Positions 1-39,034 are shown, counted from the first letter of the stretch. The stretch is 39,034 bases of DNA from a virus (IMGVR_UViG_3300042406_000792:1-39034); one strand, 5' to 3'. Notes: generated by a model from the sequence alone, not told the origin. Numbers and translations are program-made.

Positions 1-223
1 CTTGAATAGTTGTTATTGCTTGCGTCTGCACTGACAAGCCATTCCGGCGCGTTGTGGCGGTTGCCGGCGCTTCTTAACAGGCTTTGCAATATCTCTAGGT
101 GCGCGGTTGAATTCGCCGCTCCGGGTGGCGTTACGTAGTTCATCCCCTTCGGGATGTCCAAGAATGAACCGCTTTGCAATGTTTGGTAGTCGGTCTCCTT
201 CTGCGTCACCGGGCTGAAGGTGC
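1..223. repeat. Contig-end overlap, left copy
   Basis: This stretch aligns without gaps to 38812-39034. Positions 97-223 are identical over 127 bp, and seven mismatches all lie in the first 96 bases (15, 18, 19, 20, 27, 87, 96). It is internal portal coding sequence, not a non-coding terminal repeat. The simplest reading is assembly overlap of a circular or circularly permuted genome; 127 is a common largest k-mer length. In the portal frame six of the seven differences are synonymous (AGC/TCA serine, AAT/AAC, GCA/GCC, CTA/CTC) and one changes Leu to Phe, so the divergent part looks like a real co-occurring strain variant and not random error. Confidence 0.93.
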
Positions 224-1193
224 TGTAGTCTGTCATGCCGGCGTTGAAGGTCTCTACCTGTCCCACGGTGTTGTTGTCGTGTTGCCTGATTCCCGCGATG
301 GCCGCTTGCACCGCGGCGCCTTCGCCAAGGTTCTGGCGCAATTTTGCCGCCACCATGAAGGCGTCGAGGGTCTCATAAGAGAAGTCGCTTAGTCCGCGCT
401 TGATGGCCCTCTTTACGTTGCACTTGATATGGACCACGTCCTCGCTAGGCACTTCTTCGCCAATGCCGTCGCGGGCATCTTCCTTGCCACCCGGCGCCAG
501 GTAGTGAACGTAATAAGCCCGCACGTTGAATACGTCGTCTAGGTCTGTTTTGATGCCGTAGGCCCAATCTGCCAGCTCATGCCCCGGCGGCTGGAATATC
601 TGCTCCGGTTCGATGGTGCGAATGTTAAGCTTGCCGTTCTCCTGAAAGAATAACCGAATGAAGGCTTCGCCGTCCTCGCGGGAGCGCTGGAAGATTTCCT
701 GCTCCATTTCCGACCATGCGTTCCGCTCGCAAAATTCGTCGATGATGCGCTGCACCCGATCCATGGTGCTTTGGTCGATATCGACTCCCTTCCGCGGCTG
801 GGCCTTGTACGTATAGCCGGTGCCGATGACATAGCTTGTCAACCCGTTCAGCAGGCCTTGCGCGTTGGGGTTCATCGTGGTGAGCATCCGGGCTTGGGCC
901 CGAATCAGGCTAAGCTGTTGCTCCGAATACCAGAACGGAAAGTTGGAACCATACCGCCTGTCGGTGGGTTGGCTAATCGGGTAGGAAAGCATTCCACCGT
1001 CGCGATACCGGGCCAAGATGTCCGAATATGCGGTGAGCCAATAATCGGACCCAGCGTAAGACTCTTGCAAAGTCTTGGCGCGTTTTAGCCGGCTGATCTT
1101 TAATTCTTCCTCAAGGTTTTCGCGAACCTGGCGGGGGCTTGGCGCCGCGGGTTGTGGCTGCTTGCCGGTGATGCGTTCCCAAAATGTGCTCAT
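1..1193 (-). CDS. Phage portal protein, N-terminal part (continues across the contig join)
   Basis: The gene starts at the ATG at 1193 and stays open to base 1, continuing at 38811-38052. Together that is 651 codons (650 aa). The translation begins MSTFWERITGK and has the pattern of lambda-type portals: an N-terminal clip and stem region, a central GEAFIRLF segment followed by IRTIEPEQI, and a late SLLRSAGNRHNAPEWLV segment. The portal forms the dodecameric DNA gate at the capsid vertex and docks the terminase. The start overlaps the terL stop as ATGA, which indicates translational coupling. The length is above a typical lambda-type portal because of an extra C-terminal domain, described with the other half. 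Confidence 0.9.
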   Translation of the reverse strand, partial: MSTFWERITGKQPQPAAPSPRQVRENLEEELKISRLKRAKTLQESYAGSDYWLTAYSDILARYRDGGMLSYPISQPTDRRYGSNFPFWYSEQQLSLIRAQARMLTTMNPNAQGLLNGLTSYVIGTGYTYKAQPRKGVDIDQSTMDRVQRIIDEFCERNAWSEMEQEIFQRSREDGEAFIRLFFQENGKLNIRTIEPEQIFQPPGHELADWAYGIKTDLDDVFNVRAYYVHYLAPGGKEDARDGIGEEVPSEDVVHIKCNVKRAIKRGLSDFSYETLDAFMVAAKLRQNLGEGAAVQAAIAGIRQHDNNTVGQVETFNAGMTDYSTFSPVTQKETDYQTLQSGSFLDIPKGMNYVTPPGAANSTAHLEILQSLLRSAGNRHNAPEWLVSADASNNNYS

Positions 1194-2689
1194 GCTCGAA
1201 GCCTCCGCACCGGCGCCGCCGATTGTCTGCCGTTGAATTGTTCGATCATAACACGAAGCGCCATTTCTAGACTATCGGGCCCGTCGTCATGGTCCGCGGT
1301 GGGGAAGTCTCGCAATTGGTCTACCAGAAGCTTCGTGCCGGGGCTTGCCGACTTGAAGCGTATGGTCCCTTGCCCGAGGTAGGGTCCAAGGCGCCGGATT
1401 CTTACAAGCTTGTTTACGCTGTTGTGAAGGGGCACCACCGGTATGGGCATGCCCGCGGCTCGGGCCCGTTCCGATAGCTGCACCGCCAAGAGCTCTTGAA
1501 ACTGGTTCGCCTCCACCACTACCGCGGTGGCGCCGAAGTTCCGCTGGTGTTCTAGGGTGGCGTCGATGATTGCTTCCGAAGTCCGGCGCGCAAGGTCCGC
1601 TTCCACGTATAGGGTGCCGTCGCGATCTCGGCCAAGCATTACGATTGCTGAATAGTCGCCCTGCCTGCCGTCCCTTCCCTTGGACGGGTCCACCGCTATG
1701 GTGCGCGCTGTAATCGTGTTGGGCCAATCGTCAAACCAGATTCCCTTGCCGAAGTAATCCTCGGGCCACTCGGTGCCGCCGCCGCTCCGCGGTTGCTGTT
1801 GGTATAGCGCGCTCCACTGGTAGTCGCCGATGGAAGCTTTCATCCGCTCTAAATCGGGAAGGTCAAACCGTTCCGGCCACAATGCCTGCCCATGGGTCCG
1901 CTTGTCATAGGCCGCGGGTTCCGGCGGCGCAATAGCCGGGAGGTTGATCAGGTCCCACTGGTCGGCGCCGGCTTCCGCTTGCGCCAGCGCCAATAGCTTG
2001 CCTGCCAGGTCTTCGGTGTGCCACCGGGTCATCACTACCAGGATTCGGGCATCGGCTTCCTGTCGAGTGGAAAGGGTGCTGGTGTACCAGTCCCACGTAC
2101 TCTGTCGATAGCTGGCGCTGTCGGCTTCCTCGCGGTTCTTCACCGGGTCATCGACAATAAGCCAGCTCCCGCCCATGCCGGTGATACCGCCGCCGACGCC
2201 GGCGCTTCGGTATACGCCACGCCGGCCAACAATCTCGAACAGGTCAGAATTACGGAGCCAGCTTCCTGAAACGGTTCGGTTGCCGCCGTCGTTTAGGCGC
2301 GTCTCGGGAAACAACCGTTGATAAGCCGGGGTATCCATCACGCGCTGAACGTCTCGGTTGTTCCGGCTCGCAAGGTCCGCGCTGTAGCTCGCCGCGATGA
2401 TGGAAGCGTCTGGATTGATCCCGAGAAGGAAAGCCGGAAGGCGCCGGCTGATTAGCTCGCTCTTCCCGTGCCTCGGCGGTAGGCTGACGATAAGTCGCCT
2501 AGCCTGCCCGGTGATCATGCCGGCGATGCGCTCTCCAATGAGGTGGTGATACCATGCCGGCTGATATTCCGGCATTGTGTACTGGGCGAAGCTAACCAGG
2601 CTCCGCCTGGCCTGCCTCCGGCGTAGAAGCTCCGCCGCCGCCGCCGGTGGCGCCACTGGCGCGGGCTGCGATCCTGGCGAGCTGTTCAT
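1190..2689 (-). CDS. terL: Terminase large subunit (packaging ATPase/nuclease)
   Basis: This 499-aa protein is the motor that translocates DNA into the prohead and cuts it. Residues 71-78 (PPRHGKSE) are the Walker A-like loop typical of TerL, 176-181 (WLIVDD) are Walker B, and VVMTRWHTED near 218-227 matches the coupling region. The C-terminal RNase H-like nuclease is marked by AVDPSKGRDG (D334), VVVEANQFQ and a late DGPDSLEMAL acidic site. The start at 2689 lies 98 bp inside terS but has a strong GGAGG about 8 nt upstream, so I keep it. The stop overlaps the portal start as ATGA. Confidence 0.95.
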   Translation of the reverse strand: MNSSPGSQPAPVAPPAAAAELLRRRQARRSLVSFAQYTMPEYQPAWYHHLIGERIAGMITGQARRLIVSLPPRHGKSELISRRLPAFLLGINPDASIIAASYSADLASRNNRDVQRVMDTPAYQRLFPETRLNDGGNRTVSGSWLRNSDLFEIVGRRGVYRSAGVGGGITGMGGSWLIVDDPVKNREEADSASYRQSTWDWYTSTLSTRQEADARILVVMTRWHTEDLAGKLLALAQAEAGADQWDLINLPAIAPPEPAAYDKRTHGQALWPERFDLPDLERMKASIGDYQWSALYQQQPRSGGGTEWPEDYFGKGIWFDDWPNTITARTIAVDPSKGRDGRQGDYSAIVMLGRDRDGTLYVEADLARRTSEAIIDATLEHQRNFGATAVVVEANQFQELLAVQLSERARAAGMPIPVVPLHNSVNKLVRIRRLGPYLGQGTIRFKSASPGTKLLVDQLRDFPTADHDDGPDSLEMALRVMIEQFNGRQSAAPVRRLRA

Positions 2690-3026
2690 CGGTTAGTTCC
2701 TCCGCGGGTTGCGATATCGTCACCCGGGTCTCTTGCTGTATTTCCTGCCGATCCACGTAGCCGCGCTTCCTGCCAATGGTGCGCAAGGCGAATTGAATAG
2801 CCCACGGCTGCTCCGTCACCACCGCCTTGTTGAATGCGCTCTCGGCGTTGTCAACAATGCTTTCTCGGAAGTCTTTTGTAAGTTGCAATAACCGCGGGTG
2901 CCTTTCAACAAAACGCCAAAGCCCGTCGCGGGTGGCGCCAAGTCTGCGCGCCGCCGCCGCTATGTTGCCAGTGCAAGCCGTCAAGGCTGCAAAGACTTCA
3001 TTCTGCTTTAGTCGCGGACCACCCAT
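2592..3026 (-). CDS. terS: Terminase small subunit
   Basis: This 144-aa protein is the DNA-recognition subunit of the packaging motor. Residues 9-40 form a helix-turn-helix (KQNEVFAALTACTGNIAAAARRLG, read as NEVFAALTAC and NIAAAARRLG), followed by a helical oligomerisation region. The C-terminus is low-complexity, with a Gly/Ala run and TPEAGQAEPG. It directly precedes and overlaps terL, the normal order. It follows a 47-bp gap after the methyltransferase stop that holds an AT-rich stretch (GTAATAATC), a possible -10 region, but I cannot define a good -35. Assignment rests on size, HTH and position. Confidence 0.85.
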   Translation of the reverse strand: MGGPRLKQNEVFAALTACTGNIAAAARRLGATRDGLWRFVERHPRLLQLTKDFRESIVDNAESAFNKAVVTEQPWAIQFALRTIGRKRGYVDRQEIQQETRVTISQPAEELTDEQLARIAARASGATGGGGGASTPEAGQAEPG

Positions 3027-3073
3027 CTTGCCCCTTCTGTGCTACTTTTGATTATTACAACAACCCAAACAGC

Positions 3074-4138
3074 CTAATCATCTTGTTTTACCGGCCTTAG
3101 CCATTGATCAATAACGGCCCGTGCCACCTGTTCTGTCATTTTCGGCGGTACGCTCATGCCTACCATATATTTGCCGATCCTGTCAGTCTTTGCGTGGTAA
3201 TCGTCAGGGAAACTTCCAAAACGTTTAGTTTCCCGAAAAGTAACATTCCGGCATTCGTCCCAATGTCTAATAACAGGAGTTGATGGAACAGTGATGCAAG
3301 GAGAATTTTTATCTAATTTCTTTATTGAAAAGCCTGTTTGCTTTCCCGTCTCCCTCATTGCTGGCTTTCCGTAATTTGATCCGCATTTTGTTTTGTGCCA
3401 CCACTTCCTATCGTTTGCTGTCGCCGCGGTTTCTTCACGTTCACCCGCCGTCAATTCTTGCACATCCCTTGTCGCTTCGCCAGCGCTAATCCATCGGTGC
3501 TTCGGCGCAAATTTCAACAATGGCGCCTCAATATCGTTTCGCAAAGCAACAAAAAACACTCGCTCCCGGCGTTGCGGTACGCCACAATCTGCCGCATTCA
3601 CAAGGAACAATTGCGGCCTGTATCCAATTTCCTTTAGTCTTTCCATCACAAGCTTCGTGTAACCTTTTGCGTTGCCCATGATCATTCCCTTGACGTTTTC
3701 CGCTATGGCAACGCGGGGCTTTAAGCGCTCCACCAGGTCAAGGTAATCAAAGAACAAATCGCTCAGTACCTGAGAAGCTTGCCCTTCCCGAAAGTGCTTT
3801 TTTTTACCCCAATCTTTTTGTCGATTCCCCGCCATTGAAAACGTGCTGCATGGTGGCGATCCATCAAGAATATCCAAGGCGAATAGTTCTTCGGGAAGCT
3901 CCGCGGTTAACAAGTCACGAATCGGGCAAAGATAATATAAGGGCGGGTTAAGGTTCTTTTTGTAATGCCACGCCATTTCCGGGTCGATATCGTTTGCCGC
4001 CACAATCTTGCAGCCTGCCCGCTTATACCCCATTGAAGAGCCGCCGCCACAAGCAAACGTGGACATAACCTTGATGCCGTTTTGAGGCACTGAATCAAGG
4101 TCCGATAGCTTCCAACTTATTTCGCTAAGCTCTTTCAT
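3074..4138 (-). CDS. C5-cytosine DNA methyltransferase
   Basis: This 354-aa protein methylates cytosine at C5 using S-adenosylmethionine. Counting from the ATG at 4138, motif I is FACGGGSSMG (28-37), motif IV is DGSPPCS with catalytic Cys97, motif VI is ENVKG (147-151), motif VIII is QRRERVF (189-195), and the C-terminal motif X is GKYMVGMSVPP. All core motifs are intact. The start was chosen where the gene overlaps the ParB-like stop by 14 bp. The gene is visibly AT-richer than its neighbours, which suggests recent acquisition. No cognate restriction gene is adjacent, so protection of phage DNA against host restriction is the likely role. Confidence 0.95.
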   Translation of the reverse strand: MKELSEISWKLSDLDSVPQNGIKVMSTFACGGGSSMGYKRAGCKIVAANDIDPEMAWHYKKNLNPPLYYLCPIRDLLTAELPEELFALDILDGSPPCSTFSMAGNRQKDWGKKKHFREGQASQVLSDLFFDYLDLVERLKPRVAIAENVKGMIMGNAKGYTKLVMERLKEIGYRPQLFLVNAADCGVPQRRERVFFVALRNDIEAPLLKFAPKHRWISAGEATRDVQELTAGEREETAATANDRKWWHKTKCGSNYGKPAMRETGKQTGFSIKKLDKNSPCITVPSTPVIRHWDECRNVTFRETKRFGSFPDDYHAKTDRIGKYMVGMSVPPKMTEQVARAVIDQWLRPVKQDD

Positions 4139-4637
4139 TGTTAAACTCAAATTTACATTTCGGGCAAATCGTATCAAACTCAAATTCTTCCACGTCTACT
4201 TCTTCCGTCTGGCCTTCTTCCGTGCCAGGTATCACTCCCGCGGCTTCCGCCAGCTCGGCCAACATCGTCGCCAGGGCCTGATTCCCCGTCTGTACATCCC
4301 TCAGCAGGCTGTCCAACTTTCCCGCGTCGCTGTCCGCCATGGCGCCAATGGGGTCGTAGGTTGCGAGTATCTTGTCGGCTTCGGACTCTGTCACATCCAA
4401 CACCAGCACCGGTATTATACCGGCGCCGACGGTTTCGCTCCTCAAGTGCCCGTCGATCAACATCAGGCCTTCCGGCGTCTCCCGGGCCAGTACCGCACCC
4501 GCAAACCCTACCTCGGCGAGAAGTCCTTGGAGCGCTTCGGCTTGGGCCTTGCCGTGGGTGCGCCAGTTCCTCGGGTTGGGAATCAGGTCACACGCCGGCA
4601 CCCGTCGAAGCTCTTTAATCCTGTCCCGAATCTTCAT
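4125..4637 (-). CDS. ParB/Spo0J-type nuclease-domain protein
   Basis: This 170-aa protein has a ParB N-terminal-like fold: VPACDLIPNPRNWRTHG (residues 13-29), a long helix, then LMLIDGHLRSE, which corresponds to the GxHR catalytic/CTP-binding loop of the family. The acidic linker (EEGQTEEVDVEEFEFD) ends in a half zinc ribbon, CPKCKFEF. The ATG at 4637 has GGGAGAAA upstream. In phages such proteins are commonly next to DNA methyltransferases, as here. Whether it binds DNA, acts as a CTPase or modifies methyltransferase activity cannot be read from the sequence. Confidence 0.85.
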   Translation of the reverse strand: MKIRDRIKELRRVPACDLIPNPRNWRTHGKAQAEALQGLLAEVGFAGAVLARETPEGLMLIDGHLRSETVGAGIIPVLVLDVTESEADKILATYDPIGAMADSDAGKLDSLLRDVQTGNQALATMLAELAEAAGVIPGTEEGQTEEVDVEEFEFDTICPKCKFEFNNERA

Positions 4638-4950
4638 ATTCAATTTCTCCCGATAACCGGTAGTCCAGTCCCTTGCCCGCGGTATGCCGATGGTGCAGGA
4701 TGGTATCGTGTTCACTGAACGGGTTCATTCCTTGCGCCACCCGTTGGGTCATCTTATCAATTTTCTCGGCGCTGCCCGGTGGCGTGTCTGTGTCCCGCGG
4801 GTCTTCGGGCCTGTCGCCAAAAAACTCCGGAAGGACCATTCGGCAAAACGTTTCCCAAGCTTCTACTTCCATCGAGATTGCGCCGCTGGCTTCCTCGATG
4901 CGCTCCACCAGCACCCTGATTAGTATCGTCTGATTATGATTGGGTTGCAT
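4615..4950 (-). CDS. Hypothetical protein (111 aa)
   Basis: The reading frame is open from the ATG at 4950 (MQPNHNQTILIRV) and overlaps the end of the RusA gene by 17 bp and the start of the ParB-like gene by 23 bp. An upstream in-frame ATG at about 4971 is also possible. The first 50 residues look alpha-helical (ILIRVLVERIEEA, then AWETFCRMVLPEFF). The rest is polar with several His residues (HDTILHHRHTAGK). I do not recognise the family. Close packing in the replication operon argues that it is real. Confidence 0.6.
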   Translation of the reverse strand: MQPNHNQTILIRVLVERIEEASGAISMEVEAWETFCRMVLPEFFGDRPEDPRDTDTPPGSAEKIDKMTQRVAQGMNPFSEHDTILHHRHTAGKGLDYRLSGEIEYEDSGQD

Positions 4951-5365
4951 CCGCGGGTCCCTTAATGCCATGGATGCGCACCCGTAGGAAGGCCCTGTCC
5001 TTGGCCTTGGGCGGGTCGCTGTAGGTGATGGTAATGCGTCGAACAATGTCGTGGTTGTCATCGGGAATGAGTCCGGCGTGAACCAAAAAATCTAGTATGG
5101 GTTTCAATACGTTGTCGATGTCGCGCCCCTTGCGCCACCCCTTCCCGCCAGTCATCCACAAACGGATTGCCACCGGGCCCGGGAAGGCTCCCGGCCTTCC
5201 GATCATTAGGTGCGAGATGCGAAGCCAGGTGAGGTAGTTACGGCTTCGGAAGACTTTGCCGCGGGAACCACGTTGCCAAATGTGGTTAATAGAAGGGGGA
5301 GGCTCAAGGCTGAATACAACCTTGGCTAACGGTGTTTGGCTTGGCCCGGGTGCGGGCTGGGTCAT
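4934..5365 (-). CDS. rusA: RusA-family Holliday junction resolvase
   Basis: This 143-aa protein has the RusA signature: an N-terminal strand with FSLEPPPSINHIW (18-30), then GRDIDNVLKPILDFL (80-94) and AGLIPDDNHD (97-106). The acidic residues D82, D84, D92 and D102/D103 and Lys88 match the family's metal site and catalytic lysine. RusA enzymes cut four-way junctions and resolve branched replication or recombination intermediates before packaging. The start at 5365 overlaps the upstream stop as ATGA, which rules out the much longer upstream extension. Confidence 0.9.
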   Translation of the reverse strand: MTQPAPGPSQTPLAKVVFSLEPPPSINHIWQRGSRGKVFRSRNYLTWLRISHLMIGRPGAFPGPVAIRLWMTGGKGWRKGRDIDNVLKPILDFLVHAGLIPDDNHDIVRRITITYSDPPKAKDRAFLRVRIHGIKGPADATQS

Positions 5366-5661
5366 TCTCGCATATCCTGATGTTCTTTGCAAACCCACCG
5401 TAAGAGCTTCCGGGCCGCCAACAGGTCCGCCACGGCTTCGTCGGCGCCTTCCCATGATCGGCTTAAGATTTCCATGACTTGGTGCTGTACCCGATCAACT
5501 GCAAACCGGTACCGCAGATTGGCAAGGTCTTGAAGTAGCTGCTTCCCGTCGGCGTTGGTAAGGCGCTTCCCGCTTTCAAGCACTGCGTCCAACCGCGCAA
5601 TGTCTGCGCAGGTAGTCACCGTGCCGGTGGAGGCGTCAATCAGCTCGGGAAGGTCAATCAT
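5362..5661 (-). CDS. Hypothetical helical protein (99 aa)
   Basis: The ATG at 5661 begins MIDLPELID and the stop overlaps the rusA start by 4 bp. The sequence is predicted helical and amphipathic (IARLDAVLESGKRL, LLQDLANLRYRF, VMEILSRSWEG), with a single Cys-containing C-terminus. There is no recognisable motif. It lies in a run of short genes between the sigma factor and rusA, and is probably an accessory protein of the early operon. Confidence 0.6.
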   Translation of the reverse strand: MIDLPELIDASTGTVTTCADIARLDAVLESGKRLTNADGKQLLQDLANLRYRFAVDRVQHQVMEILSRSWEGADEAVADLLAARKLLRWVCKEHQDMRE

Positions 5662-5671
5662 AGTGCCGCCC

Positions 5672-5857
5672 CTATTCGTCGATTAGGTCCGGTGGCTGCT
5701 GTGCTTTCCAGCACTGGCAAGTAGCCCGCTCTTGCTGAATCTGCGCCTTCAACCGTTCCACTTCTGCCGTAGCTTCCGCCCACTGGTGGGCCAGGGCTTC
5801 AAGCGCCGCCGCCATGACTTCCGGCGTTAACTGCCTCTCTATAAAATCCTTCCTCAT
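5672..5857 (-). CDS. Small coiled-coil protein, paralogue of the next gene (61 aa)
   Basis: The ATG at 5857 overlaps the stop of the upstream gene as ATGA. It contains AALEALAHQWAEATAEVERL, which aligns with AALEALALQWRAAVEENEEL in the adjacent 78-aa protein, so the two small genes appear to be a tandem duplication of one helix-forming module. The C-terminal part has a CQC motif. The heptad-like spacing suggests self-association. Function unknown. Confidence 0.6.
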   Translation of the reverse strand: MRKDFIERQLTPEVMAAALEALAHQWAEATAEVERLKAQIQQERATCQCWKAQQPPDLIDE

Positions 5858-6090
5858 GGGTTGCCCCCTAAGAATTGCCGTTTGTGATCGTCATTTAATG
5901 ATTTAAGAACACCTTGCGATGATTCGCCAAAAACAGAAAGAAGCTGTTCATGTTCGAGATTCTTTAAGCCATTAGTTCTAATAAATCGCAACGCCAAGCG
6001 CAGCTCTTCGTTTTCTTCAACCGCCGCCCTCCATTGAAGGGCCAAGGCTTCTAGCGCCGCTTTGGTCACTTGTTCGGATAACTTGTTCAT
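5854..6090 (-). CDS. Small coiled-coil protein, paralogue of the previous gene (78 aa)
   Basis: It starts at 6090, overlapping the sigma factor stop as ATGA (GAATGAAC). The shared ALEALA-QW module is at residues 12-30. The second half (LRFIRTNGLKNLEH, then LLSVFGESSQGV) has no counterpart in the shorter paralogue and is AT-richer. Direct coupling to the sigma factor raises the possibility of a partner or anti-sigma role, but nothing in the sequence shows this. Confidence 0.6.
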   Translation of the reverse strand: MNKLSEQVTKAALEALALQWRAAVEENEELRLALRFIRTNGLKNLEHEQLLSVFGESSQGVLKSLNDDHKRQFLGGNP

Positions 6091-6833
6091 TCTTCCCCTC
6101 CATCGTACCCCATAGCCCCCATCACGCTAGCAAGTTTCCGCTTGCTCTGTTTCCAGATCTGGTCCACCCGTTGCCGGGTAATACCGATTCGGCGCCCGAT
6201 GGCTCGCTCTGGTTCCTCGTCCATCCGACTCATCACGACTTCCTGTGCCCGGGCTGGAAGGCTTCGCAGGCCTTGCCGCACATCGTCCACTAGGTGAGCT
6301 TCCGGCCTTGCCGGGTCCGGCTGCCGGTGGTCCTCAATGTCGATGGTGTAGGACTCGCCATCACTGCCGCGGGTGTGCAGGGATTGCGCCGCCAGGGATT
6401 TCCTTATGCGCTCCATGCGCACATATTCAACCGCTATCGACCAGCAAACCCGGTAGCACCATGTCGAAAACGCGCCCTTGGTTCCGTCGAAACTGTGCAG
6501 GTTCCGCAGCACATTCAACGCGCATTCCTGTTGCCAGTCCTCAACGTCAATGCCCGTCGGCACCCATCGGCGCGCCGCCTTATAAACCAGCGGTAGGTTA
6601 TTGTCGTAGAATTCCCGCACTTCCGGCGCCGCCGGCGGTAGGATCTTCGACTTCCGGTAGGCTTCAACCGCTACGACGTTTGCCGCTGCTGCCGTCGGCG
6701 TCCAATACCGATGCCGGCGGTTTCGTATCATGCCGGTGGGTGGTGATATGATGCCGCGGTTCAATAAATGGGTCACGTTTGAAACGTGCATCCCGCACAT
6801 AACCGCCAGGTCTCGCGCCATGATCCGTTCCAC
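6087..6833 (-). CDS. Phage sigma-70-like factor with N-terminal MerR-type HTH
   Basis: This 248-aa protein has three parts. Residues 5-52 resemble a MerR/excisionase winged helix (LAVMCGMHVSNVTHLLNRG, then the wing RNRRHRYWTPTAAA). Residues 73-143 match sigma region 2 (DVEDWQQECALNVLRNL, FDGTKGAFSTWCYRV). Residues 188-237 match region 4 (LRSLPARAQEVVM, then the HTH IGRRIGITRQRVDQIWK). It should redirect RNA polymerase to phage promoters; the additional HTH may add its own DNA contact. The GTG at 6833 has GGGAGG 7 nt upstream, better placed than the ATG at 6821. Confidence 0.88.
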   Translation of the reverse strand: MERIMARDLAVMCGMHVSNVTHLLNRGIISPPTGMIRNRRHRYWTPTAAAANVVAVEAYRKSKILPPAAPEVREFYDNNLPLVYKAARRWVPTGIDVEDWQQECALNVLRNLHSFDGTKGAFSTWCYRVCWSIAVEYVRMERIRKSLAAQSLHTRGSDGESYTIDIEDHRQPDPARPEAHLVDDVRQGLRSLPARAQEVVMSRMDEEPERAIGRRIGITRQRVDQIWKQSKRKLASVMGAMGYDGGEE

Positions 6834-6836
6834 GGT

Positions 6837-7019
6837 TCAACCTCCCACCGATTCGATTTTCCACAACAAATCCCGCACCCACTCGGGGTGATATTCCTCT
6901 CCGCAGATTTCCGCCTTGGTGTTTTCGCGCAAGGCCTCCGCGACTTCCTTCAAGATGCCCTGATACATCATGATTGCAAGCTTGGCGCTTGCAAAGTCTG
7001 AGATGGTGTAGCTCGCCAT
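6837..7019 (-). CDS. Hypothetical small protein (60 aa)
   Basis: The ATG at 7019 overlaps the upstream stop as TGATG. The product is helical with a mixed N-terminal segment (FASAKLAIMMYQGIL) and an acidic middle, ending WVRDLLWKIESVGG. It has no known motif. It immediately precedes the sigma factor by 3 nt, within one transcription unit. Confidence 0.6.
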   Translation of the reverse strand: MASYTISDFASAKLAIMMYQGILKEVAEALRENTKAEICGEEYHPEWVRDLLWKIESVGG

Positions 7020-7264
7020 CACTGGTTCTCCATCGCAATATCAAATATCTTTTGAATAATTATCGGTGTTTCTGGTTTCAAATCTGCATTGTTATTTATG
7101 TAATCATCTTCAATTATCCCTACAATTCCACCAAACGCTGCTCTGTAATGAACAAGAAGTTCTTTTGCCTTATCAATGCCAATGTTATCTATAGTTTCAT
7201 CTTTAAGAGGCGATACAAAATCATCTAAATTCCGCATCAAAGAATCAGTATGAAACCGCATCAT
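7019..7264 (-). CDS. Hypothetical AT-rich small protein (81 aa)
   Basis: The start is the ATGATG at 7264, overlapping the stop of the small membrane protein. The sequence (MMRFHTDSLMRNL, GIDKAKELLVHYRAA, DDYINNNADLKPE) is unrelated to anything I recognise. Base composition is far more AT-rich than the flanking genes, with many Asn, Ile and Asp codons. This suggests recent horizontal entry of this single gene into the early operon. Confidence 0.6.
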   Translation of the reverse strand: MMRFHTDSLMRNLDDFVSPLKDETIDNIGIDKAKELLVHYRAAFGGIVGIIEDDYINNNADLKPETPIIIQKIFDIAMENQ

Positions 7265-7389
7265 GCAAACACTCCTAAAAACGACAAGAAAAACACCCAA
7301 GTTAACCCAAACACAAAACAAACCAGCACGCAGAAAAACGCCCACGCCAATAACATGGCCACCGGTGTGGGCGGGCTTCGTTCCATCAT
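7261..7389 (-). CDS. Small transmembrane protein (42 aa)
   Basis: The frame starts at an ATGATG overlapping the primase-helicase stop and ends TGA overlapping the next ATG, so it is coupled at both ends. After a short N-terminus (MMERSPPTPV) the protein is almost entirely hydrophobic: two candidate membrane segments, MLLAWAFFCVLVCFVF and WVFFLSFLGVF. Small membrane proteins in phage early regions may be superinfection-exclusion factors or membrane anchors for replication; which applies is unknown. The tight double overlap is my main evidence that it is translated. Confidence 0.7.
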   Translation of the reverse strand: MMERSPPTPVAMLLAWAFFCVLVCFVFGLTWVFFLSFLGVFA

Positions 7390-9464
7390 TCCGGTAGCCT
7401 CCACCATTGCTTGCCGTCGCGCTCCTCTTGTTCCACCCGGGCGCCTTCCTTGGCTTTATATAGCCGACTTGAACCGATGCCAGAAGCCTGAGCATCATTC
7501 CGGATATGGGAGACCCGCTTCGGGCCCATGGCCAAGGCCTCCCGTAACCAATCCATGTCGCCTCCCAGGTTTGCCGCGGGCCTGCCCGGTTCGCCGCCAA
7601 CATCGTCGGCGCCTCGGGGCGGGTCAAGATCGTATTCATTGCCGCCGCTGTCCATTGTTACCCCAAGCGCCGGCGGTTTCTTGCTGTTGGTTTTCGAGAC
7701 TTGCAGCCGGCGCCGATTCTCGGCTGTTGCATCCGGCGCGTCAAGGTTAATGACCTGCCGCACCGCGCCAACAATCCGATTGCCCAGTACCTGCCCGGTA
7801 CGGTTTAAATGAGTGACCAGCACGATTGAAACGTTGCACCGGGTGGCGATCTCCGCCAGGGGCTTGAAGAAGGCCTTGGCTTCCTCGGGGCGCCCTTGGT
7901 TCCTATCGGTGGCGTTGCCGCAAGTATCGACAAACACCACCACCGGTTGCACCCTCCGGATTCGGCGCTCCAATGCTGCTAAGTCCTCGATGCTGTCTAG
8001 GTTCGTGCCGGCGTATGGGTTGGAACGGTTTCCGTTAAGAACAATAGCTTCCGGAGCAAACCCGAATTCTCCCGGTATGGTTCCCAGTTCAGCCCATTGG
8101 CTATCGGCTGCAATCCACATGACGCGAGAGCCCACCGGGTGCGTTGCCGGCGTGCCGTCGGGCCAAGGAAGGCCCAACCATAGGCGCCGAGCGATGTCGG
8201 CGCATAGGCGAGTTTTACCAATGCCGGGGTCGCTTGCCAAGCAAGTGAGCGTTCCGCGTTGAATCCACCCCGGCCAAGTCCACGTTATCGTAGCTTGGAG
8301 GGCGATAAGGTCCGCCGCGGTTGCGTCTGGGTCGCCTTCCGGCGGTATATCCTCCGGCACTGACTCCGGCCCGAGGTAAGGTGCCGCGGGCCTTGGTGCA
8401 GGCCTTCCCGCGGGCTGGGCCTGCCTGCCGGCGCCAAGTAACCGGCCCACATCCTTGGCGTTCTTCGCCGCGCTGTTGATCTTGTGCACCAACTCCGGCT
8501 CTGTCCACGGTGGCACGCAAGTCTGATTCCATTCTCGGAGCAGGGCCAGCGCTGTCTCCTGATCCAGCCCGAAGCCTTCCACCAGCTCCATGGCCGCATG
8601 ATAGGTCTGCCCATGGCCACCGCTTCCGCTAACCGCTCCCGGGATCTTCGCCAGGTATGCCCGGGCCCGCGCCACGGTGTCCGGCTCGGTGCGTTGGCGC
8701 TCCAGGCTTTGAAGGGCTGCCGTTTGTCTGGCCCACGCGCCGACAAGCCCCACCTCGATGGCTCGGTTGTTGGTCTCGCGGGTGGCTTCGTCCAATACCG
8801 CCGCGGGGGCGCTTGCCACAAATGCGATTCGTTGGGGCCTGTCGTCGGTGTTGGGTCCCTTGCGTGCCTTAGTGCCGTACAATTTCCAAATCCGCGCCGC
8901 GTTGTACGTGACACAATCCACCGCCGCCGCTTCGGTGTCGCACCTCTTCGCCAGTTCCGCCAGGATCATCTTGTGCCGGGTCCGGCTGTCGTCATCGTTG
9001 GGCCAGTCTATCGGGTAGCAAAGGTGCCACCCGTTGCCGGAGCTGCCAATAACCGGTGCCACTAATCCCGCGGCGCCCATGATTGCTTGAACGTGTGAAG
9101 CAACTTGCCACGCCGCGGCGCGCTCCGCTTCGCTTGCGTTGCTGCCGGTGGGCCTTGTCGGGTCGATGTCAATCAACAACCACCGCCGGCGCAGGATGTC
9201 GGCGTCTCGCGTGCAGACTGTCGCCGGGCCAATCTGCCCGAGGCGCCGCGCCGCCAATCTGGGCGCCACGGGGTTGGGTGTAAAGTAAATGCCGGTTGCT
9301 TGACTTCGCTCAAGGTCTGCCACGGCCCGGGCTGCTGCGTCAAGGTCTTCGTGCCGATACCAACCGCATACCGCGCCGGCGGGAAGGAAGGCCCGAATCT
9401 CGATTATGTCGCCGGGTTCTGTGAAATACTCGAGGCATTCCAATACTCGCTCTTGCTCCGTCAT
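7386..9464 (-). CDS. Primase-helicase (prim-pol-like plus RepA/RecA-type ATPase)
   Basis: This 692-aa protein starts at the ATG at 9464, preceded by GAGGAAG. Residues 95-200 resemble an archaeo-eukaryotic primase core: WLLIDIDP (D99 and D101), SGNGWHL (142-148) and NAARIWKLYGTKARKG. Residues 280-335 match the helical primase C-terminal domain. Residues 400-620 are a RecA-fold helicase/ATPase: Walker A ASDPGIGKT (410-418), Walker B VVVFVD (508-513) and VLVTHLNRTG. A short basic tail follows. It would prime and unwind DNA at phage forks. No phage DNA polymerase is seen, so the host polymerase is presumably recruited. Confidence 0.88.
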   Translation of the reverse strand: MTEQERVLECLEYFTEPGDIIEIRAFLPAGAVCGWYRHEDLDAAARAVADLERSQATGIYFTPNPVAPRLAARRLGQIGPATVCTRDADILRRRWLLIDIDPTRPTGSNASEAERAAAWQVASHVQAIMGAAGLVAPVIGSSGNGWHLCYPIDWPNDDDSRTRHKMILAELAKRCDTEAAAVDCVTYNAARIWKLYGTKARKGPNTDDRPQRIAFVASAPAAVLDEATRETNNRAIEVGLVGAWARQTAALQSLERQRTEPDTVARARAYLAKIPGAVSGSGGHGQTYHAAMELVEGFGLDQETALALLREWNQTCVPPWTEPELVHKINSAAKNAKDVGRLLGAGRQAQPAGRPAPRPAAPYLGPESVPEDIPPEGDPDATAADLIALQATITWTWPGWIQRGTLTCLASDPGIGKTRLCADIARRLWLGLPWPDGTPATHPVGSRVMWIAADSQWAELGTIPGEFGFAPEAIVLNGNRSNPYAGTNLDSIEDLAALERRIRRVQPVVVFVDTCGNATDRNQGRPEEAKAFFKPLAEIATRCNVSIVLVTHLNRTGQVLGNRIVGAVRQVINLDAPDATAENRRRLQVSKTNSKKPPALGVTMDSGGNEYDLDPPRGADDVGGEPGRPAANLGGDMDWLREALAMGPKRVSHIRNDAQASGIGSSRLYKAKEGARVEQEERDGKQWWRLPE

Positions 9465-9485
9465 GTTCTTCCTCTCCGTAGGGGG

Positions 9486-9511
9486 GCGCCGGCACCCGAA
9501 GGCGCCGGCGC
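9486..9511 (-). terminator. Very stable GC hairpin with UUCG tetraloop between SSB-like and primase genes
   Basis: Read on the minus strand, an 11-nt arm GCGCCGGCGCC and an arm GGUGCCGGCGC flank a UUCG loop. All 11 positions pair, with one G-U. C(UUCG)G is an exceptionally stable tetraloop. It lies 22 nt upstream of the primase-helicase ATG and 18 nt after the SSB-like stop. No U tract follows (CCCCCC), so a plain intrinsic terminator is unlikely. An mRNA-processing, stability or attenuation role fits better. Confidence 0.75.
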
Positions 9512-9529
9512 GTTGCTGGTCAATCAAGA

Positions 9530-10012
9530 CTAGAAGGGCATATCGTCCTTATCGAAACTTGGTTCTACCGGTTGGGGCATGGAAGGCGCCACCGATACTA
9601 TCCGGATGTTGTGCCACGGCTTGCCGGCTTGGCTAAGTCCCGAGGTCTTGTTGCACCGGAAGGCCTTGCCCACCAGGCTCGGCACCGTCTCCCGTAGCAT
9701 GCGGGAGAAAGGTTTGCCGGCTGCTACCGTCCACTCATGAACTGGGTAGCCAAGAATTGCAAGGTCGGCGCCCAAAAGGTTTGCGCTTAGTGGGGTGCGA
9801 AAAAACGTTGCCGCTTCGCATACCGTGCCGGTAAATGGTCCGGCTGTCACCCGGTACCGCCACCGCAGAATAGTCTCCCCGGTTTTGTCCAACTGGACAA
9901 GCTCGGCGTGAACTATTTCAAGCTGGTACGGGCCATCCTCAAGCGCTTCCAGGCCCGCGGGCCTGTTGTTATTCGACGGGTTGAACGCATGGTCAAACTG
10001 GTCTAGGCTCAC
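9530..10012 (-). CDS. Single-stranded DNA-binding-like protein
   Basis: This 160-aa protein starts at a GTG (10012) that overlaps the upstream stop as GTGA, with GGAGAAGGAAA just before it. It has a compact beta-rich core (YQLEIVHAELVQLDKTG, LRWRYRVTAGPFTG, CEAATFF) and ends in an acidic tail FDKDDMPF. Ending in DDxPF is the hallmark of SSB proteins, which recruit partners through this tip. The gene order annealing protein, SSB, primase-helicase supports the call. The core looks like the DUF669-type phage family more than a bacterial SSB. Confidence 0.75.
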   Translation of the reverse strand: MSLDQFDHAFNPSNNNRPAGLEALEDGPYQLEIVHAELVQLDKTGETILRWRYRVTAGPFTGTVCEAATFFRTPLSANLLGADLAILGYPVHEWTVAAGKPFSRMLRETVPSLVGKAFRCNKTSGLSQAGKPWHNIRIVSVAPSMPQPVEPSFDKDDMPF

Positions 10013-10758
10013 TTTCCTTCTCCTTGAATAGCGGTTCGTTCCTCGATCATCATTTGCAGGTCGGCAATAACGTTTGCCGCTTGCACCGCGGTGAGATCCG
10101 CGGATGCCTTTACCCCGTAGTGCTCTTTCACGCCAAGCCAAAAGGCTGCATCGACCCCGGCTTCTCGCCCAAGGCGCGCCATTTCTGCCAGCGCCTTTAC
10201 CCCGGCCTTTCGTTCCGCCGGTGCTGTCGGTGCTGTCGGTGTTGTCGGTGCAGGTAGCGCCAAGGGTTCCGGCGCCGCCCCGGGAATGCTTTCAACTTCT
10301 GACTCGTCTAACATCCCAAGGCCGCATATTGAAAGCGTCACGCGCCGCTTTGCCTTGGTCTCCGCCTTCATAAGCGCGTTGGCTATTGCGTCCCCTTGAA
10401 GGCCTTTCACCGGTACCGCGCCGGTGCTTTCATCTGTCCTGCCGTCTGGCATGGTGGCCCGTGCCGTCACTACGTGCACGCCGTCGGTGGTTTCGCGGCT
10501 GACGATTGCCACCGATACTCGGTGAACGCGCCTTAGCTGGTCGGTTGCGTCTCGGCGCGCGTACAACACCAACTTGCCACTAAGCCGGAGGTACTGAAAC
10601 GGTTGGCTTTCCAGCGTAAGCCCGGTGGCCTCGCAGATTCTGCGCACCAGCTCGAGACGCTCCGCGGGTTGCAGGCGCTCGAGGTTGCCATCGACCACCG
10701 CGGTTTCCCATCGTTCCGCGGTGCTTTCCATCGGCATCAATTCACTTGCTGTTGTCAT
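10009..10758 (-). CDS. Putative single-strand annealing recombinase
   Basis: This 249-aa protein starts at the ATG at 10758, with GAGAGGAAC before it. The central part has a strand-rich region (YLRLSGKLVLYARRDATDQL) followed by GAVPVKGLQGDAIANAL and MKAETKAKRRVTLSICGLG, a signature I associate with phage Rad52/RecT-like annealing proteins. A Pro/Ala/Thr linker (PAPTTPTAPTAP), encoded by a 9-bp tandem repeat at 10220-10250, leads to a helical C-terminus. It would pair complementary single strands in replication-coupled recombination. Family membership is from pattern memory, so moderate confidence. Confidence 0.65.
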   Translation of the reverse strand: MTTASELMPMESTAERWETAVVDGNLERLQPAERLELVRRICEATGLTLESQPFQYLRLSGKLVLYARRDATDQLRRVHRVSVAIVSRETTDGVHVVTARATMPDGRTDESTGAVPVKGLQGDAIANALMKAETKAKRRVTLSICGLGMLDESEVESIPGAAPEPLALPAPTTPTAPTAPAERKAGVKALAEMARLGREAGVDAAFWLGVKEHYGVKASADLTAVQAANVIADLQMMIEERTAIQGEGK

Positions 10759-10948
10759 TGTTCCTCTCCCTTCTAATTTCTGAACGATCAATCCTTACGT
10801 TGGGCCCGGCTGTAATCCGAAGTGACACCCTGCCACCCGCCGCCGCCTCCACACATATCACACATTCGTTCTCCCCTTCGCCGATTACGAGCTCTTCGCC
10901 GACTTTACGGTTTAAGTAGAGCCCACCGAAACTTGGCCCGTATGTCAT
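10742..10948 (-). CDS. csrA: CsrA/RsmA-like RNA-binding translational regulator
   Basis: This 68-aa protein starts at the ATG at 10948, with GGAGG 9 nt upstream. After a 9-residue extension it matches the CsrA consensus: LYLNRKVGEELVIGEG (compare LTRKxGExxxIG), then RVSLRITAGPNVRIDRSEI (compare RIGIxAPxxVxVxRxEI). The RNA-contacting positions appear retained: the arginine of LNRK (R14) and R55 of DRSEI. CsrA dimers bind GGA motifs in hairpin loops and block or activate translation. The three leader hairpins with AAGGA loops about 1.2-2 kb upstream on the same strand are obvious candidate targets. Confidence 0.9.
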   Translation of the reverse strand: MTYGPSFGGLYLNRKVGEELVIGEGENECVICVEAAAGGRVSLRITAGPNVRIDRSEIRRERNNDNSK

Positions 10949-11205
10949 CTTGAAACCTCCATGGTTATGTGGGCCGCTACCGGCCCTTGATTGATTGTGA
11001 TGGTAACCGTTTCCGCGTGCCGGCACCCGGCAACAAGCGCCAGGAGCGCCAAGCCCCACCGGATTGGCGGGCGCCCCTTCGGCACCCATGGACGGTATAC
11101 CACGGGTTTGGCTGCTTCGGCTTCCGCCTTGGCCTTGGCTTCCTGTTCTGCCAGCGCTTCAACCGCCGGCTGTATTTCTTCGGGTTTTAAATCAGGCGCT
11201 TTCAC
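10945..11205 (-). CDS. Putative membrane-anchored or lipoprotein-like small protein (86 aa)
   Basis: The GTG at 11205 has GGAGG 7 nt upstream and is preferred over the ATG at 11235. The first 50 residues are charged and Ala/Glu/Lys-rich (VEALAEQEAKAKAEAEAAK), followed by YRPWVPKGRPPIRW and a short hydrophobic stretch GLALLALVAGC that ends in a lipobox-like VAGC. The tail (VTITINQGPVAAHITMEV) is beta-rich. Because the hydrophobic part is internal, a classical lipoprotein is uncertain. The stop overlaps the csrA start as ATGA. Confidence 0.6.
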   Translation of the reverse strand: MKAPDLKPEEIQPAVEALAEQEAKAKAEAEAAKPVVYRPWVPKGRPPIRWGLALLALVAGCRHAETVTITINQGPVAAHITMEVSR

Positions 11206-11383
11206 GGTGAGGCCTCCGTGCTTTGACGCATTCAAGGCCTGAGTGAGTGATGCCGTTGGCTAATTCGCCTACCTTCCACAAGCGCTTGTAAAGCTGGTCC
11301 TCGTCAAGATTGGCAAGATCATCGACAAGGCGCGTCGCCGCATACGATAGAGCCAGCAGACGCATCGTAAATTCTTCTTCCAT
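11192..11383 (-). CDS. Hypothetical small helical protein (63 aa)
   Basis: The ATG at 11383 begins MEEEFTMRLLALSYAATRL and is preceded by a GGAGATGGAAA stretch. The whole product is predicted helical (LVDDLANLDEDQLYKRLW) with a basic tail ARRPHRE. It overlaps the next gene by 14 bp. No family recognised. It is the first gene of the stretch that runs on through csrA into the replication genes. Confidence 0.6.
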   Translation of the reverse strand: MEEEFTMRLLALSYAATRLVDDLANLDEDQLYKRLWKVGELANGITHSGLECVKARRPHRESA

Positions 11384-11515
11384 TGGCTTTCCATCTCCTG
11401 AAATAAGTGAGCAGGCCTGTGACAAAGAACCCTCGGGGCCACGCACCCCGCGCCAGGCCTGCCCGGTTTCCCCACGCGGTATCTACCGGGTGGGGGTGGC
11501 GGGAAGGCCTGCCGA

Positions 11516-11755
11516 TTAGTCGGCCATAGTCCAGAACCTTGAACCGAGCCCGCTTATTGCGCCATCGGCGCCAACGGTAGCGTACACGGTGTCCTTGCGG
11601 CTGAACCCGTCATTCTGCGATAGCATCCATTTACCGGGCTTTGATAGCACTACCCTAGAACCCATTTTCGGGGCCCACTCTCCGGTAGCAACGTGTTTGG
11701 CGCAAATTTTGCCACGGCTGCACTGAGCGTACTGTCCTGAAATCTGAATTTCCAT
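11516..11755 (-). CDS. Hypothetical small basic protein (79 aa)
   Basis: The ATG at 11755 has GTAGGAAG just upstream. The product is beta-rich with two Cys (QCSRGKICAKHVATGEW) and the segment GSRVVLSKPGKWMLSQ, perhaps a small SH3-like or OB-like barrel. The upstream region contains GGGTCGCACAGGATTAGGAAAT, which weakly resembles the operator/-10 block of the three cassettes to its right, so it may be a fourth, degenerate cassette. Function unknown. Confidence 0.6.
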   Translation of the reverse strand: MEIQISGQYAQCSRGKICAKHVATGEWAPKMGSRVVLSKPGKWMLSQNDGFSRKDTVYATVGADGAISGLGSRFWTMAD

Positions 11756-11840
11756 CTTCCTACTCCGTAAAGATTTCCTAATCCTGTGCGACCCAGACCC
11801 CGAAGGGTTTCGCCCCGGCGCCCCGGGGCTCATCAGTGGG

Positions 11841-12209
11841 TTATCGTTTGAACCAGCGCTGCCCCGCGTTCCACCGGGTAATCATATCGTTTATCTGGTC
11901 GATGGTCTTGCCGTAGTAATTCATCGTGTGTTGGCTGCACCTTACAACCGCTACGCCGTCAATCACAATCCCAAACACTCCGGCAAACTGGCGGTAAAGG
12001 CTAATCATGCCCGCTTCCGGCGCCACTTCCCAAACGTATGGTGCAATTTCTTGTTTGCCTTGGCCGCGCTTGGTGCTGCCGTTGCGCTTGCTGTTTTGAG
12101 CCACCGTGTTAATAAACTTTCCGCCTTCATACCATTCGCCGTTAGCTCCGAATTCGCCGCCGGCTGCTGCTCGCTTGGTGTTCATGGTCCCGTCTCCCGT
12201 TTGTGTCAC
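11841..12209 (-). CDS. Cassette protein 3, hypothetical (122 aa from GTG, 114 aa from ATG)
   Basis: Either the GTG at 12209, overlapping the leader-frame stop as GTGA, or the ATG at 12185 begins the protein; the SD-like GGGAGACGGG favours the ATG. It has a basic N-terminal half (GEWYEGGKFINTVAQNS, KRNGSTKRGQGKQE) and a beta-rich C-terminal half (SLYRQFAGVFGIVIDGVAVVR). I know similar uncharacterised proteins from phage early regions, no function. It is transcribed from its own TTGACA promoter with the conserved leader hairpin. Confidence 0.7.
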   Translation of the reverse strand: MTQTGDGTMNTKRAAAGGEFGANGEWYEGGKFINTVAQNSKRNGSTKRGQGKQEIAPYVWEVAPEAGMISLYRQFAGVFGIVIDGVAVVRCSQHTMNYYGKTIDQINDMITRWNAGQRWFKR

Positions 12210-12232
12210 CTAGAACCATCCTTCGGTTCCAT
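12206..12232 (-). CDS. Leader micro-ORF of cassette 3 (8 codons)
   Basis: The ATG is six bases downstream of the -10 box, so transcription would start at or next to its A and the message would be leaderless. It reads MEPKDGSR and stops with TGA overlapping a GTG start of the main gene (GTGA). The first five residues match those of the cassette 1 leader (MEPKD). Translation is inferred, not shown. Confidence 0.45.
   Translation of the reverse strand: MEPKDGSR
12211..12231 (-). ncRNA. Leader hairpin of cassette 3, AAGGA loop
   Basis: Arms 12231-12224 (UGGAACCG) and 12218-12211 (UGGUUCUA) pair at all eight positions, including two G-U pairs, around a 5-nt AAGGA loop (12223-12219). This is the best paired of three positionally equivalent hairpins at 12659-12679 and 13019-13039. 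ANGGA in a hairpin loop is the classical CsrA target. The same loop also resembles a Shine-Dalgarno core. Confidence 0.65.
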
Positions 12233-12266
12233 GCTTCTATCTTAATCAGCGTCGCGACCCTGTCAA
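12233..12266 (-). promoter_or_regulatory. Promoter and operator of cassette 3
   Basis: The -35 TTGACA (12266-12261) is perfect, the spacer is 16 bp and contains the 8-bp palindrome GTCGCGAC (12258-12251), and the -10 is TAAGAT (12244-12239). Six bases (AGAAGC) separate the -10 from the leader ATG. The same spacing is found at 12687-12714 and 13047-13074. Confidence 0.8.
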
Positions 12267-12268
12267 GA

Positions 12269-12293
12269 GGTTCCGGAAGATTTTTCCGGAACC
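12269..12293. terminator. Perfect hairpin upstream of promoter 3
   Basis: A 10-bp perfect stem (GGTTCCGGAA / TTCCGGAACC) with a 5-base loop lies between the stop of the 108-aa gene and the next -35 box. For leftward transcripts it would end the preceding message just before the next promoter. No U tract follows in that direction, so termination efficiency is uncertain. A counterpart lies at 12717-12742. Confidence 0.6.
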
Positions 12294-12306
12294 CCGAAAA
12301 GTTTTC

Positions 12307-12633
12307 TTATAAGGCTTCAATGGTGAGGCCGCGGTCCTTGGCGATTTTTTCCGCCAAGCGCTGAGCGCTGCGTTCGCTCCGGCAATCATAAACCTTGCCG
12401 ACCCATTCCCCATCAATCATCAGGCCCACGCACCAAATTAACGTTTCGTCATCGTCACCCACTTCTTGGGCTTCGGTGATCGCCACGTAGTATTGCGATT
12501 GGATTTCTGGAAGCTCTTCGGCTTCGGTGTCACCGACAAACCCGGTGAACTTCATGAACTGCTGATCGTCGGAGCGGTGATCAACGTTTCCGTTGTAGTC
12601 GGTGTTGACAAAGTTAAAGTAGGTCTGGCTCAT
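12307..12633 (-). CDS. Cassette protein 2, hypothetical (108 aa)
   Basis: The ATG at 12633 (MSQTYFNFVN) has the SD GGAGAACGGA upstream and overlaps the leader-frame stop as ATGA. The product is acidic (GDTEAEELPE, EVGDDDET) with a C-terminal helix containing SERSAQRLAEKIAKD, which looks like a small alpha/beta domain. No relationship to the other two cassette proteins is visible, so only the upstream regions are shared. Confidence 0.7.
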   Translation of the reverse strand: MSQTYFNFVNTDYNGNVDHRSDDQQFMKFTGFVGDTEAEELPEIQSQYYVAITEAQEVGDDDETLIWCVGLMIDGEWVGKVYDCRSERSAQRLAEKIAKDRGLTIEAL

Positions 12634-12680
12634 GTTCCGTTCTCCGTGTTGGCGTTTCTGACTGCGTCCTTCGCTGTCAT
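12630..12680 (-). CDS. Leader micro-ORF of cassette 2 (16 codons)
   Basis: It reads MTAKDAVRNANTENGT and stops with TGA overlapping the main ATG (ATGA). It has the same length as the cassette 1 leader frame (16 aa) and shares K-D near the start and TENG near the end. Its ATG is six bases after the -10 box, predicting a leaderless start. The shared TENG partly reflects the conserved SD sequence underneath, so peptide conservation alone is weak evidence of function. Confidence 0.5.
   Translation of the reverse strand: MTAKDAVRNANTENGT
12659..12679 (-). ncRNA. Leader hairpin of cassette 2, AAGGA loop
   Basis: Arms UGACAGCG (12679-12672) and CGCAGUCA (12666-12659) form seven pairs with one A-A mismatch around AAGGA (12671-12667). 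Compared with the cassette 1 hairpin, the stem next to the loop changes from CCG/CGG to GCG/CGC, a compensating change. An outer pair also changes from G-C to A-U. Confidence 0.65.
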
Positions 12681-12686
12681 GCCTGT

Positions 12687-12714
12687 ATTATGATCAATGT
12701 CGCAACAATGTCAA
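12687..12714 (-). promoter_or_regulatory. Promoter and operator of cassette 2
   Basis: The -35 is TTGACA (12714-12709), the spacer is 16 bp containing GTTGCGAC (12706-12699), and the -10 is CATAAT (12692-12687). The six bases ACAGGC then lead to the leader ATG. This matches a strong host-type sigma-70 promoter. Confidence 0.82.
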
Positions 12715-12716
12715 GA

Positions 12717-12742
12717 GGGCCCGAAAGAATTTTTCCGGGCCC
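12717..12742. terminator. Near-perfect hairpin upstream of promoter 2
   Basis: The arms GGGCCCGAAA and TTTCCGGGCCC pair with a single bulged base around a 5-base loop. The hairpin sits between the 79-aa gene stop and the next -35, like the one at 12269-12293. Together they suggest insulated single-gene units. Neither has a U tract downstream in the leftward direction. Confidence 0.55.
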
Positions 12743-12753
12743 GGAAGTTTTTC

Positions 12754-12993
12754 TTAGTTACGGTACTTGGCGCGAAAAGCAATCTCTTCATCGTTTGCAA
12801 TTTTCCAGCCAATTCCCTTCATGTTTGCATCGGCGATGTTGAAATGTTTTTCAAATCTGTGCTCGTCAGTTAAAACCGTATAAGCCAACCCGTATTTTTC
12901 TTGTTCACGATCACAAATCATTCCAAACGTTTTCTGCCCCATGTTGTGAAGAACCACTACCGTTCCAATTGCGATCCAGTGCTGCTTGTTCAT
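12754..12993 (-). CDS. Cassette protein 1, hypothetical (79 aa)
   Basis: The ATG at 12993 (MNKQHWIAIGTVVVLHN) has the SD GGAGAACGGA and overlaps the leader-frame stop as ATGA. The predicted fold is small alpha/beta (FGMICDREQEKYGLAYTVL). It has no recognised family. It is the promoter-proximal gene of the leftward early region and faces the rightward regulator, a position often used for the first early takeover proteins, which is inference only. Confidence 0.7.
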   Translation of the reverse strand: MNKQHWIAIGTVVVLHNMGQKTFGMICDREQEKYGLAYTVLTDEHRFEKHFNIADANMKGIGWKIANDEEIAFRAKYRN

Positions 12994-13040
12994 TTTCCGT
13001 TCTCCGTTTTCGTTGTCTTGGTCCCGTCCTTCGGTTCCAT
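12990..13040 (-). CDS. Leader micro-ORF of cassette 1 (16 codons)
   Basis: It reads MEPKDGTKTTKTENGK. The ATG is six bases after the -10 box and the TGA overlaps the main ATG (ATGA), so a ribosome ending here could restart on the cassette protein. Length and position equal those of the cassette 2 leader frame. No Shine-Dalgarno is possible upstream if transcription starts at the A. Confidence 0.5.
   Translation of the reverse strand: MEPKDGTKTTKTENGK
13019..13039 (-). ncRNA. Leader hairpin of cassette 1, AAGGA loop
   Basis: Arms UGGAACCG (13039-13032) and CGGGACCA (13026-13019) make UGG/CCA and CCG/CGG helices around a 2x2 AA/GA internal loop and present AAGGA (13031-13027). Counting further GGA sites, the leader holds four ANGGA motifs, two of them overlapping the SD of the main gene (ACGGAGAACGGA). 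Confidence 0.62.
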
Positions 13041-13046
13041 GCTTAA

Positions 13047-13074
13047 ATTCTAGTCGATGTTGCGACGCTGTCAA
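13047..13074 (-). promoter_or_regulatory. Promoter and operator of cassette 1 (leftward early promoter)
   Basis: The -35 is TTGACA (13074-13069), the spacer is 16 bp with GTCGCAAC (13066-13059), and the -10 is TAGAAT (13052-13047), followed by six bases and ATG. The operator-like motif also overlaps the probable -35 of the rightward regulator promoter, so one bound protein could control both directions. Confidence 0.85.
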
Positions 13075-13087
13075 CACGTGATACAAT
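13060..13087 (+). promoter_or_regulatory. Candidate rightward promoter of the regulator gene
   Basis: TTGCGA (13060-13065), a 16-bp spacer and TACAAT (13082-13087) fit a moderate sigma-70 promoter. The GGAG at 13103-13106 precedes the ATG at 13116. The -35 lies on the other strand of the GTCGCAAC motif in the leftward promoter spacer, consistent with a shared operator and autoregulation. Confidence 0.6.
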
Positions 13088-13115
13088 AAATTTTTCACCA
13101 CCGGAGAATTTTTCG

Positions 13116-13526
13116 ATGAATGCTTTAGAAGGCTTGGTTGAAGTCGTCAGCGCCAAGGAGCTTGCCACGATGCTAGGCATAACCACCCAATCGGTTTGGG
13201 GCCTGGTGCGCCGCGGTGCTATTGTGCCACCCATTCGCATGAGTGCCCGGAAGCACGTCTGGTGCCTTGCCACCGCCGAGGGGATTGTCCGCACGCGGAA
13301 GGAACCCCGGCTCCCGCAGGATACCACCCACCGCCGGCGCCGCGGTACCCAGCTCACCGTATGGGTGCCGCCGGAACTGAAGCAGGCGCTCCAAGGGTTG
13401 GCTAAGGCAAACAATACCACGCTCACCGGTGCCGTTTGTGCTGTCATCAAGTCTTGGTGGGCTGTTTGCAGTACCCAAACAACGCCACCTGTTTGTTTGG
13501 GCAAAGATGACGGGTTAAAGTCTTAA
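13116..13526 (+). CDS. Transcriptional regulator: MerR/excisionase-type HTH fused to a ribbon-helix-helix domain
   Basis: This 136-aa protein is the only rightward gene. Residues 9-58 form a helix-turn-helix (SAKELATMLGITTQSVWGLV, then RRGAIVPPIRM and a wing-like RKHVWC). Residues 77-115 look like a CopG/Arc-type ribbon-helix-helix: the strand TQLTVWVPPEL followed by the helices LKQALQGLAKANN and TGAVCAVIKSWW. Two DNA-binding domains in one chain are unusual. It faces three leftward promoters with a shared GTYGCRAC motif and is the natural candidate to bind them. It could be a lysis/early-gene repressor, but no integrase was found to support lysogeny. Confidence 0.8.
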   Translation: MNALEGLVEVVSAKELATMLGITTQSVWGLVRRGAIVPPIRMSARKHVWCLATAEGIVRTRKEPRLPQDTTHRRRRGTQLTVWVPPELKQALQGLAKANNTTLTGAVCAVIKSWWAVCSTQTTPPVCLGKDDGLKS

Positions 13527-13538
13527 TCGGCTTGGGCT

Positions 13539-13555
13539 TATGGTTTCTTGTTTGG
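13539..13555. repeat. 17-bp direct repeat, copy 1
   Basis: TATGGTTTCTTGTTTGG occurs here and at 14217-14233, flanking the PD-(D/E)XK-like gene. It is embedded in a region rich in TTGTTTGG and CCAAAC words. Confidence 0.85.
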
Positions 13556-13564
13556 TTGTTTGGA

Positions 13565-13589
13565 AGCCCCTATTCACACCATAGGGGCT
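13565..13589. terminator. Bidirectional terminator-like hairpin between convergent genes
   Basis: AGCCCCTAT (13565-13573) and ATAGGGGCT (13581-13589) form a perfect 9-bp stem with a 7-base loop. It lies in the 78-bp gap between the stops of the rightward regulator and the leftward PD-(D/E)XK gene, exactly where a shared terminator is expected. A strong U tract is missing on both sides. Confidence 0.7.
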
Positions 13590-13604
13590 GTTCAAACAAG
13601 TGAC

Positions 13605-14117
13605 TTATGGTAGGTCAATTAGGATAGATTGGTCGGCAATGTATTGGTGATCGACACCGCCGAATGAGGTCAGGCGCTCCGGGGCGATTAGGTCCGCGGG
13701 CCTCATGGCGCCGCGGAACACCCATTCGGATTCGGGCCCGGTTCCTGTCAGCAGCACATACCAGGTACGTTCAACCGCGGGCCTGTATTTCCGCATCGAC
13801 ACCCGGAGGCTCCCGGTAGGGTAGCGGGTCGATTTAATGTCCACGCCTTCGCCATTGGGAAGCCTGCAATCTATTTCCGCCGCGGTGCCGGTGCCTTCGC
13901 AGATTCCAGCCGGGTATATGTTCAAAAGCTTGCAGAACGCCAGCTCCGAGCAGCTCGCCAGAAGGTCTTGATCTTGCCACGCCCCGGCCCTGCTGCCGTC
14001 GCCGATAGCCCACCCGGGGACCTGTTGACGCGCCCTCCATTCGGCGCGCCGTGCTGCCATCGCTCGGGCCAATTCCTGCTCCGGTGGCGCCAAGGTAGCC
14101 GCGGTTCCCTTAATCAT
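13605..14117 (-). CDS. Putative PD-(D/E)XK-like nuclease-fold protein (170 aa)
   Basis: After a helical N-terminus (QELARAMAARRAEWRARQQ) comes SELAFCKLLNIYP, then EIDCRLPNGEGVDIKSTRY, which fits a restriction-endonuclease-like core with an upstream Glu, the Asp of GVDIK and the Lys. Strands with WYVLLTGTGPESEWVFRG complete the pattern. I have seen this family in phages as an unassigned nuclease-like protein, and its catalytic activity is unproven. The ATG at 14117 has AGGGG upstream. The gene is flanked by the 17-bp direct repeats and has its own upstream regulatory-looking region. Confidence 0.65.
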   Translation of the reverse strand: MIKGTAATLAPPEQELARAMAARRAEWRARQQVPGWAIGDGSRAGAWQDQDLLASCSELAFCKLLNIYPAGICEGTGTAAEIDCRLPNGEGVDIKSTRYPTGSLRVSMRKYRPAVERTWYVLLTGTGPESEWVFRGAMRPADLIAPERLTSFGGVDHQYIADQSILIDLP

Positions 14118-14141
14118 CGGCGCCCCTTGTTAGTTTAGGCT

Positions 14142-14203
14142 GTTTGCATATGCTAAACAACCTTAAGGCCTTGCGTTGTAATGGTTTGCGTATGTTAGTT
14201 TAC
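14142..14203. promoter_or_regulatory. Pair of operator-like elements upstream of the PD-(D/E)XK gene
   Basis: GTTTGCATATGCTAAAC (14142-14158) is a near-perfect palindrome centred on GCATATGC. A related copy GTTTGCGTATGTTAG begins at 14184, and TTAGTTTA occurs next to both (14130, 14196). The region is AT-rich compared with its surroundings and sits just upstream of the ATG at 14117. It may be bound by the HTH/RHH regulator or another phage protein. Confidence 0.5.
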
Positions 14204-14216
14204 GATTTCCACGGGG

Positions 14217-14233
14217 TATGGTTTCTTGTTTGG
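14217..14233. repeat. 17-bp direct repeat, copy 2
   Basis: This is the second exact copy of TATGGTTTCTTGTTTGG, 678 bp from copy 1. Its right half overlaps the hairpin at 14226-14246. Confidence 0.85.
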
Positions 14234-14246
14234 GTGGGCCAAACAA
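14226..14246. terminator. Hairpin after the HNH gene
   Basis: TTGTTTGG and CCAAACAA form a perfect 8-bp stem around GTGGG, three bases beyond the HNH stop. It could end the late transcript. The AAACAA side gives only a weak U-rich run. Confidence 0.5.
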
Positions 14247-14249
14247 CGT

Positions 14250-14564
14250 TCAGGGCCTGCATTCAAGGCGCCGGCGGTAGTTCCCAGCGTCTTGAACTAC
14301 GTGCTCGTTGTAGCTAGTCCAGCTCTTGAGGTGCCCAAACGTGAAGTGACAATCTCGGCAAAGCGGCACCAGATTGGAAGGTTCTAATTCTAGTTCGGGT
14401 GCGACGTGTACCGGAACTAGATGGTGGGCTTCAAGGTCCCGATCCGTGCCGCACGCCAAACAATCGGCGCCCTTCAAGGTTCGGTTGCGGAGGGCACTCC
14501 ATCCCGAGGCCCGAGGCGCCCCGAAGATCATTCGCATGGTAGACGTGAACAAGCCGTCAATCAT
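14250..14564 (-). CDS. HNH endonuclease
   Basis: This 104-aa protein starts at the ATG at 14564 (MIDGLFTSTMRM). It carries a standard HNH core: CLACGTDRDLEAHHLVPVH, then PSNLVPLCRDCHFTFGHL, with the CxxC and CxxCH pairs for structural zinc and the AHH plus N-LVPLC catalytic frame. In many phages a small HNH protein works with the terminase in packaging; here it lies at the far end of the late region, well away from terL. A homing or stand-alone role is equally possible. Confidence 0.85.
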   Translation of the reverse strand: MIDGLFTSTMRMIFGAPRASGWSALRNRTLKGADCLACGTDRDLEAHHLVPVHVAPELELEPSNLVPLCRDCHFTFGHLKSWTSYNEHVVQDAGNYRRRLECRP

Positions 14565-14726
14565 GCCGCACCCGCCAGGTGATTGGCGCCGGCTTGGTTG
14601 GACCGGGCCTTGGTGTTGGCCTTGCAATAGGTTTCCTTACCGGTGCGACGTACCGCCGCACCGGTGAAGGCGCCCCGGGTCATGTCGGGCACGGTGGCGC
14701 CGCCAGGATGAACCAGACGATAGCAA
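14565..14726. other. 162-bp gap with no confident gene
   Basis: On the minus strand a 16-codon frame (MIAIVWFILAAPPCPT) starts at an ATGA overlap with the upstream gene, and a 40-codon frame (MTRGAFTGAAVRR...) overlaps its stop in the same way and ends at the HNH start. Both are coupled by position but have no recognisable features, so I do not call them as genes. No promoter or terminator stands out. Confidence 0.4.
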
Positions 14727-14978
14727 TCATCGGTACCTCACACACGCATACCATCCGTTCCGCCCACGCGCCACGCCGACTTCTACCGCCACCCGCTGCC
14801 CATAGTAGCAACAATTCCGGATAGCCTGCCCGGCGCTTGCCGCTGAGAACCCCACGCCTTCATAGCGGTAACTGCCGCCCCGGTGGGCCATTCGCCCCGC
14901 CTGTGCCGAAGCCTGAGCGGAAGCTTGCGCGCTCTGTGCCGGCGCCATTACAAGCGCCGCAAATAGAATCCATGTCAT
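14727..14978 (-). CDS. Small secreted protein, GVGFS/CCYYG family
   Basis: This 83-aa protein starts at the ATG at 14978, with GGAGG 7 nt upstream. It has a signal peptide (TWILFAALVMAPAQSAQA) and an Ala/Gln/Ser linker with a repeat (SAQASAQASAQ). The conserved core is YEGVGFS, AIRNCCYYGQR, then GVARGRNGWYACVRYR. The core is familiar to me from small secreted proteins of Planctomycetota and their phages, with no known function. The three Cys could form disulfides outside the cytoplasm. It is one of the reasons for suggesting a planctomycete host. Confidence 0.7.
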   Translation of the reverse strand: MTWILFAALVMAPAQSAQASAQASAQAGRMAHRGGSYRYEGVGFSAASAGQAIRNCCYYGQRVAVEVGVARGRNGWYACVRYR

Positions 14979-15011
14979 CACATCACCCTCCAACCAGCTG
15001 CACCCGATCCG

Positions 15012-15407
15012 TCAAGCAGGGTATTCAGCCTGCACCCGTTGCAATCCCATCGCAGAAACGCAAGCATCAAAACTCCACGGCATGCCTATTGACTGATCTG
15101 GATAATTGCTCGCATGCAGAATACCGTCAGGATTGCCACATCTCCAGTAGGTTATACCAGGAGCGTCATCAAGGCCCAAAGACTCGAGGGCTTCTCTTAT
15201 CTCCTCAGTCACAACAAACGATGAGCCATAATGGGTTGCAGGCTCTGATCCATTAGCGGATAGTTTGCATCCATACCATTCAGGATGAGCCGGGTCTCTT
15301 GGCGCGCCATCGTCACACGGAAACGCAATATCGAGCGCAGCGATTGCGCCCGGCATTGCCTGCGCAAGAGCGATGACATGTACTTGATGCTCCCATGATG
15401 TCGGCAT
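15012..15407 (-). CDS. Hypothetical protein after the LamG adhesin (131 aa)
   Basis: The ATG at 15407 overlaps the adhesin stop as TGATG. The product has several Cys and aromatic residues (EWYGCKLSANGSE, THYGSSFVV, ITYWRCGNPDGIL). It is directly coupled to the upstream LamG-type fibre, so an adhesin chaperone or tip component is a reasonable guess. I do not recognise a family. Confidence 0.6.
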   Translation of the reverse strand: MPTSWEHQVHVIALAQAMPGAIAALDIAFPCDDGAPRDPAHPEWYGCKLSANGSEPATHYGSSFVVTEEIREALESLGLDDAPGITYWRCGNPDGILHASNYPDQSIGMPWSFDACVSAMGLQRVQAEYPA

Positions 15408-16177
15408 CAATAAACTCCCCACTTTGTATTTAGATAATCTAATATTAATAACCTATTTGCATCAGACAAAGCAGCAGCATATACAAGGACTTCGGCATAG
15501 TCCCCATTGAAATTTTCAGTCATTTGATTATTTGATCCTAAGAAAATGCTTGTGGCTGTATAAGCAACAAGGCTTGGAGAAACACTAGTAGTCCAAGCAC
15601 TATTATTTTTTGCAATTTGAATAGCTCCCGATGTATTTATAAATTGCGCAATATTTGCGGTGCCTGTTACCCATGGAAGATTTGCTAGCACATCTCGAGA
15701 TGATCCGTTGAAGCCTACAGTATTTGGCCAAGTATTACCATTAGCAGGATGCCATATACATCGACGCCTGCCTGTTGTTTCCTCTCCCATGGAAACGGCC
15801 ATCATGTTGAAACCTTGACCGCCACGCTTAATGTTTGTGGCAAAAACTGTAAATGATGAATCAGCTCCACCAGTTGTTGATTTAAGAAAATCATTAACGC
15901 CATCATTTCTGATAACATTTTTTCCGTTCAAAATGTTTGTTTTTAACAATGGCTTTTTTGTGCCGTCAGCTTGAATAATGTGATTACTACTGCCGCTCTT
16001 ATCTCCCCAATAACCCACAGGGTCACCATCCGTCGAGGCTGCTGTAGTGCCATTGCTGTTCTGGAAAAGCGTGCTTGCATCGCTAGAGTCAAGCCATAGC
16101 TGCAATCCGCCTATGCTGGCTGGGGAAAACGCTGTTGTTGGTGCCGAAGTGCCAACTCCTAACAAAGGTAAACTCAT
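15407..16177 (-). CDS. LamG/concanavalin-like receptor-binding protein (256 aa)
   Basis: Residues 24-60 read GLQLWLDSSDASTLF and GYWGDKSGSSNHI, followed by strands with FTVFATNIKRGG, and the end is DYAEVLVYAAALSDANR, LLILDYLNTKWGVY. This is the jelly-roll pattern of laminin-G-like phage tail and fibre domains that bind surface glycans. The gene is clearly AT-richer than its neighbours, consistent with host-range module exchange. It is preceded by a 5-codon reading frame that overlaps its ATG. Confidence 0.8.
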   Translation of the reverse strand: MSLPLLGVGTSAPTTAFSPASIGGLQLWLDSSDASTLFQNSNGTTAASTDGDPVGYWGDKSGSSNHIIQADGTKKPLLKTNILNGKNVIRNDGVNDFLKSTTGGADSSFTVFATNIKRGGQGFNMMAVSMGEETTGRRRCIWHPANGNTWPNTVGFNGSSRDVLANLPWVTGTANIAQFINTSGAIQIAKNNSAWTTSVSPSLVAYTATSIFLGSNNQMTENFNGDYAEVLVYAAALSDANRLLILDYLNTKWGVY

Positions 16178-16191
16178 AGAATATCTGCCAT
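16174..16191 (-). CDS. Five-codon leader frame before the LamG adhesin
   Basis: ATG at 16191 encodes MADIL and stops with TGA overlapping the adhesin ATG (ATGA). The only good Shine-Dalgarno (GGAG) is spaced 8 nt from this ATG and 22 nt from the adhesin ATG, so ribosomes probably load here and restart on the adhesin. A fortuitous frame cannot be excluded. Confidence 0.4.
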   Translation of the reverse strand: MADIL

Positions 16192-16203
16192 GGTTGTTCT
16201 CCG

Positions 16204-16524
16204 TTATACGTTAACTTCGATATAGCAAAGGTGCCCGGCAACGTTTACCGCGCCGCCGAGGCTAAGGTTCAGCGCTTCGCCGGGCTCCGTCTGAAATAGA
16301 CCATACGCGCCGCCGGGTGCAAGAATCCCCACCGATGCCGAGGCGCCGCCGGAACTTGCAAGGCTCATCGGGCCCGATAGTGCCGTTGATGCCGATTGCC
16401 AAGTCGCCGTTACCGCGCCGGCTGCAACAATCACATAGGAAACCACCCGAATTCTCTTGCCGGTAACGGCTGCAACAATTGCGTTGGCGCCGCTTGCGCT
16501 TGCGTTAATAGCTGCAAATTTCAT
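16204..16524 (-). CDS. Small beta-sandwich structural protein, paralogue of 30541-30861 (106 aa)
   Basis: The ATG at 16524 begins MKFAAINASASGAN. It contains GKRIRVVSYVIVAAG, WQSASTALSGPM, FQTEPGEALNLSL and a late GHLCYIEV. It aligns end to end with the 106-aa protein at 30541-30861 (GKRFRVYAYIL, WKSGSTALSG, GEDLILY, GGHLTYGEV), so the phage encodes two copies of one structural module, one in the neck region and one next to a receptor-binding protein. This family is common in phages as a small decoration or fibre component. Confidence 0.75.
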   Translation of the reverse strand: MKFAAINASASGANAIVAAVTGKRIRVVSYVIVAAGAVTATWQSASTALSGPMSLASSGGASASVGILAPGGAYGLFQTEPGEALNLSLGGAVNVAGHLCYIEVNV

Positions 16525-16526
16525 AA

Positions 16527-16853
16527 TCAGAGCCCCAATTGTTTTGACAAGATCCGAAGGGCGATACTTAAAACCAATGACCACGGGAACAGGCCTTGCA
16601 CTGCCTGAGCGCAAGTCGGTTCCTGTTCAATTGCTGCCTCAAGCACCGCCAGGTCGCCGGCGGTTTGCAGGTTGTCGGCCACGGGGTCCGCAGTAATCAG
16701 GGGGCCACCGCCGAGGGTTTGCGCTAGGGCATAACCTGCCACATTCCAGCACGCATGAACCAGCACCGGCGCGGGAATGTCGCCGCCCTTGACGCGATCC
16801 ACGAGAAGGCCCAAGGCGTAAGACGGGAAGTCTGTCGGGTATGGTGTCAACAT
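16527..16853 (-). CDS. Hypothetical protein after the cysteine peptidase (108 aa)
   Basis: The ATG at 16853 begins MLTPYPTDFPSYALGLLVDR. The middle has a Trp-rich helix (APVLVHACWNVAGYAL), and the C-terminus (LFPWSLVLSIALRILSK) is hydrophobic enough to insert in or lie on a membrane. It lies 1 nt after the peptidase stop, so it may be a lysis accessory protein. No family recognised. Confidence 0.55.
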   Translation of the reverse strand: MLTPYPTDFPSYALGLLVDRVKGGDIPAPVLVHACWNVAGYALAQTLGGGPLITADPVADNLQTAGDLAVLEAAIEQEPTCAQAVQGLFPWSLVLSIALRILSKQLGL

Positions 16854-16854
16854 C

Positions 16855-17742
16855 TCAAATACTCCAATTGATTCGACGCGCCGGGAAGCCGTCAAGGCCT
16901 GAAAAGGCCCAACTGTCACCCGCCGCCAACATTCTATCAACTACTTCCGCATCGGCCCAAAACCCACACGCCGGCGGGTTGCCGGCGCCCAAGGGCCCGG
17001 TGTGCTTGCTGTCGCCCCAACTGTTACAGATAAAGCCGCCGGGCCTGCTGCCGTTCTTGTAGCCGATAAGCGCCATGCAGTGCTGCCAGGTTCCCGCGGG
17101 CTTGGCGAAGCCGTCGGCGTCTCGCTGGAACACAAACCCGCGGCTCGAGCAGATTGCGATTCCGTACCCGGAAGCCAAGGCTTGGCAAGCCTGCCGGAAG
17201 TCTTTGACCAGCGTAACCGCTCGCACCGGGTGCAGGCGCGCCACCGTCTCAATGCTGTCAGGTACTCCGGTTCGCCCCCATTGTCGGCACCGGGCTTCAT
17301 CGTATCGGCGCAAATCTTCGGTGCCGTAGACTTCCCGATCCACAACACCCCACCGCCGCACAAACTCCGCGGCCCACGCGCCTACCGAACCGTCGCCGTT
17401 AATCCTGCCGCCGCCGACTTCAACGCGACTGCCGGCGTAAATAACTTCTTGGCAAAGGTCCTTGATGGTTTCGGCTTCACCGGCCAAAATCTCCGCCGCC
17501 ATCGTCGCTTCGATTGCCGCCGCGGTCCCAAACGCTACGCAGCTTCCCACCTGCCCTTGGTTCCTGCCCGGCCAAGGTTTGCCGGTGATAGTCTCGCGGG
17601 CCTTCCACAAAAAAGCTTCCGGCGGTATGGTTTCCCGCTCCGCCGCGGGTGTCATCGAAAAAAACGGGAACGGCTGGGCGCCGGCCACCACCGCCACCGC
17701 TTCCGGATCGTCCACCCACCCCGGCACGTAATCGTCAATCAT
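16855..17742 (-). CDS. Papain-like (C1-type) cysteine peptidase
   Basis: This 295-aa protein has a full papain-fold catalytic set: Gln64 and Cys68 in NQGQVGSCVAFG, His221 in WQHCMALIGY and Asn240 in ICNSWGDS. There is no signal peptide. It lies directly after the holin-like and secreted-protein genes, and its start overlaps the upstream stop as ATGA. I see no other endolysin candidate in the window, so it may be the lysis enzyme, acting on peptide or protein layers of the envelope. A structural or host-takeover protease is the alternative. Confidence 0.85.
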   Translation of the reverse strand: MIDDYVPGWVDDPEAVAVVAGAQPFPFFSMTPAAERETIPPEAFLWKARETITGKPWPGRNQGQVGSCVAFGTAAAIEATMAAEILAGEAETIKDLCQEVIYAGSRVEVGGGRINGDGSVGAWAAEFVRRWGVVDREVYGTEDLRRYDEARCRQWGRTGVPDSIETVARLHPVRAVTLVKDFRQACQALASGYGIAICSSRGFVFQRDADGFAKPAGTWQHCMALIGYKNGSRPGGFICNSWGDSKHTGPLGAGNPPACGFWADAEVVDRMLAAGDSWAFSGLDGFPARRINWSI

Positions 17743-18392
17743 TTCAAGCTCTCCAAGATTTTTGCCAGCCGGCTGTAAATTTCCGTCGCCGCGGTGCGAA
17801 TAGGGGGAGTAAGCACCACGTCTGGGTCCGTCGGCAATACCGCCGCTAATTCCTCGCCCAATCGATTCCGGATAGCTTCCAGCGCCATGGGTGGAAGCAC
17901 CGCCACGGCCTGCCGGCGGGCAAACGTGAACAGGTCACCGGCTGTCTTGATTTCGGGATCTCCCGCCGCCTTGGCTGCTCGCCGGTATACGTCTGCAAGC
18001 GCCACCATCTGCTTTGCCTTGTCTGGGTCTTGATTGGCTTCAAGCAGCGCCTGCAACGCCACCGCTAGCGGGTCCGTCGGTGCCACTGGCCCGGGTGGCA
18101 CCGGTGGAGCGCTGCCCACCGTTACCACGCATACCGCCGCCTCGCTGGGGATGTCTCCCGCCGCGGTCCACGCCAGAATCTTGTACCGCCCCGGCGCCAC
18201 GGCTGAAAAGATCGCGCTTCGGGTCGATTCCATGACGATAAGATCGGCATCGTCTCCCGCCAAGTACCACCTAACAAGCTTGCAATCTGTGCGCGCTGCA
18301 ATCTGCACCAGGCGCCCCGGCCTTGCCGCTACCGCCGGCGGTAGGCTCACCGTAGGGTCTGCCGCCAAGGCTGCCGCTATTAGCCAAATCAT
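17739..18392 (-). CDS. Secreted protein of the lysis region (217 aa)
   Basis: It starts MIWLIAAALAADPTVSL, a short signal peptide. Residues 20-95 form a beta-sandwich-like domain (GRLVQIAARTDCKLVRWYL, then APGRYKILAWTAAGD) and residues 110-217 are helical (LQALLEANQDPDKAKQM). The two-part layout (Ig-like strand domain plus helical tail) is familiar from planctomycete phage contigs, where it is uncharacterised. Overlaps on both sides as ATGA place it firmly between the holin-like and peptidase genes. A spanin-like or envelope role is possible. Confidence 0.65.
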   Translation of the reverse strand: MIWLIAAALAADPTVSLPPAVAARPGRLVQIAARTDCKLVRWYLAGDDADLIVMESTRSAIFSAVAPGRYKILAWTAAGDIPSEAAVCVVTVGSAPPVPPGPVAPTDPLAVALQALLEANQDPDKAKQMVALADVYRRAAKAAGDPEIKTAGDLFTFARRQAVAVLPPMALEAIRNRLGEELAAVLPTDPDVVLTPPIRTAATEIYSRLAKILESLK

Positions 18393-18646
18393 TGCTTTGC
18401 CCCATTCATGCGCGAGATTTCGGTATTGCTGCGCGCCAGCTCGGTGATTTCCCGCGCCATGTGTTCCTGTGTTGTTGCGATTGTCTCGAGGGTTTGGCTT
18501 AAGCTGTGCAAGAACTCAAAGTGCCGATCTCGAATCGGGATGATAAGGTGTTGGGCGATCCACTGCGAAGTAGACCAAACACCGTAACCAATCGCCACCA
18601 ATGCCGCCGTAGGCAATCCAACGGCTTGAATCCATGTCGGGTCCAT
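18389..18646 (-). CDS. Holin-like membrane protein (85 aa)
   Basis: The ATG at 18646 has GGAG upstream. Residues 7-30 (AVGLPTAALVAIGYGVW and following) form a single membrane span, followed by an amphipathic region (IIPIRDRHFEFLHSL) and a coiled-coil-like C-terminus (TLETIATTQEHMAREI). Size, one span and the position just before a secreted protein and a peptidase fit a holin or a membrane-anchored lysis regulator. Confidence 0.65.
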   Translation of the reverse strand: MDPTWIQAVGLPTAALVAIGYGVWSTSQWIAQHLIIPIRDRHFEFLHSLSQTLETIATTQEHMAREITELARSNTEISRMNGAKQ

Positions 18647-18678
18647 CTACGTACTCCGAAGGTTTGGCGCCCATCATA

Positions 18679-20178
18679 TCATGATTGCCGGTAGTCTGTG
18701 CAATCCGAGCACGACTTAAACCGGCTGCCCTGCGCGCCGAACCGCACGCATTCGCCGTGAATGGTGCACGAGTGGAGCGCCGAACACCCACACGCGGGTT
18801 TCGGGTCGATTAGCGTTCCAAGGTGCACGCATGCGGTAGCGGCTCGGGTTTTCATCCGCTCGATGATTGCCAGCCGTTCCACCTGATACGTTATCGCTGG
18901 TTCCATGGGTGCCACCATGGCCGAGGGTGTTATTGCGTTGTCGACACATTCCGCCGTTACGCCGGAAGGGAATTCTAGCCCGTATAAAATCACTACCGGA
19001 TTGCCTGCCACGCCGCCAAACGTCACCGTCGCCACCCAATGCCCGGTATCGGCCAGCACGCCTAGGTCAAGCGTATAGGTGCCGACGGTCCAAGCGCCGC
19101 CGGGAATCCGAATAGCCACGCATGGGGCGCCCTTGGCCACGGATTTAACGACTAGATCGAAGCCGGCCACCGAAGTGTATTGTATCTGCTGTTTCTCTGC
19201 GCCGTTCACCGGGTCTTCGCCACCACATCCGGCGTTCAAGAGGTCCACCGCGGTAGGGTAGATTGGCGTCGGGTCCAATACTGCCGCCACTGGTGGCAAC
19301 AATCCGCTGCCCGAATTATTCCCGCGGAAGCATCCAAGCCGGCCACCAGTGCGGTTTACTCCGAGCTGGCTCCACTGAGGGCGAAAGGTTCCGGCCACCG
19401 CGGGCTTGACTAGCGCCGCCAAACAAGAGTAGGTGCGCTTCCCGGTGTCCATGCTGCAATCTGACAAGGGGCCATTCTCCGCCTTGCCGTTGCAGCCTAG
19501 CCGGTAGGGCATAAGCTGGATGGTTGCCGTCGCCGAGCGTATGTCTGTCTCGCAATAGCCGCCGGAAGGTGTGAACGGTATCGGGTCGGGGTGACCCATC
19601 ACCCACGTTGTATTCCTGTCAAGGGGGTCCGCTAGCGGGTCCAAGATCCGGGTAAGCGTCACGCCAAACGTTCCGCATGTTACGTATGTGTTGCTTCCAT
19701 CCGCCGGCGGGGGTGTGAATTCTACCGCCGGAACAAGGCGTTCCATGGTAACTAATAGGCTAAGCGTTGCGTCGGTGTTTACTGTCATGACGGCCCGGAA
19801 GCGCCAGCTCATGCCGTAGCTTGGAGTGCCTGCAATCAGGATGGTTGACAGGTTTGCTTCGCCCTGCCAAATGCCTTCCGGTACCGGTGTTTGCGGTAGG
19901 CACCCAAGGCCCATAGTTACCGGCTGGGGGATGTATCGGGAAGGGCCAGTGCCCACCGAAGGGCACGTAGACGGGTCGCGCGCGAAGGTCAGATACAAAA
20001 CTCCCATCTGCATCGGCCACCCGATAGCGGTGCACGCCAAAGCACAATCAAAGGTAATCGGCACCGAATACCCCGCCGCGCTTGGCGCGCAAATATACTG
20101 CGCCACTGCAAACCGGTGGTTCCCGCGGGCTTCGCCTTCCGGCGGTATCAGGTTGATGGTTCCAATTTCAAACGGCAT
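18679..20178 (-). CDS. Minor tail protein with Cys-rich C-terminus (499 aa)
   Basis: It starts MPFEIGTINLIPPEG, overlapping the upstream stop as TAATG. Most of the protein is beta-rich with many Cys (FDCALACTAIGW, CGGEDPVNGAEKQQ). The last 60 residues hold CVHLG, CGCSALHSC, IHGECV and CSDCTDY, eight to nine Cys and His that look like a zinc- or disulfide-stabilised knob. That motif type recurs in planctomycete-related proteins. As the last gene of the tail block, it is probably at the distal tip. Confidence 0.6.
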   Translation of the reverse strand: MPFEIGTINLIPPEGEARGNHRFAVAQYICAPSAAGYSVPITFDCALACTAIGWPMQMGVLYLTFARDPSTCPSVGTGPSRYIPQPVTMGLGCLPQTPVPEGIWQGEANLSTILIAGTPSYGMSWRFRAVMTVNTDATLSLLVTMERLVPAVEFTPPPADGSNTYVTCGTFGVTLTRILDPLADPLDRNTTWVMGHPDPIPFTPSGGYCETDIRSATATIQLMPYRLGCNGKAENGPLSDCSMDTGKRTYSCLAALVKPAVAGTFRPQWSQLGVNRTGGRLGCFRGNNSGSGLLPPVAAVLDPTPIYPTAVDLLNAGCGGEDPVNGAEKQQIQYTSVAGFDLVVKSVAKGAPCVAIRIPGGAWTVGTYTLDLGVLADTGHWVATVTFGGVAGNPVVILYGLEFPSGVTAECVDNAITPSAMVAPMEPAITYQVERLAIIERMKTRAATACVHLGTLIDPKPACGCSALHSCTIHGECVRFGAQGSRFKSCSDCTDYRQS

Positions 20179-21236
20179 TAAGCACCAATAAAAAACTTGA
20201 GATTGGAAAGCGAAAGGTACGCCACCTGCTCCGTGAGTTGCTCGGGGTTGTTGGCATTCTGAAGTAGTGGGAATTTAATCGGTACCGCCACACTTCCGCC
20301 CACCGAAGCGCCGGCGCCGAAAAACAGGTAAGGGTCCCACGGGGTGGTTATTCCGCCGATGATTCGGGTATAGGTCCAATACCGAAGCGCCGCCACCCGC
20401 GGACTCTTCAGGAACTTACCGCTAGAATTCTTCGCCAAATAGATCCAAACCTCGAGAACCAATATCTGCCGCTTCGGGTCAAGCTTCGGCACCGGCGGGG
20501 GCCCGATATAGACCATATCGTCGGGAGGTTTTACCGGATTTTTAACCGCTCCCAAATTCCAAAACGCGATCCATGCTAGCCCGTCGAAGGTGCCTTCCAG
20601 TCCGCCGGCTTCGTTGTACACGGGAAGCGCTTCACAAAATGGCGTAAAATCTTCGTGTATTCCGGTGTTGCTTCGGTTTACGTCTGACAGCGAATCCTCG
20701 AAAAACGAGTCGGCCATCATAGGTTCTGCCACATGGCGGTTGCTGTAGCACCACCCGCCGGGCATAAGGTTGCCTAACCAGTCCTCGCCCCATGTTGTGT
20801 CGGTTGCATCCTGCCAATAAACGTTTCCAGCTGCAAGGAACGGATCGTTAGCTTGGTCTCGCTTGGTTAAACGGATGTAGGTGTTGGGCATCGTGAACCG
20901 CGGGCCCGTATACGTCACCGTATACGCCGGGATGCTGTAAGGCGCCGTCACCACCGGAAGCCACTCGGCCACGTCTGCTAGGTCGAATTTAACCTTCTGC
21001 CGAAACGTTACCCCGTTGGGGAGTCCGGTATTCGATCCATACGGGATTGCGTTCTTGCCTGCTGCGTCGTGAGGCAAAATCATCTTGTTGCCACATAGGC
21101 CGGTTTGAAAATCCACCGGTTGCGTGATTTCCTGAGTGTAGAAAAGCACATGAAGTGAAACCGACGGGAAAGCCGAGCCGGCGTCCACTTGGTTAAGACA
21201 ATTCCCGGCCAGCAGTTCGCCCTTGAATCCGTTCAA
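20178..21236 (-). CDS. Minor tail protein (352 aa)
   Basis: A TTG at 21236 overlapping the upstream stop (TTGA) is the likely start, giving LNGFKGELLAGNCLNQ; there is no ATG nearby. The product is beta-rich and aromatic (YTVTYTGPRFTMPNTYI, GTFDGLAWIAFWN, RYWTYTRIIGG), as expected for distal tail or baseplate proteins. The end (NPEQLTEQVAYLSLSNLKFF) is hydrophobic. No specific family recognised; placement after the tape measure supports the class. Confidence 0.6.
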   Translation of the reverse strand: MNGFKGELLAGNCLNQVDAGSAFPSVSLHVLFYTQEITQPVDFQTGLCGNKMILPHDAAGKNAIPYGSNTGLPNGVTFRQKVKFDLADVAEWLPVVTAPYSIPAYTVTYTGPRFTMPNTYIRLTKRDQANDPFLAAGNVYWQDATDTTWGEDWLGNLMPGGWCYSNRHVAEPMMADSFFEDSLSDVNRSNTGIHEDFTPFCEALPVYNEAGGLEGTFDGLAWIAFWNLGAVKNPVKPPDDMVYIGPPPVPKLDPKRQILVLEVWIYLAKNSSGKFLKSPRVAALRYWTYTRIIGGITTPWDPYLFFGAGASVGGSVAVPIKFPLLQNANNPEQLTEQVAYLSLSNLKFFIGA

Positions 21237-21676
21237 ATTGTCACCGCATTGATGGTTATCTGTAGCGTTGCGCCGCCCTGAACAAGGGTGCCGGCCAATG
21301 TAAAATAATAAACGCCACCGACAAACGAGCACCCGTTGCCACTAGCCGCCGGCGTGAAAATGCCGGGGCCAATACCGCCGACGTTGCCCACCACTGCACC
21401 GGTAGGCTCTGTGCAAAGGCTAAGCGTTGTCGCGAAACTAAATGGTAGGCCAATGGAAACGTAGCTGTAAACGTCCCCGCATGGTGATGATAGCGGTAGG
21501 GTAAATGCCGTTGGTGTTGTCGGGAATGTCCCGCAGATACCGCCGGAACAATGCCACAACCCACTTACGCTAGACGGTGGCGCTTTCCAGCCGCAGCACG
21601 AATAAGGGCGCGCGAGGGCGCCGTAGAAAGTCGAGGTCTTGCTGTCCCAGCATTGGTAGGTTTTGACTTCGGCCAT
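21233..21676 (-). CDS. Small Cys-rich tail protein (147 aa)
   Basis: It begins MAEVKTYQCWDSKTSTFYG and contains CCGWKAPPSS, CSGGICGTF, SPCGDVYSYV and CEPTG-like spacing (LCTEPTG), nine or so cysteines in all, followed by a beta-rich Gly stretch. It sits among tail genes and shares the Cys-rich style of the 499-aa protein, suggesting disulfide- or metal-stabilised exterior tail parts. Function not recognised. Confidence 0.6.
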   Translation of the reverse strand: MAEVKTYQCWDSKTSTFYGALARPYSCCGWKAPPSSVSGLWHCSGGICGTFPTTPTAFTLPLSSPCGDVYSYVSIGLPFSFATTLSLCTEPTGAVVGNVGGIGPGIFTPAASGNGCSFVGGVYYFTLAGTLVQGGATLQITINAVTI

Positions 21677-21680
21677 GATT

Positions 21681-22118
21681 TCACTCGTAGGTCACATATA
21701 GGATATTGCCCACGCATTGAACCGATGAAATGGTGGAGCCACTACCGCCGCCGCCGATGTCGAATTCATAATTAATCTGCCCGCGGTTCTCACTTCCGGC
21801 GCCGCGTATGCGCAGTCTTACAATCTTGCCGGTTGCCGCCGCCAGGTTATTCATCTCAAAGGCTTGGTTGGTTTCGCCGTCGCCGACGATTCCAAACTCT
21901 TTCAATTCATAATCCTGCCCGGTGCCGGCCACCGTCATTTCTTCCCACATGTAAATCGTGTTGCCGCTTTCGCTAGTGCCGTAGCTGCCGGTGATTCGGC
22001 CCACTATCGCCTTGCTGCCGGCGGTGCCGATTTCAATTGCGTTGCCGTTCATCGAAAGCGTCGCGCCTTCGCCTGCCCGGAACAATGGTAGCTTGGCGGG
22101 TTCTTGTTTCATCATCAC
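21681..22118 (-). CDS. Tail-associated beta-rich protein (145 aa)
   Basis: The start codons at the ATGATG near 22118 overlap the upstream stop. The central part has ATLSMNGNAIEIGTAGSKAIVG, shown here only in part (LSMNGNAIEIG), and TIYMWEEMTV, YELKEFGIVGD. The end is Gly/Ser-rich, then SSVQCVGNILYVTYE. It resembles a small fibre or tail-tip domain. No family recognised. Confidence 0.55.
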   Translation of the reverse strand: MMMKQEPAKLPLFRAGEGATLSMNGNAIEIGTAGSKAIVGRITGSYGTSESGNTIYMWEEMTVAGTGQDYELKEFGIVGDGETNQAFEMNNLAAATGKIVRLRIRGAGSENRGQINYEFDIGGGGSGSTISSVQCVGNILYVTYE

Positions 22119-23179
22119 ACGGCATCCGGGTCGCTGAACAACAATTGGAACGGGAACGAGGGGTAAATCGGCTTCTTATTAAGCGTTGACTCGACGTAGT
22201 AATGGTACCGGCCACCGGCGCCAAACCACGGGAGCAGATTGTGCCCACCTGGTACGTTGTTGCCGACTCCCGCCGGCGGTAGGTGTGCCGGGTCTTTCTC
22301 TGGGTCAAACCGGCTGAATGTCATTTCAAGATCAACCAATTTCAAGGGCGAAACAATTGCCGGAGGCCCACCGCCGCCAAGGCCAACAAACCCGGGATAA
22401 GCTGGAACGTACCGGCGGTAGCTCATCGCCTGAAACAATAGGGTGCCCGGGCTGTATGTATTCCAATCAATCTGGTTGACATGTCCCAAGGCCTCGTAAA
22501 TGTATCCATAGTGCCGGCTGTTGGGTTCCAAATATGTAATTGGAACTTGGTACCAAAATATCTTTAGGCCTGTTTTGCGTTGAATTATTCGCACTTGCCC
22601 GGGAAGGGTGGCGCCGTTGGGGTTGTTGGTTCCGGCGCCGCCTTCGGCGCGAAACTTAAACTGTCCCTGCTGCGCCGTTATGAATTCTGCTGAAGGAACT
22701 TCGTCATAGTCTGTAAACCTGTCCCATTCCTTCGCCCATATGCTGTTTTGCGATACCCCGTTATCGTCAATCCAGTCCATCTTGCCGACTTCGATTGCCG
22801 TATCTCTCAAAACAGCGTAGGGTCTTGGCGCAAAGGTTATTTCGCACCGGTATAATAAATACTTGGCAAAGTTGGGAAGCGCTGGCGCTTCCAATCCGTT
22901 GGTATAAACTTCCGAGGTAGTTCCGTTCACGTCGAAGCTTACGCCGGAGATCGCCACGTTTTCGGCGAATAACCACGGGAACTGAGGGTGCGCCAATGGT
23001 AGCACCCGAATCAAGGCGCCGTTGCCCTTGGGGGTAGAGCTTCCGATTATTTCTGTAATCACATCGGGTAAATCATACTTGGCGGGATCGACAAACCCCA
23101 CCATGGTAGCCTTACTGCCGCCCATGTTATGGTTGCTGCTGCTGACTTGCCGGAGGCTTTCCACGAATTCAAAAGCCAT
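22115..23179 (-). CDS. Distal tail/baseplate-type protein (354 aa)
   Basis: It starts MAFEFVESLRQ with GGGAG upstream, 3 nt after the tape measure stop. It is strongly aromatic and beta-rich (YLLYRCEITFAPRPYAVL, IIQRKTGLKIFWYQV, YGYIYEALGHVN). In siphoviruses the gene after the tape measure usually encodes the distal tail protein that joins tube and tip, and the size fits. The assignment is positional. Confidence 0.55.
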   Translation of the reverse strand: MAFEFVESLRQVSSSNHNMGGSKATMVGFVDPAKYDLPDVITEIIGSSTPKGNGALIRVLPLAHPQFPWLFAENVAISGVSFDVNGTTSEVYTNGLEAPALPNFAKYLLYRCEITFAPRPYAVLRDTAIEVGKMDWIDDNGVSQNSIWAKEWDRFTDYDEVPSAEFITAQQGQFKFRAEGGAGTNNPNGATLPGQVRIIQRKTGLKIFWYQVPITYLEPNSRHYGYIYEALGHVNQIDWNTYSPGTLLFQAMSYRRYVPAYPGFVGLGGGGPPAIVSPLKLVDLEMTFSRFDPEKDPAHLPPAGVGNNVPGGHNLLPWFGAGGRYHYYVESTLNKKPIYPSFPFQLLFSDPDAV

Positions 23180-23182
23180 GGA

Positions 23183-25078
23183 TTAGCTCCCGTAAATGAG
23201 GGCGCCGGCTGCCGAGCCAATGCCGCGACCCACTGCGCCAATAGTGTAATCGTATGCCGTTGCAATGCCGGAGCCTACCGCCTGCACCGCTGATTTTACG
23301 GGCTTGGGAATCAGGCTTGCCACACTTGAAGCGATCTTAGCCGGAAGGGCATTGATTGCCGCTACCAAATCCGTGCCGTTGCCGCCGATGCCTTCCAGCT
23401 CCGCCACCATGTCCGCGTAGAAGTCTTCCGGCTTCTTCCCGGCCTTGCCACCGGGGACCACCGAAGCAATAACCGCCGCTAGTGCTGCGTCCCTGCCCAC
23501 CGATTCAATACTCTTTACCTGTGCATTCTGCGCCGCCGCGATGCCTTCGGCGCTTGCCTTCGGCGCCGCCAATCCCTTGAAAAACTTTGTGAGATTGGAA
23601 AGCGCCGACGTGAACCCAAAGAATTTTATGAGGCTTGCAATGCCGCGCACTAATACCGCCACAAGGTTATTCATCGCCACTTGCACGCCTTCGGCGAAGT
23701 CTTTCAGCACGTCACCCACATTAAAACCGAATAGGTCCCGCATAATGCCGGCAAGCGCCGTTATTAGCGTTCCAAATGCTAGCCAAATGGCCTTGGCCAC
23801 CGACGCCAATGCTGTGAATATCGGGGCGATTGTGGTAAATATGTCAGCTATCATTTCTATGATGGGCATCCAGGTTTCTGCTGCAATAAAAAACACTTCC
23901 GTTATTCCGTCAATAGCTGGCCCAAGCGATTGGATAATGCTGCCAAACGCATCGGCCACGGCTCGCGCTACTGGCAAGAATGCGGAAGCAAGGTCTTTGA
24001 TGATTGGAACGATAGCTTGCATGATTGGGGCCAAGGCCGTGCCGATAACCGCGGTAAGGTCCCGCGTTGCCATGTCCAGTTGCACCATGATTCCCGGGTT
24101 CACCGCATCGACAAACGAGCCGATCTTGCCCACCAAACCTTGCACCATTTCAAGGAACGCCACGGGCGCCGCCGCCAATGCTGCCGCCCCGGCTGCCATG
24201 CCGCCGGTGGCTGCTCCGACTGCCGCGCCGCCGGCCTTGGCTATTGCTCCGCCTGCCGCCTTCATGCCACCTGCCGGAGCTGCTCCCGGTGCCGCTGGCG
24301 TTGCCAATGTTTGGTTTGAACTGCCGGGCGCCTTCGCCTTGGGTGTCGCCATGGCCTTCATAGCTGCGTCGTGTTCCGCCTTGGCGTCTACCTTACGCTG
24401 GGCCAAGGCCTTGGCGCTGGCTGCCTCTTGCGCTTCCGCTAGGTTTTGATCGGCGTCTGCCGCCGCCTGAACTGCTGCCTGGTATTCTGCCGCCGCCGCC
24501 GCCGTTGCCTTGCGCGCTTCGTCAAGCGCGTCGGCCATTGCTTGGGTGGGCGTCTGAAGGGTTTCTAGCATGGCTTGGGTTTCGGCTTCTTCTGCGGCTT
24601 GCCGCTTGGCAAGGCCTTGTTCCAAGCCCAGTTGCGCCGCGGTGTTGGCGTCAATTGCCTCCTGTAATGCTGAGTCGATAATAACTTCCGCCGGTTCGCC
24701 TTCCGCCGAGCCTGCCGTAGCTGTTCCGCCTTCCTGCTCCTTAAGCGCTTCGACCACGGGTTTGGCTGACTGTTCCGGCGTTGGTGTTGCCGGGGGCTTC
24801 TTTCTTAACCATGCCACCATTGCCGTTGCCATGGGGGCTTGACGCTTGAAAAACTCGCCCACCGATGCAAACAGACCACCGCCGGCCTCGGGCGCCGCCA
24901 TGGTCTCACGTCCCGTATCCGCGGTGTCTGCCGTCGGGCCTGTTGTGGCATCGGGCATACTCCCGGCAATGGTTTCAAGCGCCGCCGAATACCGCGCCAA
25001 GGCTGTAATTAACTCGCCAAGGCCACCGGCGCCGCCACCGGGCCCACCTGCCGCGCTCATGTCCACGCTAGCCGCCAT
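23183..25078 (-). CDS. Tail tape measure protein (631 aa)
   Basis: The ATG at 25078 follows GGGGG and overlaps the GT frame end by 11 bp, so it is preferred to an upstream GTG. Residues 1-300 are Ala/Gln/Glu-rich and coiled-coil-like (QMAD-, AEYQAAVQAAADADQNLAEA style), the middle is glycine-rich (GAAVGAATGGMAAGAAAL), and residues 320-520 contain several long hydrophobic helices (IVPIIKDLASAFLPVARA, IAPIFTALASVAKAIWLAF). This is the typical tape measure plan: it sets tail length and may help DNA cross membranes. At 631 aa the tail would be short to medium. Confidence 0.85.
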   Translation of the reverse strand: MAASVDMSAAGGPGGGAGGLGELITALARYSAALETIAGSMPDATTGPTADTADTGRETMAAPEAGGGLFASVGEFFKRQAPMATAMVAWLRKKPPATPTPEQSAKPVVEALKEQEGGTATAGSAEGEPAEVIIDSALQEAIDANTAAQLGLEQGLAKRQAAEEAETQAMLETLQTPTQAMADALDEARKATAAAAAEYQAAVQAAADADQNLAEAQEAASAKALAQRKVDAKAEHDAAMKAMATPKAKAPGSSNQTLATPAAPGAAPAGGMKAAGGAIAKAGGAAVGAATGGMAAGAAALAAAPVAFLEMVQGLVGKIGSFVDAVNPGIMVQLDMATRDLTAVIGTALAPIMQAIVPIIKDLASAFLPVARAVADAFGSIIQSLGPAIDGITEVFFIAAETWMPIIEMIADIFTTIAPIFTALASVAKAIWLAFGTLITALAGIMRDLFGFNVGDVLKDFAEGVQVAMNNLVAVLVRGIASLIKFFGFTSALSNLTKFFKGLAAPKASAEGIAAAQNAQVKSIESVGRDAALAAVIASVVPGGKAGKKPEDFYADMVAELEGIGGNGTDLVAAINALPAKIASSVASLIPKPVKSAVQAVGSGIATAYDYTIGAVGRGIGSAAGALIYGS

Positions 25079-25837
25079 GGTTGCCCCCTGTTTTCTTCTG
25101 CCAGGCTGCCTCAAGCTGGGCCTGATTGATTCCTAGACTAATTCCCATCGCGAAGTATTGTAGCCGCTCCTGCTCCGCTTGTTGCGCCGGCGTTAGTTCC
25201 GCCCCTTCGTGATCCGCCGGTACCGGTAACGGGATGCCTTCCTTGTCCCGAGGTCGATAATAGCACTCGATGATCTGCCTGTCGGTTAGTTCTGCGATCT
25301 GGGCAAACGTGAGTTGGTACGGTTCGCCGGTGAGGTTGGCGTAGAGCGCCCACGCGTTGGGCGGGATGGCTGGGCCTGTTGGCTCTCCACTGGTGACGCC
25401 TTCATCGTTTTTTTTTGCGGGAAACTCTCTTCTAGGATTGTTTGGAACAGGTGCTTTAGTTCCACGTCGTGTTCTACGGTGAGGTTCACGATTTCGTCAG
25501 CAGTGCAGGGCCTGCCGGCGCTCACGTCGAATGATACGCTCGCCAATAGCTGAGACACCCCGCGCACCGTTCCAAGGCTTGCCGCAAACGTTGGGCCGTT
25601 CCAGCTGAACACACCGGAGGCGATGTCGCGCCGGATTCCGTCGAGGCTTCGGGAATAACCGTCCTCGCCAAGAATCTCGCGGAAGTCTGTGATTGCTTGC
25701 ATGGCCGCGCCTGTCAAGAATCGCTCGTATTCTGATTTCACGCGCTGGGTAATCAAGCCAAACCGGTAGAGCCTGCCGCCAAGGTTGATTTCCCGCGGCG
25801 CCGCATGCGCTCCAAGTGCCTCGGAGATTGTTGCCAC
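25068..25837 (-). CDS. Tail assembly chaperone, frameshifted GT product (256 aa)
   Basis: Ribosomes reading the G frame can slip -1 on the A9 run at 25416-25408. Zero-frame codons CAA AAA AAA ACG become AAA AAA AAC GAT. The new frame runs NDEGVTSGEPTGP, NAWALYANLTGEPYQL, AQIAELTDRQIIECYYRPRD and ends at TAG 25070-25068. It is a sensible protein-like sequence, unlike the zero-frame tail. G/GT frameshifting just before the tape measure is conserved in siphoviruses: both products bind the tape measure and recruit tube subunits. The lack of an independent start for the T frame supports fusion. Confidence 0.88.
25286..25837 (-). CDS. Tail assembly chaperone, unshifted G product (183 aa)
   Basis: It starts at GTG 25837 (MATISEALGAHAAPRE). 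The first 143 residues (GRLYRFGLITQRVKSEY, VNLTVEHDVELKHLFQTIL) are shared with the frameshift product. After the A9 run the zero frame turns low-complexity and basic (PTRGRSTPTSPANRTN), as expected for sequence whose real coding is in another frame. It is the more abundant chaperone form in known systems. Confidence 0.85.
   Translation of the reverse strand: MATISEALGAHAAPREINLGGRLYRFGLITQRVKSEYERFLTGAAMQAITDFREILGEDGYSRSLDGIRRDIASGVFSWNGPTFAASLGTVRGVSQLLASVSFDVSAGRPCTADEIVNLTVEHDVELKHLFQTILEESFPQKKTMKASPVESQQAQPSRPTRGRSTPTSPANRTNSRLPRSQN
25408..25416 (-). promoter_or_regulatory. Programmed -1 frameshift slippery site
   Basis: Nine consecutive A residues on the coding strand contain A AAA AAA in the correct phase for tandem -1 slippage. 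It is the only such run I noticed in a coding frame here, and it connects the G frame to a long T frame that otherwise lacks a start. I saw no clear downstream pseudoknot. Confidence 0.85.
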
Positions 25838-25846
25838 TGCGCCACC

Positions 25847-26209
25847 TTAAAACAGGATTATAAAGTTGCCGGTAGATTGTGCCGTGATGGCGAACTTGGC
25901 CACCCCGCGCACATCCTGAGTGATTGTAAGGTCTCGCACCATAGCGGTAATGGCAAACACGGGCCCGGCGCTGGTTGCGCCGAACCCAAACGTGTATACC
26001 GTTCCCTCCCGAATTCCGAGGGTGCCGGGCCAAAATCCCTCGGCTGTTATGTCGATAGACGAGATGTTTGGAAGGCTCACAATTGTGGCGCCTTCCACCG
26101 CGTTGGTAACATCTTCGATTTCGTTCTGCAATTTAATCGACCATGACGTGAACGGGAGCCTGGCTCCCGCCACCGATATAAACCCGGTTTTTCCCGGTAA
26201 AACTGGCAT
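25847..26209 (-). CDS. Tail-tube-like protein 2 (120 aa)
   Basis: It starts MPVLPGKTGFISVAG. It aligns with the preceding 123-aa protein: PGKTG/HGKTG, SWSIKLQNEIEDVTN against DWSVDFKSDAVEVTN, then LPNISSIDITAEG against AGIASADVSASG, and RGVAKFAITA against KDVAKVSYSA. Tandem tube-like genes before the chaperones suggest one main tube protein and one specialised subunit. The start overlaps the upstream stop as TGATG. Confidence 0.72.
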   Translation of the reverse strand: MPVLPGKTGFISVAGARLPFTSWSIKLQNEIEDVTNAVEGATIVSLPNISSIDITAEGFWPGTLGIREGTVYTFGFGATSAGPVFAITAMVRDLTITQDVRGVAKFAITAQSTGNFIILF

Positions 26210-26580
26210 CAGGGGCTCGCGGAGAAGATGCCGTTGCTAGTCGCGCTGTAAGAAACTTTGGCCACATCTTTCACCGATAGGTCAACCTTTACCGACGTAA
26301 TTCGGGCCTTGACCGTGAAGCCGGCGCCGCCCACGCCAAGGAAGAACGTCACATCCTGCCCGGGTGAAGCGCCGGCGGTGCCGTCATAGGGTCCACTGGC
26401 TGAAACGTCTGCCGATGCAATGCCGGCCACGTTTTCCGTGACGCCTTCGGAAAGGAAGTTGGTAACTTCCACCGCGTCTGATTTGAAGTCCACGCTCCAA
26501 TCGGTGAGGGGCTGGGAAGCGCCGTTCACCGATACGCTGCCCGTTTTTCCATGGGCGAAACTGGTACTCGTTACCGGCAT
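26209..26580 (-). CDS. Tail-tube-like protein 1, probable major tail protein (123 aa)
   Basis: The ATG at 26580 (MPVTSTSFAHGKTG) follows a GGGAGG-rich stretch, so an upstream extension is rejected. It has the beta-sandwich pattern of small siphovirus/Mu-like tube proteins (VSVNGASQPLTDW, VTFFLGVGGAGFTVKARI). It is the paralogue of the next gene. Its better Shine-Dalgarno suggests that it is the abundant one. Confidence 0.72.
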   Translation of the reverse strand: MPVTSTSFAHGKTGSVSVNGASQPLTDWSVDFKSDAVEVTNFLSEGVTENVAGIASADVSASGPYDGTAGASPGQDVTFFLGVGGAGFTVKARITSVKVDLSVKDVAKVSYSATSNGIFSASP

Positions 26581-26593
26581 GATATCCCTCCCC

Positions 26594-27022
26594 TTAGCTT
26601 GCCCGCGCCTCAAGGCTGCGGTAGGTCATGGTCATTCCTGAAACGTCGTAATTGTTTACGCTGCCCGAGACTACCTCCAAGGCTGGCGATGTCTCAATCA
26701 TTGTATCAAACACGCTTGCCACGCCTGCAAGCGCCACCCGGTAGAGAGCATTCCGCGCATTCTCCCGCAAATCTAGCCACGCCACCACATCCGGTTCATG
26801 AATGCGGTTTCCGGCCTGCACCATGGTAACGTTCACTTGGTAGTCGTAGTTCACATTCCCGCCAAACGTTTCAATGCTTACTGATTCCCGCCCCGGTGAG
26901 ACCACAATCAACGGAAGCTTGTCGCCTTCCAGAAAGATGGCTCGCTTGCGTACCACCACCGGCACTCCGACGGTTGCCAAGGCCGATTTAACCGCGCCAA
27001 GTATGTCGCTAAACTTGCTCAA
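26594..27022 (-). CDS. Tail terminator-like neck protein (142 aa)
   Basis: The TTG at 27022, overlapping the upstream stop as TTGA, is the probable start (LSKFSDILGAVKSALA). The pattern helix, strand, helix with LPLIVVSPGRESVSIE, VNYDYQVNVTMVQAGN and DLRENARNALYRV fits the tail terminator/completion fold that caps the tube and docks it to the head. Position just upstream of the tube genes agrees. No exact family can be asserted. Confidence 0.65.
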   Translation of the reverse strand: MSKFSDILGAVKSALATVGVPVVVRKRAIFLEGDKLPLIVVSPGRESVSIETFGGNVNYDYQVNVTMVQAGNRIHEPDVVAWLDLRENARNALYRVALAGVASVFDTMIETSPALEVVSGSVNNYDVSGMTMTYRSLEARAS

Positions 27023-27630
27023 AAGGTCTCTCCCGCGTCGGCTGTTGTTTCGACTTCCCAACAATTGGAATGCACCGTATGCGAAACTCGATTGATCCGA
27101 AACCGGTTGCCGTATGTGTCAATCAGGGCGCCGTTAGTCTGTGGCGCCGCGGGACAATCTGCTCTCCATATGATCCACTGGGTAGCGTTGCCATATGCCG
27201 ACATACTGCCGGCGTCTGCTAGGTCCACCGTACCGGGTAGGCGAAGGGCCCGCGGTATGCGAATGGTGGTGCCGTCTCGCTGAATCAGGGTCACTATCTC
27301 GAGGTTATCAACTACCACATGGTCACCCGCGGGGGACCATTGAAACAGGCGCGCCGGCGCCGCGGTTTCAACGCGGAAGGTTCCAAGCCTAGAGCCGAAA
27401 GCCGCGCCGCTTCCGGACCACGTATACATAACCGCGCCGGGCTCGGTGGTGGTGTAGTCGTAGCGGTACACGCCCACCGAAACTCGGGTAATACTGGCGC
27501 CGGTAAGCGTAATGGTTGCCGCGGTGGGCGGTTCAATGGTAAGGGTCACCGCGGGATCGGTGAGACTTCCGTCTCGGTTCTTGAATACGGTTTCAAGCCG
27601 TACCACGTCGCCCACATAGTAGGTCATCAT
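27019..27630 (-). CDS. Neck or head-tail joining protein (203 aa)
   Basis: The start overlaps the LamG-repeat gene stop as ATGA. Residues 1-90 form an Ig-like beta domain (VGDVVRLETVFKNRDG, YRYDYTTTEPGAVMYTW). Residues 115-203 form a second domain (TTIRIPRALRLPGTVD, IDTYGNRFRINRVSHTVH) that resembles head-tail stopper proteins. The fusion of Ig-like and stopper-like parts is my reading of the pattern and moderately supported. Confidence 0.55.
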   Translation of the reverse strand: MMTYYVGDVVRLETVFKNRDGSLTDPAVTLTIEPPTAATITLTGASITRVSVGVYRYDYTTTEPGAVMYTWSGSGAAFGSRLGTFRVETAAPARLFQWSPAGDHVVVDNLEIVTLIQRDGTTIRIPRALRLPGTVDLADAGSMSAYGNATQWIIWRADCPAAPQTNGALIDTYGNRFRINRVSHTVHSNCWEVETTADAGETF

Positions 27631-29639
27631 AAATTAGTACCCGCCCTTCGCAGGTCATACGTTGAGACGCTAGTACCGCCGCCAGTCGTGATCGGTGCCA
27701 CACGCGCCGCCGGAGCGATAACCGACACCGTTACCCCGGAAGGGTTGCCGGTGGCGCTGGCCGTTATGGTGCCGGCGCCGGGTGCCGTCATGGTCACCGT
27801 TCCAAGGGCGCCGGTTCCGCCAACAATAGCCAAGGCCGTGCCGGTAGGTGCCACGATGGTGATGGTGGCAAGGGGCGCCGTGAGGGTGCCGGTTGCGCTG
27901 CCGGCGGCTGCCGTCATGGTCACCGTGCCAGGTGCGCCGGCTGCCACGACGGATGCTTGCGCCACGCCTGCCGGTGCCGTCATGGTCACCGTTGCGCCGC
28001 CGCCGGTTGTGGATGCCGTGCCGGTTGCAGCTCCCGCCGCCGCCGTCATAGCCACGGTTGGAAGGCTTCCGGCTGTCGCCACCGATACCCGGGCCGCTCC
28101 GCCAGGTGCCGTCATGGTTGCCGTGCTTATTGCGCCGGTGCCGGTTGCTGTGCCGATTGATCCGCCTGCCGGCGCCGCTACCGTTACCGTCACGCCTGCC
28201 GGGCTTGCCGTTGCGCCGCCTGTCTCGGTTGCTGTCGGCGCCGCCACCGTGATGGTTGCCAGGCTTCCGGCTGTTGTCGCCGAGGCTGTCAGGGTGCCGG
28301 CGGGTGCCGATACCGCCACGGTTTGCCCGGCGCCGGTGGCTGATGCCGTTCCGCCTGCACTTCCGGCGGTAGTGCTTACCGCTATGGTTGCAAGCGCTCC
28401 ACTTGCCGCCGCGGTGCCAATTGCGCTTCCGGCGGTAGTCGTCACCGTGACGGTTGCCAAGGCCGCCGCTATAGCTGCCGTTCCGGTTGCGCCGCCGGTG
28501 GGTGCCGTTACCGGTACGGTGCCAGGCGCTCCACTGGCCGCCGCCGATCCTGCCGCGGTTCCTGCCGGCGCCGTCATGGCCACCGTGCCGATGGTGCCGG
28601 CGCCTGCCGCTCCGCCGATTGCCAATCCTGCCGGCGCCGATAGCGTGACGGTTTGCCCCGTGCCGCTAGCCGATCCGCCGCCGGCGCCAAGGCCTGCCGG
28701 CGGTATCGTTACCAGGATGGTTGGCCCGATGGTTTCGGCGCCAATCTGCACCCGGCCTTCGGGTGGCACCATGGTAACGGCTGGGATGGGTTCGGTAATC
28801 CAAGACGTTGCCACCGTGCCCGCTGGCGCCACCATGGTGATGGTTGCGCCCGTTCCGGTAGCCGATCCGTTCACCGGAGCAAATGCCGTTCCCGCCGGCG
28901 CTGCCATCGTGACGGTGGCGCCCGCACCCGTCGCCGATCCGTTGGTTGGGACGACTGCCGCCCCGGCTGGGGCTGACATTGTGACGGTTGCGCCGGCGCC
29001 GGTTGCTGATCCAGCAGTTCCGCCGCTTACCGCCTGAGTACCTGCTCCGCTGTTGTAAATAAACGCGACTTCTGTTGCATCAATAGCAGTATCATAAATC
29101 CTCAAGTCGTCCATTGAAGAAGTTGTATTCCAGCCCGGGCCCACCATATAGGCTCCGCTTGTTTGCGGCGCCCCAAATACTGCTGTGGTGCCAATCAAGC
29201 TACCGTTGGAATAACTCTTCCATGTTCCGGCTCCGTCATAAGTAACTACAAAATGGTTGAAATTACTAAAAGTCACAGAGACTGTGTCGCGGATTTCATA
29301 CATAAAAGACATTGAACTAAATTTGGCAATTAGTTGGGTGCCGATTGCTGCATCAAAACCAATTTGAAAACCCGTCGAGCTGTTGTAAATAAATGTGCCC
29401 ACAAACGAAGATGAAGAAGAAGTCTTCAACCAGAACGCTATTGAAAAAGCGCTGCCACTTCCCGGCAATCCTCCCGTTGCCGTCGCCGCCGCTGATCCGC
29501 CGCTAAGGGTCCAATCACAACATTGATTGATTTTTCCAGAAGCCCCGATACTGCCCAAAACGGGAGTGAGGTTCGCTGATCCGATAGAATCATTGAACCC
29601 CGTAGATGTATCAAATAGGTAGTGATGGGTAAGCGCCAT
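27627..29639 (-). CDS. LamG-domain protein with about 20 short beta repeats (670 aa)
   Basis: Residues 1-205 are a laminin-G/concanavalin-like domain (ALTHHYLFDTSTGFND, FSIAFWLKTSSS, SMDDLRIYDTAIDATEV), AT-richer than the rest. Residues 215-650 hold about 20 degenerate copies of a 20-24-residue unit around TVTMTAPAG-A-G-ASATGAG. An extra-variable stretch with EPIPAVTMVPPEGRVQ lies between copies 3 and 6. It would make a rod displaying a glycan-binding head. Its location in the neck gene cluster rather than after the tape measure is unusual and suggests a capsid- or neck-attached fibre. Confidence 0.8.
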   Translation of the reverse strand: MALTHHYLFDTSTGFNDSIGSANLTPVLGSIGASGKINQCCDWTLSGGSAAATATGGLPGSGSAFSIAFWLKTSSSSSFVGTFIYNSSTGFQIGFDAAIGTQLIAKFSSMSFMYEIRDTVSVTFSNFNHFVVTYDGAGTWKSYSNGSLIGTTAVFGAPQTSGAYMVGPGWNTTSSMDDLRIYDTAIDATEVAFIYNSGAGTQAVSGGTAGSATGAGATVTMSAPAGAAVVPTNGSATGAGATVTMAAPAGTAFAPVNGSATGTGATITMVAPAGTVATSWITEPIPAVTMVPPEGRVQIGAETIGPTILVTIPPAGLGAGGGSASGTGQTVTLSAPAGLAIGGAAGAGTIGTVAMTAPAGTAAGSAAASGAPGTVPVTAPTGGATGTAAIAAALATVTVTTTAGSAIGTAAASGALATIAVSTTAGSAGGTASATGAGQTVAVSAPAGTLTASATTAGSLATITVAAPTATETGGATASPAGVTVTVAAPAGGSIGTATGTGAISTATMTAPGGAARVSVATAGSLPTVAMTAAAGAATGTASTTGGGATVTMTAPAGVAQASVVAAGAPGTVTMTAAAGSATGTLTAPLATITIVAPTGTALAIVGGTGALGTVTMTAPGAGTITASATGNPSGVTVSVIAPAARVAPITTGGGTSVSTYDLRRAGTNL

Positions 29640-29657
29640 AAAACGCGCTCCAGGTTA

Positions 29658-30074
29658 TTAGTTCTGGAAGCGTAAAGGGCTGCTAATCGTCACCGAAAAC
29701 GTGCCGGCGGTGCTGGTCACATCGGTGCCAAAATCCACGTAGGCAACAAGTTCATCGGCGCTTGCAAGGCCGCCGCGGCTCTTGTAAATCACACCGGCGC
29801 GGGCCGTGATGGTCGCCGTAGTCCAAGACGTGATTGCGAATGTAATATCTTCGCGGTTGTTCGTGTTGTCTTTGGTGCAGGTTGCCGCCGCGGCGTTGCC
29901 GCCGGTGGTGTAGCCGGTGCCGGAGACTTCGTTGGTAACGTCGGAGCGCTTGGCGTGAGTTTTAGCCGCGGTGTAACTAGACGTGACGAGAATCATCTTG
30001 AAGGTGTCGGTATCAAAATCAATTGACCCCTTAACCGTATCATCGAGGCATGAATTGTAAATCAGGCTTGCCAT
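29658..30074 (-). CDS. Phage structural protein, SYTAAKTHAKRSDVT family (138 aa)
   Basis: It starts MASLIYNSCLDDTVKG. The core FDTDTFKMILVTSSYTAA, THAKRSDVTNEVSGTGYT and a beta-rich C-terminus matches a widespread uncharacterised phage virion protein family with the same order of motifs. It lies among the neck genes and upstream of the LamG fibre. The role is probably capsid or neck decoration. Confidence 0.72.
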   Translation of the reverse strand: MASLIYNSCLDDTVKGSIDFDTDTFKMILVTSSYTAAKTHAKRSDVTNEVSGTGYTTGGNAAAATCTKDNTNNREDITFAITSWTTATITARAGVIYKSRGGLASADELVAYVDFGTDVTSTAGTFSVTISSPLRFQN

Positions 30075-30085
30075 GTCAAAACCCC

Positions 30086-30544
30086 CTAGTTAATAAAAGA
30101 ATCTGTCACCTGGTATTGTAGCCCCTGCCCGGTAATGGCTTGAAGCTGCGGAAGCAGGTCTTGTAGCGTGTCCTTCAATCCAAGGCGCCGATATCGCACT
30201 TCCAACACCGCACCATAGAAAGCATTGCGCCGGAGCCCTACGCGCACCCTGCCCGCCGCAATAATCCCCGCGATGTCTGTCGGGGCGAATGTTACGTTGG
30301 CTTGTAAGAATCCGGTGCGCTTGTTTGGGTATTCTCCGGGCCGTGAGGCGCCGGTATAGCGCACCCTGCCGTTGGCCCGTACTGCCGGCGCCGGCTTGTT
30401 AAGGCGCCGCTGGTGTTGGCTCATAAGGTAAACCGCGGCGCGGGCCAATTTGCTAGCCTGCCGTTGGTCCATCTCTTCGGAAGGCCTGCCGCCAGGTCCG
30501 GTGAGCGCCGCGAAGGCCTGTGCCACCCCAATGGAAAGGTTCAC
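30086..30544 (-). CDS. HK97 gp10-like tail completion protein (152 aa)
   Basis: A GTG at 30544 overlapping the upstream stop (GTGA) is the probable start; a longer Arg-rich extension is rejected. The basic helical N-terminal half (QASKLARAAVYLMSQHQRR) and the phrase GEYPNKRTGFLQANVTF, then VRVGLRRNAFYGAVLE, follow the gp10/minor-tail completion family: PG-P---TG-L--S followed by a GN--PYA-F-type strand. It connects head and tail. Confidence 0.72.
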   Translation of the reverse strand: MNLSIGVAQAFAALTGPGGRPSEEMDQRQASKLARAAVYLMSQHQRRLNKPAPAVRANGRVRYTGASRPGEYPNKRTGFLQANVTFAPTDIAGIIAAGRVRVGLRRNAFYGAVLEVRYRRLGLKDTLQDLLPQLQAITGQGLQYQVTDSFIN

Positions 30545-30861
30545 GCTAAAACCTCCCCGTAGGTGAGATGTCCGCCGACGATATGGGCGCCATTGGAATA
30601 TAGGATCAAGTCTTCGCCGACTCCCGTTTGAAGCACCGGCATTCCGCCCGCGGGCCAATTGTCGCCGAGGTGAATTGCCGCGCTGCTACTGGCGCTCATG
30701 TGCAATTGTCCGCTTAATGCGGTGGAACCAGACTTCCATATGAAATAATTGTTGCTTGCCGAAAACAGGATATAGGCATAAACGCGAAACCTCTTGCCGG
30801 GAATGCCCGACAAGATCACGTTATTGCCGCTTGTTGAAGCGTCAATGATGGCCGTCTTCAT
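30541..30861 (-). CDS. Small beta-sandwich structural protein, paralogue of 16204-16524 (106 aa)
   Basis: The ATG at 30861 overlaps the upstream stop as ATGA and begins MKTAIIDASTSGNN. The shared pattern with the second copy is GKRFRVYAYILFSA, WKSGSTALSGQL, QTGVGEDLILYS and GGHLTYGEV. Both are exactly 106 aa. The likely role is decoration or neck surface. The two copies differ enough to have separate jobs. Confidence 0.75.
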   Translation of the reverse strand: MKTAIIDASTSGNNVILSGIPGKRFRVYAYILFSASNNYFIWKSGSTALSGQLHMSASSSAAIHLGDNWPAGGMPVLQTGVGEDLILYSNGAHIVGGHLTYGEVLA

Positions 30862-31079
30862 ATGGGCCGCATCCGTGTAACCTTCTGGAACGGGCCCGCT
30901 AATGCTTGCTGTGCCGCCTGCAATTTCTGCAATTGCTCGGTGAGCATGGAAAGGTAGCTGCCCCACGATATCGACTGGCCACCCACCGAATAATCGGGCT
31001 TGGGCTGGGTTGTTATTTCTCGGATCTGCGCCGCCACATTTGCAATGGCCGCGCCGATATCATCCGCTGGTGTTGGCAT
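30858..31079 (-). CDS. Small connector-region protein (73 aa)
   Basis: It starts MPTPADDIGAAIANVAAQ. Helices flank the phrase YSVGGQSISWGSYLSML, which I associate with small gpW/adaptor-like or packaging-adjacent phage proteins that are uncharacterised. The overlap with the neighbours on both sides (20 bp and ATGA) supports expression. Probable role in head-tail joining. Confidence 0.62.
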   Translation of the reverse strand: MPTPADDIGAAIANVAAQIREITTQPKPDYSVGGQSISWGSYLSMLTEQLQKLQAAQQALAGPFQKVTRMRPI

Positions 31080-31278
31080 GGTCTGGCTCCACTACCACAA
31101 GGGGGCGAGAATGGGCGAGACTGTACATATCGCAATAGCGCCGCTTGGCGTCTACGGTGTTAAAAGCTTCCACCAGGCGCCGCGGGGTAAACTGCCCGGA
31201 GACTTCGTAAATGCGAAGCACCGGGGCCGCTTCTGCCGCCGGTGCTTGCTTGGTTTGCTTCGCTGGTACTGCGCTCAT
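31060..31278 (-). CDS. Hypothetical protein after the capsid gene (72 aa)
   Basis: It starts at 31278 overlapping the capsid stop by 1 bp. It has an Ala/Lys/Pro-rich N-terminus (SAVPAKQTKQAPAAEAA), then a compact domain (LRIYEVSGQFTPRRLVEAF, YCDMYSLAHSRPLVVVE). No family recognised. Position between capsid and connector genes suggests a virion or assembly role. Confidence 0.6.
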   Translation of the reverse strand: MSAVPAKQTKQAPAAEAAPVLRIYEVSGQFTPRRLVEAFNTVDAKRRYCDMYSLAHSRPLVVVEPDHANTSG

Positions 31279-32609
31279 TAGTTCTTATTCCTGACGATGT
31301 GCCAAGGGCTCCACACCGATGGTACGCCTCTCTCGTTGGCGAAGTATGCCGCGACGATACCGCGATCTAGCATTTCGTACTGGTTGGGCGCCGCTTGGCT
31401 GACGCTGAGTGGGTAGTTCTGCATATAACGGAAGGCCTTGCCACTCTCGAAGGCCCACCAATATTCGTCGGCGTTGGCCTGACTGAGGTTCAAGCCGTCG
31501 GCTGCAATGCAGCGCTGTTCAAGCAATGGGGAGGTGATAATCTCCATGCCCGTATACGGTGCGCCGGGGCTCACTGATACGTTCAAGGGGTTGCTCGTTG
31601 TCTGTGGGGTAGTTGCGCCGGCGCCGGTTCTGCGCTCGGTGCTGGTTGCCGCCATGATTAGGTTGGCGGTTGCAATGCGCGCCGGATTCACCACGATGGT
31701 GTCTGGCTTGGTCAAAATACGCTTGCCGGTTGCCGGGTCTTCTTGACGCATAAAGAGCATCATAGAAGCTTGGATAGCTGTCCAGTCCGTGAGTGGGTTG
31801 GAGTGGTCGTTCAGATAGCCAAGGGTTCGGCTTGTCTGGTACGTGTTGTAAGCGCTTCCGGACCAGTTGAAAGAGTTGGCCGCGCCGATGAAGAGGTCGA
31901 TAACCCGAAGCTCTTTTCGGTATGCGATTTCATCGCCCACCGCCGCCGCGGATTGAAGAACCTGCCCGGAAAGGTCATAGAAGACGGCTTCCTTGGAAAC
32001 TTCCACCGCCAGGGCGAATTCTGCGGTTTCGGGGGTCTGCACCCATTTCTCGCCGAATTGCGCGCGTGGGTGAGGCTCTCCAGGCTTGCGCTCTTTTGCC
32101 TTGTCGCCGATGCGCGAGATGCCGATGATTTTCTGTCCGTTAAGCTTGGTGGGCTCCGCGGGCATAAGCTTGTCGGCGATCAAAGATGGGTTGCTGAAGG
32201 CTTCAAGGATCTTCACCTCGACAAGCCCACCCACTACCGAAGTAAACGTGTTGATATTCAAGAACGCGGTTGGGTCGATACCCACGCCGGTGTTTTCAAG
32301 CAGGTTCCGCGGGTCGCCGGTGTCAAGCAAGGCCCGGGCTGTGGTGTAGCGATTCAGGGCCTGGCTGTCTGGCGCAAACAGGCTGCGCCATGATGGGCCG
32401 ACGATTCCCTCGGCCAATTCCGAAAGGCTGAACGATTCGGGGCGAAGGGCTCGCTCTTTCAAAATGCGATTGCCCGCAAGATCCCGGTGGTCATTGCCGT
32501 TGGCGTCGCACAATCCTAGGCCTTGCTTCATCTCGGTGAGAAAGCGCCACCTACCGTTGCTCTGTTTTGAGCGAGATTCAAATAGACTTCGGATCTTGAC
32601 AGGATTCAT
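31278..32609 (-). CDS. Major capsid protein (443 aa)
   Basis: The ATG at 32609 has GGAG upstream. The N-terminal about 100 residues are helical and charged (KIRSLFESRSKQ, LREL-like LSELAEGIVGPSWR), followed by TSVVGGLVEVKILEAF, VEVSKEAVFYDLSGQVL, a strand-turn LTDWTAIQASMMLFM and PDTIVVNPARIATANLIM, with a late GRDIG-like GMEIITSPLLEQRC. This is the HK97-fold capsid layout, closer to Mu-like or large siphovirus capsids than HK97 gp5. Flanked by the protease/scaffold and connector genes. Confidence 0.85.
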   Translation of the reverse strand: MNPVKIRSLFESRSKQSNGRWRFLTEMKQGLGLCDANGNDHRDLAGNRILKERALRPESFSLSELAEGIVGPSWRSLFAPDSQALNRYTTARALLDTGDPRNLLENTGVGIDPTAFLNINTFTSVVGGLVEVKILEAFSNPSLIADKLMPAEPTKLNGQKIIGISRIGDKAKERKPGEPHPRAQFGEKWVQTPETAEFALAVEVSKEAVFYDLSGQVLQSAAAVGDEIAYRKELRVIDLFIGAANSFNWSGSAYNTYQTSRTLGYLNDHSNPLTDWTAIQASMMLFMRQEDPATGKRILTKPDTIVVNPARIATANLIMAATSTERRTGAGATTPQTTSNPLNVSVSPGAPYTGMEIITSPLLEQRCIAADGLNLSQANADEYWWAFESGKAFRYMQNYPLSVSQAAPNQYEMLDRGIVAAYFANERGVPSVWSPWHIVRNKN

Positions 32610-32639
32610 GGGGTGTACTCCGTTGGTTCGTATTGTAAA

Positions 32640-33125
32640 TCAAAATACTTGGCGGGCCGCTTTGCCGTAAATGCGACACCGCACCGATGTGGTCGCGCTC
32701 GCGTAGTTGGCCACCACCACGCCGATGGCCTCGGTGGTCAAGGCGGTGGTGTCAACCTTTTGGTTTTGGATTGCGCCGGCTGCCGCGGTGCCTGAGCTAA
32801 ACGCGGTAACAAGCGCTCCCGCTACCCATGTTTGGCTAGCGCATTCGGCCTCGTAAATGCAGTCGGTTTCAACCGTGACCGTGCCGTCGGTGGTTTGTGC
32901 TGCAATCCTGGCGCTTCGGGCCACGCCGACAATGTTGTCGTGGACAAACACTTGGTCGGTGTTGACCGTGCCGGAAGCCACCTTGGAGCTTAACGGCTTG
33001 GCGAATCCGTCCCCGGTGTCGAGGTAAAGGATATCGCCAATATCAATAGCAATGCCGCCTTTGGCCGCATATACCACGGTGCGCGTCATAGTCGGCTGAA
33101 CGAAACGTGATCCACCAAATGCCAT
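32640..33125 (-). CDS. Capsid decoration-type protein (161 aa)
   Basis: It starts MAFGGSRFVQPTMTRTV with GGGAG upstream. It is a beta-rich, Ala/Thr/Val-rich protein with GDILYLDTGDGFAKPL and IGVVVANYASATTSVRCRIYG. The capsid decoration family (DUF2190-like) has exactly this style of sequence and this place between scaffold and capsid genes. It would stabilise the expanded head. Confidence 0.68.
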   Translation of the reverse strand: MAFGGSRFVQPTMTRTVVYAAKGGIAIDIGDILYLDTGDGFAKPLSSKVASGTVNTDQVFVHDNIVGVARSARIAAQTTDGTVTVETDCIYEAECASQTWVAGALVTAFSSGTAAAGAIQNQKVDTTALTTEAIGVVVANYASATTSVRCRIYGKAARQVF

Positions 33126-33149
33126 GATGAGACTCCCTTGTGTTTGTGA

Positions 33150-33638
33150 TTAGTTGGCTAGCCAAGTGAATAGCGCCGGCCCGGTTGGAATGCCGCTGTT
33201 GTCGGTGTTGCCGGTGCGTCCTTCCGTCATATAGCTGCCGCTTCGGGGCGCCTTGGATTTTTGCGCCAATGCAAGGCGCTGCACTTGGCGCGCCGCGGTT
33301 TCCCTTGGCATGCTAGCCAAGTCTCGGAGCAGGTCCTTGGAAGGCTTTAGGCCCACCGCTTCGCATAGCTTGCGCGCGTTGCGGATGGCCTTAGCCTGAA
33401 GGCCTTCCATCGCGGGCTTCTTCTTTTCTTCGGGCTCTTCGTCCATTTCTGGGGTGTCATAGCCTTCGGTGGCTTCGTCATCCATGGCCTTCTTGTCTTC
33501 GTCTTCGGCTTCCATCGCGGGCTTCTCTTCCGCGCCGTCGTAGGCTTCCTCGGAAGGGACTTCTTCTTCGCCGCCAAGGCTCATGGCCAGTTGGTCAAGA
33601 AGGTCCTTCAATTGCGAAACGATTTCCGTTGTATCCAT
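33150..33638 (-). CDS. Probable separate scaffold protein from an internal in-frame start (162 aa)
   Basis: Inside the fusion gene the ATG at 33638 (MDTTEIVSQLKDLLDQL) is preceded by AGGAGC with an 8-nt spacing, a strong internal ribosome site. The product is acidic and helical (GAEEKPAMEAEDEDKK, ETAARQVQRLALAQK), like capsid scaffolds. Lambda Nu3 and the Mu Z/I scaffold are made from in-frame internal starts of the protease gene in the same way. This would supply many scaffold copies per protease copy. Confidence 0.72.
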   Translation of the reverse strand: MDTTEIVSQLKDLLDQLAMSLGGEEEVPSEEAYDGAEEKPAMEAEDEDKKAMDDEATEGYDTPEMDEEPEEKKKPAMEGLQAKAIRNARKLCEAVGLKPSKDLLRDLASMPRETAARQVQRLALAQKSKAPRSGSYMTEGRTGNTDNSGIPTGPALFTWLAN

Positions 33639-36600
33639 TTTCGTTGCTCCTGTGGATTCGGGCATGCCTGTAGTTGTTGGCTTGATTTTTAGGTATTTTC
33701 CGCCGTCAACTTCTGCGGGGCTCTTTGGCATTTCTGGAGGATTTCTAGTCGCCTTAATTTCAGCAACATCAGTATGGCGCGCTATAATGTCCATTGCTTT
33801 GTTCCACGCTCTCTCACCTTCTATCGTGTGCGCGTTTGCAGCGTTTTGGCGCGCAATCGTGTAAATTCTGCTCCATTCCTTGAAAACAGAATAGGGGTCT
33901 TTGCTGCTGGCTTCTTCAATTGGCGCTGTTGCTTTTTTCATTTTCTTACTCTCGCTAAGGCTCTTGGTTGTTGCCGGGTCTGCTACGAGGTCCACGTGCC
34001 GCACCTCCACAATCTTGGAGACCACAAACACCCCGTCCTTATTTTCTTCGCCCTCGCCTTGGGCGTTGTGGCTCATGCCGAATGCGTCTGGCATACGCTC
34101 CGCCGCTTCGCAGATTCTTTCCGCCATGGGGTGGGTTTTCAAATAAACCAGGTCACCGTAAAGGCCTTCACCTTCCACCCACCGAATGCGAGTAAGCTTC
34201 CCGAATCTGTCGTAGGCGCTGCGTTGTTGGTCGGGTGAGTCCTTCGGGTGGTCGATGTTTACGTGAACGCCTTCGTAAAGCTTCTTGGCCGCTTGGATTG
34301 CCGCGGGAAGGTACTGGCGCCCATTCTCGCTCACAAGGCCCAAGATCTTCACGTTGTTAATGGTTCCGGCTTCCCGATTGACTCGGATGCCGCGACCACT
34401 CAGAACAGATTCGTGTATGGGGCGTCTCATGGGGTTCAAGTATAAACACCGGTGCCGTATGGGTCCAAAAGCTTCGCCCAATGTGATCCCTGCCCGAAGC
34501 GCTCGGCGCTCCAATCGCACCGCCTCTTCCAAGCGCTTTCTATCTTCTGAACTCAAACCCTTCTTGCTTTTCTTGCTTCGCTTTTTAGGCTTCGGATTTT
34601 CCGGTTCTTCTTCTACTTCTTCTTCTTCTACTTCTTCTTCTACTTCTTCGCCTTCTTCCTCTTCTTCATCCCATCGGCGTTCATCTTCCGCGGGTTCCGC
34701 TGCCGCGGTTTCCGTCGGGAAGTCCCAAGGGTCGCCGCCGCGGCTTGCCCCGGCTGGCTCCCAATTGGCTTCGCCTTCTTCGTCTTCCCATCGGCGTTCA
34801 TCCTCTTCGGGTTCCGGCTGCTCCGCCGCCAAGGGTGGCGCCACCGCGCCGCGGGCGAATGGGTCATCGTCCCACGGGTCGGGGTCCGGTGTTGCCACCG
34901 CGGTGGGCTCCTTCACCCATTCGCCTTCCTCATCGTCCCACACTCGCTCCGGTTCTTCCGCCGGTTGCATCGGTGGTTCTGCCGGCGCTGGCGCGTCATC
35001 GTCCCAATTAAATGGCTCGGTTGAAACAGGAACAACGGGGCGCTCGGGATCGTAGGCGAAGCTTGGATCGTCTCGCACTAAATAGATTTGATCTTTGAAG
35101 AAACTAAGCTTGTCGGGCTTCTTGATTTCTCCGGCCTGACTTCTCATCAGGATATCCCACAAAACGTAATTCGGGTCAGATGACTTAACGTTTTCACCTG
35201 CCGCCGCGGATAAATCTTCTTCCGGGTTGCCAAACAACAAGCCAGACCATTCATACCCCGTGCGCATGGTTTGAACAATTTCATCGTAGAATGGGAAGTT
35301 GGTGTGATCATCCCACACCGGTGAATTGCGCGCCGGCCAAGGCCGCGATTCTTTCTTGCCGGTTTTGGGGTCGAATTCCCGCGAATAGAATTTCCAGTTT
35401 TTGCGCATCTCCGCCATGACTTCCTTCTCGGCGTTGTAGCGCTCCATCTCATGTTTCCAGCCCTGTTCGGCAAAGGCTTGGAGCGCTACCGGGTCCACAC
35501 CGCTGGCAATGGCTTCGACGTCAATCATCTTTTCAACTGATTGGCGCTTAATGATCTGCGCGTATAAATAGTCTCGGCGCTTGCCGGTGCCTACCAAAAC
35601 CTCGGGAAGCGTTGCCGGGTCGATGTTTACATGTAGCGCCACCTTGGCCATTTGTTCGCCGCTAAGCTCTCCTAGCGCGTTGAACAATGGCAAGCTTTTA
35701 GTGCCCTTGCCAAATGCCCGTTGCGCCAGGTTGACAACCTCGCCGTACCTGTCCATCGCTATATCGTCGGCGCCGTCTGGCATTGGCTCGGCTTCGCCCC
35801 GTACCACGTTTACCTGTGGTGGCGGTGGCGCCGGCGCCGTCACTTGTGGGCCTGTCGGCGTCATCACGTCAAGCGCCGCCCCAAATCTGTCCACCTTCCC
35901 GCGGAGCTTCTTTTCTAGGCTTTCCACCTGATCCGCTACGGCTTTGATTTCTTTCTTCCAGGCCCGGTGATCAATCGGTATGTTTACCGCCCATCGCAAT
36001 GTTTCGGCTTGCTTGTCGCGCCATAGGCTGAGCGCCGCCGTCTTCACGCCGCGGGTCAATTTCGGCTGTTCGGATTCGTCGTACACTCGGAAGATAACGC
36101 CGTCAACAATCCACGCTCGGTTATTGCCTTGGTCTCCCTCGGGGTGTCGTGTTGGCGGTGGGCCTTCCATCTCGCGGGTCTGGCGCCAAATTTCTTCGGC
36201 TTGGTCCGCCTTCTCTTGCCATGATGCCAAGATCTCTTTGCCAAATTGAATGCGCCACGTTGCCGCGGCAATCTGGTCATACTCGCGCACCTTTGCAGGC
36301 TTTAACCCCATGGCCTTGGCTGCCTGTTCCGCTGTTGCCAATAGAACCCGGGTGCCGTCTGGAGATGCCGTAAGTGTTGTTTTTTCTTCGGCGTACTGAA
36401 GGTCCGCCATGGTGAGCTTGTCCTTCTCCATAAGCTCTTGCCATTCTCTTTTCAGCATCGAGTCCGTGTCTTTGTCAAGCTTCCCGCCGGGTCGCAAAAC
36501 AGGCTTGTAAACCTCATGCGACACCGCCACGCCGGTGGGGCCTTCAAGCTTGAACGGGAATCTAGTCGCCTCCCATCGGAAGGGGATATATTCTGTCGGG

Positions 36601-38048
36601 TCGGCTTTCACTGCCTCCCCTTGGAAGGCGCCGCCCTTGCCTGCCTCGCGGCTGAACTTCGCCTGCTCGGCGTCAATCCTGTCCTGTTCCACCGGCGCCG
36701 GTAGCGGAAGGGGCTCCGGCGCTTCCGGGGTTGGGCTTTCCGGTGACGTGTACGGGTGGGGCGCCGGCGGGGTGAGGTCTGCCACCGGTAGCGGTTCGCC
36801 TCCGTCCTCCGCGGTGAGATAGCCAAACCGTTGCACCTGCCGCGCCAGTCGCTCCCGCTCCGCCAAAACTTCCGCCACCCGAGCCATTCGGGCTTCACGC
36901 CGTGCCGGCGTCTCGGCTGTCAAGCGCTCCAATTGCAGAAGCTGCCCGGTGGTGGGGTCGATGAAATGCGCCCACGTCGGCGCCTGCCCGGCTGGAAGGC
37001 CTGCCGTGATTGCCGATAGGCGCCGCGCCCCGACTGCCCACCGGCGCTCTTGGTCCGAAGCGTTGGCGAACCAATCCGAATAGACGTTGGGGTCTTGAAC
37101 TAGCTTGTGGTCGTTGTCGGTGAACAGGGCCCGCGCCGCGGGGTTGTTTTCAATGTCGGGGTCCACGTCCAATACCGGCGTAAGATAGCACCGGCAATTG
37201 TGGGCCACGGTTCCATCTTCTTCAAGCGGGGGCCGCGGCATATGCGTTGTAGATTGTTGCCCCGGCTTGGGCCGCACATAGTACACCGTTCCGTTCCTTG
37301 CCGCGTGGTGGGGCCTGACGCGCCAGTCCATGGTTGCGTGAATCTGGTAGCCTGCTACCAGGTCCCCTAGGCCGCTGTAGCAATCCATCCGGGCTTCGTG
37401 CGCCACCCGCATTCCCTCGGTTCGTGCCACCCGCCGCGCCGACGTTCTGACACCCTGCACCGCGGGCAGCATAGTCCGCGCCATGGCTTGGATTGTTTGG
37501 CCTTGGCTTATTCCTTGGATCACGATGTTGGCAAGCTGCTCCGGTGGCGCCAAGGCGCTTTGGGCCGCGATGCGGGCCTGCCAGGTCAGGCCGTTGGTTG
37601 GGCGGGCGATGATTGCGGTAGTCTCGTCGTGGTCAAGCGCCGGGAATAGTTGCGCTTCGACTTGGGCCCGTTGCTCCGGATTAAGGCGCCGGGCTTCGGT
37701 GAGGTCAGGCCTTTCCGGCGCTGCCAAGGTTAGAGCGGTGGCGATGACTGCCCGCGGGGCCTCGGCTAAAACTTCCTCCCGTGCCGCGGTGTGGGCCCGT
37801 TTGGCAATCTGCCGGAGGCCTGCATCCAGTCCCTTAACGGTGAGCGTTTGAATCTCGCGCAGGATCGCCCCCAGCTGGGTCCGCGCATCCACCGGAAGGG
37901 GCTTCAATGCGATCAGGCGCAAGGCGCGCTTCCATAGTCGCACTACCTTGGCGTCGATGCCGTCGGCGACTTCATCGGCATGCGCCAGGGTGCGCGCCTG
38001 ATTGACGCCCACCCGTGCCGCCATGCGTGAGTTGAATACGCTGCCCAC
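33150..38048 (-). CDS. MuF-like / capsid protease / scaffold fusion protein (1632 aa)
   Basis: It starts at GTG 38048, 3 nt after the portal stop. Residues 150-295 are the Mu gpF/SPP1 gp7 minor head domain (ARTEGMRVAHEAR, WRVRPHHAARNGTVYY, HNCRCYLTP). Residues 430-1000 are unrecognised. Residues about 1010-1165 are acidic, with three RRW-D-EEGE repeats, and then the basic KKRSKKSKK. Residues about 1205-1365 are a prohead protease-like domain with His1267 (NIDHP) and Ser1326 (FGMSHN), and VDLVADPATT. The rest is scaffold-like. These are normally two or three separate genes. The fusion is in one uninterrupted frame. Confidence 0.85.
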   Translation of the reverse strand: MGSVFNSRMAARVGVNQARTLAHADEVADGIDAKVVRLWKRALRLIALKPLPVDARTQLGAILREIQTLTVKGLDAGLRQIAKRAHTAAREEVLAEAPRAVIATALTLAAPERPDLTEARRLNPEQRAQVEAQLFPALDHDETTAIIARPTNGLTWQARIAAQSALAPPEQLANIVIQGISQGQTIQAMARTMLPAVQGVRTSARRVARTEGMRVAHEARMDCYSGLGDLVAGYQIHATMDWRVRPHHAARNGTVYYVRPKPGQQSTTHMPRPPLEEDGTVAHNCRCYLTPVLDVDPDIENNPAARALFTDNDHKLVQDPNVYSDWFANASDQERRWAVGARRLSAITAGLPAGQAPTWAHFIDPTTGQLLQLERLTAETPARREARMARVAEVLAERERLARQVQRFGYLTAEDGGEPLPVADLTPPAPHPYTSPESPTPEAPEPLPLPAPVEQDRIDAEQAKFSREAGKGGAFQGEAVKADPTEYIPFRWEATRFPFKLEGPTGVAVSHEVYKPVLRPGGKLDKDTDSMLKREWQELMEKDKLTMADLQYAEEKTTLTASPDGTRVLLATAEQAAKAMGLKPAKVREYDQIAAATWRIQFGKEILASWQEKADQAEEIWRQTREMEGPPPTRHPEGDQGNNRAWIVDGVIFRVYDESEQPKLTRGVKTAALSLWRDKQAETLRWAVNIPIDHRAWKKEIKAVADQVESLEKKLRGKVDRFGAALDVMTPTGPQVTAPAPPPPQVNVVRGEAEPMPDGADDIAMDRYGEVVNLAQRAFGKGTKSLPLFNALGELSGEQMAKVALHVNIDPATLPEVLVGTGKRRDYLYAQIIKRQSVEKMIDVEAIASGVDPVALQAFAEQGWKHEMERYNAEKEVMAEMRKNWKFYSREFDPKTGKKESRPWPARNSPVWDDHTNFPFYDEIVQTMRTGYEWSGLLFGNPEEDLSAAAGENVKSSDPNYVLWDILMRSQAGEIKKPDKLSFFKDQIYLVRDDPSFAYDPERPVVPVSTEPFNWDDDAPAPAEPPMQPAEEPERVWDDEEGEWVKEPTAVATPDPDPWDDDPFARGAVAPPLAAEQPEPEEDERRWEDEEGEANWEPAGASRGGDPWDFPTETAAAEPAEDERRWDEEEEEGEEVEEEVEEEEVEEEPENPKPKKRSKKSKKGLSSEDRKRLEEAVRLERRALRAGITLGEAFGPIRHRCLYLNPMRRPIHESVLSGRGIRVNREAGTINNVKILGLVSENGRQYLPAAIQAAKKLYEGVHVNIDHPKDSPDQQRSAYDRFGKLTRIRWVEGEGLYGDLVYLKTHPMAERICEAAERMPDAFGMSHNAQGEGEENKDGVFVVSKIVEVRHVDLVADPATTKSLSESKKMKKATAPIEEASSKDPYSVFKEWSRIYTIARQNAANAHTIEGERAWNKAMDIIARHTDVAEIKATRNPPEMPKSPAEVDGGKYLKIKPTTTGMPESTGATKMDTTEIVSQLKDLLDQLAMSLGGEEEVPSEEAYDGAEEKPAMEAEDEDKKAMDDEATEGYDTPEMDEEPEEKKKPAMEGLQAKAIRNARKLCEAVGLKPSKDLLRDLASMPRETAARQVQRLALAQKSKAPRSGSYMTEGRTGNTDNSGIPTGPALFTWLAN

Positions 38049-38051
38049 TGG

Positions 38052-39034
38052 TTAGACCTGCCACCGGGGGCGCTGTCCTTCGGTTGCTCCATCCGCGGCT
38101 TCAAGCTGCTTGACTACTTTCCGCGCCCAAGCATAGCCGGGGTCACCGCCCCACCCCATCCACGCTTGCCACCCCTTGCCTTGCTCGTCCCAAGTCTCGC
38201 CTGATTTGTCCGATTCGTGCCTGTCAAAATATGCCTTCATCCGCCTGACTGTTTCCGGCGAAAGCTTGGCGCCGTTGCTTAGGTCTCGCGCTCTGGCGAT
38301 GCCTACCGGCGTCATGCCTCGCTGGCTGGCTGGCTTTTCTTGGCGCACTTCCAAGGCTCGCTTGGCTGCCTCCCGTGCACCCTGTGGCGGGGTAAAATCT
38401 ATGTGGTCGTATTTGCCGCCGGCGGCTTCCGTCACGCCTTGTTCGTCATCAGGCCCGAGGCTTGCCGGGTCCGTCGGAAGGGCGCCGGCTGCTCCGGATT
38501 CCTGCTGGTATTCCTGCTGGTTGGCTAGTTCGGTTTCCCAATCCAAGCCTAGTTCGTGGGCAATGGTCGGCACCGACTTTACCCCCATGGTGGCGTAGAT
38601 CTGGTTGGCCGCTGCTTCGGCGCCCTTGTCGCGGGTTTCAAGGCTCGGCGGTGTTGCCGATAGGTCAATCAGTTCGCAGATGTTGCCGGGAAGGCGCCCC
38701 GCCATGGCCGCGTTCTTAATGGCCGCGGTGATGACTCGCAGGAAGGGCCGCTTGTAAAAGCTTTGCAGTCTTAAGCAGTTGCGAAGGAACGGGCTCTCCG
38801 CGGTAAGGCTGCTTGAATAGTTGTTGTTTGATGCGTCGGCACTGACAAGCCATTCCGGCGCGTTGTGGCGGTTGCCGGCGCTTCTTAACAGGCTTTGGAA
38901 TATCTCGAGGTGCGCGGTTGAATTCGCCGCTCCGGGTGGCGTTACGTAGTTCATCCCCTTCGGGATGTCCAAGAATGAACCGCTTTGCAATGTTTGGTAG
39001 TCGGTCTCCTTCTGCGTCACCGGGCTGAAGGTGC
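38052..39034 (-). CDS. Phage portal protein, C-terminal part with accessory domain
   Basis: This is the continuation of the portal that starts at 1193 on the other side of the join; bases 38812-39034 repeat 1-223. An apparent start at 39020 is only an internal GTG. After the portal core the last roughly 100 residues form a separate domain beginning KYDHIDFTPPQG. It carries RARDLSNGAKLSPETVRRMKAYFDRHE, split here as RARDLSNG, LSPETVRRM and YFDRHE, and then WQAWMGWGGDPGYAWA. I have seen this conserved module at the ends of phage head proteins but know no function for it. The stop lies 3 nt before the GTG start of the MuF fusion gene. Confidence 0.88.
   Translation of the reverse strand, partial: TFSPVTQKETDYQTLQSGSFLDIPKGMNYVTPPGAANSTAHLEIFQSLLRSAGNRHNAPEWLVSADASNNNYSSSLTAESPFLRNCLRLQSFYKRPFLRVITAAIKNAAMAGRLPGNICELIDLSATPPSLETRDKGAEAAANQIYATMGVKSVPTIAHELGLDWETELANQQEYQQESGAAGALPTDPASLGPDDEQGVTEAAGGKYDHIDFTPPQGAREAAKRALEVRQEKPASQRGMTPVGIARARDLSNGAKLSPETVRRMKAYFDRHESDKSGETWDEQGKGWQAWMGWGGDPGYAWARKVVKQLEAADGATEGQRPRWQV
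38812..39034. repeat. Contig-end overlap, right copy
   Basis: This is the partner of positions 1-223. Joining base 38811 to base 1 keeps the portal reading frame open through both halves with the correct phase, which supports circular closure at this point. One copy should be removed when counting genome length, giving about 38,811 bp. Confidence 0.93.

Follow-up and report, generated by a model that had tools for sequence, protein, structure and literature searches.

A 5'-terminal stem-loop in the ompA leader stabilizes its mRNA, and the T4 RegA protein represses the translation of phage early genes. Repression of the glgC type by CsrA or RsmA involves two sites, a GGA in a hairpin loop and a second GGA over the Shine–Dalgarno (SD) sequence, which lie 10–63 nt apart in CsrA targets and work best at more than 18 nt (PMC7652899). 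The usual sites of the CsrA family are described as penta- or hexaloops (PMC6849547, citing Lapouge 2013), and the plasmid-encoded family member RsmQ binds ANGGA at the tops of hairpins (PMC9928087). In phages, csrA is present in 30 of 2517 genomes with a role reported as unclear (PMC7366521), and it has been described as a moron in phage JC1 (PMC9144972); among papers available outside subscription, our search of the literature on CsrA in phages and on what it regulates brought up no case in which phage leaders are a target of a phage CsrA. Hammerhead ribozymes of prophages share a CUGANGA...GAAA core and occur several per phage, between single genes (PMC3088659).

Here we describe an early region from a 39,034-nt stretch of viral DNA (IMGVR_UViG_3300042406_000792; the whole stretch is called the window below) that resembles each of these systems in part. 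Like glgC-type targets, its leaders combine an upstream loop GGA with a GGA over the SD, here ~21 nt apart, and the CsrA-like protein keeps L4 and R44, but regulator and targets are both encoded by the phage, the candidate sites are known from sequence only, and the hairpin begins at +2, carries a pentaloop and comes in three modular copies. With RsmQ and the phage csrA genes the locus shares a CsrA family member on a mobile element and, given the preference of RsmQ, ANGGA hairpins, whereas those reports concern global host effects or an unclear role and do not count the phage's own leaders among the targets. The likeness to ompA lies in a hairpin at most 1 nt from the predicted 5' end, with a covarying stem and a loop that is free in the wider family, yet the present clade holds its loop constant as ANGGA. 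As with RegA, a small phage protein would silence several early mRNAs, but the protein is unrelated and the sites are hairpin-based. Finally, the prophage hammerheads have counterparts here with the same core and the same placement, several per phage, that differ in being interspersed with promoter–hairpin cassettes in one early region and in scoring under the Rfam cut-offs.

Three promoter–hairpin cassettes in the early region

The leaders of the three cassettes start at 13040, 12680 and 12232 on the minus strand, where the first-pass annotation had put them and where we found them on rereading the window (Table 1). All three promoters consist of TTGACA, 16 bp, a −10 hexamer (TAGAAT, CATAAT and TAAGAT in cassettes 1, 2 and 3) and exactly 6 nt, followed by the leader's A, the +1 predicted from the −10 to +1 spacing; the stem-loop starts at the predicted +2. 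The layout given earlier, an A, an 8-nt arm, AAGGA and a second 8-nt arm, holds for every copy, and a recount returned the same 6, 7 and 8 stem pairs: arms TGGAACCG and CGGGACCA are paired at six of eight positions in cassette 1, TGACAGCG and CGCAGTCA at seven of eight in cassette 2, and TGGAACCG and TGGTTCTA at all eight in cassette 3, two of these being G–U. Further GGA motifs had also been noted at the SD, and these read ACGGAGAACGGA at the cassette 1 and 2 genes and ACGGGAGACGGGA at the cassette 3 gene; in cassette 1 the loop GGA occupies +12 to +14 and the SD GGA begins at +36, leaving ~21 nt between them. The shared arrangement suggests that the cassettes are copies of one early-gene control module, with a sigma70-type promoter and a fixed, predicted start point.

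Table 1. Features of the early region, with positions in the window
Feature	Position	Strand	Basis
CsrA-like RNA-binding protein (putative), 68 aa; L12/R55 align with CsrA L4/R44	10742..10948	-	Pfam
Gene 4; led here by the hammerhead-like element	11516..11755	-	
Hammerhead-like ribozyme between cassette 3 and gene 4	11792..11840	-	Rfam HH9 18.2 bits, gathering 52
Cassette 3 main gene, 114 aa; most relatives have an unrelated gene here instead	11841..12185	-	
Cassette 3 hairpin, loop AAGGA at 12219-12223	12211..12232	-	Alignment, covariation
Cassette 3 promoter TTGACA-16-TAAGAT	12233..12266	-	Sequence, relatives
Cassette 2 main gene, 108 aa, kept in cassette 2 of related phages, without family match	12307..12633	-	
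Cassette 2 GGA pair at SD	12636..12645	-	
Cassette 2 hairpin, loop AAGGA at 12667-12671	12659..12680	-	Alignment, covariation
Cassette 2 promoter TTGACA-16-CATAAT	12681..12714	-	Sequence, relatives
Cassette 1 main gene, 79 aa, without family match	12754..12993	-	
Cassette 1 GGA pair at SD (GGAGAACGGA)	12996..13005	-	
Cassette 1 5'-terminal hairpin, loop AAGGA at 13027-13031, AUG first	13019..13040	-	Alignment, covariation
Cassette 1 promoter TTGACA-gcgtcgcaacatcgac-TAGAAT-ttaagc	13041..13074	-	Spacing same in related contigs
Divergent gene, weak similarity to excisionase/HTH regulators (E=0.0009)	13116..13526	+	

The promoter spacers share one more element, GTYGCRAC, at 13059-13066, 12699-12706 and 12251-12258 and nowhere else in the 39-kb window. 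It is a candidate operator or phage-sigma element, and the product of the divergent gene is a candidate for its reader. Within these cassettes GTYGCRAC is also a better operator candidate than the +1 hairpin; a DNA operator for a dimeric protein at +1 was rejected, as the arms vary by compensation, contain G–U pairs and surround a fixed centre, the opposite of what marks an operator. Long inverted repeats on the minus strand at ~12717-12742 (GGGCCC...) and ~12269-12293 (GGTTCC...GGAACC) end a short way before the −35 elements of cassettes 2 and 3. Their stems differ while pairing is preserved; these are possibly insulating terminators without a U tract. Elsewhere the window encodes a sigma70-like factor (6087-6833, minus strand; Pfam Sigma70_r2, 7e-13) and a 1632-aa protein (33150-38048, minus strand) with a Mu F-like minor head domain in its N-terminal part only.

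Leaders and ribozyme-like elements among related phages

The same cassettes, csrA or both were found in seven more IMG/VR contigs, giving 22 cassettes over 8 contigs. All 22 have the hairpin and an A-R-GGA loop, the only loop changes being A to G at the N of A-N-GGA, in three sequence contexts, and the main ATG always lies 46–48 nt from +1. In cassette 1 of one contig (L008) the promoter spacer is one base longer and the −10 to hairpin distance is the same, so that the hairpin is linked to the point where transcription starts. The main genes are exchanged between cassettes (those of the window and of the contigs of L004-L009, L025 and L104) like swappable gene cassettes: across phages, three unrelated genes occur in cassette 1, at least four occur in cassette 3, and the homologue of window gene 4 sits behind promoter cassette 3 in contig 3300011116_000886. 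Because the genes are swapped while promoter, hairpin and SD stay constant, selection acts on the leaders, as had been proposed. Described phages gave 0 DNA or CsrA matches among 50,697 records, and the search for CsrA among genome contigs likewise gave none. Loci L129, L130, L131 and L134 were rejected as chance matches, and a first pattern scan gave, among the matches listed, mostly chance hits or an unrelated conserved coding stretch.

The probability that a random 8+5+8 stretch of the window forms 6 or more pairs is 0.039; it is 0.0064 for 7 or more and 0.0006 for all 8. Only 9 of the 233 ANGGA sites in the window have at least 6 pairs, three of the nine being the leaders; because the leaders are paralogues of one another, their probabilities cannot be combined by multiplication. 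Stronger evidence that the pairing exceeds chance, the arms changing while pairing is kept as had been noted, comes from covariation over 20 distinct sequences. There, 88.7% of cells are paired, four of the eight stem pairs show two-sided changes, and the covariation score is 0.39, against 0.18 for shuffled alignments (0 of 500 reach it) and at most 0.09 with slid partners, in a set that consists of three paralogous groups from near-identical phages and holds few independent events (about five or six). Columns A10, G12, G13 and A14 are invariant across the 20 sequences. A covariance model of the leaders (R1), the kind of search proposed as a check, found nothing convincing outside the clade.

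More distant phages, with primases that are 45–63% identical, were reached by a mixed PrimPol alignment, which gave intermediates with an early region; a first PrimPol scan and a scan with a TerL alignment found no intermediate phage with an early region. Six of the distant phages have CsrA matches of 26–34 bits (five above the Pfam cut-off) and three more have matches of 21–22 bits. A hairpin follows directly on their early promoters in most cases: in 18 leaders, picked by promoter, SD and ORF only and regardless of folding, the first 40 nt fold more stably than their dinucleotide-shuffled versions (Fisher p=1e-11; p=2e-7 for the 9 best promoters), and +1 hairpins are present in six more distant phages. 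The loops are mostly 5 nt, alike within one phage and different between phages (ACTGA and GATGAT in L335; AAGAA and AAAGT in L337; ACATT and ACAAC in L339; ACAAA in L344; AAGAC in L342), and L335 and L337 have a CsrA above the cut-off despite their non-GGA loops. Only L336 among the distant phages has a loop with GGA, its TTGCAA-17-TAGTAT promoter being followed by CCGCTGA-AGGGA-TCAGCGG; with a CsrA that is 49% identical, it is an independent relative with an AGGGA pentaloop.

Loss of the loop with the promoter kept, which the first-pass annotation had named as an outcome that would count against its proposal, is absent within the clade and is seen at the greater distance of the 45–63% primases. 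As distant relatives combine the promoter, the hairpin and, in several cases, a CsrA with non-GGA loops, GGA is not the reason why the hairpin exists in the family. The +1 hairpin is ancestral or recurrent in the family and the GGA loop is restricted, which makes the hairpin older than the GGA loop, and the hairpin probably also has a structural role, for instance in protecting the 5' end.

Between cassette 3 and gene 4, the window has a hammerhead-like element that reads CUGAUGAG, stem II, CGAAA, stem III, GUC, stem I. Searches at the Rfam gathering thresholds gave 0 matches (18.2 vs 52 for the window, 28.3 vs 48.5 for L342), and because the scores fall below gathering, the hammerhead call rests on comparison of core and stems: the CUGANGA core, stem II, GAAA, stem III, the cleavage triplet and stem I pairing are present in the window and its relatives. 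Similar elements lie between early genes of sister phages, L340, L346 and L335, their stems varying while core and pairing persist. In related phages they form arrays between single early genes, with CUGA(U/C)GAG cores (L335 at 1960-2015, 2335-2385 and 2580-2630; L340 at 346, 712 and 1762; L346 at 736; also L216-L219). In this lineage, early transcripts thus appear to begin in one of two ways, with a hairpin at the +1 of a promoter or at a self-cleaved end.

Relatives of the terminase in bacterial genomes fall in Planctomycetota in 26 of 28 cases, the other two being Omnitrophica, which makes a planctomycete the probable host. The planctomycete genomes behind L303-L328 have up to 14 CsrA matches each.

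The CsrA-like protein and its candidate sites

The ORF at 10742-10948 had been called CsrA-like, and Pfam agrees (CsrA, PF02599, 34.1 bits vs a cut-off of 27); the copies in the clade score 33–35 bits and are 95–99% identical to that of the window. In alignment, L4 and R44, which are central to RNA binding, are both retained. Across nine phage homologues R44 is invariant and L4 nearly so, and R6 is lost in the CsrA-like proteins of L349, L339 and L156. The AF2 model of the window protein has a pLDDT of 75, and its top 11 Foldseek matches are all CsrA, RsmA or RsmE, with probabilities of 0.84–0.97 and E-values of 0.13–0.5, which are weak because the protein is small; the predicted fold of a sister CsrA-like protein was too poor for comparison. 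Pfam score, residues and predicted fold together place the product in the CsrA family.

The leaders show both parts of a two-site CsrA target, with a loop ANGGA in 22/22 of the clade and an SD GGA within 10–63 nt. The ~21-nt spacing falls inside that range and above the 18-nt optimum and so fits bridging by one CsrA dimer; the loop of the window has 5 nt vs the 6 preferred in SELEX. Because loops are alike also within non-GGA phages, constancy of the loop in the clade is weak evidence for CsrA.

Counts of GGA before start codons offer a further line of support. At least two GGA are found in the 30 nt before the start of 20 of 25 early genes vs 24 of 107 late genes (window, L335, L336 and L337, the four phages grouped as canonical for CsrA), and GGA is the most enriched purine triplet before early starts (p=3e-8), other purine triplets rising less; in L335, CAGGACAGGAG is repeated at the SD of several early genes. 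The early excess is absent in seven phages with a divergent CsrA or none (1.16 vs 1.09, p=0.2), in a test that was post hoc, used a crude gene caller and relied on our own grouping into canonical and divergent CsrA. Two phages do not fit: the CsrA of L345 is near-canonical but the excess is missing, and L350 lacks a CsrA yet shows a marginal excess (p=0.04). We take the contrast as support for CsrA action and not as proof.

Competing explanations and what the leaders imply

The interpretation that we favour over a purely structural hairpin, tentatively and with close to an even chance of being right, is that CsrA-type translational control has been layered on an older 5'-terminal hairpin. The old, family-wide +1 hairpin would also shield the mRNA 5' end, and the clade's A-N-GGA loop together with the SD GGA would turn each leader into a two-site target for a CsrA-type protein. 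With the start points as predicted, the most likely binder is the product of the phage csrA gene, which lies further downstream in this early region, rather than a host CsrA; the phage protein would grip the loop with one face of its dimer and the SD with the other, and, once accumulated, would stop translation of the exchangeable early genes, so that the sign of control would be repression. Of the proposal made earlier, that the phage uses its own CsrA to control translation of these genes, the leaders, geometry and residues fit, but most distant loops lack GGA and the binder may instead be one of the multiple CsrA paralogues that planctomycetes usually have.

A hairpin that is structural throughout is a real possibility, if one we lean away from. 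The +1 stem-loop would guard early mRNA from 5'-end-dependent decay or insulate the SD, with an incidental loop, and the clade's GGA would be a variant of the family's purine-rich loops. The hairpins of six distant phages, with stability above shuffles, point this way, as does the AAG common to AAGGA, AAGAA and AAGAC, and hammerhead-like cleavage at neighbouring early genes would leave a 5'-OH, also a protected end. Left unexplained are the retention of A-N-GGA in three diverged paralogues over 8 contigs, with changes at N only, the AGGGA loop of L336 and the GGA excess at early SDs of phages with a canonical CsrA. It is doubtful that a phage CsrA-like protein docks on 5'-terminal pentaloops in general, repressing translation of early genes, with the loop re-specified in each clade (ARGGA, ACTGA, AAGAA, ACAAC, AAGAC) along with changes in the CsrA-like protein. 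Reading of the leaders by host CsrA, or its titration by them, is unlikely: CsrA is encoded in 12/12 planctomycete genomes with related terminases (1–14 matches each), and such terminases point to Planctomycetota in the 26 of 28 genome contigs mentioned above, but each transcript has a single hairpin, unlike multi-site decoys such as CsrB, and the phage keeps its own csrA strongly conserved (95–99% in the clade).

Loops that are alike within a phage and different between phages could also reflect another phage RNA-binding factor that reads clade-specific pentaloops in the manner of boxB, or a specificity of the CsrA-like protein that has shifted along the lineage, R44 being invariant while L4 and R6 change in divergent proteins; we consider this quite unlikely, as no candidate N-like gene was identified and the likeness within a phage may reflect only recent duplication. 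The least probable reading is a leaderless upstream ORF, in which translation of a short peptide from the +1 AUG is coupled to that of the main gene. Ribosomes can bind AUGs at a 5' terminus, with effects on genes downstream (PMC4965119), AUG comes first in 22/22 leaders, and in 11 of these it opens a 16-codon frame whose stop is the TGA within the ATGA at the start of the main gene. We rejected such coupling because the frame is broken or fused in the other 11 leaders, 7 being fused in frame to the main gene and 4 being out of frame, so that it is not conserved; both synonymous and non-synonymous codon changes occur in the hairpin, and U2 and G3 of the AUG are also paired in the stem.

The leaders offer concrete candidate targets inside a csrA phage, three per genome with an identical layout and freely swapped genes. 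If CsrA-type control of these leaders is true, the phage would have taken over a global regulator of the host type to switch its own early genes, with a logic like that of T4 RegA. Whatever the binder, a covarying +1 hairpin across the lineage, alternating with hammerhead-like ribozymes, shows strong selection on mRNA 5' ends.
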